From a virus, in IMG/VR virus record IMGVR_UViG_3300029813_000134, positions 1 through 41,947 of that record: a stretch of 41,947 nucleotides of DNA; one strand, written 5' to 3'. Made by a program: the position numbers and the translations under genes. The notes beneath the pieces are model-generated. The model had not been told where the DNA came from. It worked only from the letters and a program-made list of their open reading frames with translations, and made no database searches. Each line of letters starts with the position of its first letter. Within the stretch, counting starts at the first letter, position 1. Below are positions 1 to 41,947 of the stretch, in pieces.

Positions 1-1899
1 ATCGGCGGAGCCCACATTTATCGTGATCTCATTCCCGTGATCGTCGTAAAAGGTGACTTTGAATTCCACAGTCACGCCCTCGAAGTAGATAAACAGTCTG
101 GCTTTCTGCGGGAGAGGGATTATATCCGGCAGGATATATTCAACATACTCGCCGCCCGATCCAGCCGCAGTGGTGAACTTCAAAGATCGCTTGCCAGTTA
201 ACACGTGATCCTCGGATAGAGCAAAAGAAGTATTAGCTATGTACTCATTCCAGCCGTCTTTCGTGTCGCAGTCAGCTATTATCCTCCAATACAATTCCCG
301 TCGATTGAATATCCCATACTTGCCAAAAGTCAATGCCTCTTGAATCTCGAAATTCTCGATCTTTATTTTAGTCGCCGGCAAGCTTCTCTTTTCAAGGACG
401 AAGGCGCAAATCTTACCGATAGTATCGTCGTCTATGTAATCAGGGAAAGTGATCTTCTCTTCAAATAAGCCATTCTCACCTTGACTTTCAGTGTCCTGAT
501 ATACGCCGACGTACTCCACCACATCAGAGTCGAGTAACTGTGTTCTGTATGCCAGAATCTTATTTACTATTTTGGTATAATCTGTGGATACTTTCGGGCT
601 CTGATATTGATAGCCCTCGAAAAGACTTGTCTGGAAATCCTCACTGAGTAATTCAAACACGAATTCCTTTTCGTTGTCTACATAGAATCTGTACTTTGCG
701 GTAGCATAATTATAATTGGCGATCTCCAGCAATTTTTCAAAGACTTCAAAAAGATTCTTGTCTATAAATTCTATAGTAATATTTGAGATCGCCGGAGTAG
801 TGATCTTGGCGACATCATAGAATACGCCCACATCTGCGCCGAGATAAGCGCTGCCGACGGCCTTTACAATAAAATCCAGCGTCTTATCAGTGTATGTGAT
901 GTTGATGACTTTTTTCAACAGCCGCTTGTAGAATCCCTCGCCTGCTATATTTAAAATCGGTATGTCCTGATCCGCCTTGGGAGTTTCTTTTATGTAGCCG
1001 GTTTTCCAAAGTATATTATTCACATAGAAGTAACATTCAGTGTTTCTCGTTATCGGCAAATCAATATTTCTCGAAACCTGGAAGGAAAACTTTTCAATCC
1101 CGCCGATTTTCTGTTCGGTGATCTTGGCATTTAATATCTCGCCTGATAAATCCGTGTCCGATAAAACGCCTAGTAATTCAGTGGAAGGAGAAATCAATTT
1201 CATCTGCACACTATCCGGCGCCGCAAATTCCTCGTCGGGAAAACCGTCAGGATGATCAAATAAAAGTTGTATATCCGCTAAAGAAGGAAGACCCAGATAT
1301 ATCCTCATCTCATCTATGAGACCTTCGTAGGGATTAGTTCCAGCAGGATAGGCGCCCCAGGAAACATTTCCCGCATTAGAACAATCAGCCGGCAAAGTGC
1401 TTAAATCAATTTCAGTAGCATCTTTTGCCGTATTCATATAGAGAAGAGCTCTATCAGTGATTCGATTCACTACCAAGACAATGTGATTGAATGCAATATC
1501 AAATGGAGTGGCATTAAAAGTTCCATTAACATCAACATCACCTTTTTCCAAAAAAAACCACAATTTATTCTGGATGCTATAAGAAGCTAAAAACATTCGA
1601 TTAACAACATTCAAATATTTAGAAAATAATATTCCAGTTGGCTGCGGCTCAGCATCCGGCGACTTCATCCAAAATGAAATCCAGAAGCTGCCGTTGCCTA
1701 TGGTATTAAGGGGAGCACCGTTGCCACAGTCTATTCTTTCATCTGTGCCAGGAAAGTTAACACAGTTTCCCGATTTGCCGGCCACCCAAGTAGGATTATT
1801 ACCTTCCAAAATACCATCATTCCCATATATGGAGGTGTCCTTTGCGAGCAATCCAGTTTCTTCATTCAACCGCCAAAGTCCAATTAATCCAGTGGGCAT
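1..1899 (-). CDS. Tail hub / tail-associated (Tal-like) protein with N-terminal LamG domain (partial)
   Basis: The frame is open from an ATG at 1899 to the window edge (633 codons), so the C-terminus is missing. Translation shows a concanavalin A/LamG-like domain at about residues 1-210 (start PTGLIGLWRLNEETG, later the hallmark GLIDEMRIY). About residues 220-540 follow, resembling siphovirus tail-hub (Tal/prophage tail) proteins, then a jelly-roll-like start near residue 541 (CDTKDGWNEY, later GKRSLKFT). The gene is third after tape measure and Dit, the usual Tal position. It overlaps the Dit stop as TAATG. By family logic it forms the baseplate hub, and the LamG part probably binds surface glycans. 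The N-terminal LamG is unusual, and the role of the partial C-terminal domain is open. Confidence 0.75.
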   Translation of the reverse strand, partial: MPTGLIGLWRLNEETGLLAKDTSIYGNDGILEGNNPTWVAGKSGNCVNFPGTDERIDCGNGAPLNTIGNGSFWISFWMKSPDAEPQPTGILFSKYLNVVNRMFLASYSIQNKLWFFLEKGDVDVNGTFNATPFDIAFNHIVLVVNRITDRALLYMNTAKDATEIDLSTLPADCSNAGNVSWGAYPAGTNPYEGLIDEMRIYLGLPSLADIQLLFDHPDGFPDEEFAAPDSVQMKLISPSTELLGVLSDTDLSGEILNAKITEQKIGGIEKFSFQVSRNIDLPITRNTECYFYVNNILWKTGYIKETPKADQDIPILNIAGEGFYKRLLKKVINITYTDKTLDFIVKAVGSAYLGADVGVFYDVAKITTPAISNITIEFIDKNLFEVFEKLLEIANYNYATAKYRFYVDNEKEFVFELLSEDFQTSLFEGYQYQSPKVSTDYTKIVNKILAYRTQLLDSDVVEYVGVYQDTESQGENGLFEEKITFPDYIDDDTIGKICAFVLEKRSLPATKIKIENFEIQEALTFGKYGIFNRRELYWRIIADCDTKDGWNEYIANTSFALSEDHVLTGKRSLKFTTAAGSGGEYVEYILPDIIPLPQKARLFIYFEGVTVEFKVTFYDDHGNEITINVGSAD

Positions 1900-2693
1900 T
1901 ATAAATAAAACCTCTCATACCAATCTATTTCTACCGAACAAGCAGCGGTCGGTATAATCATCAAAGTTGAAGCGCCGACAGGGAACCTAAAAAATCCAGT
2001 GCCGGCCAATATTGAATTCACCCTGTCAAGCGTGCCTATCTTCACCGTCCCTGCTTTGCAATCAATTACCATAGTGAAATAACCCAGCTCGCCGAACAGA
2101 ACATCGTTGATCTGGATTCCTTCTTTGGTCTCATCGATATATATTTGCAACTGCGTGATAGGAACTGAAGTCGTAAAAGTCAGTATTGGCGGAACTTCCA
2201 CGGCTCCGGTGTTATCAATCAGTATTTCGTTCAAATCAATAATCAGGCTTACACTTTCATTGCTGACAGTTGTTTCTTCCCAGAATGGTTTTAGAAGCTT
2301 GATTAATAATTCGTTGTCGCTTGATAATTTATGTCCGCCCTTATCGTAATCCAGGTTGTAATCCGTGATGGCAATGGGTATTTGCATACCATGAGTTTTA
2401 TCGACCAGGTAAACCGCCGCGAAAATCGCTTTCAACAAAGCATTCTCAGCAGTCCTGTAAGTGGCGATGTTCTCTCCCAGCGCCCGGGAAAAGCGCAGGC
2501 TTATCTCTCTGGATTCTATGCGAGTCTTTCCCAACTTAACGGCGCCATGCAGTGCAGAGCTCTCCACGATTTTATTCTCAAAGGTGAACTTTTCATTCTC
2601 AAAAGACAAACTTCCTCTCGCCGGCTCGACAATCGCAGCATCATTCAAAACATATTCGTTGGCGTCAATGTCCTTTAAAGCATACACGATCAT
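1899..2693 (-). CDS. Distal tail protein (Dit-like)
   Basis: 264 aa. It sits directly after the tape measure (ATGA overlap at 2690-2693) and before the hub gene, the fixed siphovirus place for Dit. It starts MIVYALKDIDANEYVLND and contains REISLRFSRALGENI and ITDYNLDYDKGGHKLSSDN, the kind of N-terminal ring domain and connector seen in Dit/Siphovirus_ReqiPepy6-type tail components. The C-terminal half is beta-rich (IPITQLQIYIDETKEG), consistent with the galectin-like domain. The protein would form the hexameric ring joining tail tube and hub. The call rests mainly on gene order and length and only partly on motif recognition. Confidence 0.65.
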   Translation of the reverse strand: MIVYALKDIDANEYVLNDAAIVEPARGSLSFENEKFTFENKIVESSALHGAVKLGKTRIESREISLRFSRALGENIATYRTAENALLKAIFAAVYLVDKTHGMQIPIAITDYNLDYDKGGHKLSSDNELLIKLLKPFWEETTVSNESVSLIIDLNEILIDNTGAVEVPPILTFTTSVPITQLQIYIDETKEGIQINDVLFGELGYFTMVIDCKAGTVKIGTLDRVNSILAGTGFFRFPVGASTLMIIPTAACSVEIDWYERFYL

Positions 2694-5479
2694 ATCGCAA
2701 GCCTCATCTCTTTGCCGAGCTTGCGGATAACCCTATCAGTTACCCTCTCCAAATCCATCTCATCGGATATTTTCGCGCCAGCGAAGGAAACATTTATTAT
2801 CGGCGAGGACGATCCCCCGGCCATTGCGATCTGTCGTGAAATATCAGCCGGAATGACCAGGGAGTTGTCGGGAAGATTGATGATCTCACCGCCTCTTTCG
2901 TTTATCCTTGTCATTCCAGAAGCCGGCCCGCCTCTCTTCTTTGATGGAACAAATTTTTGTTTATTAATCAAGCTTATCTGTTTCGCTGCCAAAGCTATCG
3001 TTGCAATGCTCATTCCTGCGCCAAAGATAGGACCGAAAATAGGACCCAACTTAGCAGCAGCAGACCACCATCCCTGGATAGCACTCGCCGTATCTATCCA
3101 TATCCCGGCTTTCCTGTTTATCTTCTCGGCCTTGAATGCTTTCTCAGCTAGCGCATTTTTCTCTTCCAGTTGTTTTTCTTCTAATGTTTTTCGTAAAGCA
3201 TCATATTCTTCTTGCGTTATTACTTCATTCTGCAATTTCAAATCCAGCGCCACCAAATCCGCTTGATGCTGAAGATCCATTTCAGCTCGCAGGTTGGTGT
3301 AATACTGACTTGATATAGCAGTCAGGCCACTATAGAAGTGAGAAACTCCACTGGATATGGCACTGAAATAATCCTGCAATTTTACTTTAGATTTCTCAAT
3401 ACCTTCAGTTTCAATTTCTCCCGTTGTGTACCAAACTCCTGTCCATGCTTCTTCTATTTGCCCGGCCAGGTTTTCTATATATCCACCGATATCTGAAATA
3501 GTCGGTTCCATTTTTTCTAATTGGGCCCGTAATTCTTCCAGAGTACCTATGGTTTCAAGAAGCTGCTGGTCACCAGTCCAAATTGCATCTGCTCCATCAT
3601 AACCAATCGCTATAAGCGAGTTCAGAAAAGTCTCCGCCGCTTGTGTGTTCATCTGTAAATTTTCTCTTTCATCTATCAATCCCAGATTTGTTTTTACGAA
3701 AGATTCTCTCAATGATACTTCATATACTTTTGTCGCAGCTAGTCTTTCTTTTATCACCCATGCTATTCTTTCTTCTTCTGATTTTGTTTGCTCTATAATT
3801 TGTTTGGTAATTTCTAATTGTTTCTTTCTCTCCCTTTCTGCCAATCCGAGAGAAGTTCCTCTCAATTCAAGTATTTTATTTCTCGTTTCCTTCATTGCGA
3901 TAACAATCTCACGCAATTCTTTTTGTCTGTCTATTTCTTCTTTTATTATTTTTAAAGATTCCCGCATGGAATCGGAAATATCATCCGAAGCTAATCCTAT
4001 TTCCACAACCTGTTTTCGAGTAAGATTCATACTTTCAGTTAATCTATCTATCGCACGTACTGCCCGCTCAAATGGGACTTCCCTGATGAATTCCAATACA
4101 TCTTCTACTCTTTGTGCTGATTTAACAAATTTATTCATTTCATTTTCAGCAACACCGGTAGCTTCTGCTAATCCACCAAATTTTTCTGTCAACTTTTCCA
4201 TGTTGTCCCGATGTGCTTTTGCTGTCAACGCAATTACAGCTGTTGTTACCGCCGCAATTCCTATAAGCACAGCAACGGCAGGGTTTGCAGCCAGAAAAGC
4301 AAATGCTGTGCTCAGAGCTCCAACAGCCACAGTCACGCCGTATATAGCAGCAGCTACACCACCCACGACAATAGTAGCCTTTAGAAAATCTTTGATAATA
4401 CTCATAGTCGCATCATCCAGATTCGTGAACCAGGTCGCCGCCTTCGTCAATCCTTCGGCCAGATCAACAGCCATCAATCTACCGACTTCTCCCACGACTA
4501 TCTGTATTCTATCCATTGAATTCTTCAAGGTATCGAAGGTCTTCTCCTGTTTATCAAATGCTATTTTTGTAGCTCCGGCAGCAGTTTCCATTTCATCAAG
4601 AGTTTCGCCGAATGTTTTACCTCCGGCACCAGTCAACGCCATCGCTCCACGCAGGGCTCGGATATTTGGAAGTAAGTCTGCCATAGCAGCAGCATCACCG
4701 CTTGTCTGCGTTTCTATTAATTCCAATGCCCCGGCAAGACCTTCAGCAGCCAGGAATGCAGAGCCACTTTCATGACCCATATTCTGTAAGGCGGCGATCA
4801 TGTCTTCCGATGGTTTCAGGAATGCAGAAACGATGGCGTTCAGCTGGGTAGTAGCGACGTTGGCGGATACTCCTTGCTTTGTCATGGCCGCTATGCCTGA
4901 AGCCAATTCTTCAAGCTTGATCCCTGCTGATGCATACAAGGGGATAGAAGTTCCGATTGATGCCGCCAATTCCTCGCCGGTTATTTTTCCCTTTTTGATT
5001 GTGGTGAAGAAAATATCGGCCGCCTGGTTAGCAGTCATATTTTCTTTGCCGTAAGCATTTATGGCCGTAGTTAAAACATTTACCGCCGTGTTCGTATCCG
5101 TCAATGCCGCCTTAGCGAACATCGCCGAATCGCTAGTAATCTGCATAGCCTCTTCGGCCGTTTCTGCACCGGCGGAGAATGCTTGATAAAGTCCTTCCGT
5201 TAATTCTGTAGTGGAACCCAGTGCAGGATCGAGTCTTAATATTTGTTTTTCTAAATCTTTTATCGAAATGACAGAAGTATCGACAAGGGTGGCAACATTA
5301 GACATAGCCCTCTGGAATTCATCGGCCGCTTTTGTGACTTTTACCATCCCAGCGACAAATACGGCACCTATCGCGGCAATGGCTATCTTCGAGGTAGTGG
5401 TAAGTCCCTTTAAGCCACTACTCCATTTGAAAGTGTCTAATATTGCCTCACCGTATATTGCGCCCGCGCGGAAAGCCAA
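2690..5479 (-). CDS. Tail tape measure protein
   Basis: 929 aa, the longest gene. The N-terminal half has the TP901-type tape-measure core (AADEFQRAMSNVATLVDTS, later TAINAYGKENMTANQAADIF and SIPLYASAGIKLEELASG). Hydrophobic stretches lie near residues 30-45 and 370-420. Long charged helices (about residues 500-770) are followed by a C-terminal segment with GGPASGMTRINERGGEIINL, typical of tape-measure ends. By the common rule of about 0.15 nm per residue it predicts a tail near 140 nm. The chaperone frameshift product lies just upstream and Dit just downstream. It acts as the length ruler inside the tail tube and may help DNA enter the cell. Confidence 0.93.
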   Translation of the reverse strand: MAFRAGAIYGEAILDTFKWSSGLKGLTTTSKIAIAAIGAVFVAGMVKVTKAADEFQRAMSNVATLVDTSVISIKDLEKQILRLDPALGSTTELTEGLYQAFSAGAETAEEAMQITSDSAMFAKAALTDTNTAVNVLTTAINAYGKENMTANQAADIFFTTIKKGKITGEELAASIGTSIPLYASAGIKLEELASGIAAMTKQGVSANVATTQLNAIVSAFLKPSEDMIAALQNMGHESGSAFLAAEGLAGALELIETQTSGDAAAMADLLPNIRALRGAMALTGAGGKTFGETLDEMETAAGATKIAFDKQEKTFDTLKNSMDRIQIVVGEVGRLMAVDLAEGLTKAATWFTNLDDATMSIIKDFLKATIVVGGVAAAIYGVTVAVGALSTAFAFLAANPAVAVLIGIAAVTTAVIALTAKAHRDNMEKLTEKFGGLAEATGVAENEMNKFVKSAQRVEDVLEFIREVPFERAVRAIDRLTESMNLTRKQVVEIGLASDDISDSMRESLKIIKEEIDRQKELREIVIAMKETRNKILELRGTSLGLAERERKKQLEITKQIIEQTKSEEERIAWVIKERLAATKVYEVSLRESFVKTNLGLIDERENLQMNTQAAETFLNSLIAIGYDGADAIWTGDQQLLETIGTLEELRAQLEKMEPTISDIGGYIENLAGQIEEAWTGVWYTTGEIETEGIEKSKVKLQDYFSAISSGVSHFYSGLTAISSQYYTNLRAEMDLQHQADLVALDLKLQNEVITQEEYDALRKTLEEKQLEEKNALAEKAFKAEKINRKAGIWIDTASAIQGWWSAAAKLGPIFGPIFGAGMSIATIALAAKQISLINKQKFVPSKKRGGPASGMTRINERGGEIINLPDNSLVIPADISRQIAMAGGSSSPIINVSFAGAKISDEMDLERVTDRVIRKLGKEMRLAI

Positions 5480-5480
5480 T

Positions 5481-6160
5481 TTATCTTCCTTTCCTAAAAT
5501 ATTTCAATTTATCGAATAAGGTCTTGGCCTTGCGTCCCGATCCTCTTTTCAGCCGCTCGAATATAGTCAAATTCTTTTCCTTGATTTTCTCCAGCTCGTC
5601 AAGCTTGCCCATCCGCCAATTCTGATATGCCCGATTTCCCTTTTTGGTTCCCAGTCCCATTATCATAGCTCGAAGATTCGCACCCTCCAGGTCTGCGATC
5701 ACTTTCAATTCCTTCACCCGGTCTATCAATTCCTTGATGAACCAGTCCGCGCTTTCTGGATATTCCCGGATCAGATATATCGCATCTTGAATTCCTATGT
5801 CATATTCCCGCAGGAATAAAATTACTTTGAGTTCTTCTCGTTTTTTTTTAGTTGGGCCAGGGTTTCAGCTACATACTTTAATATAGCATTGAGAGTCCCA
5901 AAATCGAAATTTTGCAGGAACCAGATTTTGTCCCTTGGATAGATCATTGCCAGATTTTCGGCAACTATTTCAAGCGGAGATAGTTTATCTTTATCTTCCT
6001 TTTCTTCTTTCTGTTTCTTTTCCAGAATTTCCCATTTATTTACTATGTTCATGACATTTTCCGCATTCATGATAAGTTTGGGTTCCAATGTCAGTTCTTC
6101 ACCGCCCAGGGTTGTCAGTTCCAGAATCAAGTCTAGATGTTGTGCCTCAAATTTTTTCAT
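5481..6160 (-). CDS. Tail assembly chaperone, long -1 frameshift product (gpGT-like)
   Basis: The short chaperone frame (6160 to 5822) carries A AAA AAC at 5846-5840 in the correct phase for a -1 slip. After slipping, the -1 frame runs CGA GAA GAA CTC AAA without a stop down to 5481, adding 119 residues (REELKVILFLREYDIGIQDA, then FIKELIDRVKELKVIADLEG) for a total near 226 aa. No independent ribosome site is seen for the downstream part, and its only near start is a TTG. This matches the lambda gpG/gpGT arrangement between major tail and tape-measure genes. The basic C-terminal tail (KTLFDKLKYFRKGR) fits the T domain that recruits tape measure and tube proteins. Confidence 0.88.
5822..6160 (-). 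CDS. Tail assembly chaperone, short product (gpG-like)
   Basis: 112 aa starting MKKFEAQHLDLILEL, with an acidic-basic helical middle (KWEILEKKQKEEKEDKDKL) and a stop just after the slippery run. It lies between the major tail protein and tape-measure genes, the standard position of gpG-type chaperones, which hold the tape measure soluble and guide tube assembly. A GAGGG ribosome site precedes the ATG, downstream of a terminator-like hairpin. The family is recognised by position, size and the frameshift rather than by a sharp motif. Confidence 0.8.
   Translation of the reverse strand: MKKFEAQHLDLILELTTLGGEELTLEPKLIMNAENVMNIVNKWEILEKKQKEEKEDKDKLSPLEIVAENLAMIYPRDKIWFLQNFDFGTLNAILKYVAETLAQLKKNEKNSK
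5840..5846 (-). promoter_or_regulatory. Programmed -1 ribosomal frameshift slippery site
   Basis: On the minus strand the codons are CTA AAA AAA AAC GAG. The heptamer A AAA AAC is a classical X XXY YYZ slippery site in the zero frame of the chaperone gene, ten residues or fewer before its stop. It moves ribosomes into a frame open to 5481. Confidence 0.88.
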
Positions 6161-6175
6161 ATTGTCCCTCTAAAA

Positions 6176-6240
6176 ATAAGGAGTGCCCGGTTTGTAATGA
6201 CATCCCGGCCGGAAATCCATCGCCACCGAATACTCCTTAT
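6176..6240 (-). terminator. Terminator-like hairpin between major tail protein and chaperone genes
   Basis: A 9-bp stem (ATAAGGAGT with ACTCCTTAT) closes a 47-nt loop that itself holds CCGG-rich inner helices. It is followed on the minus strand by a short U-run (CCTTATTTTTA). It lies just after the major tail protein stop and before the GAGGG ribosome site of the chaperone. A partial terminator here would lower expression of the chaperone and tape measure relative to the tube protein. Confidence 0.6.
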
Positions 6241-6252
6241 CCCTTTTTATTA

Positions 6253-7203
6253 TTATGTAACCCACGGCTCACATGGATAATTGTTTACACCCAGATAATT
6301 ATTCGCAGGCGTTTGCTGATCCTTGATAGCATCTTCCGAAATACTGATAAATATTTCATCATCACTATCTATCGTGAATGTCGCTGCATCGAAAGTTATT
6401 ACAAGAATTAAGTCAGCTACCGCAGTAATTGTTGATACAGCCGATGGTTCCTCGTAATTTCCATTCAGTTTCAAACTATAATGTACGGCGAGCTCTCCAT
6501 CAGTTTGAAAATCAATCATTTCACTAAAAGTTACCCATAATTCAGTAGCAGAATTCGCAATCGCAGAAACAATTTCTGGCAACCAATAATCCACGATAGG
6601 AATGACATCTTCATCTGTAGGATCTCCCCAATAACCAAAGGCTCCACCTTCGGTCAAACCTAATGTTGTAAGTTCGGCAGCAGTCCATGTATGATATTTA
6701 ATCCGGAATTCCACAGGAAGATTTCTCTGCGTGTCGGCTCCCCAGTTGATAAGATCTCCCGTAATGATGGGAATAACTTCGTAGAAATTAATAATGTCTT
6801 CCAGATCTGCGCTGGCAATCCCGTTCTCATCGACTGCTGCTATTTTTAAAGCTCCCGCTTCATTCTCTAGCATAGACCTGAAAATGCTTCTATCTACTAT
6901 TCCGCTATCATCCGGAGAGGCATGTTCCGAAGAAGAAACACCCGCCATAAGCAATTTAATAAGTCCCGTTTTGATTTCCCCGAATGTAGCATTCAGGATG
7001 TATTCCATTCCTGTCCTTACGTGATCTCTCGGCTTTGAGCCGTCCTGTTGATACATGATATCTTTCACGTCTTGATCAGGAACCAATGTCGCATCTGCGG
7101 TTGTCTTGCCAAGATCATATCCCGCAAATGCGATTCGAACCACTCCAAGTGGCCCAGTAAATAGTTTAGAGTCCCCATTATAAAGTGCTCCACCAAGTGC
7201 CAT
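6253..7203 (-). CDS. Major tail (tube) protein with C-terminal Ig-like domain
   Basis: 316 aa. The N-terminal about 200 residues (MALGGALYNGDSKLFTGPLG, later GMEYILNATFGEIKTGLIKL) look like a tail-tube protein. From about residue 205 a second domain begins (PEIVSAIANSATELWVTFSE), with a beta-strand pattern like bacterial Ig-like/SwmB-type modules, which decorate tail tubes. It lies between the tail terminator and chaperone genes, and a terminator-like hairpin follows it, as expected for an abundant structural protein. The exact Ig subfamily is uncertain. Confidence 0.82.
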   Translation of the reverse strand: MALGGALYNGDSKLFTGPLGVVRIAFAGYDLGKTTADATLVPDQDVKDIMYQQDGSKPRDHVRTGMEYILNATFGEIKTGLIKLLMAGVSSSEHASPDDSGIVDRSIFRSMLENEAGALKIAAVDENGIASADLEDIINFYEVIPIITGDLINWGADTQRNLPVEFRIKYHTWTAAELTTLGLTEGGAFGYWGDPTDEDVIPIVDYWLPEIVSAIANSATELWVTFSEMIDFQTDGELAVHYSLKLNGNYEEPSAVSTITAVADLILVITFDAATFTIDSDDEIFISISEDAIKDQQTPANNYLGVNNYPCEPWVT

Positions 7204-7213
7204 GATAATCCTC

Positions 7214-7603
7214 CTACTTCGTAATTATAATAATATTGAACGAGAACATCTCAAGATGTTTCTCATTTGATCCCAGATACCCCGGCGTCTGCATCGGCGA
7301 TATCTGGTATGTTTCCACTACTGCATACACGATACCATCTACTGTCACTTGTGGCAATAGTATCCCGAATCTATTTTTCAATATTGCATAAACAGAATCA
7401 GCTTGACTTTTCGCCACGTTGACTTCGTTGGCCCTGGACAGCAGTTGTATCGTCCAATCCGTCCTGTCATAAAAATGCTGGGGATCCCCCCCGGTATCAA
7501 TCACTGCTATGCTATCTTGCGGCGAATCCGGGTCCCAACCGTTGGCAACGAAAGTGAGCGATGGTAATTGCAATTTTAAATACGCCACAAGATTGTAGAT
7601 CAT
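7214..7603 (-). CDS. Tail terminator / neck protein
   Basis: 129 aa starting MIYNLVAYLKLQLPSLTFVANG. It contains GGDPQHFYDRTDWTIQLLSR and a C-terminal beta end (EMFSFNIIIITK), a pattern of the small tail-terminator proteins encoded just before the major tail gene in siphoviruses. It overlaps the preceding gp10-like gene by 4 bases. It probably caps the growing tube and joins it to the head connector. Assigned by position, size and general look. Confidence 0.7.
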   Translation of the reverse strand: MIYNLVAYLKLQLPSLTFVANGWDPDSPQDSIAVIDTGGDPQHFYDRTDWTIQLLSRANEVNVAKSQADSVYAILKNRFGILLPQVTVDGIVYAVVETYQISPMQTPGYLGSNEKHLEMFSFNIIIITK

Positions 7604-8103
7604 AGCCCTGCAACTTTCTTAAATTCCTTTCTGATCACTTCCATCAGATCGTCTCGGTCTTTCTGTATGTGCTTTTGCAACCATTTATTACCGGCATCCA
7701 TATCTCTTTTCGTAAACTCACCCCATCCTTGTCCCGGCTTCTCTCCCCATTCGTGCATCTTCCAGGCATAATTAGTATTCCAAACCCAGGTCGCTATCAG
7801 TCCTCCCCTTGCGCCCGAGGTAGCAGGAGAGGGTCTTTCATCTGCCCCGGTCTTTATTGATTGCTTGAATATCTGCACGAGCTTATTACCTACGAATGTA
7901 GAAGCTGATCCTCGAAGCACACCCCAGCGAATCGGCGGCTTGCGTTTTTCTTTGGCACTTCCCACATTACACCAGTTCAGGAATAGTATCGCGCCTTTTT
8001 CCATCGACTTCGCGAACAGCTTTGGACTTCGACGCTGCAAATCTTTCAGCGGTCGCAAATCCATGTGCATTTTGATTTTTCCGTCGATACTTCCTGCTGG
8101 CAT
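7600..8103 (-). CDS. HK97 gp10-like neck/tail-completion protein
   Basis: 167 aa. The C-terminal part (YAWKMHEWGEKPGQGWGEF, then KWLQKHIQKDRDDLMEVI) matches the HK97 gp10/minor-structural group often found between connector and tail-terminator genes. The N-terminus (KMHMDLRPLKDLQRRSPKLF) is helical and basic. It overlaps both neighbours by 1-4 bases. It is expected to act at the head-tail joining interface. Confidence 0.72.
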   Translation of the reverse strand: MPAGSIDGKIKMHMDLRPLKDLQRRSPKLFAKSMEKGAILFLNWCNVGSAKEKRKPPIRWGVLRGSASTFVGNKLVQIFKQSIKTGADERPSPATSGARGGLIATWVWNTNYAWKMHEWGEKPGQGWGEFTKRDMDAGNKWLQKHIQKDRDDLMEVIRKEFKKVAGL

Positions 8104-8429
8104 TACACCACCACCTCGATGTGGCTCATCTCAAAAGCTCCGACTCGGGTCACCCGCTTTACCTCGCGTCTCTCGGCTTCCTGGGCATTGGGAGTCTTGC
8201 CATGCAGTTTAGTAATCTGAATGAAATCACCTTTCAGAATCGCGGTACCCCGCGGCAATCCTATGAACATCTGCGCCTCAATAGGCTGGCCGTCGGATCC
8301 AAATCGTATCCCGCTTTCATCTTCTACATATGCTTCCGAGCTGAAAGGCATTCCCTCGGTCTTCGTGCGATAAGTAGCATCGTAAGTGATATTCGTTATT
8401 TCAACTTCATCGGGAAAATAGATGCTCAT
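8103..8429 (-). CDS. Head closure / head-tail connector protein
   Basis: 108 aa, beta-rich (SIYFPDEVEITNITYDATYR, then GDFIQITKLHGKTPNAQEAE and RVGAFEMSHIEVVV). It lies between the MuF-like minor head gene and the gp10-like gene, with 1- and 4-base overlaps. Position and length fit head-closure connectors of the gp16/HK97 gp7 type. No diagnostic motif was recognised. Confidence 0.6.
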   Translation of the reverse strand: MSIYFPDEVEITNITYDATYRTKTEGMPFSSEAYVEDESGIRFGSDGQPIEAQMFIGLPRGTAILKGDFIQITKLHGKTPNAQEAERREVKRVTRVGAFEMSHIEVVV

Positions 8430-10420
8430 GCGATTTTCCTATCACCAATTGGAATGAAACTCGCAGGAATCGGCGGCCGATTGACCTCACCCTTGCTAAA
8501 CGCCGAGAATGATTCAAGAGTTCCCTGTACCTGCATGGCACTCTCAAATGTGGGATACATAAGGTGGAGACACATTGGATGATACGGGCTAGTATCTGTC
8601 AATGGAGGAAAGCGAGGATCTTTTCCGCTGATCGAGAATATCTTACCTTCGAAATCCATGCAATTGCCACACCAGATAGGTTTACCATTTTCTCTTACAT
8701 ACATAACATGATTTTTATCCAACTCCAAACAATAAACTACATCATTATAATCAATATATTTTATATCTAAATTTTCTAATCTGATATAAACATTTCTTGC
8801 TTCTCTAATGACATAAGTATCATGGTTTGTTTTGTAGATGCCATTTTTATGTTCAAAATATTTATCTTTTGTTTTCACGATATATGTTGTCGGTCTTTTA
8901 TTTATCTTTAATATTAATTCTGTCAATTGGTCTGCGATTCTTTTAGAAGATGTTATATAGACTCTTGATTCATATAATTTATCATCATTATTCCATTTTA
9001 TTTTGGACTTCAATATATGCCCATCACCTAGACAATATGCATCCAGGAAAGCTCTAATGCAGTCTTTATCTGCATTCATAATTTCTTCTGGTATATATTT
9101 TTCAAAAGATTTACCGAATTGTTTTAGATAAATACCTAATTTTGTACTATTAAAACCAATACCCATATTATCTCTATCTCTTATATTTATCCATTTTAAA
9201 TATCGTTCACAACAATCTTTTATTTTTTTATAATTGGCTGGATTTTTATCTTTATTTTGTGAAATCGTTATTCTATAATTATTTTCACCTTCTTTGTATA
9301 CACTTCCCTCACTCAAATAATAACCCATGAATTCACAATAATCCAATCCTGCTCTATTTCCGATCCAATTGCACCCAGCGTAAAATCGGCCGGATTTATA
9401 ATCAAATATTTCACTAGCAGATATCAATTCATAACTATCTTTTTTATATCTGCTTCTATAATCATTTTGAAAGAACATTTGATGATTTTCAGTTACATTT
9501 ATATTTAAGAATTTACCTTTGAAATTTATTAATTTATCTGCCTTTGACTGTATAATTCGTTTTATGTCCACCCATTCTAATTCTTGATTTTCCTGTATTA
9601 ATGATAATATTTTTTCATTGCCTTTTATATTTGCAAATAATTTCCAACCTTCATTAGTATAAACTTCTGTATTTTTCCCATAGCAGATTTTTGTGCTCGT
9701 ATTGTGCGAGGATACCTGGATCAAATCCGTATCATAATTATTAGCCTGTCCCAACGCAGCATAACTCTGCGCCTCGTGAAACTTCGTTCTGGCCACGAGC
9801 TCAGCGTAATAGCTTGGTTTGAATCTCATCTTCCCCGCCTGCACAAAGCTCTTGTTCTCCACATTCTCCCACAGCCCGCTCCACAATTCGCCAGTCAAAG
9901 TCCTGGCCGCCTTCCTGAGATCGCCCATCTCAAATCCCACAGCGACCGAGATATCTACTACGCCCTCATTGACTAATATCTGCTGGGTGGCCCTGGTCAA
10001 TCTATGAAGATTATTCCTGCCAGCAACAGATGCCGATAGAAAGGATTCCGCAGCGTCCTTGTATAGAGCTGTCATCATTTGAGTGGTTGCATTGCTTGAC
10101 AACATAGCGCCGAGCCCCTTCTCGGCTATGTTCAATACTCCCCTGGTGGCTTCAACTCGAGCCCCTATATATCTCAGGCTCCAACGATATTGCGCGGGGA
10201 TCCGCTTCTCCGCCCAGGTTGCAAAGAATACGTTCATCTGGGCATATATCGCGTCGATCTCTCGGCGGATCATGTTCCAATATACAGTTGATTTCTTCGC
10301 TTCTTTCATAGAAGCGATCATCAACTTTTGGAGCTTGTTTTCCAGGTGCTTCAGACGTTTATCCAGCGGCAGGAAACGATATCTGAGATCTCTCTCGAAG
10401 CTGCTATGGTCATATGTCAT
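8426..10420 (-). CDS. Minor head morphogenesis protein (MuF-like) interrupted by an intein
   Basis: 664 aa precursor. Without the insert the exteins join as HNTSTKI-CMDFEGKIFSISG, the usual MuF/minor head sequence, followed by KDPRFPPLTDTSPYHPMC. The mature extein protein would be 323 aa. The N-terminal half is helical (KRLKHLENKLQKLMIASMKE) and includes FHEAQSYAALGQANNYDTDL. Residues 246-586 form a 341-aa intein with two LAGLIDADG-type blocks. The gene lies between the capsid and connector genes and overlaps both. MuF-like proteins sit inside or at the portal vertex of the head. The insert is much more AT-rich than the flanks, which suggests later acquisition. Confidence 0.9.
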   Translation of the reverse strand: MTYDHSSFERDLRYRFLPLDKRLKHLENKLQKLMIASMKEAKKSTVYWNMIRREIDAIYAQMNVFFATWAEKRIPAQYRWSLRYIGARVEATRGVLNIAEKGLGAMLSSNATTQMMTALYKDAAESFLSASVAGRNNLHRLTRATQQILVNEGVVDISVAVGFEMGDLRKAARTLTGELWSGLWENVENKSFVQAGKMRFKPSYYAELVARTKFHEAQSYAALGQANNYDTDLIQVSSHNTSTKICYGKNTEVYTNEGWKLFANIKGNEKILSLIQENQELEWVDIKRIIQSKADKLINFKGKFLNINVTENHQMFFQNDYRSRYKKDSYELISASEIFDYKSGRFYAGCNWIGNRAGLDYCEFMGYYLSEGSVYKEGENNYRITISQNKDKNPANYKKIKDCCERYLKWINIRDRDNMGIGFNSTKLGIYLKQFGKSFEKYIPEEIMNADKDCIRAFLDAYCLGDGHILKSKIKWNNDDKLYESRVYITSSKRIADQLTELILKINKRPTTYIVKTKDKYFEHKNGIYKTNHDTYVIREARNVYIRLENLDIKYIDYNDVVYCLELDKNHVMYVRENGKPIWCGNCMDFEGKIFSISGKDPRFPPLTDTSPYHPMCLHLMYPTFESAMQVQGTLESFSAFSKGEVNRPPIPASFIPIGDRKIA
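8663..9685 (-). mobile_element. Intein with LAGLIDADG homing endonuclease domain
   Basis: Begins at Cys246 (CYGKNTEVYTNEGWKLFANI, block A). Block B is NVTENHQMFF. Two LAGLIDADG-like dodecapeptides follow (FMGYYLSEGS and FLDAYCLGDGH). It ends VVYCLELDKNHVMYVREN (block F) then IWCGN, followed by Cys+1. The penultimate residue is Gly rather than the common His. Both splice-junction nucleophiles and the terminal Asn are present, so splicing is plausible. The insertion point is in the conserved DTSxxC-like segment of the MuF domain, a typical homing target. Confidence 0.92.
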
Positions 10421-10844
10421 ACATTCCCTTCAGTTCCACTACCGCGTTGGACACACCATACTGCGAGAAAAATCCAGCGATATGCAAGGGGAGGGTCAAA
10501 TTCTGTGCTAAGACCTCCCGGCGACTCATTAATTTGAAGGATTTGACACCCGTTCCGATAGCCGCCCGCCTTTCGTTCAGCGCATCGTAATGTTCAAGGA
10601 GAAACAACGCAGCCTCGATCTGTCCGTTTTTAACATTGCTGTCGGTCAAAGAAGCGGATAATTTCAACTGAGGATTGTTTATCAGCCAGGTATATGCCGA
10701 TACAAGCAGGACTTCTTTGCTTGCTGCCCCCGGATTCCCGGCGCCAGAGAGCGCAAACCACGCCTCGGCGCCTATCCGGTCGGTCAAGTAAGTATCTGCT
10801 TCGACTACAGTAACCCAGCTGTTTGAGCCGACAGCCAGTGACAT
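10410..10844 (-). CDS. Head-tail connector / adaptor (DnaT-like family in phages)
   Basis: 144 aa, beginning SNSWVTVVEADTYLTDRIGA with EVLLVSAYTWLINNPQLKLS and GQIEAALFLLEHYDALNERR. This pattern belongs to small helical adaptor proteins after the capsid gene, which databases often label DnaT-like. It follows the major capsid gene by 9 bases and overlaps the minor head gene by 11. A role in joining the portal to the neck is inferred from position. Confidence 0.65.
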   Translation of the reverse strand: MSLAVGSNSWVTVVEADTYLTDRIGAEAWFALSGAGNPGAASKEVLLVSAYTWLINNPQLKLSASLTDSNVKNGQIEAALFLLEHYDALNERRAAIGTGVKSFKLMSRREVLAQNLTLPLHIAGFFSQYGVSNAVVELKGMYDI

Positions 10845-10853
10845 CGTTCTATC

Positions 10854-11909
10854 TTAATCTGCAAACGCAGGCTCGCAAGTCTGCTCAAGATCACCCACCA
10901 CAGCTCCGAACGCCGTCCAGTAGGTTCTCATCTCGCTCAAGGTTTCGATATCCTTCTCGCTCAGGCTCAACTCCTGCATATAGACTGAGTTCTGAATCTT
11001 GTTGCCTGGCAGAATCATGACTCCCTTGTTCGCAGGAATGTTCGCATTCCAGGTATACCTCACGTCCACGTTGTATTCGACGATTCCGCCGGCTCCGGCC
11101 GCCACCCTTCCTCTGGCCACATCTGCGGAGGTCACCCGCATCGCATGATTAAGTCTCGCTTTCAGTTTTGGAGAAGCGTAGAGAATCATCTTGGCGTTGG
11201 CAACGTCTCCGTAGCCCTTCGCCTTGCAGGCGTCTCCGATCGTTTCATATGCCAAGTTGATAGTCGCTATGTCCCGATCCAGGATAGGTTCTGTGCCAGT
11301 CAGCTGATAGGTGATAGCCGTATCATCTGCGGCAGCTTCAAGCAAGGTATAGTGAATGTTCGCCCACAGATCGTTAAGCTTGCCCCGTACCGTATTCATC
11401 AGGTCGATGAATTGATAAAGCTTCCGCCCTTCGATCATTTCCCAGGTCACCCCGATTCCTGCACCATATTTGTCAATGGTAACAGGTACCTTAGCTCCGG
11501 TGATGCCGTAGAACTTTGCCTTCCCGCCTTCGGGAACTATATCGAAAGTCAATCCAGTGGCAACGTCAGCGATCTCCCAAGCGAGCTGCCCTTTCTTCAG
11601 ACGCACTCCCTTGAATGCCAACTGCCAGAAAGTATCGAATGCCGGCACGTCCTGTGTGACGTTGAAAACGTCCTTGGTCAGTATCGGCAGCTCGGAGCTC
11701 CCGGTAAATGCCTGGATAATCTTGCCGGTCTTCTCCTCCTGGACTCCCACTCCTTGCATAAAGCACTGGAGGCTCTTGTGCAATACAACTCCTTGCTGCA
11801 CGTAATTCAGCACGACCCCTTTTTTCTTATCGAATTCGTAGTCTTCACCTTGATTGCGATTCATGTGGCAAACAAGGTCAAACATTCTATCTAAATTGAT
11901 TGGTTTCAT
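10854..11909 (-). CDS. Major capsid protein
   Basis: 351 aa. It contains long beta and helix segments typical of HK97-fold capsids (TFDIVPEGGKAKFYGITGAK, then VTIDKYGAGIGVTWEMIEGR and NAKMILYASPKLKARLNHAM). It ends with EMRTYWTAFGAVVGDLEQTC. It lies after scaffold and decoration genes and before the adaptor, as expected. No N-terminal propeptide cleavage motif can be fixed by eye. It forms the head shell. Confidence 0.85.
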   Translation of the reverse strand: MKPINLDRMFDLVCHMNRNQGEDYEFDKKKGVVLNYVQQGVVLHKSLQCFMQGVGVQEEKTGKIIQAFTGSSELPILTKDVFNVTQDVPAFDTFWQLAFKGVRLKKGQLAWEIADVATGLTFDIVPEGGKAKFYGITGAKVPVTIDKYGAGIGVTWEMIEGRKLYQFIDLMNTVRGKLNDLWANIHYTLLEAAADDTAITYQLTGTEPILDRDIATINLAYETIGDACKAKGYGDVANAKMILYASPKLKARLNHAMRVTSADVARGRVAAGAGGIVEYNVDVRYTWNANIPANKGVMILPGNKIQNSVYMQELSLSEKDIETLSEMRTYWTAFGAVVGDLEQTCEPAFAD

Positions 11910-12271
11910 TTTTCCTTATCCCTCCCGTGGATAATTTCAAGTTCTTTCTTCTCAATGAGCGTTTCGTAAAGTGGAAGATAATCTAGCTCCAAGACCTTTT
12001 TTTCTTCCTGCGTTCTTAACTGAGTTTTCACTTCTTCGAGGAGGAGCTCTCGTATACCCGTGAACTCAAATTCTTTGTTCGGATCTAGCTTCTCATTCCA
12101 GCGCATCCTGTTACCTGGAGCAGATATGAATTTCAGCGCTGCATGTTCTTCTGCCGAGAAACTTAGTTCCTCCCGCAGCTCCCTTAAAATCTTAAGTGTC
12201 GTCAAATCCCCTTTAGAAGAAAGAAGACCCAAAAGCGACATCCTATTAAGAACCGAAAGTTTTACCTTCAT
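11906..12271 (-). CDS. Uncharacterised head-module protein
   Basis: 121 aa, predicted mostly helical and charged (LKILRELREELSFSAEEHAA, ending EIIHGRDKEK). It lies between the decoration and major capsid genes and overlaps the capsid start as ATGA. Genes in this slot are often small structural or capsid-assembly factors, but no family was recognised. A SD-like GGAGGA lies before its ATG. Confidence 0.6.
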   Translation of the reverse strand: MKVKLSVLNRMSLLGLLSSKGDLTTLKILRELREELSFSAEEHAALKFISAPGNRMRWNEKLDPNKEFEFTGIRELLLEEVKTQLRTQEEKKVLELDYLPLYETLIEKKELEIIHGRDKEK

Positions 12272-12297
12272 TTAAATCATCCTCCAATAATTTTTAT

Positions 12298-13260
12298 TTA
12301 TGCCTCTGTTGCCGCAAGTGACAACATGATGTAATAGGCTATCCCGTTTACTTTGATTCGCAGCCAGGCATCGGTTGTTCCATTGCTGGTATCATAAAAA
12401 AGGCCATCCGAAGCATCGCCAGCATTGTCAATGATTGCGAAAAATCCGCCCGCCTGAAACGCCGTCTTGCCGTCTTCCTGGACGTTACAATAAAGATAGC
12501 TCGTACCAGCTCCTACACCAGCGCCGGTCGGCATCTGTATCTCAGCTTCCAGAGCAGCATAGTGACCTCCCGCAGGTGGGGTTGCCGGCATGTGTAATTC
12601 AGCACAAAACCCCGAACCCAATCCAGTCACAGCACCATTAGTACCAAAACTTGTAATTGCTTTCAAGGCATTGCACCAGCCACCAAGTTTTACTTCCGTG
12701 CTCAGCTTGAAAATACCGCGTCCGCCTGTAGCTCCTATTCCCGTCAATACAGTATCGATAATAACGGGTTCTACATTGCCTTCGCTCGCAACCGCATCAG
12801 ATTTTGTATATAGCGACTGAAGCGGATCTTCGGCAGCAATTTTATAACGAAGATCACTTGTTCCAAGTTGCAATCCCCGCTGGACAGGATAGTAGTCATG
12901 CATAATCATGTATCCCACTACGTCGCCTATCGCGGCGTCCTTCGCGGCTTTTCCCACCAGATATCCGGCGCCATCGTCGACATTCGTAAAATGCTCTTCC
13001 CCTTGAATCCAAAAAATCGGATCTCCAGCCACCCATGCAGCCGTTGCCGCCTTAGTCACCTTGACGCATTCCGCCTCGGTGATGAGCGTCACGTCCCTGG
13101 TTAAAAGTCCACCAAGCAGCGGATCAAGCATAGCAGCGGTAAGCGCAGTCAGGTGAAATCCGTAGGTCTTTCCGCTGAGCTCCATGTCACCGACAGCTCT
13201 CGCCTCCTGCGGATCGATTTGTATTTGCTCATATGTTTTTGACATTACTTCGCATTCCAT
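12298..13260 (-). CDS. Capsid decoration / head fibre protein (DUF2190-like N-terminus)
   Basis: 320 aa. Residues about 20-130 have the repeating turn pattern of DUF2190-like capsid decoration proteins (WVAGDPIFWIQGEEHFTNVD, then GYLVGKAAKDAAIGDVVGYM). The C-terminal about 150 residues are Gly/Ala-rich and beta-like (GIFKLSTEVKLGGWCNALKA, later GTSYLYCNVQEDGKTAFQAG) and probably form a surface domain. The true start may be the sixth residue (MSKTYEQIQID). It follows the scaffold gene directly, with the stop and ATG adjacent. Confidence 0.68.
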   Translation of the reverse strand: MECEVMSKTYEQIQIDPQEARAVGDMELSGKTYGFHLTALTAAMLDPLLGGLLTRDVTLITEAECVKVTKAATAAWVAGDPIFWIQGEEHFTNVDDGAGYLVGKAAKDAAIGDVVGYMIMHDYYPVQRGLQLGTSDLRYKIAAEDPLQSLYTKSDAVASEGNVEPVIIDTVLTGIGATGGRGIFKLSTEVKLGGWCNALKAITSFGTNGAVTGLGSGFCAELHMPATPPAGGHYAALEAEIQMPTGAGVGAGTSYLYCNVQEDGKTAFQAGGFFAIIDNAGDASDGLFYDTSNGTTDAWLRIKVNGIAYYIMLSLAATEA

Positions 13261-14292
13261 TTAAATCACTCCCATCTCTTTCAGAGCTTCCTCTTCCATA
13301 GTCAGCTCTTCAGAAGTCTTTTTCTTGCCTTTATCATCGCCCGACTCATCGGCAACGCCGAACAGTTTAGCGGTGTCAGCGAAAGCTTTCCTCTCCTTCT
13401 CCAGGTGTTCGCCCAATTTTTTTTCAGATAAATCATCCAGAGCCGCAGGATTAAACCGGCTTTTGATAAACTCTTTTTGTTTGTCGGTATATTCCTCCCC
13501 CATCAATTTATCCAAATGGGCCGAAGCCTCACTGATCTCTACTTTCTTGATTGTCTCTTCACTTTCAGTTTTCAGTTTCTTATAGTCTTTCTCATGCTTA
13601 TCTTTTTCGATTTTCAAGGCTGCATTCTCGGTATATATTTTGCCGAGTTCACGATCTTTCTTGATATCACCCTCATCATAAATTTGAGATGGGTGAATAT
13701 TCATAGTACGAACTGCTGTTTTGATTTCCTCTAAGGTCATGTTCTTTTTATCTCCTTCTTTTCCAAAGCACTGTACTGTGCTTAATCTCAGTGCGCCTGG
13801 AAATGCGGGATTCTCCTTATCGCTGTTTCCAAGCGCAATCCCCGATATATCATTGACATCACCGACGATATTTTCATCATCGGTATAGACATCCGCCTCC
13901 ATAGAGCAGACATCCATGTCCTCCACTTTTCCTTTGTCCGGGAAATGGCCGATAATCACGTTGACCAATCGGCCACCGATCTCCTTAACAAAGGAGTTTA
14001 GAATCTCGCCGACCGATTCCCTATTGTCCTGCGCATTCGTTTCCTTGTGGCCGATGAAGAACTTCGTCCCCGCCTTGATCTTCTCCGCCAGTTGACGGAT
14101 CACCGCCCTCGGCCACTTCAAGACCTGGATGCCCTCTCCCAAAACTTTCGGGTGACTTGTCCCCTCCTGTGCCAGGCTGTACGCCTGGAGCACGCCCTTT
14201 CCTTTTAGAGCTTCCAATTTTTCTTTTGGAATCTTTTGCTTTAGCTCCTCCGGGCTTAGATTCACCTCCAAGGCCTGAATAGAAATTTTCAT
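13261..14292 (-). CDS. Capsid scaffold, possibly fused to a maturation protease (Mu I-like)
   Basis: 343 aa. The N-terminal half resembles phage prohead protease/Mu I-type proteins (KFFIGHKETNAQDNRESVGE, later ISGIALGNSDKENPAFPGAL). The C-terminal half (about 200-330) is a charged coiled coil (DKHEKDYKKLKTESEETIKK, KQKEFIKSRFNPAALDDLSE) as in scaffolds. It precedes the decoration and capsid genes. The protease part is an inference: His and Asp/Ser candidates exist but no clear catalytic triad was placed. It would guide capsid assembly and be removed on maturation. Confidence 0.65.
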   Translation of the reverse strand: MKISIQALEVNLSPEELKQKIPKEKLEALKGKGVLQAYSLAQEGTSHPKVLGEGIQVLKWPRAVIRQLAEKIKAGTKFFIGHKETNAQDNRESVGEILNSFVKEIGGRLVNVIIGHFPDKGKVEDMDVCSMEADVYTDDENIVGDVNDISGIALGNSDKENPAFPGALRLSTVQCFGKEGDKKNMTLEEIKTAVRTMNIHPSQIYDEGDIKKDRELGKIYTENAALKIEKDKHEKDYKKLKTESEETIKKVEISEASAHLDKLMGEEYTDKQKEFIKSRFNPAALDDLSEKKLGEHLEKERKAFADTAKLFGVADESGDDKGKKKTSEELTMEEEALKEMGVI

Positions 14293-14530
14293 CCGCCATT
14301 CCTTTCAAAAATACATCCTCAAGATATTTTGTCAAGAGCTTTATAGTTTCTATGTATTTTGGTTGATCACAAGATATTCTAATCACGCCCTTTTCGGCGA
14401 AGGGAGGATCGTCTTTCTCTACGGCTTCAAGATATTCCACTCCGATTGATACTTTATTCCTGACCCTGTTTATGTTGGCCGGGATCTGCCGGCCTTCGGG
14501 CGTCGATACTTTCAATAAGCGCATGTACAT
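14021..14530 (-). CDS. Small head-module protein whose 3' half overlaps the scaffold gene
   Basis: 169 aa as an open frame. The first 80 or so residues (SIGVEYLEAVEKDDPPFAEK, ISCDQPKYIETIKLLTKYLE) look like an ordinary protein. The remainder is Gly/Lys/Arg-rich low complexity (GGDKSPESFGRGHPGLEVAE) and runs 272 bases inside the scaffold gene in another frame. That part looks like a frame shadow, so the original stop may have been lost. The start codon overlaps the stop of the coiled-coil gene upstream. Function unknown. Confidence 0.5.
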   Translation of the reverse strand: MYMRLLKVSTPEGRQIPANINRVRNKVSIGVEYLEAVEKDDPPFAEKGVIRISCDQPKYIETIKLLTKYLEDVFLKGMADENFYSGLGGESKPGGAKAKDSKRKIGSSKRKGRAPGVQPGTGGDKSPESFGRGHPGLEVAEGGDPSTGGEDQGGDEVLHRPQGNECAGQ

Positions 14531-14859
14531 TACAATGCTTCCCCTTGTCTCTTTTTCTTTTTCTCCCGCAGCTTCATGATTTTCTTGTTTGTTTCTTTGC
14601 GATCCTCTTTCAATTTCTGTATCTCTTTTTCCGCGTCGATGAGCTTATCTTTTACCTGAGCGAGTTCTTTGTCAAGCCCCAACTGCATTCCTTTTAATTC
14701 ATCCACTTCTTTCCTAGAATTGTCAAGCTCTTCCTGCAATTTCTCCAGCTCGGCCCCTTTCGCCCTTATCTCTGTTGGACTTTGAAGATCGAGTATTCTT
14801 TTATACTTCCCCGGATCTTTTTCTATTAGTGCCTCATGCACTGTTATTGACTTTAACAT
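14530..14859 (-). CDS. Coiled-coil head-module protein
   Basis: 109 aa, almost entirely heptad-patterned and charged (GAELEKLQEELDNSRKEVDE, LIDAEKEIQKLKEDRKETNK) with a Lys/Arg-rich end. It lies between portal and scaffold genes, two bases from the portal stop. It could be an additional scaffold-like or portal-associated factor. No family recognised. Confidence 0.6.
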   Translation of the reverse strand: MLKSITVHEALIEKDPGKYKRILDLQSPTEIRAKGAELEKLQEELDNSRKEVDELKGMQLGLDKELAQVKDKLIDAEKEIQKLKEDRKETNKKIMKLREKKKKRQGEAL

Positions 14860-14860
14860 T

Positions 14861-16204
14861 TCATTCTCCTTCCTCTTTAAGTTTTGGTATGCCCATTTTT
14901 ATTAATTGATTCTCAGTCTCTTTCTTCGCCTTTTCTATTGCTCGCCTGGTCTTGAGAGGATCGATCCCCGGCAACATGTTCCGGTAATCATCGATCGATA
15001 TTGCTTCATCGCCGTAGGCCAGATTCAGCGCTTTCACTCTCTCCAGAAACTCCGAAAAGTCGATCAAAGGCAGCTTCACCTCGAAATCATAGTTCAATCT
15101 TGGAAGTTCCTCTCCGCCCGCGTCGATATAAAGCTCCTGCCCTTTCAGAATCATATCATACAGAGCTTGTTGCCACAACACCCTCTCGATCACTGTCGCG
15201 TTTTTGATCAGCTCATATAGTGTCTGAGCCGTTGCCCGGTTGCTCATCAAATCCACATATCCCAGCCAGTGCACAGGAACGCCCGTTACGGACGATATTG
15301 TTTTAATTGTCGCCACCATTTCAAATGTCAAATTTTCATAAGCCCCGGTCTCAGGACTCTCATAAGCCATTTTGGCTTTCCCGATAAATGCTTGTCCTAT
15401 TTTCCATTTTAATTTGGATAGCATGGTTTGAAGTGCTTTCGTTTCCGCGTCACTTTCAGTCTTAAACGTAGGTGTAACCCGCGCAAAGATGTGATTATTC
15501 CGTCTCATATCCTTAATAGCCCGATCGTAGTTCTCAATGTCCGTGAGCACTACTCCAGCCTTCGTTACCGGTCCCTGGCTATTCGTGTCGTCACCGCCAG
15601 TCCGTACATAAATAAAATTCTCATATCCGGCAGATACCCACATGCCATCTTTTTTGATCTGAATGTCTATAATCACATCCCGAATAAGCACGTCTGAATA
15701 AACCGCCTTGTAGGGCATCCTGGAAACATACGGGACCCGTGATACTTTTATGTGAATTGAACCGTCCCGCCAGATTCCTTCCTTCAGCAGGAATAGACAT
15801 TGACCGGCCATCTCCGCACCTTTAACGGCATTGGTCAATCCGCTTCCGACTAATTCGTTTCTCCGCAGGAATGTCTCAATCCAGGCCGCTGTCCTCTCGT
15901 GCTGGCAACTAATCGAGATCCCCTCACCCGCAATAAAAGCTGTTCTCAAGTCTATAATCGTCCTGAGTTGTTGGCTACCGAAATCGGCAAAAGCATTATA
16001 TTTTCGGTATGTCTCCCCTACCTGCGCTTCGTAAGTTCTGTACGCATTAGTCGTGCCCGGCACTGAAACATTAACAGGTATTCCCGTTAACATGGACTCG
16101 ATGATCACATAATCCTTCGATCCTTCAGGAACGGATGCCTGAATACTGATAATCCTTTTAACCAATCCTTTCTTATACTTTTTTTTGCGGTTGAATAGAC
16201 CCAT
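14861..16204 (-). CDS. Portal protein
   Basis: 447 aa. It follows the large terminase gene and has a portal-like middle and C-terminal region (TISSVTGVPVHWLGYVDLMS, then SNRATAQTLYELIKNATVIE and RVLWQQALYDMILKGQEL). The first 10 residues are highly basic. It ends with a charged helix (ETENQLIKMGIPKLKEEGE). Portals form the dodecameric ring through which DNA is packaged and ejected. Confidence 0.85.
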   Translation of the reverse strand: MGLFNRKKKYKKGLVKRIISIQASVPEGSKDYVIIESMLTGIPVNVSVPGTTNAYRTYEAQVGETYRKYNAFADFGSQQLRTIIDLRTAFIAGEGISISCQHERTAAWIETFLRRNELVGSGLTNAVKGAEMAGQCLFLLKEGIWRDGSIHIKVSRVPYVSRMPYKAVYSDVLIRDVIIDIQIKKDGMWVSAGYENFIYVRTGGDDTNSQGPVTKAGVVLTDIENYDRAIKDMRRNNHIFARVTPTFKTESDAETKALQTMLSKLKWKIGQAFIGKAKMAYESPETGAYENLTFEMVATIKTISSVTGVPVHWLGYVDLMSNRATAQTLYELIKNATVIERVLWQQALYDMILKGQELYIDAGGEELPRLNYDFEVKLPLIDFSEFLERVKALNLAYGDEAISIDDYRNMLPGIDPLKTRRAIEKAKKETENQLIKMGIPKLKEEGE

Positions 16205-16212
16205 ATCAACTC

Positions 16213-17484
16213 CTAAAATATATTATGCGCTACAGTCCCGGCAAATCCCCCGCTTCCGGGTTCATAGAAACAAAGGACAAGACCATCGGCCTTATCCGGC
16301 GATTTATTCTCACAGGTCGCGTGCTTCTGGAAATCCTCTTTCCTCTCAATCTTCATGACCTCATATCCTCGCCGACCCTTAATGTAATCATATTTGCGCT
16401 GAATCAACTGGGCTCTCAATTCTTCATCGAATGGTATATCAATTTCTTCCAATTGATCCCGCAGGTTAAAATACATCTCCGTTGCGCAGTCCTCGTAGTG
16501 TTCTTGATCATATGCATTCCCACCAAAATTTATCCGGTTGATTAGCCAGTCGTCTTCCTCCATATAATCTGCAACGGCTTTGCCTGTATCCCCGTTATCT
16601 ATATTTATACGGATTGTTTTATCAATTGTAAAGGCCTTCAAATCTCCTACCGTTACCTGGGTCTTCTGATATCTTGATTCATATTTGTCAATCACCTTCA
16701 ATCCGTGCCTCTTATAAAATATTATTTGATCTCCGCCTTGATGTGCTATGTCCGCTCCTACAGTCATTGAGCCCACCGGCTTTTGAATATTATTAGCAAT
16801 CGCTATGTCAACCAGAGAAGAAGGACAGACATATTTATCACCCATCGCCCTGAGTTTGCCGTCCCAGATGTGATCCGCCTCTTCAGGATTCCTGGCATAA
16901 TCGGAATCCTTTTCCATCTGCATTGCTTTAGTAAACCACGGATTATCTCGCCAGTTCAGCCAGAGCACCTCGGCATTGGGATCATCATGCAGTATATAAT
17001 CGATATAGATAGGATCCGTTTCGTACCGCGGGTTGAAATCCCACCAGATGATAGAACCATCTTTTCTAATAGTTGGTCGAAATATATTTATAGATCGCCT
17101 TGATAATGATTGCGCTTCAGCTACCCAGCATAGATCTGCACCCTCCAGCGATTTAATGCTGTCTGCATCGCAATCCCGTAGGCCATGAAATATGAATCTT
17201 GTTCCATTCGCTCCCCGTATCTCGGTAAGCATATCATCGTAGAAAAACTCGAATCCCAGAAGCTTGATTGTATCCCCTAGAAGTTTCTTGACTGAGTAGG
17301 TTAATGTTTTTTGTATTTCTCGCACGCAGGGAATGAAATGCGGCGACTGCATCCCCTTCACCAGGAGAATACGGGCTATGCTCCAGGAAGCACCCTTCCC
17401 CCTTCCGCCCACTATTATTTTATGCCGTTTTTTTGAAGCTACGAGCGGTTTGACTTTGCCGACAATTTCAACATTGATGTTCAC
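16213..17484 (-). CDS. Terminase large subunit (PBSX/Terminase_3-like)
   Basis: 423 aa packaging motor. The P-loop region is at residues 26-35 (GGRGKGASWS) and departs from the textbook GxGKS ending. A Walker B-like DLCWVAEA lies at 117-124 with Glu123. The RNase H-like nuclease domain starts near residue 240 (VGADIAHQGGDQIIFYKR), and NIDNGDTGKAVADYM and KSPDKADGLVLCFYEPGS supply further acidic residues. It overlaps the small subunit by 4 bases. It cuts and pumps phage DNA into heads. Confidence 0.92.
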   Translation of the reverse strand: MNINVEIVGKVKPLVASKKRHKIIVGGRGKGASWSIARILLVKGMQSPHFIPCVREIQKTLTYSVKKLLGDTIKLLGFEFFYDDMLTEIRGANGTRFIFHGLRDCDADSIKSLEGADLCWVAEAQSLSRRSINIFRPTIRKDGSIIWWDFNPRYETDPIYIDYILHDDPNAEVLWLNWRDNPWFTKAMQMEKDSDYARNPEEADHIWDGKLRAMGDKYVCPSSLVDIAIANNIQKPVGSMTVGADIAHQGGDQIIFYKRHGLKVIDKYESRYQKTQVTVGDLKAFTIDKTIRINIDNGDTGKAVADYMEEDDWLINRINFGGNAYDQEHYEDCATEMYFNLRDQLEEIDIPFDEELRAQLIQRKYDYIKGRRGYEVMKIERKEDFQKHATCENKSPDKADGLVLCFYEPGSGGFAGTVAHNIF

Positions 17485-17909
17485 TCAGGGTCTTTGCCAT
17501 TCAAATAGACGTTGATATTCTCAGGCATCCCGCTGTGCTTTAAATCAACAGCCTCTCGCTTGCCATACAAATCTGGCGCTATTGTTTCTAAGAACCATTT
17601 ATCAGCCAACCAATTAGTAGCACCTGTTTTGATTATTCTTTCTAAAGCTCTTGTAACAGCTTTTGCTCTGCCTATTGTCACTGTATCCGAAAATTCCGAT
17701 AATAATTTTTCATCTTTGCTTAAATCGTTCACATGTATTTCTTTTTTCCTTATTTTTTCCATCGTCTCTTCAGCATATTTTTTCCAATCATACCATGTGC
17801 TTCTCGGTATTCCTAATTGCCCATATATAAATCTATCGAAATGTCCCATTTCTGCTAATTTTTTTATTTCTTTGAGTAAAAACGGCGTGAGAGTTAATTT
17901 AGCGGCCAT
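17481..17909 (-). CDS. Terminase small subunit (putative)
   Basis: 142 aa from the ATG at 17909 (AAKLTLTPFLLKEIKKLAEM), chosen because GGGGG precedes it; a longer frame starts at 17957. It has a helix-turn-helix-like segment (GQLGIPRSTWYDWKKYAEET), then IGRAKAVTRALERIIKTGAT and WFLETIAPDLYGKREAVDL, which resemble DNA-binding small terminases. It is directly upstream of, and overlaps, the large subunit. It would recognise the packaging site. Confidence 0.8.
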   Translation of the reverse strand: MAAKLTLTPFLLKEIKKLAEMGHFDRFIYGQLGIPRSTWYDWKKYAEETMEKIRKKEIHVNDLSKDEKLLSEFSDTVTIGRAKAVTRALERIIKTGATNWLADKWFLETIAPDLYGKREAVDLKHSGMPENINVYLNGKDPE

Positions 17910-17960
17910 ATATTCTTTTCCCCCATAACTATATATCCCCTGACTGGAATAGTCCATATG

Positions 17961-18104
17961 TTACTGTTTAATCCGCCGCTTTTTCTCCAGCCTATCATCA
18001 ATCGACAGGAGAATGGCTGCAAAGATAAACATCAACGTGCTTAAAATCACGACCGCAAATATGATGAGATTCACGATCAATTCTACGATTTCCTTGATAA
18101 TCAT
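17961..18104 (-). CDS. Small single-span membrane protein
   Basis: 47 aa read by hand. One long hydrophobic segment (IVNLIIFAVVILSTLMFIFA) is followed by a charged tail ending RLEKKRRIKQ. The ATG overlaps the preceding stop (ATGA at 18101-18104). Basic residues after the segment suggest the C-terminus stays inside. It lies just before the terminase genes. Function unknown; a membrane factor such as an antiholin is possible but unproven. Confidence 0.6.
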   Translation of the reverse strand: MIIKEIVELIVNLIIFAVVILSTLMFIFAAILLSIDDRLEKKRRIKQ

Positions 18105-18283
18105 TTTGTTTCCTTTATGATTCGATATTCCCGCTTACCCTGATAAAATATCCCTAAAGATAACTTCTCTGCGAATTTCCTGAGCGTCTTTCTATCTGCT
18201 GATGAAGCTACGAAGCGCCAATGATACCCTCCATTTACATTGCCTGCCGGTGGAGTCCCCGGCACTTTTATTTCTAAGATCAT
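18101..18283 (-). CDS. Small uncharacterised protein
   Basis: 60 aa (MILEIKVPGTPPAGNVNGGY, later FAEKLSLGIFYQGKREYRI). It starts in a TAATG overlap with the gene before it and ends in an ATGA overlap with the membrane peptide gene, so it is part of a coupled cluster. No family recognised. Confidence 0.6.
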   Translation of the reverse strand: MILEIKVPGTPPAGNVNGGYHWRFVASSADRKTLRKFAEKLSLGIFYQGKREYRIIKETK

Positions 18284-18429
18284 TATCTTGATCCTCCGGT
18301 CAATCTGCTTAGGATTTTGATAACATGATCCAAATCCGCGGTATCTTTTCCAAGCACTCTTGCTTCATTTTTCAATCGCTTAAGTATCTCCCAAGCCCGT
18401 TGAATGTCTTTTACTGTGATGCTCGCCAT
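18283..18429 (-). CDS. Small helical protein
   Basis: 48 aa found by reading the strand: starts MASITVKDIQRAWEILKRLK and ends KILSRLTGGSR. Helical and basic. A GGGGA ribosome site precedes the ATG, and the stop forms TAATG with the next gene. No family recognised. Confidence 0.6.
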   Translation of the reverse strand: MASITVKDIQRAWEILKRLKNEARVLGKDTADLDHVIKILSRLTGGSR

Positions 18430-18441
18430 AAAATCCCCTCA

Positions 18442-18798
18442 CTATGCGAATTGTTTTTTGGCTTTCTTATCGTCTTCGATGGCCAACCTTTTTTCCTCTG
18501 AATAGAACGCCCCGACCACATTCTGCACCTGCCGGATCGCCACCCACATAGATATATTTTCAGTGCCAAGCTGCTCATTTTCTTCCGTCAATTTTTTATT
18601 CTCCTGGCGTTGTTCCCGTATTTTCTCCCGTGCGACTTCCGTTTGCCACTTCGGATTCTTTATCCATTTGCGATCCCGAAATACAAGGGTGATATAAATC
18701 AACAGCAAGCTGTATATATTAAACCCAATAATCCAATAAATCAAAGGCAACATAATCCACAGCTGTTCTAAAAGTGTTCGTTCAATCAACTCAGTCAT
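18442..18798 (-). CDS. Membrane-anchored coiled-coil protein
   Basis: 118 aa from the ATG at 18798, chosen because AGGAGG lies 9 bases upstream. Two hydrophobic stretches near residues 10-45 (LWIMLPLIYWIIGFNIYSLL) are followed by a coiled coil (REQRQENKKLTEENEQLGTE). The topology is like small phage membrane proteins of unknown role. It overlaps the Zn-ribbon gene by 8 bases. Confidence 0.6.
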   Translation of the reverse strand: MTELIERTLLEQLWIMLPLIYWIIGFNIYSLLLIYITLVFRDRKWIKNPKWQTEVAREKIREQRQENKKLTEENEQLGTENISMWVAIRQVQNVVGAFYSEEKRLAIEDDKKAKKQFA

Positions 18799-18946
18799 TA
18801 TTCTCATCCTCCTCTTCGCTTACTCTGATCACATGATTGCAGTTCGGGCACATAAATACAATCAAGTCTTTCCTGTCAACAAGTCTTCTGCGCTTGCCTA
18901 TTCTTTTTATTATCACACCACAGGCATCACAAATTATCTTTTTCAT
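18791..18946 (-). CDS. Small zinc-ribbon protein
   Basis: 51 aa. Two Cys pairs (ICDACG and MCPNCNH) are separated by a basic loop (KRIGKRRRLVDRK), a rubredoxin/zinc-ribbon-like knuckle arrangement. An AAGGAAAG site precedes the ATG. It could bind nucleic acid or protein. It is the first gene after the structured RNA/tRNA region and begins the cluster leading to terminase. Confidence 0.65.
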   Translation of the reverse strand: MKKIICDACGVIIKRIGKRRRLVDRKDLIVFMCPNCNHVIRVSEEEDENND

Positions 18947-18959
18947 ATTCTTTCCTTAA

Positions 18960-19170
18960 AATAGATAGGGAGCTCACAGGATATTATGATAAGCACCGAT
19001 TCGACAGCCCCCTAGCATGTCCGTGTTACTCCAGTTTAATTGGAGCTCAGATCATCAGGTAGCCTCCTTGCATTAAGAATATTTGCCGGACTACCTTAAC
19101 TCGAAGGAATTACCGGCTTTTATTACTACTACTTGCTGCTAGCCTTCCTCTCAAGGAGGTATACTAACTA
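18960..19170 (-). other. Gene-free structured region 3' of tRNA-Ala
   Basis: No convincing reading frame. On the minus strand there are strong helices: GCCGG...CCGGC around CCTT/AAGG, a 5-bp/7-nt hairpin CTCCA-ATTAAAC-TGGAG, and two GAGCTC copies that can pair with each other at the ends of the last 70 nt. This suggests a folded transcript or processing and termination structures, but it matches no RNA family I can name. Confidence 0.4.
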
Positions 19171-19242
19171 TGGACCGGCCAGGAATCGAACCTAGATCGC
19201 CGAGTTGCATGCCCAGCGCATTGACCACTATGCTACCAGCCC
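19171..19242 (-). tRNA. tRNA-Ala (anticodon TGC), with A at position 33
   Basis: 72-nt cloverleaf on the minus strand. The acceptor GGGCTGG pairs with CCGGTCC and includes the G3:U70 pair that is the alanine identity element. The D stem is GCAT/ATGC with GG in the loop. The anticodon stem CTGGG/CTCGG carries loop CATGCAA, giving anticodon TGC. The T arm is CTAGG-TTCGATT-CCTGG. No CCA tail beyond the discriminator A is encoded. Position 33 is A instead of the nearly universal U, which is odd. The 5' end overlaps the last 10 bases of an HNH gene. Confidence 0.8.
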
Positions 19243-19640
19243 CTTCTCCTACGGTCTTTTGTATATTCATTATCGCATTTCTTGCAGATATTACGACAAC
19301 CCAATAATTTTGTAATATCTTTACGAAATTCCGATTTATCTTTTCTTTGATTGCAGACTCTACATATTGCTTTATTCTCTTTATCAAATTTAAATTTATA
19401 TCTTCTACTGTTATGATATCCAATGTGTTCGCTTTGAGTCATCAATAATAGATTTTCAATTCGGTTATCAAGAGGATTTTCATTTATATGATGAATATGC
19501 TCTTTTTGGTTCAACAATCTTCCTATTTTTTGTTCCATTAAATAACGTGAATATGGAATATATCCATTACAATTCACATGGGGATGATCAGGCATAAAAA
19601 TACCTTCCCGCCTACCACCACTTATTTTAATTAATTTCAT
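19233..19640 (-). CDS. HNH homing endonuclease
   Basis: 135 aa from the ATG at 19640, chosen for its GGAG site. The HNH core is NQKEHIHHINENPLDNRIEN (histidine pair and downstream Asn), followed by LLLMTQSEHIGYHNSRRYKF. A Zn knuckle lies near the C-terminus (CRVCNQRKDKSEFRK, then CRNICKKCDNEY). AT-rich compared with neighbours. Its stop codon lies inside the tRNA-Ala 5' region and a tRNA-like RNA lies just upstream, a typical place for a free-standing homing gene. Confidence 0.88.
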   Translation of the reverse strand: MKLIKISGGRREGIFMPDHPHVNCNGYIPYSRYLMEQKIGRLLNQKEHIHHINENPLDNRIENLLLMTQSEHIGYHNSRRYKFKFDKENKAICRVCNQRKDKSEFRKDITKLLGCRNICKKCDNEYTKDRRRRGW

Positions 19641-19667
19641 ATTAATCTCCAATTCATTATAATAAAG

Positions 19668-19821
19668 CACTCATGCAGGGCGGCATTAAACCCTGCGGGC
19701 TACTAACCGAATACGCTCGTTCCGCACCCTTCCAGGCTGACAGCTGACCGAGTCTTCGTCTACCAATTAACGGACATGCACTACTTCCGTCTCCGTGCCA
19801 TATGCCTTGCACCACGAGTAC
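19668..19821 (-). ncRNA. Unrecognised structured RNA with tRNA-like closing helix
   Basis: No good reading frame. The minus strand can close with GTACTCG (19821-19815) against TGAGTGC (19673-19667), includes a GTGC-AAGGCATATG-GCAC arm like a D arm, and carries a 6-bp hairpin GCAGGG/CCCTGC next to the 3' strand, like a T arm. The middle about 90 nt do not fit a cloverleaf. It shares the motif GCCCGCAGG with the RNA at 20823-20924. It may be an altered tRNA or a new small RNA. Confidence 0.4.
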
Positions 19822-19823
19822 TA

Positions 19824-20087
19824 TTATAATTCTCCTCTTTGTTTCATCGCTTCTATCAACTTCCATCCTCCATCAATCCTATCAGCGATTTCTTGTGGAG
19901 ATCTAATTTTCAACGTATTAATTCCAATAGGACAAATACTGCTATCAAATCTATGATCTCTGCATTGCTGGGGTCGATTTTCATAATTCGCACAAAACAT
20001 GTAATTATCTTTCAGTACAATATATGGGCATGGATTAGATATAGGTGACATACGCAAACAACAATCACCACAGTGAAGACATTCCAT
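19824..20087 (-). CDS. YkgJ-like cysteine-cluster protein
   Basis: 87 aa. It begins MECLHCGDCCLRMSPISNPC and continues FCANYENRPQQCRDHRFD and ICPIGINTL. The CxxCxxCC start, the YExRPxxCR block and a final CP match the YkgJ family (putative Zn/Fe-chelating domain). An AGGAGG site lies upstream, after a terminator-like hairpin. Role in phages is unknown; metal-dependent modification is one idea. Confidence 0.78.
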   Translation of the reverse strand: MECLHCGDCCLRMSPISNPCPYIVLKDNYMFCANYENRPQQCRDHRFDSSICPIGINTLKIRSPQEIADRIDGGWKLIEAMKQRGEL

Positions 20088-20110
20088 CTTATATTATCCT
20101 CCTATTAAAT

Positions 20111-20143
20111 GTGTGGAGAAGGGATAGCTCGTTTTCTCCACAC
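20111..20143 (-). terminator. Hairpin before the YkgJ-like gene
   Basis: Perfect 10-bp stem GTGTGGAGAA/TTCTCCACAC with a 13-nt loop, followed by ATTTAAT and then AGGAGG. The U-run is weak, so it may be a leaky terminator after the HNH gene or an mRNA end-protecting hairpin. Confidence 0.55.
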
Positions 20144-20159
20144 GATCTTGTCTTTTGAA

Positions 20160-20648
20160 TCATATCTGCCATAAAAATCCTCCCGCTGTTTTCCTTTTGC
20201 CACAAGAAGCTTGCCCAATGCTTGAACTATTAATTTTTGTTTGTTTTGCTGCTTCTCGTAATGATTTGTGGATTTTGACAATCGTTCCATCATGAGTTAT
20301 TTGCTTTATGGATTTTTTCGGATTATTATGTAATTTATTTTTAAAAGCATGTTCGATATTTTCAAGAGAAGTAATTATTTCCAAATTTTCTAACCGATTA
20401 TTTGTTTTATTACCATCTTTATGATTTATGGTTTTGCTTCCTATTGGCCCTATAAAAGTTTCATAAATTAATCGAGATAACATATATCTTTTACATTTAC
20501 CATTTTTATATAATAGAATCTGTAAATAACCATGTCCATTATCAATCGCTTTTATTTTTCTTGGTTTTTTATATTTATAACTAAAAATCTCACCATTATT
20601 ATTGATTGTATAATCTGGATATTCTTTAATAATTGTATCTACTTTCAT
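20160..20648 (-). CDS. HNH homing endonuclease with NUMOD4/NUMOD1-like parts
   Basis: 162 aa from the ATG at 20648 (SD GGAG). It starts MKVDTIIKEYPDYTINNNGE, a NUMOD4-like segment. The HNH core is SKTINHKDGNKTNNRLENLE with ITSLENIEHAFKN. The C-terminal NUMOD1-like DNA-binding segment is HKSLREAAKQTKINSSSIGQ ending AGGFLWQI. Strongly AT-rich. It is driven by the leader-type promoter at 20758-20786. Confidence 0.9.
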   Translation of the reverse strand: MKVDTIIKEYPDYTINNNGEIFSYKYKKPRKIKAIDNGHGYLQILLYKNGKCKRYMLSRLIYETFIGPIGSKTINHKDGNKTNNRLENLEIITSLENIEHAFKNKLHNNPKKSIKQITHDGTIVKIHKSLREAAKQTKINSSSIGQASCGKRKTAGGFLWQI

Positions 20649-20654
20649 TATATT

Positions 20655-20751
20655 CTCCAAATAAAATCCCCGCACAGTTCGGATAGGATGACAGGAAAAT
20701 GTCGCCGAACCGATTGGGGATATTAATTATTTTATGATTCCCTATCATCCT
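20655..20751 (-). promoter_or_regulatory. Attenuator-like leader L5 (HNH gene)
   Basis: From predicted start A20751 the RNA begins AGGATGATAGG, which can pair (one G-U) with CCTGTCATCCT in the loop at 20695-20685. The hairpin has an outer stem ATCCCC/GGGGAT (20721-20716 and 20671-20666) and inner stem GTTCGG/CCGAAC. A weak U-run (ATTTTATTT) and GGAG site follow. A short frame starting at the ATG in the 5' element stays open through the hairpin. Confidence 0.7.
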
Positions 20752-20757
20752 ATAATT

Positions 20758-20786
20758 AATATAATATATTCAGTTCTAAATGTCAA
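20758..20786 (-). promoter_or_regulatory. Sigma70-type promoter of leader L5
   Basis: TTGACA (20786-20781), 17-bp spacer, TATATT (20763-20758). The predicted start A20751 is seven bases beyond the -10 box and is the first base of the loop-complementary element. Confidence 0.75.
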
Positions 20787-20822
20787 TTCCCCGTGCTCCC
20801 GGCGGCTCCAATTCTCTGGTTA

Positions 20823-20924
20823 TCGACGACCCTTGTGGAATAAAGGGAACGGCAGGTAATGGGCCTGCGGGCGTTACGGCTCGGACTTATCTCCCTCGCC
20901 GGATACACAGCATCACTTCGTCAA
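20823..20924 (-). ncRNA. Unrecognised tRNA-like structured RNA
   Basis: On the minus strand TTGACGA pairs with TCGTCGA (7 bp, one G-U). Directly next to the 3' strand is a 5-bp hairpin CCCTT/AAGGG, then four bases, then GCAGG-CCCATTA-CCTGC (5-bp stem, 7-nt loop). A further arm CGGC...GCCG carries facing GA/GA steps. The layout follows a tRNA except for the enlarged D region. No canonical T loop is present, so it is probably not a working tRNA. The flanking sequence from 20787 to 20967 holds no gene. Confidence 0.45.
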
Positions 20925-20967
20925 GGATTGGCTGCTGGCACCTCTAATCGCCACGCTCCCTGTTTAC

Positions 20968-21144
20968 TCAATGCTCATAATCAATTTCAATATGTTTGGC
21001 GACGATCTCTATCAAATCGGCTATATTATCATCAACAGATTCAGGCCCTTCGGCAGTTGAATGATTGTATGCCTGTTTGTAAATATCATAATCAACTTCA
21101 CATACAATTTCTGTAACCATTTTAATTACTTCTGATTTATTCAT
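20968..21144 (-). CDS. Small acidic protein
   Basis: 58 aa read by hand: starts MNKSEVIKMVTEIVCEVDYD and ends AKHIEIDYEH. SD AGGGAG precedes the ATG. The sequence AAACAGGGAGCG occurs both at this ribosome site and again just after the stop, a small direct repeat. No family recognised. Confidence 0.6.
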   Translation of the reverse strand: MNKSEVIKMVTEIVCEVDYDIYKQAYNHSTAEGPESVDDNIADLIEIVAKHIEIDYEH

Positions 21145-21159
21145 TATCTCGCTCCCTGT

Positions 21160-21357
21160 TTATCCTGTTGGTAATTCTGGCAAATATTGCCACCAGATCA
21201 CATCTTCCATTTTGATATCATATACAAGTCCGGCAATATGCCAAAAATTATCATCTTTCAACCATCCTATTTCTATTTTGCCACGATATACAAACAAAAC
21301 ATCCATTTCCCTTTGTGGCATCTCCGTACTTGTTCTTACCCAATTGTTTCTATCCAT
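21160..21357 (-). CDS. DUF551-like small protein
   Basis: 65 aa (NNWVRTSTEMPQREMDVLFV, ending WWQYLPELPTG). The W...S..MP...VL start and the W..LPE.P end follow the DUF551 pattern common in phage accessory regions. Function unknown. Confidence 0.65.
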   Translation of the reverse strand: MDRNNWVRTSTEMPQREMDVLFVYRGKIEIGWLKDDNFWHIAGLVYDIKMEDVIWWQYLPELPTG

Positions 21358-21429
21358 TTTTATTACCTCTTACTTCCATCATTTTCCCGCAGCAAGTTGG
21401 TCATCCTGCAATCTTTGCCTCTTCAATAT

Positions 21430-21627
21430 TTATTTTTTCGGCCCGATGAAAAAATCGGCATCATCATTACCATAAATATCATCAACAAGATATCCGGCTT
21501 GACAACCTTCAAAGCCTTCTACACAAGGCATTAAATCATCAATACGGCATCCACATTCTCTATCATAAAGCCCATCATATCCATTCTTGATCAGGTATTC
21601 TTTAACGATTTCTTTGACGGTCATCAC
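21430..21627 (-). CDS. Small conserved phage protein (cysteine-containing)
   Basis: 65 aa (TVKEIVKEYLIKNGYDGLYD, then ECGCRIDDLMPCVEGF). The pattern YL..NGYDGL...CGC..DDL.PC is one I recognise from small phage proteins of unknown function with a likely metal site. It overlaps nothing and lies directly after its upstream gene. Confidence 0.65.
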   Translation of the reverse strand: MMTVKEIVKEYLIKNGYDGLYDRECGCRIDDLMPCVEGFEGCQAGYLVDDIYGNDDADFFIGPKK

Positions 21628-22005
21628 TCACTCCTTTGGATTTTTCCCAGGGATAACATCCTTTATCTCGCTCAAAGCATAAATAGCATCTTCTAATTGC
21701 TCCTTAATCAAAGCAGCTTTTACCGGGAATGAACACTTTTTTAGTACTTCCCTGCATAGCTTAAGTAACTCTGCTGTTTTCCGTTCTTCTGCATCTAGCC
21801 GCAATCGGTAATCCTCGATAGCGGTAGCCGCTTCAAAATCTGTTTGTTCCAATTCCCTTGTTTTTGCTTCTAATTCTGCCTGAAGATGTTCTATCTCGGC
21901 AATGAGTTTTTTTATAATTATACGACCTTTTTCACTTGGTCTTATGCCGGCGAATTCTATTTTTTCTGTATATTCAAGATATCGTTTTGCCTCTCTTACG
22001 ATCAT
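21628..22005 (-). CDS. Coiled-coil protein
   Basis: 125 aa, heptad-rich (IAEIEHLQAELEAKTRELEQ, YRLRLDAEERKTAELLKLC). The stop is next to the ATG of the NGYDGL gene. It shows weak similarity in layout to the coiled-coil genes at 22340-23776. Function unknown. Confidence 0.6.
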   Translation of the reverse strand: MIVREAKRYLEYTEKIEFAGIRPSEKGRIIIKKLIAEIEHLQAELEAKTRELEQTDFEAATAIEDYRLRLDAEERKTAELLKLCREVLKKCSFPVKAALIKEQLEDAIYALSEIKDVIPGKNPKE

Positions 22006-22026
22006 TATTGTACCTCATTCCCTCCT

Positions 22027-22227
22027 TTAGATTTTCCCCAATAATTCCTTTGCCCCCATCTTGGTTCGGGAAACAAGTTGAAACCAACCCTTCCCAAACG
22101 CCGGCATATCTCGATACTCTTCAATTATGCCACATCGTCTGCATGCCCTTAAATTCCGCAACGGATCATCCGACAGGATACTGTATGCATAACGATGCCC
22201 GAATATTTTACATATTCTGTTCATCAC
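22027..22227 (-). CDS. DUF1660-like small Zn-binding protein
   Basis: 66 aa. CKIFGHRYAYS near the start and ACRRCGIIEEYRDM in the middle match the C.iFGH...CxxCG pattern of DUF1660-like prophage proteins. Expected to bind one zinc ion. Function unknown. Confidence 0.65.
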   Translation of the reverse strand: MMNRICKIFGHRYAYSILSDDPLRNLRACRRCGIIEEYRDMPAFGKGWFQLVSRTKMGAKELLGKI

Positions 22228-22377
22228 TTATTCCTTTATCTCTTTCTCCCACCAACGATTAATTTGAATCCAATATCTAACTTGCCGAAGTTCTACTCCG
22301 CCTTTTTCTCTAGCATCGTTTATTTCATTGACAGCCTCCTCAATCCCTCGCTCGGCAATAACATAAATAAGGTGCAT
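22228..22377 (-). CDS. Small basic protein overlapping the coiled-coil gene end
   Basis: 49 aa if started at the ATG at 22377 (MHLIYVIAERGIEEAVNEIN, ending QINRWWEKEIKE). It overlaps the 3' end of the preceding gene in another frame. The preceding gene reaches QRDELLDA and then shifts into an unusual short end, while its paralog at 22630 continues QRDELLDALIGLRRAIEEE. So this frame may be the original C-terminus of that gene after an indel. Confidence 0.5.
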   Translation of the reverse strand: MHLIYVIAERGIEEAVNEINDAREKGGVELRQVRYWIQINRWWEKEIKE

Positions 22378-22633
22378 CAAGCAGTTCATCCCGCTGGGCC
22401 TTCAACTTCCCCACTTCCATATCAGCTTCATCGGCACGTTGAACAGCCGCTTCCCGGTCCTGTCTCATGGCGTTTGAATAAGTGATGTGCTCAGCTAGTT
22501 TCTTTTCTAGTTCAGTTATTCTGTCATCAAGGACGACCGTAACACGAAACAAACTGACATGCTCACTGATATTCCAGTCTTTTATGCGTATTCTTTCCGC
22601 TATTTTGCGTGCTTCTGTTAATGTCATACTCAT
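22340..22633 (-). CDS. Coiled-coil protein, possibly shortened by a frameshift
   Basis: 97 aa (MTLTEARKIAERIRIKDWNI, VVLDDRITELEKKLAEH, ADMEVGKLKAQRDELLDA). Related in layout and motifs to the genes at 22630-23334 and 23582-23776. The last nine residues (PYLCYCRARD) look unlike the family, and the next frame continues sensibly, suggesting an indel. A GGAGG site precedes the ATG. Confidence 0.6.
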   Translation of the reverse strand: MSMTLTEARKIAERIRIKDWNISEHVSLFRVTVVLDDRITELEKKLAEHITYSNAMRQDREAAVQRADEADMEVGKLKAQRDELLDAPYLCYCRARD

Positions 22634-23334
22634 GGCTTGCCTCCTTGGTTATTTTTCTTAAGGGCAGTATCCCCGTTTTTAATTTCATTCCATGTTTTGC
22701 CGGTTGTATGTATTATAGCTGCATTTGCCATGCCGATATTTCCCTTTACATCCTCACTATGATACGATGGCTGTCCTTGAAATGTTTCTTCTTCTATGGC
22801 TCTTCTCAACCCAATCAATGCATCAAGCAACTCATCCCGTTGAACTTCAGCTTTTTCTGCACATTCTATTAAAGCGATCTGACCGATATATTGATCGTTC
22901 CATCCCCGTAGATTTGCTCTGGCTTTTCCAAGTGCCCATTTACGATGTTTGCGTTGAAAATCTGTTTCATCTTGATGATATGCCTGATATTCAACTTCCT
23001 TCCGCCATCGTTCTATTTCAGTCTCAGCTTTTCTCAATTTCTTTAAAATCTGACAAGTACCATTGATTCTCGAATCAATGTCATCCTGCTGTTGTTTTAT
23101 TTTGACCTCGGCTTTTTCAGCTTTGTCTTTCCATTCCATTCCTTGCAGGTTTTCGACATCAACCTGGCCCCGCCAATCATTTACGGTTTGTTGCAATCGT
23201 TCTATTTCAGCAGTGAGTCGTTGAATTTCGGCATCCTCGATGACTATGATAGATTCCGTTTCGTGAAGTAAAACTCCCCCCTCTTGAGCTTTTCGTAATC
23301 CGCTTGCTATCTTATGCGCTTTTTTCTGATCCAT
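22630..23334 (-). CDS. Long coiled-coil protein
   Basis: 234 aa. The N-terminus KKAHKIASGLRKAQEGGVLL and ESIIVIEDAEIQRLTAEIER repeats the family layout of neighbouring genes, followed by long coiled-coil segments and QRDELLDALIGLRRAIEEE. Function unknown. It overlaps the downstream coiled-coil gene by 4 bases. Confidence 0.65.
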   Translation of the reverse strand: MDQKKAHKIASGLRKAQEGGVLLHETESIIVIEDAEIQRLTAEIERLQQTVNDWRGQVDVENLQGMEWKDKAEKAEVKIKQQQDDIDSRINGTCQILKKLRKAETEIERWRKEVEYQAYHQDETDFQRKHRKWALGKARANLRGWNDQYIGQIALIECAEKAEVQRDELLDALIGLRRAIEEETFQGQPSYHSEDVKGNIGMANAAIIHTTGKTWNEIKNGDTALKKNNQGGKP

Positions 23335-23569
23335 AGGTTACCTCCCTTCCCCGCCGTAAAAAGAAAAGCAGTTCTCCCCGTCCAAATCCCCCTCGCTCTG
23401 CTAATCGTTCTAAGGATTGTTGTTTGCCATATATGGCGCTGTAATATTTGTATGCTTCCTCAGCAAGCCACCAAGGAATTTTACTTGGCTGAGGATAAAT
23501 CCTCTTTCCTTCTGAATCTAGGTAGCTGGATTCAGCTTGAACCGGAAATGGACGTGTATCATCATTCAT
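23312..23569 (-). CDS. Small conserved phage protein
   Basis: 85 aa. The segment PSKIPWWLAEEAYKYYSAIY and RLAERGGFGRGELLFFLRRG is a pattern often seen in small phage accessory proteins. Function unknown. Confidence 0.62.
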   Translation of the reverse strand: MNDDTRPFPVQAESSYLDSEGKRIYPQPSKIPWWLAEEAYKYYSAIYGKQQSLERLAERGGFGRGELLFFLRRGREVTYGSEKSA

Positions 23570-23581
23570 AAGGTTACTCCT

Positions 23582-23776
23582 TTACACGCCGATCCTGATA
23601 ATATCCTCGGCTTCCGCTAACGTCTTTTTTAATCGCTCCACTTCGGCTTCTAACTTTGCTACCTGATCATCAAGAGCGACTATGGCATGGACATAAAGAT
23701 CATCAAAGGAAAGGGGATCTTTGTCTGCCCATCCCCGCACTTCTTTTGCGATCTCTTGTGCTTCTTTTAAATCCAC
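23582..23776 (-). CDS. Small coiled-coil protein
   Basis: 64 aa (MDLKEAQEIAKEVRGWADKD, then HAIVALDDQVAKLEAEVERL). Same layout as the starts of the genes at 22340 and 22630: an A..IA..vR segment, then xLDDxIxxLE coiled coil. The start overlaps the stop of the preceding gene. Confidence 0.62.
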   Translation of the reverse strand: MDLKEAQEIAKEVRGWADKDPLSFDDLYVHAIVALDDQVAKLEAEVERLKKTLAEAEDIIRIGV

Positions 23777-23940
23777 GGGATTACTCCTTTATAGATTCGC
23801 TCCAATTCCTTCAGCATCGTTTCCAGATAATAGCCAAGAATCAAATTGCGCTGAATCAGCATTTCAGTTCGCTTTCGCCATATCGGATCTTCCCTGATTT
23901 TTTGAATGACCGGTTTATTTTTATGTTTCTTCTTACTCAT
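23767..23940 (-). CDS. Small basic protein
   Basis: 57 aa read by hand: starts MSKKKHKNKPVIQKIREDPI and ends ERIYKGVIPWI. It overlaps both neighbours by several bases in an operon-like manner. No family recognised. Confidence 0.6.
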   Translation of the reverse strand: MSKKKHKNKPVIQKIREDPIWRKRTEMLIQRNLILGYYLETMLKELERIYKGVIPWI

Positions 23941-24115
23941 TGACTTTGTATTGATTTATTTTCACATCTACGAGAACGATCTCAAGACATGCTGGAAACA
24001 ATTTATCATAATAACTTACTTGTTCGCCATCTTGCTCTGCCTTTTTGTTTTTGATATTCATGATTGTGCACAATCCAGTCAAGTATGCGACTGCTTCCTC
24101 AATTTCTAGTTTCAT
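23933..24115 (-). CDS. Small uncharacterised protein
   Basis: 60 aa (MKLEIEEAVAYLTGLCTIMN, later FPACLEIVLVDVKINQYKVN). It overlaps the next start by 8 bases and is preceded by a GGGGC-type site. No family recognised. Confidence 0.58.
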   Translation of the reverse strand: MKLEIEEAVAYLTGLCTIMNIKNKKAEQDGEQVSYYDKLFPACLEIVLVDVKINQYKVNE

Positions 24116-24155
24116 CGCTTTGCCCCTTTCTCTATCATTATATAATTCCCCATGA

Positions 24156-24362
24156 TCATCCTATTTTTTCTTCCATTCTCTTAAATATCTCCCCCAGTTT
24201 AAATGATTGCCTGAGCGTCAAATCGTTCTTTTCATCCAATTGTTTGTCGATTGATTCTATAAAATCAAGCTCCCAATCGGTAAGTAGATTTTGTTGTTCC
24301 AAGCAGAATGCCACTCGCTTAGCCCACTTTCGCCGTGTTTGATTCGATATCCTGCTAAGCAT
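24156..24362 (-). CDS. Small helical protein
   Basis: 68 aa (SRISNQTRRKWAKRVAFCLE, LTDWELDFIESIDKQLDEKN, LTLRQSFKLGEIFKRMEEK). The middle part resembles short phage proteins with an LT..E..FI..i pattern. Function unknown. It overlaps the Cys-rich gene by 8 bases. Confidence 0.6.
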   Translation of the reverse strand: MLSRISNQTRRKWAKRVAFCLEQQNLLTDWELDFIESIDKQLDEKNDLTLRQSFKLGEIFKRMEEKIG

Positions 24363-24549
24363 TTTCCCCTGCTCCTGAAATCTTCTCCAGATATTCCAAA
24401 AGTTTTTCCTGCGTTCTCAAATAGGGCGTATCATTTGCAATCCTGCGGATATCTTTTATTAATTCCTCGTTGCGTTTTTTCTCACTCATGTAACATTGAA
24501 TACAATTTGATGCTTTTTTAAAAGATTTACACCATGGACATTCTTTCAT
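24355..24549 (-). CDS. Small Cys-rich protein
   Basis: 64 aa. It starts MKECPWCKSFKKASNCIQCY with two CxxC pairs, a probable zinc knuckle, followed by helix. An AGGAAAA site precedes it. Function unknown. Confidence 0.62.
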   Translation of the reverse strand: MKECPWCKSFKKASNCIQCYMSEKKRNEELIKDIRRIANDTPYLRTQEKLLEYLEKISGAGENA

Positions 24550-24758
24550 CTATTTTCCTTTTCCAATTTCTTTTCCAATATTGTTATCCGTTCTACCAAC
24601 TTATGAATTGCCTTCTGATTCTCAGCAATAGCTTTCACTACTAATGCCATTTCTCTAGGGCTAAGATGAATTCCTGCTTTTCCCATCTTTACCATTTCAT
24701 AAAAATCTAATTTTGATTCTTCTAATTCTGATATTTTATGAGCCATCATTTCCCTCAC
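24546..24758 (-). CDS. Small coiled-coil protein
   Basis: 70 aa (MAHKISELEESKLDFYEMVK, LVERITILEKKLEKENR). ATGA-type overlaps link it to both neighbours. No family recognised. Confidence 0.58.
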   Translation of the reverse strand: MREMMAHKISELEESKLDFYEMVKMGKAGIHLSPREMALVVKAIAENQKAIHKLVERITILEKKLEKENR

Positions 24759-24985
24759 ATTTCTTTTAATTTATTTTCGAGTTCAGTTATTTCCTTACTC
24801 ATTTCGTTAAGCTCTTTAATCCAGCAGTCTTTTATCCATTCCCATTTTTCTTTCCTTTGTCTTCTTAGATAGTCCAGTTCTTTTTCTATTTCACATTTTT
24901 CACATAAATCGGCGCCATCATAGTCTTGATATCCGCTCGATTTTTTTCCACATATATCACACACAGCATCCAATATCATCTTCAT
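24755..24985 (-). CDS. Small Zn-binding coiled-coil protein
   Basis: 76 aa from the ATG at 24985 (SD GGAGG two bases upstream of the overlap codon; an earlier ATG lies at 24994). CDICGKKSSGYQDYDGADLC with CEKC forms a four-Cys knuckle; the rest is coiled coil (EMSKEITELENKLKEM). It is the first gene after leader L4, whose 34-codon leader frame ends TAATG on this start. Confidence 0.65.
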   Translation of the reverse strand: MKMILDAVCDICGKKSSGYQDYDGADLCEKCEIEKELDYLRRQRKEKWEWIKDCWIKELNEMSKEITELENKLKEM

Positions 24986-24994
24986 TACCTCCAT

Positions 24995-25089
24995 AAAAAA
25001 AGCCCATATTCCCCCGATTTGGTCAGTCGCTCTAAAACGAGCATCGAGAGAATAGGGCTAATTCTTTTACTATTTGTGATACTGACCAT
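24995..25089 (-). promoter_or_regulatory. Attenuator-like leader L4
   Basis: RNA from A25089 begins ATGGTCAGT. TGGTCAGT (25088-25081) can pair with ACTGACCA in the loop (25027-25020). A long hairpin follows: AGCCC/GGGCT outer, then a 12-bp inner stem with two G-U pairs and a small GCTC/GAGC hairpin in the loop. A run of seven U precedes GGAGG. A 34-codon frame from the 5' ATG crosses the hairpin and stops on the next gene start. Confidence 0.75.
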
Positions 25090-25095
25090 GGCTGC

Positions 25096-25124
25096 ATTCT
25101 ATCATATCTGCCGTTCTATTGCAA
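25096..25124 (-). promoter_or_regulatory. Sigma70-type promoter of leader L4
   Basis: TTGCAA (25124-25119), 17-bp spacer, TAGAAT (25101-25096). Predicted start A25089 is seven bases beyond the -10 box. Confidence 0.72.
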
Positions 25125-25147
25125 GCATTTTCTTTGATTATTTGCAT

Positions 25148-25780
25148 TTATTTTCCCTCATCAAAAAGCTTTCCATGCGTTAAAACTCTCTCCGCCGTGA
25201 GAATATCCTTCAGCCGATTTCTGATATTTCTTATGCCCGGAGTGTCAGCTGCTTCGTCGTTAATTATTTTTTCTACCAGCCTCGCCATCATCCAGGCGTC
25301 TGCTTCGTCCGTTGAATCGAATCGCCGATCATGATAGCGCTGCACCTTGTCCAGATATATCATCTGCTGCGCCTTGGTAGATTTCTTCAGCCGGATGTTT
25401 CCCTTGCCGAGCATATCGGATTTCCAGGTCAAAGGCGCCACTTCGATAATAGGTATCTCACAATCCCCTAGAATCCCTCGGACAATCCCGCCGACTTCAG
25501 CCTGGGCAGTTATCGACTTTGAATTCTTACTGAAAGCGTAGCCCTCGATTATCCCCACATCAATATTATATTTACCACTCAGTCGATTTATCAGAATAGC
25601 CATGTCGTTATATATCTGCGCCAATACTTTTAATCTGGATATTTTACTGTGATATTCATATCGCTTGGATTTCTCTTCATCCCCAATTTTAATGTAAATA
25701 CCGATTTTTCGAAGACTAGGATCGAAGGCAATCAAATTTATTTTTCTATCTCTGCTATGACTTGTAAAATGGGAAGACAT
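25148..25780 (-). CDS. RuvC-like Holliday junction resolvase
   Basis: 210 aa. LIAFDPSLRKIGIYIKI carries the first Asp (D20). VGIIEGYAFSKNSKSITAQA holds the Glu and the typical SK...A..VGGIVRGIL helix. IIEVAPLTWKSDMLGKG and STDEADAWMMARL provide the late acidic cluster. This is the RuvC/RNase H-fold order. Phage members resolve branched recombination and replication intermediates. It overlaps the methyltransferase end by 43 bases, so the first 10 or so residues may be extra. Confidence 0.88.
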   Translation of the reverse strand: MSSHFTSHSRDRKINLIAFDPSLRKIGIYIKIGDEEKSKRYEYHSKISRLKVLAQIYNDMAILINRLSGKYNIDVGIIEGYAFSKNSKSITAQAEVGGIVRGILGDCEIPIIEVAPLTWKSDMLGKGNIRLKKSTKAQQMIYLDKVQRYHDRRFDSTDEADAWMMARLVEKIINDEAADTPGIRNIRNRLKDILTAERVLTHGKLFDEGK

Positions 25781-26549
25781 TGCGCCGGCACTACTGCATT
25801 GCCTGTAAGGCGTGCCACTGTGCAGTGACCAAGGCCTTCAAGCCAGTGATCAGGGAATCCGGCAAAGCGTGTCCGTTCGAGTGAATCGAGAACCCGCATT
25901 TTTCCTTCGTACACGAAACCGTCACTGGAATTGCATGTTTTGTGTCTCGTAGTAAGACAGTGAATAGAAAATGCCTTTCGATGCTTCGTCTTACTAATCT
26001 CCGGATTGCTTTGTCGTTCAAGTATGTCCATGATCCCACTTCTCCCGGCTTCTGAAGGACAGCCGATAACGAACTCCCTGATCCGCCATTGACCTGTATG
26101 CGCCACGGCATTCGTTGTAACAATAACCGTTCGGTATCCAAGCACGTCCAGCCCGGTCTCAAAGTCGATAACATCTGGTGCAGGAACATTTTCGCGGAGA
26201 ACCCACCTGGGCCGCATTCTCCCGACCACGACAAGGAAGTATCCGGACAAATCGGCATGTTTAGTCGGTCTATTGCCTCTCGCTCGTGATCTGATAGGGC
26301 ATGGGTCGCCTCCCGAAACAAGGGTAACTGTCTCATTTGTAATTTCGCCCTCCGATAATCTCTGAATCAATTCCTGTACAGTTTTGATACGTTGCACATT
26401 CGGCCATTCTCTTTCCAGTATTTTGATGCAAGCCTTATCCGGTTCCACCTGGAGGATCGTTTTGAATCCAGCTTTTTCCGCTGAAATATCCATACCTCCC
26501 ATTGAATGCCTGAGAATAAACTTATGTGTTTTAATTCTCTTTGTGGCAT
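25738..26549 (-). pseudogene. DNA cytosine-5 methyltransferase, frame split at motif I
   Basis: Two frames make one protein. From the ATG at 26549 (SD AAGGAGGT, 7-base spacing) the frame gives ELKHISLFSGI, the start of SAM-binding motif I. The continuation GGMDISAEKAGFKTILQVEP lies in another frame from 26502. Catalytic motif IV is SGGDPCPIRSRARGNRP, with the PC dipeptide, and ENVPAPDVIDFETGL follows. A five-base excess (CAATG) between LFSGI and GGMD explains the shift. Either the gene is broken, phase-variable, or frameshifted by design. It would protect phage DNA from host restriction. Confidence 0.82.
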
Positions 26550-26556
26550 TTACATC

Positions 26557-26639
26557 ACCTCCTTAATAAAAAGCGGGTGGTAAAAATCCTGTCGCTTAAA
26601 GGAGGTAAAAAAAATACAACAAGTAAAACCCACCCACTT
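26557..26639 (-). promoter_or_regulatory. Methyltransferase leader with anti-Shine-Dalgarno loop
   Basis: AAGTG GGTGG (26639-26630) pairs with CCACC CGCTT (26580-26571), and a U-run follows. In the 49-nt loop ACCTCCTT (26606-26599) is complementary to the downstream SD AAGGAGGT (26564-26557), with G-U and A-U extension to 10 bp. This can form an H-type pseudoknot that hides the ribosome site. The stem begins right at the stop of the upstream gene. Confidence 0.65.
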
Positions 26640-26794
26640 CATTCTTTTATATCCCTACTATCTCCGCCTTTACTCTCATAATAATGTATATCCTCAAGAT
26701 CAGAATCATTAATAGGCAGCTTGAATCCAATACGTCTTTTATTTGCTGCCGCGGCTTCCCTGTTCTTTTTTGCTTCCTTCTCTGATCGAATCAT
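26639..26794 (-). CDS. Small basic protein
   Basis: 51 aa read by hand: starts MIRSEKEAKKNREAAAANKR and ends YESKGGDSRDIKE. The ATG overlaps the stop of the acidic gene (ATGA). The stop merges with the hairpin of the methyltransferase leader. No family recognised. Confidence 0.6.
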   Translation of the reverse strand: MIRSEKEAKKNREAAAANKRRIGFKLPINDSDLEDIHYYESKGGDSRDIKE

Positions 26795-27180
26795 ACTACC
26801 TCACTGTCCTCAAAATCGACAGCAGCATCCTTAAGTTCTTCCTCGGTTTCCCTGCCCTCGACCGCTGCGGAATTGAAATCTATTTCTTCTTTCACTCCTT
26901 TTCTGTCATCCTCAATGGCGTCATCATCAACGACCTCATAGCCCTGGTCTTCTTTCTCGCCTTCAAAATCAAGGTCCTGTTGCTCCGCCATTCCGGCCAA
27001 TCGGATCTCCAGTCCTTCTTTCATTAGCAATTCACCGAGTTTGTTCCATTTTTCCGATAGAAATGGCGTAATGATCTTAATCTCAATCATGGTCTGCTTG
27101 CCTTTCTTCGGCTTGATGTCTATGAGCTCTCCCGTGAACAGCATAGATCCCTCATTCTCTGCATTGTTTTCTGTACCCAT
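26791..27180 (-). CDS. Acidic uncharacterised protein
   Basis: 129 aa. N-terminal GSMLFTGELIDIKPKKGKQT and MIEIKIITPFLSEKWNKLGE are ordered-looking; the last 60 residues are very acidic (GYEVVDDDAIEDDRKGVKEE). Acidic tails of this kind occur on phage recombination or SSB-like partners and DNA mimics, but no family was recognised. SD AGGAGG. Confidence 0.6.
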   Translation of the reverse strand: MGTENNAENEGSMLFTGELIDIKPKKGKQTMIEIKIITPFLSEKWNKLGELLMKEGLEIRLAGMAEQQDLDFEGEKEDQGYEVVDDDAIEDDRKGVKEEIDFNSAAVEGRETEEELKDAAVDFEDSEVV

Positions 27181-27205
27181 CTAATCCTCCTAGTTGTATT
27201 TATAT

Positions 27206-27349
27206 TTATTGCCAATAATAATTTCTCAAAACTTCTGCTACTTTTATCATCTCTGGAAAGATTATTTTAATAATCTTCAATCGGAATTTACCCGGAGCAT
27301 TAAGTGCTCGAAAAAGTTCATCTCTAACAATCTTAATTTTCTCATTCAT
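27206..27349 (-). CDS. Small basic helical protein
   Basis: 47 aa read by hand: starts MNEKIKIVRDELFRALNAPG and ends VAEVLRNYYWQ. A strong AGGAGG lies upstream of the ATG. No family recognised. Confidence 0.6.
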   Translation of the reverse strand: MNEKIKIVRDELFRALNAPGKFRLKIIKIIFPEMIKVAEVLRNYYWQ

Positions 27350-27358
27350 TTAATCCTC

Positions 27359-27565
27359 CTAGTTAAATAAATATTCATATCCGTGTTGGTCGCACAAATA
27401 ATGGATATGGCCCCACGTCTTTATCCCAATATTGACTCTGCGAGGGATAAGAATAACCGGCTTGGTTATTGGATCGGCTATCTTTATCTTCTTAATTTTG
27501 CAGCCTTTCAATTCGATTTGCCGTATGGCATCAAACAAGTTATGCCTACGTCGTTTCATTAACAT
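27359..27565 (-). CDS. Small basic protein
   Basis: 68 aa (RRRHNLFDAIRQIELKGCKI, later YLCDQHGYEYLFN). It overlaps the end of the upstream Zn-binding gene; the start may be the third codon (MKRRRHN). No family recognised. Confidence 0.58.
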   Translation of the reverse strand: MLMKRRRHNLFDAIRQIELKGCKIKKIKIADPITKPVILIPRRVNIGIKTWGHIHYLCDQHGYEYLFN

Positions 27566-27947
27566 TTTTCTCCTTTAATTTTTTGCTATCCGCCAAATTT
27601 TTTATTCCTTTAAATTCATATCGTTTCTGGCTCTCTCTGCTTTTGCGCCTCATTAATTCATATCTCTGCTTTGTATCTTCACTCAGCCTGGAGCACATCG
27701 GATAATGCCTGGGATGTATAGCGCCGCATTCTTTGCAATATACATCTGTTGTCTCCGGACATATTTCGCCAACATATACCCATTTTTTATTCTGCCTCCA
27801 AAATCCCGTAAAATGATATGTTTTTACAATCCGCCATTTCCATATTTTTTTATCAAAAATATAATCACAGATTTGCGATCCGCAAGTATAACATTCCCAT
27901 TCCGGCTTAGGGATGTCCTTAATTTCTCCTGTTTTTGTTTTCGCCAC
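27546..27947 (-). CDS. Cysteine-rich Zn-binding protein
   Basis: 133 aa. CYTCGSQICDYIFD, then CPETTDVYCKECGAIHPRHY, gives paired CxxC knuckles, likely two zinc sites. The C-terminus is Lys/Arg-rich. It overlaps the replisome organizer by 29 bases. Function unknown; possibly DNA-binding. Confidence 0.62.
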   Translation of the reverse strand: MAKTKTGEIKDIPKPEWECYTCGSQICDYIFDKKIWKWRIVKTYHFTGFWRQNKKWVYVGEICPETTDVYCKECGAIHPRHYPMCSRLSEDTKQRYELMRRKSRESQKRYEFKGIKNLADSKKLKEKNVNETT

Positions 27948-28743
27948 CTAAAAACTCCTCAAATGTATAATGATCCAGGATGTAATTAAGCATCCCGTGG
28001 AAAGTCTCGTATGAAAAACCAGCCTTGTCTATAAATTCCTCAAGCTTCGCATCTCTCTTGCTGTCATATAGTTCCAGAGCATCGCATAGCACCCTGGCGG
28101 CAGCATCCTCGTATTTAGTGCCCTTAAATCGCAGCAGATCACCTTTTATCAGTTTGCAGACCTTGCCATTGATAGCCGGCTTCATGTCATCGTTTCTGGC
28201 CCGATAGAGCCAATAGTATTTATCAATCACCTGCTGATAAGGAGTCATTTCCTTTTTGATAGGCACCGAAGGGGGTGATGCATTCTTGTCTTTATCTAGA
28301 TCTTTATCTAGATCTTTCTCTGACTCTATATCTGTGTTACTAATTTGTTTCATTTTGTTACCAAGTAACACCTTCTTTTTTCCTCTATATTTTCTAACTC
28401 TTCGTGCAATATCAGTTTCGCTGCCAATCAATGTTTCTACGCATTTTACATATAATGTTTCATCCCCTAATTTTTCTATTAATTTGAATTCGATCAATAC
28501 TTTCATAGCCGATCTTACAATATCAATATCTGTATTTGTGATAGTCGCCAACATTTTTTCATTATAAGGTATCGCATCGGTTACCCTTAAATATCCTTCT
28601 GTTTTTATTGATTTCAATTTCAATTTGAATAAAAATAATAAATATTTTTCTCCATTTTCCATAGCTTCTATTATTTTTATATCTGCATTATCAAAATAAT
28701 CATCATGAAGCTTAAGCCAATAGTAACGTTTACTCGCAGACAT
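27919..28743 (-). CDS. Replication initiator (phage replisome organizer N-terminal domain)
   Basis: 274 aa. SKRYYWLKLHDDYFDNADIK and AMENGEKYLLFLFKLKLKSI, then EGYLRVTDAIPYNEKMLATI, match the replisome-organizer N-terminal winged-helix domain. A middle acidic linker contains repeats EKDLDKDLDKDK. The C-terminus FETFHGMLNYILDHYTFEEF-like helical region probably contacts helicase or loader. Such proteins bind repeats inside their own gene, and short DNA repeats occur at 28289-28324. Confidence 0.85.
   Translation of the reverse strand: MSASKRYYWLKLHDDYFDNADIKIIEAMENGEKYLLFLFKLKLKSIKTEGYLRVTDAIPYNEKMLATITNTDIDIVRSAMKVLIEFKLIEKLGDETLYVKCVETLIGSETDIARRVRKYRGKKKVLLGNKMKQISNTDIESEKDLDKDLDKDKNASPPSVPIKKEMTPYQQVIDKYYWLYRARNDDMKPAINGKVCKLIKGDLLRFKGTKYEDAAARVLCDALELYDSKRDAKLEEFIDKAGFSYETFHGMLNYILDHYTFEEFLGGENKNRRN
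28289..28324 (-). repeat. Iteron-like 12-base tandem repeat inside the initiator gene
   Basis: Plus-strand TCTTTATCTAGA occurs at 28289-28300 and 28301-28312, followed by a weaker copy TCTTTCTCTGAC. The repeats lie in the linker-coding part of the initiator gene, where origins of lambda-type and related phages are often found. Confidence 0.45.
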
Positions 28744-28786
28744 TTTTAACTTCTCCTTAGTAGCACAGAGTTATTTAATAATAGTA

Positions 28787-29293
28787 TTATTGTATTCCTG
28801 ATGAATGCCATCCCATTTCATTTATAACTAAAGCAGTATCCTTTTCTGGATATAATAGAAATACTGCGATACCGTCAGCTATTTTTTCTGGTAAATAGAA
28901 AGTTTTTATTGTCTGTTCTTCTTTATATTCAAATTTCTTACTATCATTAAGTCTCCGCAAATAACGAATGCTGAAAGCCCAGGCTTTTTTTAATGTCCCC
29001 TGGATATATAGCCATGTATTGTCACTTCGATAAATACCACTTTTTACCCATAGTCGATCTATTGCCGTTCTTTCCTCAATTTCTATTGAAAGACGATGAG
29101 ATTTCGGACACCAACTATTAAATTTAAATTCTACACCCTGTATGCTTTCTCCAACTTTAAATTGATAATGTTCTGAAATAAAAGGTAATATGAGCAATCC
29201 CTTGCGATAACAAGCCCAGCAGCAATAATCCATGAATTTTTGTCCTGCTTTTATAGATTCTTTATTTTTACTATTTGGATATCTCGTTTCCAC
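28787..29293 (-). CDS. Uncharacterised protein, possible PD-(D/E)XK-like fold
   Basis: 168 aa. IQGVEFKFNSWCPKSHRLSI, then EIEERTAIDRLWVKSGIYRS and NTWLYIQGTLKKAWAFSIRY. The IEIEE...SGIYR.DNTWLY pattern is one I recall from small nuclease-like phage and mobile-element proteins, but the catalytic set is not certain. It overlaps the adenine methyltransferase by 23 bases. It might be a partner nuclease or a modification accessory. Confidence 0.55.
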   Translation of the reverse strand: METRYPNSKNKESIKAGQKFMDYCCWACYRKGLLILPFISEHYQFKVGESIQGVEFKFNSWCPKSHRLSIEIEERTAIDRLWVKSGIYRSDNTWLYIQGTLKKAWAFSIRYLRRLNDSKKFEYKEEQTIKTFYLPEKIADGIAVFLLYPEKDTALVINEMGWHSSGIQ

Positions 29294-30254
29294 AGATACT
29301 CCACCTTTCCGATAATTTTGATTTATTACCCCTGAAAAACATTTCCAGTGCTTTGCCTTTTGGATATATTGTATCTATTATTTTTCTCATATATTCAGGC
29401 TTAGCAGAATGTTTTTCTCTTTCAATCGAAAAAACATTATCAAACAATTGTTTATTATCTAATGGACATGATCCTTTAATACCTAAAAGTACTAATTCAC
29501 TTCGGACAGAACTATAATGGCCCATAACATGCTTAACTTTATCCCAGCACCAACCGGTTTTATATTTGAATCCCCATGCCTTAATTATCTTGAAGCTTTC
29601 CTCCAGTATGGGCCATGTTACCCATAGAAACAGCACGGCATTTTCTTGTATATGTTCTTTCACTTTTATTTGACATATTTGATCAATAGTCATTAATGGG
29701 TATTCTCCACCCTGTTCCGTGAATTTATCTGGCATAACATTTCCATATTTCCAGGGGGGGTCGGCGTAAATGATTCGATACATTCCTTCTATCTCTGGAA
29801 TTATAACTTCAGCTTTTTCTCTCGCCTTTATCTCCCGATATACTCTATTCCAGGAAACAACATTTTTATCCTTACGTTCCTTCTCCTCAATTTCTTTTAT
29901 AATTTCAGGATGTTTGAATATCGTTTGAGCATAATGAGATTTCTTTTTAGTAATGCCAGGAGGTAAGATACTTTTGCTTCCGATCGTTCTTCCAGTAGAA
30001 CTATCGGTAATCGGTATTTTTTGATTTGGTGCCAACATTTCACCCATTGCAGCCATAGCATCAATCATGATTTCTGCTTTAGTTTGAGTATCAGCTAATC
30101 TTTTAAGAAAGTTTTCGCTTTCACCTTCTGTTTTTTTAATAGCCCGAAGCAGAGCTTCATGTGCCCTTACCTCTTCTTGACCTACTGTGATAAATTTATC
30201 TAATTCTTCTATTGTCTGAGGTAATGTTTTGCCCCGCTTGATAAGATCGTTCGT
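29271..30254 (-). CDS. MT-A70 family adenine DNA methyltransferase
   Basis: About 327 aa if started at the ACG at 30254, five bases after GGAGG; the first ATG is much later, at 30068. The catalytic DPPW is in MYRIIYADPPWKYGNVMPDK. VLFLWVTWPILEESFKIIKA, HYSSVRSELVLLGIKGSCPL and KPEYMRKIIDTIYPKGKALE are the usual MT-A70 blocks. An N-terminal helical region (VGQEEVRAHEALLRAIKKTE) lies in front. The protein would methylate N6 of adenine, probably against host restriction. It is controlled by leader L3. Confidence 0.88.
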   Translation of the reverse strand, partial: TNDLIKRGKTLPQTIEELDKFITVGQEEVRAHEALLRAIKKTEGESENFLKRLADTQTKAEIMIDAMAAMGEMLAPNQKIPITDSSTGRTIGSKSILPPGITKKKSHYAQTIFKHPEIIKEIEEKERKDKNVVSWNRVYREIKAREKAEVIIPEIEGMYRIIYADPPWKYGNVMPDKFTEQGGEYPLMTIDQICQIKVKEHIQENAVLFLWVTWPILEESFKIIKAWGFKYKTGWCWDKVKHVMGHYSSVRSELVLLGIKGSCPLDNKQLFDNVFSIEREKHSAKPEYMRKIIDTIYPKGKALEMFFRGNKSKLSERWSICGNEISK

Positions 30255-30286
30255 CTTATCCTCCTTAGTAATACCTAAGAACTATT

Positions 30287-30380
30287 AAAAAAATAGCCCT
30301 ACCTCTCCGGCTGGATGTCAGCTTTTAGGTGAGCTCCGGAAAAATAAGGCTAAATATTTACTATTTTCGCCGACATCCAT
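30287..30380 (-). promoter_or_regulatory. Attenuator-like leader L3 (MT-A70 gene)
   Basis: RNA from about 30380 begins ATGGATGTC; TGGATGTC (30379-30372) can pair with GACATCCA in the loop (30319-30312). Outer stem TAGCCTTA/TAGGGCTA (one G-U), inner TCCGG/CCGGA, then seven U. A 20-codon frame from the 5' ATG stops just before the loop element. GGAGG of the methyltransferase gene lies about 25 nt after the U-run. Confidence 0.72.
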
Positions 30381-30387
30381 ATTCATC

Positions 30388-30416
30388 ATGCTTGCATATT
30401 TACGATTGACTGTCAA
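30388..30416 (-). promoter_or_regulatory. Sigma70-type promoter of leader L3
   Basis: TTGACA (30416-30411), 17-bp spacer, AAGCAT (30393-30388). The -35 box is inside the 3' end of the upstream gene. Confidence 0.65.
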
Positions 30417-30642
30417 GCCCTTCTATGTGAAAAGGGATCGATTTCATCACCGCAATCACAAGGCCCGGCGATTCTTCAAATAGATATGAATCCGCTGCCT
30501 TAAACCTGATGGCTCTCCTTGCCCCACTTTTTGTATCGTTCACGATCTCTTCGGCTAAGGTCATGGCGTCTTCTACTTTGTTGCATCGCACAATCTTGAC
30601 TGCCATTTTGTCAATGTATTCGTTAAACTTTGTTTCACCCAT
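30400..30642 (-). CDS. Small uncharacterised protein
   Basis: 80 aa (MGETKFNEYIDKMAVKIVRC, EDAMTLAEEIVNDTKSGARR, LVIAVMKSIPFHIEGLDSQ). Its 3' end overlaps the L3 promoter. No family recognised. Confidence 0.58.
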   Translation of the reverse strand: MGETKFNEYIDKMAVKIVRCNKVEDAMTLAEEIVNDTKSGARRAIRFKAADSYLFEESPGLVIAVMKSIPFHIEGLDSQS

Positions 30643-30723
30643 GTTATCCTCGCAATCTTTTTCCTGAGATTCCGCCGCTTGTTCCGGCGCTTTCTCTTTT
30701 GTTCTCTTTCTATGGTTGAAGGC

Positions 30724-30975
30724 TCATATTTCATTCTTGTTTACTTTCTTTTCAAAAATAATTGGTACGATTTTTATTTTTGGTATTCTTTTAATTTCTT
30801 TACACTTGATATCATATATTTCTGCCTGTCCGTATCCTGGATTAGATGAAATTGAATTCATTTGATCTGCTTTTTCTGCTATCTCAATAGCAGTATCTTT
30901 GTTTTTACATATTCCACAAATACTTACTATTTTATCAATATTCTTGAAACTTAAAATTACATATAATTTCTTCAT
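30724..30975 (-). CDS. Small uncharacterised protein
   Basis: 83 aa (KKLYVILSFKNIDKIVSICG, CKNKDTAIEIAEKADQMN), AT-rich and Lys/Ile-rich, with two Cys near the start. Function unknown. Confidence 0.58.
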   Translation of the reverse strand: MKKLYVILSFKNIDKIVSICGICKNKDTAIEIAEKADQMNSISSNPGYGQAEIYDIKCKEIKRIPKIKIVPIIFEKKVNKNEI

Positions 30976-31043
30976 GCTATGCCTCTATCATATCTCTCAT
31001 GTTTTTCTTAAAAGGCGGGTGAATAGAATCACCCGCCCCGTTT

Positions 31044-32432
31044 CTATAAATTGCTATCAAGTTTCCTGACTTTCTCGGCCACCGTGTCCTGACGCTCGAA
31101 GGCAGATACCACACTGCCAGCCCGCAGGACGATCTTATTTTCTCCAGCCTCCTCACCGACGGATTCTACAAGTATCTGATAGCCGTAGCGAGAACCCATT
31201 TCTTTGACAACTTCAAAAGATTCCTCATCTAGTAGGGACCCGCTTTCGATGAACAGAATCCGCAGATCGGGTTTCATTTCCATTCCCAAGCGGGTACTAA
31301 TCCGCAATTGCTCTGCGGATGATTTCTGACTGAATGGTATGGAATCGATCAGGATACCGACATTCTCATCGAATTCTAAATTCTTGAAAGGGAACTTAGA
31401 ATTCAAAATCATATCCTTTCTTTCTTTTTCCAGGGCCTTTAGCTTTGCCGTAAAATCATCCGCCGTTTTCTTGCTGTGCACCTGCCGTTTGAATGCTTCC
31501 TGATATTGACGCCAATTCTCCGCTTTCTCGTTCACTCCGCCTGCGCTTGCCACTGCTAGATCTACCGCATCGAAAGTTTTACGTTCTTCAGGCTTGGGTG
31601 CTTCTTTAAAGCGAATATCTGCTGCTTTAATATATTCCAGATAGTCCTCTTTTCTTTCTTGCAGAACTCTTAGCTTTGTTCGCATTTCAACCATCTCGTT
31701 TTCAAGTTCTTCAATCCTTTCTCGCCTTGATCTAATGGCTTCTGTACAATCATTGCGTTCTCTTTCTCTTTCATCCTGCAAAATATTGTAATCCGCGATC
31801 CCCTGCCGTTCAGCAAATAACTCCTCCATCTTGACAGGCTCAGCCGGCTCACATCGAAGACTCTTAACCAGAGCATCGAGTCGCTTTAGCTCCCGATTCT
31901 CACTCGTACGCTCTTGGAAAGTAGCCTCGTAGGCAGCCTCTATCTTATCTGTATTGATACCGCCAAGTTTCTTAGCGATGTCAATTTGATCCTTTGCCGA
32001 TCGTTTGGCAAATGCCAAAGGATTGATCGTGAACTCAGAAAGAAGCCCGCTTAGGAACGCCCTGTCCAAGTCTTTGCCTTCGGTATCTTTGATCGTGAGC
32101 GTTCCGCCCGTGCTGATGGCTCCTTTGTCATCGATCTTTTTTGTGATTGATTGCTTGATCTCAATCTGTCTGTCTGCGTTCCCGATGACGGTTTTTATCA
32201 TCGCCTTGTTCTGTCCCTGTCTGATAGCTCTCCAAGGTGCTTTTCCAAAATGCTTTGCGCCAACCATAGACGCGAAGAACCCATCGATAAACGATGTTTT
32301 GGCCGATCCATTCTTTCCCCGAATCTCGACGAACATCTTGTTCCTGAAATCTACATCGATTATTTCGATGTTCCTGAGATTAGCAATTTTAAGGCTCAGA
32401 ATCCTTAACCCTTCTTCTGTTTTTTTCCCCAT
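31044..32432 (-). CDS. SbcC/RecF-like AAA ATPase (phage recombination ATPase)
   Basis: 462 aa. Walker A-like GKNGSAKTS at residues 39-47 (Ala in place of the usual Gly before Lys), a long coiled-coil middle (RRERIEELENEMVEMRTKLR), a signature-like SAEQLRISTRLGMEM, and Walker B-like DLRILFIESGSLLDEESFEV near the end. This is the layout of SMC/SbcC-type ATPases in phage recombination modules, where they partner a nuclease. The PD-(D/E)XK gene nearby is a candidate partner. SD AGGAGG. Confidence 0.85.
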   Translation of the reverse strand: MGKKTEEGLRILSLKIANLRNIEIIDVDFRNKMFVEIRGKNGSAKTSFIDGFFASMVGAKHFGKAPWRAIRQGQNKAMIKTVIGNADRQIEIKQSITKKIDDKGAISTGGTLTIKDTEGKDLDRAFLSGLLSEFTINPLAFAKRSAKDQIDIAKKLGGINTDKIEAAYEATFQERTSENRELKRLDALVKSLRCEPAEPVKMEELFAERQGIADYNILQDERERERNDCTEAIRSRRERIEELENEMVEMRTKLRVLQERKEDYLEYIKAADIRFKEAPKPEERKTFDAVDLAVASAGGVNEKAENWRQYQEAFKRQVHSKKTADDFTAKLKALEKERKDMILNSKFPFKNLEFDENVGILIDSIPFSQKSSAEQLRISTRLGMEMKPDLRILFIESGSLLDEESFEVVKEMGSRYGYQILVESVGEEAGENKIVLRAGSVVSAFERQDTVAEKVRKLDSNL

Positions 32433-32466
32433 ACCATCCTCCTAGTTTATAGTTTTCGGTTTATTA

Positions 32467-33015
32467 TTAAACCGTAAATACTTCCTTTAATATTGAAATA
32501 TGATAAGAATTAATCTCGCCATGTTTTTCATGAGATACTTTGTGTATTCCAATATTACGTGATCGAGAAAGTTTGGCAGCTTCACGTCCCAACACCATGG
32601 CATTAGTCTCGTTGATCTTTATTCCTCGACGCACTCCATAACCCATTATCGTATAATATTCACCTTCAGGAGATGATGAAGGCAAAGCAAGAGCACCTTG
32701 GCGCGTCCGAACTTGATTCGATGATTGCTCAATCATTTTGAATGCCTGGGCTATCGCTGTAGCCATAGCAGGTATCATTTCTCGAATGATCGTTGCAATC
32801 TGTGCATTTTGCGGAACTACCTCCGCATTTTGCGGAAGTGATACCATATTTGCTTTACGCACTTTCTCCATAACTGCTATGGCTTGTGATTGATTAAGAA
32901 TAGTCATTCTCCCTTTTTCCATGAGATTCGGAAAAAGTTCTCGAACTACACGCTCGACAGAATCACGAGATATACCTGCTAATTCTGCTATTTGCTTGAT
33001 TGTCATTTCTTGCAT
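32467..33015 (-). CDS. HTH regulator / antirepressor-like protein
   Basis: 182 aa from the ATG at 33015 (SD GGAGG five bases upstream). N-terminal HTH: MTIKQIAELAGISRDSVERV, then VRELFPNLMEKGRMTILN, a pattern of phage antirepressor N-terminal domains. The C-terminus (VRRGIKINETNAMVLGREAA, RNIGIHKVSHEKHGEINSYH) matches a conserved phage regulator C-terminal domain. It probably controls early/late genes. Its promoter contains an inverted repeat, suggesting autoregulation. Confidence 0.8.
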   Translation of the reverse strand: MQEMTIKQIAELAGISRDSVERVVRELFPNLMEKGRMTILNQSQAIAVMEKVRKANMVSLPQNAEVVPQNAQIATIIREMIPAMATAIAQAFKMIEQSSNQVRTRQGALALPSSSPEGEYYTIMGYGVRRGIKINETNAMVLGREAAKLSRSRNIGIHKVSHEKHGEINSYHISILKEVFTV

Positions 33016-33027
33016 AAGTTCCTCCAT

Positions 33028-33117
33028 AAAAAAACCCTCGCCAATTCAGAAGTGGATCCCAGGTAAAGGTTCTGAATTTTTGAGGGTAATTCTTTTGTTG
33101 TTTTTCCTAGGATCCAC
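33028..33117 (-). promoter_or_regulatory. Attenuator-like leader L2 (HTH regulator gene)
   Basis: RNA from G33117 begins GTGGATCC, which pairs with GGATCCAC in the loop (33059-33052). Outer stem ACCCTC/GAGGGT, inner AATTCAG/CTGAATT, then seven U and GGAGG. Same layout and spacing as the other leaders. Confidence 0.75.
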
Positions 33118-33123
33118 ATTCCG

Positions 33124-33152
33124 ATACTACCACAGATCTGAATATCTGTCAA
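33124..33152 (-). promoter_or_regulatory. Sigma70-type promoter of leader L2 with inverted repeat
   Basis: TTGACA (33152-33147), 17-bp spacer, TAGTAT (33129-33124). ACAGAT-6-ATCTGT (33132-33149) lies between the boxes and into the -35, a possible operator. A further ACAGAT half-site is at 33164-33169. Confidence 0.75.
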
Positions 33153-33155
33153 GTC

Positions 33156-33347
33156 CTATTTGTACAGATTTTTTGAAATCACAAGATCGTCGCCGTGCAT
33201 ATACAGAAAAACGGGGTCACCAACCTTTAACTGCGCCAGGGTCATGTATACCGACGGAATATTGACGATGGCTCCACGCCCGGAATATCTGATCAGATAC
33301 GTCTTCTCATTTAGAAGCTTCAAGCCTTTACCTTTTATTTCTCGCAT
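33156..33347 (-). CDS. AbrB/MazE-like DNA-binding protein
   Basis: 63 aa from the ATG at 33347 (SD GGAGG). The pattern SGRGAIVNIPSVYMTLAQLK then VGDPVFLYMHGDDLVISK is the SpoVT/AbrB swapped-hairpin domain (IPxxxxxxLxLxxGDxV). Small AbrB-like proteins bind DNA as dimers and may regulate the neighbouring genes. No toxin gene lies beside it. Confidence 0.72.
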   Translation of the reverse strand: MREIKGKGLKLLNEKTYLIRYSGRGAIVNIPSVYMTLAQLKVGDPVFLYMHGDDLVISKNLYK

Positions 33348-33357
33348 ATTATCCTCC

Positions 33358-34287
33358 TCAAAAATTAGATAGCTCGCTGTCTGTCCCACCCGGATGTGGA
33401 TTGTCCCCGATTTTCGCACACGCCTCTTTTACATCACAATATTGCTGACACTTCCTGCCGTCCCAAGATTCCACAGAATTGCATACAGGAGGAAGTCTCT
33501 TATTGGCCATCGCTTCCTCTCCAGCGATCCGCTTCCGTTCGAAATAATCCAGCACGATTTCATCCGACAGCCTGGGTATTTCCACGTAGTACATATTCTC
33601 TGTGATCCCCCGCTCTCTTGCTATCTGTAAACCTCCATCCCGCGGAACGAAAAATACCATTAATCTATCTATATGCTGTCCTGGGTGCATATCCTCATAG
33701 GCCAGAGCGTACATCCCCAACTGCATCGAATATTTCCAGGTATCTGCCTGCTTTGGATATAGCTGAAAGCTCTTTTTCTTTTTCGGTTGCCCGGCATACT
33801 TGCCCCGCTGTCCGATGATCTGATTTCCGTTGCTGTCCAGAACGTCCACCATGCATGCGTATTTGATGCCGAGTGCCAGGCTCACAGCAAAGCTGCCTAC
33901 GTATTTGTGGTCTATTAACCACCGCTCACCGTTTGGCTGCAGCTCCACCAAATCAGTCATGCCAGATATGCCCTCGTACTGCATGTACAGTTCTGTTTTG
34001 AATAGGCCGTTATCCTTTTTCTCCAGCACTTCATGAGCCTCACCTCCCAGGATCGCCCAGACCTCGCTTGCCGGCTTGATCGCAAAATCTATCGTGTTTT
34101 GCAGATAAAACTCCCTCGTGCCGAGCAAGCATCTTGTTACCGATAGATGTCCTTTGTATTCCCGCCATTCTCCGGCGTGAATTAGAAACGGTAGAGGAGC
34201 GCACCGGCTTCCCATTCTACAGTTGCCATCAAGACAACTTTTGATTTCTGTCTGCCCGCCATCTGGACAGGTAAAGTATTTCTTCAT
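33358..34287 (-). CDS. PD-(D/E)XK / Cas4-RecB-like nuclease
   Basis: 309 aa. MTDLVELQPNGERWLIDHKY provides the D...xDxK-like core, preceded by the GGEAHEVLEK helix. C-terminal Cys residues (SVESWDGRKCQQYCDVKEAC) with an early pair (CPDGGQTEIKSCLDGNCRMG) could ligate an Fe-S cluster, as in Cas4/AddB-type nucleases. It would be the exonuclease of the recombination module alongside the annealing protein, SSB and SbcC-like ATPase. Confidence 0.82.
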   Translation of the reverse strand: MKKYFTCPDGGQTEIKSCLDGNCRMGSRCAPLPFLIHAGEWREYKGHLSVTRCLLGTREFYLQNTIDFAIKPASEVWAILGGEAHEVLEKKDNGLFKTELYMQYEGISGMTDLVELQPNGERWLIDHKYVGSFAVSLALGIKYACMVDVLDSNGNQIIGQRGKYAGQPKKKKSFQLYPKQADTWKYSMQLGMYALAYEDMHPGQHIDRLMVFFVPRDGGLQIARERGITENMYYVEIPRLSDEIVLDYFERKRIAGEEAMANKRLPPVCNSVESWDGRKCQQYCDVKEACAKIGDNPHPGGTDSELSNF

Positions 34288-34319
34288 GTTTCTGTTTCCC
34301 CTATAAAAATATGATTGCT

Positions 34320-34562
34320 TTATTTCTCGCCCTCATGGACGAACTCATCAATAATTGCCTGCGCCATTTCCCGGCCTGCTTTGTTTTGCAAGAACTCCCG
34401 CAGTCTACAAGAAACCTCCCAGCATCCATTACACAGCTGCGTGCCGAGCATGTGTGTATCATCCCCGCATATTTTGCAGGGCACCGTTTTATCTGCTTCT
34501 CTTATGATTTCATAATCTTTATTAACAATAAAACCTTTAAATTGATAGTTTTTCTTGTTCAT
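34320..34562 (-). CDS. Small Zn-finger protein, paralog of its neighbour
   Basis: 80 aa. CKICGDDTHMLGTQLCNGCW has paired CxxC knuckles, then RLREFLQNKAGREMAQAIID. It shares this whole plan with the gene at 34559-34783. The stop overlaps nothing, the start overlaps the neighbour's stop. Function unknown. Confidence 0.65.
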   Translation of the reverse strand: MNKKNYQFKGFIVNKDYEIIREADKTVPCKICGDDTHMLGTQLCNGCWEVSCRLREFLQNKAGREMAQAIIDEFVHEGEK

Positions 34563-34783
34563 TTTTTGATTTTCTTTTCTATAGATTTTATAATAATTTT
34601 AGCTATTTTTCTGCTTGCTTTATTCTGCAATAAACTACTCAAAAATTGTTTGATTTCCCAGCATTGATAACATAATTTTGCGCAATGCAGTGGTGTTAAA
34701 GTGCCACATATTTCACATTTTATCGGATCAATTACTGCGATTGTTATCTCTTTTATTTCACTAGCTATAATATTTTTCTTCAT
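34559..34783 (-). CDS. Small Zn-finger protein, paralog of its neighbour
   Basis: 74 aa. CEICGTLTPLHCAKLCYQCW then SSLLQNKASRKIAKIIIKSI parallels the downstream gene (CxxCG...LCxxCWE, LQNKA.R..A..II). Much more AT-rich than its twin, so an old duplication or separate acquisition. It abuts the HNHc gene stop. Confidence 0.65.
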   Translation of the reverse strand: MKKNIIASEIKEITIAVIDPIKCEICGTLTPLHCAKLCYQCWEIKQFLSSLLQNKASRKIAKIIIKSIEKKIKK

Positions 34784-35655
34784 CAGAATATCTCTAATTT
34801 TTCCGTAGTGGTTTCTTCCAAATCTTTACGTTCAGGCTCTGGAAGTAAAAGTGGACCCGCACTCGCTTTTTCTCTCGCCCGTTTTATTTTCCATTCCAAA
34901 TGCGGATACTTTTTGATGAGTTCAATCCATCCTTGAGCATGTTGCAATCCCAAATGATGTTCTGGACATAAATGAAGTCTGCACCATAGATCATCCGAAC
35001 CGCCCGCTTCTTTCGTCACGATGTGCGCCATATGCCCGATGTAAATATTCTTGCCATATTGATCTGTTCCGATTAATCCTTTCAGACAAGCCTCGCAGTA
35101 ACAAACTTTTTTCTTATAATCCTCTATGTCTTTGTAGGTATCACTCAAAGGATCAACTTTCTGGCTGCCCCGCCAATTATACCATTCAGCTCCATAATGC
35201 TTAATGCTTTCTGCATTTTCCAGGCATAAACCTATCATCGCCAATTCTCGAAAATCTGCTTCGACTAGCTGTGACATTTCAACCGTATTCATTTCATGTG
35301 ATCGCTTTTTTCTGGTCATGCCTGTGAGTCGGTCGGGAACATCCTCCGCATAACGCAAGATCATCCCCTCATGGTATTCGTCGGCGTATGCCTTTGTCCC
35401 CTCTTGCTCCTGGCTGTATATCCCCATAAGAGCCCGATGCAAGCCGTTCTGTCCCAGCGTTCGTTTTTTGTAGAATATCTCCAGATGCAGAATGATCCGC
35501 CGTTTTATGCCAGTTCGTTTTTCGTTCATTGCTTTCTGACTGTAGAAATGCATAGCCCTCTTTATTGTATCCTCCTCGTCTATCAGTCTGAAGGAGAGGG
35601 TATCACCCTGGCCGGTCGGTATCTGTTCAGCTATAAGGTTTTTGCACTCAGCCAT
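34783..35655 (-). CDS. Putative HNHc nuclease with NinB-like N-terminus
   Basis: 290 aa. The N-terminal part (KKRTLGQNGLHRALMGIYSQ, then MNTVEMSQLVEADFRELAMI) resembles NinB/Orf-type recombination domains. The C-terminal part CYCEACLKGLIGTDQYGKNI and IGHMAHIVTKEAGGSDDLWC RLHLCPEHH has paired Cys and an HNH-like His-rich core, as in the putative HNHc nuclease family of Gram-positive phages. It is next to the annealing protein gene. Likely acts in recombination or branch processing. Confidence 0.78.
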   Translation of the reverse strand: MAECKNLIAEQIPTGQGDTLSFRLIDEEDTIKRAMHFYSQKAMNEKRTGIKRRIILHLEIFYKKRTLGQNGLHRALMGIYSQEQEGTKAYADEYHEGMILRYAEDVPDRLTGMTRKKRSHEMNTVEMSQLVEADFRELAMIGLCLENAESIKHYGAEWYNWRGSQKVDPLSDTYKDIEDYKKKVCYCEACLKGLIGTDQYGKNIYIGHMAHIVTKEAGGSDDLWCRLHLCPEHHLGLQHAQGWIELIKKYPHLEWKIKRAREKASAGPLLLPEPERKDLEETTTEKLEIF

Positions 35656-36391
35656 GATGATGTCCTTTGGTATCGATTTCCCGTAAATCTATATCTATGC
35701 TTCTCTTCATGTTTTCCAAATATTTGCTGTCATTGATATTAAGCATGACTTCGTTCCAATATATATTGACTTCCTCCTGGCTAATCATTTCCGCATCCCG
35801 TGCGTCTTTCAACATCTTGTGTATCTCGTTGCCTAGCCGTTTTGAATCCTCGGCCAGTCCGCCCGATCCCGTGACATCTCTCTCTGTTGGCGTCGACCGG
35901 CCCTGAATTTCGTAGCCTCCAAATAATTCTTTTATTAATAAATTGATAAAAGGCATCCCGGCTTTCGCTTCCAGGGCCCGCTTTAGTCCTCTGGTGACGG
36001 CCCGGGCTAAAGTATCATGAAAGGCTCTGGTTTTATTTTTTTCATTTATTTCACTTGTAGAACATCCGCCTACTTCGGTCACTTCCCCTTTTTCATTCCA
36101 GAGTTTGACCGCAATCGCAATGTAAAAATGGTTTTCTTTTTCTATTATCGTAGGAGGGAATTCAGGCTTGTAATTATAGTTGGCTATGTGTTGCATTTTC
36201 AACGCGAAATTTCTTGTAATCTCAATGCTATACCCAAGTTTGGTTTTGATTAAACAGAAGTCATTATTACATCCCGGCGTCTTCCCGTCTAAATTCGGAT
36301 TTCTATCAATTACTGCCATTAACTTGGAATATAACTGAAGCTGATCTTCTCCTAATATCATCTCTTTATTAACAGTCGTCAGTTCACCCAC
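35648..36391 (-). CDS. Single-strand annealing protein (putative)
   Basis: 247 aa. The core KTRAFHDTLARAVTRGLKRA and LEAKAGMPFINLLIKELFGG resembles recombination annealing proteins (Erf/Rad52-like groups) that carry a helix-turn beside their beta sheet. It lies upstream of the HNHc and PD-(D/E)XK genes, next to the HNH insert. It ends in GHHHG. Family assignment is moderate; the recombination setting supports it. Confidence 0.65.
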   Translation of the reverse strand: MGELTTVNKEMILGEDQLQLYSKLMAVIDRNPNLDGKTPGCNNDFCLIKTKLGYSIEITRNFALKMQHIANYNYKPEFPPTIIEKENHFYIAIAVKLWNEKGEVTEVGGCSTSEINEKNKTRAFHDTLARAVTRGLKRALEAKAGMPFINLLIKELFGGYEIQGRSTPTERDVTGSGGLAEDSKRLGNEIHKMLKDARDAEMISQEEVNIYWNEVMLNINDSKYLENMKRSIDIDLREIDTKGHHHG

Positions 36392-36401
36392 TATTTCCTC
36401 C

Positions 36402-37028
36402 TTATGTTTGCCATGTTTTATTATTTACTACATGGCTTATATTACTTCGATTCACACCATATATTCTTGCTAATTTTTCCTGCGATACACCACTCTCCAT
36501 ATATAATTTTCTTATCTCTTCGGCTTTTTCAAATGTCAATTTTGCACTTGATGCATTTCTCATATTTATTATATATGTTGTCCAGTGACAATTTTCTTTA
36601 AAATAATCTTTATCATTATCTATTCTATCAATCTCGGCTTCGGGAAATGGTCTCGGGCCCATATCAGCATAAAAAGATATGAAACTATTTTTCCAATGAT
36701 CGCATATTATAATGCCTCGACCGCCATAGCGATAATAGAATGCATGTTTTTTATTATAACAACGTTCTTTCATTTGTTGCCATGTTTTATATTCTGGAGT
36801 TCCGCACATACCGTGTTTTTCTATTTCTGTATGGAGAGGATCACCATATTTCATATATTTTCGATAATGCCTCCTGCAATAACCTTTAGCTTCATATTTA
36901 TTTTCACAACCAGGAATAATACAAATTCTTATATTTCCTCCAAAGAAAAAACCCCGCCATTCAGCATGGTATCCCGCGAAGGCACTGAATTTTGGGGTTT
37001 TTAATTTCTTTATTTTGCAGGATACCAT
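36402..37028 (-). CDS. HNH homing endonuclease with C-terminal HTH; start unclear
   Basis: 208 aa if started at the ATG at the predicted RNA 5' end, or about 178 aa if started after GGAGG at a non-ATG codon near 36933. N-terminal Zn-like CIIPGCENKYEAKGYCRRHY, then TPEYKTWQQMKERCYN, YGGRGIIICDHW and the HNH core AEIDRIDNDKDYFKENCHW. The C-terminal HTH is SQEKLARIYGVNRSNISHVV. AT-rich. It is controlled by leader L1. The gene probably entered as a mobile element. Confidence 0.85.
   Translation of the reverse strand: MVSCKIKKLKTPKFSAFAGYHAEWRGFFFGGNIRICIIPGCENKYEAKGYCRRHYRKYMKYGDPLHTEIEKHGMCGTPEYKTWQQMKERCYNKKHAFYYRYGGRGIIICDHWKNSFISFYADMGPRPFPEAEIDRIDNDKDYFKENCHWTTYIINMRNASSAKLTFEKAEEIRKLYMESGVSQEKLARIYGVNRSNISHVVNNKTWQT
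36946..37028 (-). promoter_or_regulatory. Attenuator-like leader L1 (HNH gene)
   Basis: RNA from A37028 begins ATGGTATCC, which pairs with GGATACCAT in the loop (36974-36966). Outer stem AAAAACCCC/GGGGTTTTT, inner ATTCAG/CTGAAT, then six U and GGAGG. The 5' ATG opens a frame continuous with the HNH gene across the hairpin. Confidence 0.78.
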
Positions 37029-37034
37029 AGTCGC

Positions 37035-37063
37035 ATGCTATCATACTTTCAATGATTATACAA
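37035..37063 (-). promoter_or_regulatory. Sigma70-type promoter of leader L1
   Basis: TTGTAT (37063-37058), 17-bp spacer, TAGCAT (37040-37035); start predicted at 37028, seven bases beyond. An alternative TTGAAA-17-TATGGT is also possible but does not give the spacing seen in the other leaders. Confidence 0.6.
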
Positions 37064-37108
37064 GCTATTTTCAACATTTTTTATTTTAATAGCTCCTTGA
37101 CTTCACTC

Positions 37109-37205
37109 TTGACTCTATGTGGGGATTCGATATACTCTAAGGTGAGTATTCAACTTTGTTTTCCCCACTTAGGAGAGTTGGCACAGGGCCAACTCTCCTT
37201 CTTTC
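37109..37205 (+). ncRNA. Candidate plus-strand small RNA with own promoter and terminator hairpin
   Basis: The only clear plus-strand signal. TTGACT (37109-37114), 16-bp spacer, TATACT (37131-37136), predicted start near 37143, then about 60 nt ending in an 11-bp perfect stem GGAGAGTTGGC/GCCAACTCTCC (37172-37198) followed by TTCTTTC. The -10 lies in an inverted repeat ATACTC/GAGTAT, and GTGGGG/CCCCAC (37119-37168) frames the unit. No start codon with ORF is present. It runs against all genes and could be an antisense or regulatory RNA. Confidence 0.55.
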
Positions 37206-37214
37206 TATTCATAT

Positions 37215-37592
37215 CTACCTATTACTTGTCAAGTGAATTAATTTTTTTTTGATCCATTCTTTAATTTCCGCAGCGGTTATTATTCCGCCCGATTTACTCA
37301 TTACTGCAATAAAATCCCATTTGAAAGATTTATGCAATTTCCAAGCTCTAGGAAAATCTAAAAATAGATAAAGAATATTCAATGCAAGATCGGCAGGCCC
37401 CGATCCGCCATAACCAAATTCGAATCCAGTTGGACTATGATAAACGATTCTCCGCCTAATGTTTATCTTAGCTCCACCTGGGAAAATCATACCGCCAAGT
37501 TTTGTTGTTAATCTCGTTAATACAATATCCCCATTATGCTCTTTATCTTCTGATTGTTCTTTGCTTAATCTTTCCATATTGCTGAATTTCAT
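37215..37592 (-). CDS. DUF6166-like protein
   Basis: 125 aa. The segment RRRIVYHSPTGFEFGYGGSG followed by PADLALNILYLFLDF is a strong match to the phage and plasmid DUF6166 pattern (YGGSGPADLALNIL). Function unknown. It is followed by the hairpin of the plus-strand small RNA. Confidence 0.72.
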   Translation of the reverse strand: MKFSNMERLSKEQSEDKEHNGDIVLTRLTTKLGGMIFPGGAKINIRRRIVYHSPTGFEFGYGGSGPADLALNILYLFLDFPRAWKLHKSFKWDFIAVMSKSGGIITAAEIKEWIKKKLIHLTSNR

Positions 37593-37622
37593 TTCTTTCC
37601 TCCATTCTTAAATCTAAATGAT

Positions 37623-37790
37623 TTATTCGAGAAATTCCCTTATTTGCTGGCGCATATCAATCATCTTGCCGATGAAATTGTATATCTTGCGCCAATCCTC
37701 ATCCTGCAATACCACAAGCTTCCCTTCACCTTTAGGTGCTCGTGCTACCATAATATTATCCTTGATAGTCGCCCAATCTACTCCTGTCAT
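37623..37790 (-). CDS. Small uncharacterised protein
   Basis: 55 aa read by hand: starts MTGVDWATIKDNIMVARAPK and ends IDMRQQIREFLE. It overlaps the SSB stop (ATGA at 37787-37790) and so is probably translated with it. No family recognised. Confidence 0.6.
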   Translation of the reverse strand: MTGVDWATIKDNIMVARAPKGEGKLVVLQDEDWRKIYNFIGKMIDMRQQIREFLE

Positions 37791-38134
37791 GCTTTTGCCT
37801 CCTTGGTTTCTTTGTATTTATATCGCTGTTGAAATTCCACATGCTCTGCGATGATATGCACCCTGGAAACATCCCCCCATCTGTACTCTTGTAGCCTGCC
37901 GACAACCCGGACGCCCCGGTCTTTGTGCAGCTGTTCGGCGCATATCGACGCAACCCTGCCATAGCAAATGACATCGAAATTTGATGAATCCTCTATTACC
38001 TCTCTGTCTTTCTTGAAATAGCGCTTCGAGGTAATAGTAAATTCACAAATCACCCGGTTCTCAGCAATACTATGAACTGCTTTGGGATCTGCCACCAGAA
38101 TCCCTTCAATAAGAATCGAATTTAAATTATCCAT
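37787..38134 (-). CDS. ssb: Single-stranded DNA-binding protein
   Basis: 115 aa with the SSB OB-fold plan: NSILIEGILVADPKAVHSIA, VICEFTITSKRYFKKDREVI, SSNFDVICYGRVASICAEQL and GVRVVGRLQEYRWGDVSRVH. It lacks the usual acidic C-terminal tip and ends EAKA. It precedes the recombination genes and would coat ssDNA in replication and recombination. Confidence 0.9.
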   Translation of the reverse strand: MDNLNSILIEGILVADPKAVHSIAENRVICEFTITSKRYFKKDREVIEDSSNFDVICYGRVASICAEQLHKDRGVRVVGRLQEYRWGDVSRVHIIAEHVEFQQRYKYKETKEAKA

Positions 38135-38149
38135 AAAAACCTCCTATGT

Positions 38150-38350
38150 TTAATCTTCTTTTTCTTCCCAATACCAGCCCGCCCCATCACATTCAGGACA
38201 GGTCTCTTCGGTCTGCGCAATTTCAGGATCAAAGACCGGCATCTCACCGGCATCCCTGATTTCTTCAAGGGTCATTCCTTCAGACACCATAATTATACCC
38301 ATGGTCTCGCATAAATCACAGGGCTTTTTTACAAACTGATAACCTAACAC
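38150..38350 (-). CDS. Small Cys-rich protein
   Basis: 66 aa. CDLCETMGIIMVSEGM and CPECDGAGWYWEE form two knuckles of the DnaJ-type CxxCxGxG kind. Probably Zn-binding. Overlaps the upstream gene by 7 bases. Confidence 0.62.
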   Translation of the reverse strand: MLGYQFVKKPCDLCETMGIIMVSEGMTLEEIRDAGEMPVFDPEIAQTEETCPECDGAGWYWEEKED

Positions 38351-38538
38351 ATCAGTTTCCCATTGCAGAAAAGCACTTCCTTTTTCTCATTTAGAACATT
38401 CAGCAGCTTCCAACCGCAATCGTAACATAATACCGCAAATTTCACGGCTGCCCGTTTGTCATGAACCGCCTGAAACTTATGCTCTCTCGGTTTCCTGTGC
38501 CGCTTAGTTGGCAAATAAATTCCCTTGTATTCTTTCAT
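38344..38538 (-). CDS. Small basic protein
   Basis: 64 aa (KEYKGIYLPTKRHRKPREHK, VKFAVLCYDCGWKLLNVLNE, ending FCNGKLMC) with a CxxC and further Cys at the end, possibly metal-binding. GGAGG site upstream. No family recognised. Confidence 0.6.
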   Translation of the reverse strand: MKEYKGIYLPTKRHRKPREHKFQAVHDKRAAVKFAVLCYDCGWKLLNVLNEKKEVLFCNGKLMC

Positions 38539-38540
38539 CG

Positions 38541-38615
38541 TTATACCTCCATGGGATTAACAGTCCCCCAAGCCCCTCTCAAATGAAAGAGGCCCAGGTG
38601 AATGTTGTTTGCCAT
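38541..38615 (-). CDS. Very small open frame with internal hairpin
   Basis: 24 aa from the ATG at 38615 (MANNIHLGLFHLRGAWGTVN). Start and stop of the neighbouring genes touch it (TGATG at 38615). The RNA can form CCTCT/AGAGG with Gly-rich flank. It may be a leader peptide or chance. Confidence 0.3.
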   Translation of the reverse strand: MANNIHLGLFHLRGAWGTVNPMEV

Positions 38616-38791
38616 CAGGCTTTTTTCTCATTCAAAAGATATTCTTGTTCGGCATTCTTAAGTCTGATAAAAGTTTTTTCGATTTCCCTGCCCACATCAT
38701 CCGGCCATGTGGGATCATCGGAATAGGCCTGCTCTAAATCTCCGTAGATTTGATAAGTATTTCCGAAGTTATCAACGATCTGTACTTTCAT
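38615..38791 (-). CDS. Small acidic protein
   Basis: 58 aa from the ATG at 38791, chosen because AGGAGG lies nine bases upstream; the longer frame back to 38857 lacks a site. FGNTYQIYGDLEQAYSDDPT, ending EYLLNEKKA. Function unknown. Confidence 0.62.
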   Translation of the reverse strand: MKVQIVDNFGNTYQIYGDLEQAYSDDPTWPDDVGREIEKTFIRLKNAEQEYLLNEKKA

Positions 38792-38819
38792 CTCAAAACC
38801 TCCTAAAGTTTTTTTCAGG

Positions 38820-39248
38820 CTAACAGCCCGTGTATAAGCAGTTAATTTTCTCCGCATACATTTTTTCTATTTCTTTTATTTTATGCGGCCAGGGATACAT
38901 CATATTACTGATTGCATAATCTCTGGCCCATTCCAATTCCTTTGCTTCTTTTTGGATATAAGCCGCCGTAATATTCTTGTTATTTTCCAACCAAATTTTG
39001 TATTCTTTGCTACTGATCCTGGTAATGTTTGTCAGCAAATACTCATCGTCGCCGCCCTTGCCTGCAATAGTTCCAATATAATAAATTTTTTGTCTGTTTT
39101 CTTTTGCGTGCATGGTTGCAAATGAACGACATTCCGACAATCCGACAACAGACGCCATAGACGCGCCATTCTCATGTTTATTGTCTCTGGTATTATAGGA
39201 ATTTCCATTCGCTTTACCGTATCGGTAACCGGCCATCCGCTGTAGCAT
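38820..39248 (-). CDS. Uncharacterised protein with its own promoter
   Basis: 142 aa from the ATG at 39248 (SD AGGAGGT nine bases upstream), shorter than the longest frame. AGYRYGKANGNSYNTRDNKH, ARDYAISNMMYPWPHKIKEI; no recognised family. Its promoter carries a clear palindrome, suggesting repression by a dimeric protein. Confidence 0.6.
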   Translation of the reverse strand: MLQRMAGYRYGKANGNSYNTRDNKHENGASMASVVGLSECRSFATMHAKENRQKIYYIGTIAGKGGDDEYLLTNITRISSKEYKIWLENNKNITAAYIQKEAKELEWARDYAISNMMYPWPHKIKEIEKMYAEKINCLYTGC

Positions 39249-39264
39249 TTTCTCGTACCTCCTG

Positions 39265-39299
39265 AGTATAATAATATCATATGTAATATGATTCCGCAA
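39265..39299 (-). promoter_or_regulatory. Sigma70-type promoter with palindromic operator
   Basis: TTGCGG (39299-39294), 17-bp spacer, TATTAT (39276-39271). The spacer holds ATCATAT-TAC-ATATGAT (39275-39291), 7-bp arms. The SD is just downstream. The 200 bases upstream (39300-39507) hold no gene I can support. Confidence 0.72.
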
Positions 39300-39507
39300 G
39301 CGTTTTAAAGAGGAAAAGGCATGTTTTTTTAAAAAAGTGAGGGATTCTGCTTAACAGTTGTTGGCCAAATGATCGCTTTTAGAAGTGTCTCTGAGAAAAG
39401 CCCATATTTGGATTGAAATTGAATCTGTGATCTACTTTGAATTTGCTCTCGGCGCCCTGTCGCTTACACGGCTGATAACGGAAGTCTGGAATCATATTTA
39501 TTATCGG

Positions 39508-39915
39508 CTACCATCTTATTCTGGCCAAGATGAGCTTTTTTGCTTCTAAACTTGCTCTTACATTTTGCCGAAGAGTAGGTCCTAATTCCAGTATTTCTTC
39601 TTCTTTCCAATTGGGCATTTTTATCAATTTCTTATATCTTCTTTTCAATCTCATTTTCAAATATGCTTTTCTTTCTCCTAATGTTTTCTGGAAAGAACTA
39701 CCCAGCAAAGTATTGCATTCACGACAACAAGGAACTGTTAATGTTCTTTCTCCTACTATCGTTCTCAGAGTTTCAGGATCGTAATCTCCAGCACAACCCC
39801 TGCTATAGCTTATACCAAATGATCTTAGAATAGCTCTCGGTATAACGTGATCTATTCCTGAAGCGAATATTCCGCAATAATAGCATGTATAATCCTCATC
39901 GTTCTTTTTCTCCAA
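39508..39915 (-). CDS. HNH endonuclease
   Basis: 135 aa. CYYCGIFASGIDHVIPRAIL and RTLTVPCCRECNTLLGSSFQ form the CxxC...DHxxPR...CxxCN HNH core with a bound zinc, followed by a basic helical tail. The start is a TTG at 39915 after AGGATAGG; no ATG is available. It could be a homing endonuclease or a packaging-associated nuclease, but position (far from terminase) favours the former. Confidence 0.82.
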   Translation of the reverse strand: MEKKNDEDYTCYYCGIFASGIDHVIPRAILRSFGISYSRGCAGDYDPETLRTIVGERTLTVPCCRECNTLLGSSFQKTLGERKAYLKMRLKRRYKKLIKMPNWKEEEILELGPTLRQNVRASLEAKKLILARIRW

Positions 39916-39919
39916 ATGC

Positions 39920-40078
39920 CTATCCTGCTTTATATCTTTTGAGATAAACCGCTACCGCATGCGCCATGAGATTATTGACCGTCCTGCCCTGATCCTCTGC
40001 GAATTCCACGGCATGATCATAAACTTTCTTGGATATTGTTATCCTGATCCTGACTTTTTCCTCTGTGTTATTAGACAT
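39920..40078 (-). CDS. Ribbon-helix-helix protein
   Basis: 52 aa read by hand. KVRIRITISKKVYDHAVEFA then EDQGRTVNNLMAHAVAVYLK is the Arc/CopG-like beta-strand plus two-helix pattern. It would bind DNA as a dimer of dimers and may regulate the palindromic promoter nearby. The TTG start of the HNH gene follows within a few bases. Confidence 0.72.
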   Translation of the reverse strand: MSNNTEEKVRIRITISKKVYDHAVEFAEDQGRTVNNLMAHAVAVYLKRYKAG

Positions 40079-40127
40079 TTTGTTTCCCCCATTCTGTCCA
40101 ATATTTTAGCGGATATTATTTCTTTCG

Positions 40128-40367
40128 TCAATCGGTTGCGGCTTCGAATAAGGTGTACCGGATCTTATGCTCCTTCAGCCAAGCCCTCGCCTCAGCCGCT
40201 GTGAACTTAGTTTTCTGGAATCTATAGCTTTGAGTAGCCCACTTCGTCGAATCCTTCAAGCGACAGGCCACACGAATCACGCCGGAGGTGATCTCCTGTC
40301 TACCATATTCTTTGCTGCAGCTTGCTGGACTCAAGACCCGGGCCGAATGTTCAGCGAGTTCTGGCAT
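40128..40367 (-). CDS. Small conserved phage protein
   Basis: 79 aa. WATQSYRFQKTKFTAAEARA and WLKEHKIRYTLFEAATD follow a pattern seen in small phage proteins (SxxFxKxxxTxxEAxxWLKxH). Function unknown. It overlaps the end of the coiled-coil membrane gene by 17 bases. Confidence 0.62.
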   Translation of the reverse strand: MPELAEHSARVLSPASCSKEYGRQEITSGVIRVACRLKDSTKWATQSYRFQKTKFTAAEARAWLKEHKIRYTLFEAATD

Positions 40368-40860
40368 AATAGCTAATTCCTCCTCCTATCAAAATGCCTA
40401 TTCCGACACCAAGTCCTAATTTGATCCAACTGCCTATCCTGATTTTAAGAGTCTCCGCCAGGTGCGCCTTCCTCACCTTTTCCAGATTCGATAGATGATT
40501 CTCTTCATTGTCCTTGATAGTTCTCTCTAAGGTCCCGGATAATCTCAAGAGCCTCGCCAATTCCGCCTCGGATTCTATCACTATCTGCTTTAATGCCGCC
40601 ACTTGTGATTTCGCTTCGGCCAAGGATTTCTCTAAGGCTGCTATTTTCCTGTCTGAGTTCAAAGAGGATTCCTTGGCTTCTTTCAACTGTGCTTCCAAGA
40701 GCGTCACTTTCTGCTCTTGCTCGTCCAAGGTCCTCAGTGAGCCGAGTAATGCTATTTCTACTTGCTTTAAGCTGTCTGAGAAGCTTGGTATTTCCTGCCC
40801 TGTAAGATTTGATAGACTCATTGAGAATACAAATAGTATTATGGTCTTCAAGTATCGCAT
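40351..40860 (-). CDS. Periplasmic coiled-coil, C-terminal membrane-anchored protein (spanin-like, overlaps neighbour)
   Basis: 169 aa. Signal-like N-terminus (TIILFVFSMSLSNLTG), then a coiled coil (DRKIAALEKSLAEAKSQVAA), and a Gly-rich hydrophobic segment near the end (LGLGVGIGILIGGGISYYAR). LTGQ occupies the lipobox position but with Gln instead of Cys. The layout is like a u-spanin without a lipid anchor. It overlaps the gene at 40505-40921 for 356 bases in another frame. AGCGGGG lies before the ATG. Confidence 0.6.
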   Translation of the reverse strand: MRYLKTIILFVFSMSLSNLTGQEIPSFSDSLKQVEIALLGSLRTLDEQEQKVTLLEAQLKEAKESSLNSDRKIAALEKSLAEAKSQVAALKQIVIESEAELARLLRLSGTLERTIKDNEENHLSNLEKVRKAHLAETLKIRIGSWIKLGLGVGIGILIGGGISYYARTR

Positions 40861-40921
40861 GTATAAACCCCGCTATAAGTACAATAATAGGAATTAATAA
40901 AATCCAGTATCTTTTATCCAT
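40505..40921 (-). CDS. Coiled-coil membrane protein (i-spanin-like)
   Basis: 138 aa from the ATG at 40921. An N-terminal membrane segment (WILLIPIIVLIAGFIHAIL) followed by a coiled coil (LLRQLKASRNSITRLTEDLG, LRQENSSLREILGRSEITSG) is the Rz-type i-spanin topology. It overlaps the next gene heavily, as Rz/Rz1 pairs often do. A role in bridging membranes at lysis is inferred. Confidence 0.6.
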   Translation of the reverse strand: MDKRYWILLIPIIVLIAGFIHAILEDHNTICILNESIKSYRAGNTKLLRQLKASRNSITRLTEDLGRARAESDALGSTVERSQGILFELRQENSSLREILGRSEITSGGIKADSDRIRGGIGEALEIIRDLRENYQGQ

Positions 40922-41186
40922 TTTTATTTCCATTTTTCAACAAATCGTGCCGTTTGATGGCACTGCCCCCAAAGGAGATACTCGCCATGAGAAAAATAAG
41001 TCCCGTTAAAAACGGCACTGCCTGCATGAGCCTGACCATCGAATCGGGCAGGACGTATACTGAGATAAATACCATCACGCACAAACAAATCATCAAAATA
41101 ATCCAGAGCCACCTTATTACTTTCATGGACAAACTCTTTCCCATCTTTACGTCGATTTCTATTTCTTTAGGTATTACAGCCATCAC
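40914..41186 (-). CDS. Holin-like membrane protein
   Basis: 90 aa with two hydrophobic segments (WLWIILMICLCVMVFISVYV and MQAVPFLTGLIFLMASISFG) and a charged C-terminus (KRHDLLKNGNKNG). Size and two-span layout fit a holin. It sits between the lysin and spanin-like genes with 4-8 base overlaps. Confidence 0.7.
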   Translation of the reverse strand: MMAVIPKEIEIDVKMGKSLSMKVIRWLWIILMICLCVMVFISVYVLPDSMVRLMQAVPFLTGLIFLMASISFGGSAIKRHDLLKNGNKNG

Positions 41187-41704
41187 ATCTCCCTCAATTT
41201 TTTTAAGATATCATCCAAATCCCAGTACGCAGATTTGTCTCCGCTTAATTCCTCTACCTTTTCCCAGGCGAGCTCCCGTATATCAACATCGTATCCATTT
41301 CGTTGATACCATCTCATCACCGGCTCCAGCGCTTTCAGTTGCACCGGCTGCTCCTCATTGACAGCATCGAGAATAACTCCTCGCCCGACGATAGGACTAA
41401 CATGAGTGGCTATGCCGTTCTTCAAATAGAATATCGCTATGATCCTGTGATAATACCTACTGATATTAGCTGCCGACTTAACGTAAATCCGCTTATAAAA
41501 TTCATCCGCCCGGGTCCTGATATTAAAGTTCATGCATAGAAGTGGAAACGAGAGGGTACCGCTACAATCCGTGCTCACGATATTCTCGGTGTTCATCCAA
41601 TATTCTGCGTGCAATAACATCATGCTAAAGCTTCTATGCTGTTGTGCCAAAGGCTCCGCCAGGATTTTTTCTCGCTGTATCTCGAAAAGCTTTTTATAGT
41701 TCAT
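41183..41704 (-). CDS. NlpC/P60-type peptidoglycan hydrolase (endolysin)
   Basis: 173 aa. The catalytic cysteine motif is NIVSTDCSGTLSFPLLCMNF with NIRTRADEFYKR, and the His block is ATHVSPIVGRGVILDAVNEE, both standard NlpC/P60 spacing. It lies in the lysis cassette between the XhlA-like and holin-like genes. It would cut peptide crosslinks. Confidence 0.83.
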   Translation of the reverse strand: MNYKKLFEIQREKILAEPLAQQHRSFSMMLLHAEYWMNTENIVSTDCSGTLSFPLLCMNFNIRTRADEFYKRIYVKSAANISRYYHRIIAIFYLKNGIATHVSPIVGRGVILDAVNEEQPVQLKALEPVMRWYQRNGYDVDIRELAWEKVEELSGDKSAYWDLDDILKKLREM

Positions 41705-41705
41705 T

Positions 41706-41945
41706 TCATTTCCATATCAGTTTCGCAGTTAATATTCCCATGGGAATAAATATCCCCGCCGAAATAATAATTATTAATGTAATTGAACTTTTCGATATAA
41801 AAGTTTTTGCCATTCTCTCAAGAATATTTACGCGGGGGATCAGTTGCTCCAGCGTTCCCTTGATTATCCCTATATCTTGTTTTATCTCGCCGATTTCTTT
41901 GAGAGTCTCGATCTGATTCTGGAGAATTTGTTGCTCAGTATTCAT
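41706..41945 (-). CDS. XhlA-like membrane protein of the lysis cassette
   Basis: 79 aa. An N-terminal coiled coil (ILQNQIETLKEIGEIKQDIG) and single C-terminal membrane span (SSITLIIIISAGIFIPMGI) ending in LTAKLIWK follow the XhlA/haemolysin-accessory layout. It starts two bases from the window edge, so a longer upstream extension cannot be excluded. Confidence 0.7.
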   Translation of the reverse strand: MNTEQQILQNQIETLKEIGEIKQDIGIIKGTLEQLIPRVNILERMAKTFISKSSITLIIIISAGIFIPMGILTAKLIWK

Positions 41946-41947
41946 TA

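Follow-up and report, generated by a model that had tools for sequence, protein, structure and literature searches.

Phage C5-methyltransferases split within SAM motif I form a conserved, undescribed family whose interruptions are probably hopped over by ribosomes

How can a phage make a cytosine methyltransferase if the SAM-binding motif of its gene is distributed over two reading frames? This question is raised by an IMG/VR record of 41,947 bases, which was analyzed in its entirety and is referred to as the window. An initial annotation had described a methyltransferase frame split in SAM motif I by five extra bases, CAATG, and direct reading of the minus strand confirmed this. The upstream frame opens with MPQRELKHISLFSGI at the ATG at 26549 and comprises 60 amino acids up to a stop at 26367 (minus strand). 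The second part, GGMDISAEKAGF..., is read from GGAGGTATGGAT... in a different frame from the ATG part and stays open to 25738, the codons ATT and GGA being kept apart by five bases (26504–26500). The elements of the split gene are as follows:

26558–26564, minus strand: Shine-Dalgarno sequence AAGGAGG of the upstream frame (read directly)
26505–26549, minus strand: first coding part, ATG...HISLFSGI, from the start to the take-off codon ATT at 26507–26505 (read directly)
26500–26504, minus strand: five-base interruption CAATG, consisting of the gap CA and the landing triplet ATG (read directly)
25738–26499, minus strand: second coding part, GGMDIS..., C5 cytosine methyltransferase (PF00145 profile match, 1.9e-16)
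26367–26504, minus strand: run-on of the upstream frame without a jump, QWEVWIF..., ending with the stop at 26369–26367 (translation)

The methyltransferase also matched PHROG families 363 and 116. The catalytic motifs of C5-methyltransferases (PC, ENV, QxRxR, and GN) are present in the window gene; the second part carries motif IV (GGDPCP), ENV, QWRIRE, and GNAVVP, and the catalytic PC and the other downstream motifs are intact, as originally stated. SAM motif I (FxGxGG) is not contained in one frame, being broken at 26500–26504; in homologues, LFSGIGG is continuous in one frame. The closest relative, from a Spirochaetales MAG (L039), is 71% identical and unsplit.

A single-protein scan of IMG/VR with the window methyltransferase yielded no close relatives, and two relatives by terminase (L002 and L003) had no detectable methyltransferase match. 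A scan with an ORF nested in the methyltransferase gene brought in a 47 kb record (L012) that is split at the same codon, reading GGC ATT CTATC GGA GG compared to GGC ATT CAATG GGA GG in the window. A pattern scan allowing any five-base insert at this place then revealed more than 20 further split methyltransferases. This codon is the split site in at least 22 phage C5-methyltransferases, with five extra bases in 21 loci and four (TAGC) in L152. In 20 of the 22 loci, an in-frame stop is the first codon of the insert, where the window has CAA; inserts following LFSGI include TGACC, TAGTT, TAGTC, TGATG, TGACT, TGATC, TAACC, TAACT, and TAAGC. The take-off codon is ATT in 20/22 and ATC in 2/22 split loci and never ATA, compared to 16/70 ATT and 22/70 ATA at this position in unsplit relatives, and the FSGI codons of split loci are biased to TTC-TCN-GGC-ATT. 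Of 80 relatives sampled independently by profile, 72 were unsplit, seven were split, and one was cut by a contig end. The junction pattern produced only chance matches in about 700 prokaryote genomes from two phyla, and all annotated phages and plasmids that we inspected were unsplit. No description of methyltransferase elements of this kind was found in the searchable open-licence literature. The split in the window is one member of a conserved, undescribed family of phage methyltransferase interruptions, which ribosomes probably hop over.

The gene start is present twice in eight split loci (L046, L049, L050, L053, L057, L063, L068, and L152), and in L049, L053, and L057 the upstream copy stops exactly at SGI. 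Between the two copies lies an HNH endonuclease gene in L049, L050 (on the opposite strand), L063, L068, and L152, and only a short interval in L046, L053, and L057, which we regard as shortened cassettes; L046 and L057 retain an apparent HNH C-terminal tail. HNH genes are also present in L047, L162, and L166, and the cassette HNH proteins that were tested matched phrog_8446 or HNH_3. The upstream copy was not found in 14 of the 22 loci, including L012 and the window (5 kb scanned). Beside the window site, neither an HNH gene nor an HNH tail nor a duplicated gene start was detected in the scanned 5 kb of 15 kb upstream.

The junction is preceded by an inverted repeat, the arms of which are located as follows:

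26535–26550, minus strand: 5' arm of the hairpin in two pieces (26550–26545 and 26539–26535), overlapping the start codon (covarying in 22 loci)
26505–26516, minus strand: 3' arm of the hairpin, formed by the FSGI codons TTCTCAGGCATT and ending at the junction (pairing)

In the window, 26545–26550 pairs with 26505–26510 and 26535–26539 with 26512–26516. A covarying hairpin ending at the split is present in all 22 loci, among them the window, the FSGI codons pairing with an upstream arm, often AUGCCNGAGAA, across the start codon. The 60 nt before the junction had a mean z of −3.54 in the 22 split loci versus −0.38 in 70 unsplit genes, and the last 12 nt paired at −13.5 compared to −6.9 kcal/mol (p = 4e-10). 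The arms covary at synonymous positions: the Ser wobble base is found in every Watson-Crick combination (AT10/TA3/CG3/GC3), and the Gly and Phe wobble positions likewise change in step with the partner arm. The window hairpin is weaker (z = −2.3), and an alternative fold, in which ATGCC pairs with 26492–26496, forms when more of the downstream exon is included. The nine-base palindrome CATT-C-AATG noted earlier is present, but is minor beside the larger inverted repeat; we therefore dropped CATTCAATG as a meaningful element in favor of the larger hairpin. The fold-back template switch initially proposed for the palindrome could have made the hairpin arms. Since the arms covary across diverse phages, selection is implied rather than a single mutation event. 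The hairpin may also serve another role, e.g., masking of the start codon.

A second insertion point lies in catalytic motif IV (GFP^CQ), where L047 and L057 are also interrupted, P being separated from C. A scan revealed the same interruption in L162, L164, and L166, again with a hairpin, and in L162 and L166 also with an HNH gene. Take-off codon, gap, and landing triplet at motif IV read CCG-TGAG-CCG, CCG-TGAA-CTG, CCA-TGAC-TCA, CCA-TGAA-TCA, and CCT-CGATGA-CCT. Jumps of 4, 5, 7, and 9 bases would be needed across the two insertion points, and each rejoins the conserved motif exactly. At 17/17 distinct sites, the landing triplet agrees with the take-off codon at two or more of its three positions if tRNA-Ile wobble is counted; the window, with ATT and ATG, agrees at two. 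Against a null of random inserts that keep the stop, and with scoring choices made after the data had been seen, 26/36 positions matched at motif I versus 17.3 expected (p = 0.0002 with tRNA-Ile wobble, p = 0.07 without) and 12/15 at motif IV versus 3.7 expected (p = 3e-5). A stop in the A site, a hairpin behind the take-off codon, and matching landing triplets together fit short ribosome bypassing.

We consider it fairly probable that the window methyltransferase carries the remnant of a mobile HNH cassette and that ribosomes hop over the micro-insert, as in T4 mobA/gene 60. The cassette would lie between the SGI and GG codons of SAM motif I (SGI^GG). With its 3' end, it would provide the gene start anew, frequently along with a ribosome-binding site, as well as the hairpin and a micro-insert consisting of a stop and one or two bases. 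The ribosome would stall with peptidyl-tRNA-Ile on ATT; the hairpin, refolding behind it, would pull the mRNA; and the tRNA would re-pair five bases further on, so that translation could resume at GGA and yield a predicted protein with the exact motif LFSGI-GGMD. The insert may furthermore shield the site from the HNH nuclease. For the family as a whole, it seems reasonably likely that HNH cassettes repeatedly invade motifs I and IV and are tolerated by a hairpin-driven hop over a stop-containing insert of 4–9 bases.

The most serious alternative, which we regard as unlikely, is that the HNH cassette destroys the methyltransferase and that split copies are short-lived pseudogenes, whose frames the overlapping nested gene helps to keep open. 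Consistent with this, most relatives are unsplit, and splits are scattered over a tree of 112 methyltransferases, mostly on single tips. The split state needs 13 changes on this tree, at least five of which are forced by supported branches. However, one clade of eight rows (support 99) is entirely split. In this old clade, dN/dS of the downstream half is about 0.1–0.2 at dS of 0.7–2.3, one near-identical pair excepted, and the upstream nine codons show 4–7 synonymous versus 0–1 non-synonymous changes in most pairs (1 versus 1 in two pairs). Judged from these substitutions, both halves look to be under strong protein-level constraint, and because this purifying selection acts in an all-split clade, both look useful as protein while split. 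The covariation of the hairpin, the matching landing triplets, and the exact rejoining of a motif by inserts at two different sites also argue against decay. The initial suggestion of a recently broken gene does not hold for the family, but may still apply to the window copy. There, the lack of a stop, the lack of a visible HNH gene or duplicate nearby, the unsplit nearest relative, and the weak hairpin count against bypassing; since the A-site codon is CAA and not a stop, the jump may be inefficient, the copy working weakly, or the copy may be a decaying remnant. That it still yields the joined protein is, by a slight preference, our prediction.

The nested gene that this alternative invokes is itself represented in the window:

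25791–26336, minus strand: 181-codon ORF nested in the methyltransferase, MRQLPLF...GFSAKMFLHQML... (conserved in relatives)

It lies in the +1 frame relative to the methyltransferase, which is the frame of the upstream ATG, and is 38–51% identical in eight viral contigs, L011–L016 and L039 being among the relatives. In the window, none of 5000 codon shuffles that preserved the methyltransferase protein left it open; by its sequence it looks like a real dual-coded gene. In L012 (2773–3576), the upstream ATG frame (HISLFSGI) runs stop-free into the nested ORF as one frame of 267 amino acids, and one start could serve both products.

Recoding was the best of the three options offered initially (a recent break, phase variation, or frameshifting), though in the form of short bypassing instead of a frameshift. 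Programmed ribosomal frameshifting by −1 or +1 appears very improbable at the junction: a five-base insert does amount to −1/+2 in frame terms and an A-site stop favors shifting, but no slippery heptamer was seen there, and a plain shift would place extra residues in the FSGxGG loop, which is invariant, or separate P from C by them. As jumps of different lengths need unlike net shifts and yet restore the exact motif, a single frameshift is excluded. Readthrough of the stop was also considered and rejected, as it does not restore the frame for 4-, 5-, and 7-base inserts. Phase variation was discarded as well, the directly read junction containing no simple repeat tract. Still less credible is RNA splicing, with the duplicated upstream gene start as 5' exon and everything up to GG as intron. 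The upstream copies ending exactly at SGI would suit such an arrangement, but an Rfam search gave no match to a group I or II intron core, intervening lengths go down to about 94 nt, and most loci, the window included, have no detected upstream copy. Least probable of all is an assembly or sequencing error, which the origin of the window from a single metagenomic record might suggest, but which is contradicted by homologous inserts in independent contigs and by a window hairpin that matches theirs.

Short bypassing as favored here has a known counterpart. In T4 gene 60, UAG comes after the take-off codon GGA and a 5' stem-loop serves as motor; the insert adjoins an HNH gene and may guard its site against cleavage (PMC5009743, PMC3014915, PMC11194080). 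The family shares with T4 mobA/gene 60 the putative mobile cassette, the HNH linkage seen in several loci, and, in 20/22 motif I loci, the stop after the take-off codon. It differs in that the gap between codons is 1–6 nt compared to 47 in T4, the target is motif I or IV of a C5-methyltransferase, the cassette re-supplies the gene start, and the landing triplet frequently agrees at just two of its three bases. Furthermore, T4 needs a nascent-peptide signal, and no T4-like nascent peptide is recognizable here. As the window lacks both the stop after the take-off codon and an HNH gene at the insertion, and has a far shorter gap, it would work like T4 gene 60 without being a strict member of that type. 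The byps of Magnusiomyces capitatus mitochondria are likewise short non-coding blocks that are hopped, with two-of-three landing matches allowed (PMC5009743); they differ in being mitochondrial and reportedly context-independent, and no covarying hairpin or adjacent HNH gene is described there. Synthetic stop-hops, as outlined in the review citing them (PMC5009743), similarly make the ribosome skip a stop and a few bases between matched codons, but are laboratory constructs and not natural conserved elements.

Natural bypassing in bacteria and phages essentially comprises one proven case, T4 gene 60, and a Streptomyces phage candidate, and shorter counterparts are expected (PMC5009743). If our reading is true, natural micro-bypass elements would form a broader class to which T4 gene 60 belongs. 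The candidate sites, which number more than 25 and come from diverse phages, combine tiny gaps and near-cognate landing codons with a covarying hairpin, and they fall on two different insertion points. They would offer a comparative test of take-off and landing requirements and suggest how selfish endonucleases can occupy active-site codons. Gene callers would misread such genes as pseudogenes.

Some further observations concern other genes. The only HNH endonuclease recognized in the window, which carries an HTH (36402–37028, minus strand), lies 10 kb from the split; its best PHROG matches are 3377 and 374, those of the cassette HNHs 8446 and 2340. The window also encodes a second methyltransferase of the MT-A70 type (29271–30068, minus strand). 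In L058 (7050–7900) and L073 (3426–4300), the C-terminal half of the methyltransferase (WVEWMMNFPIGWTD followed by LKCLGNAVVPQQ) is encoded after motif VIII in the +1 frame. It resembles the nested 'DNA methyltransferase' ORFs that other phages carry (phrog_1008), and overlapping frames possibly provide alternative target-recognition domains in this way. In L017 (3001–3393), catalytic motif IV is missing owing to a deletion that preserves the frame, and the nested ORF is still open. Finally, L014 and L015 carry a diverged SAM motif, LFTGSGMF, near 2820, and their catalytic motifs are intact.
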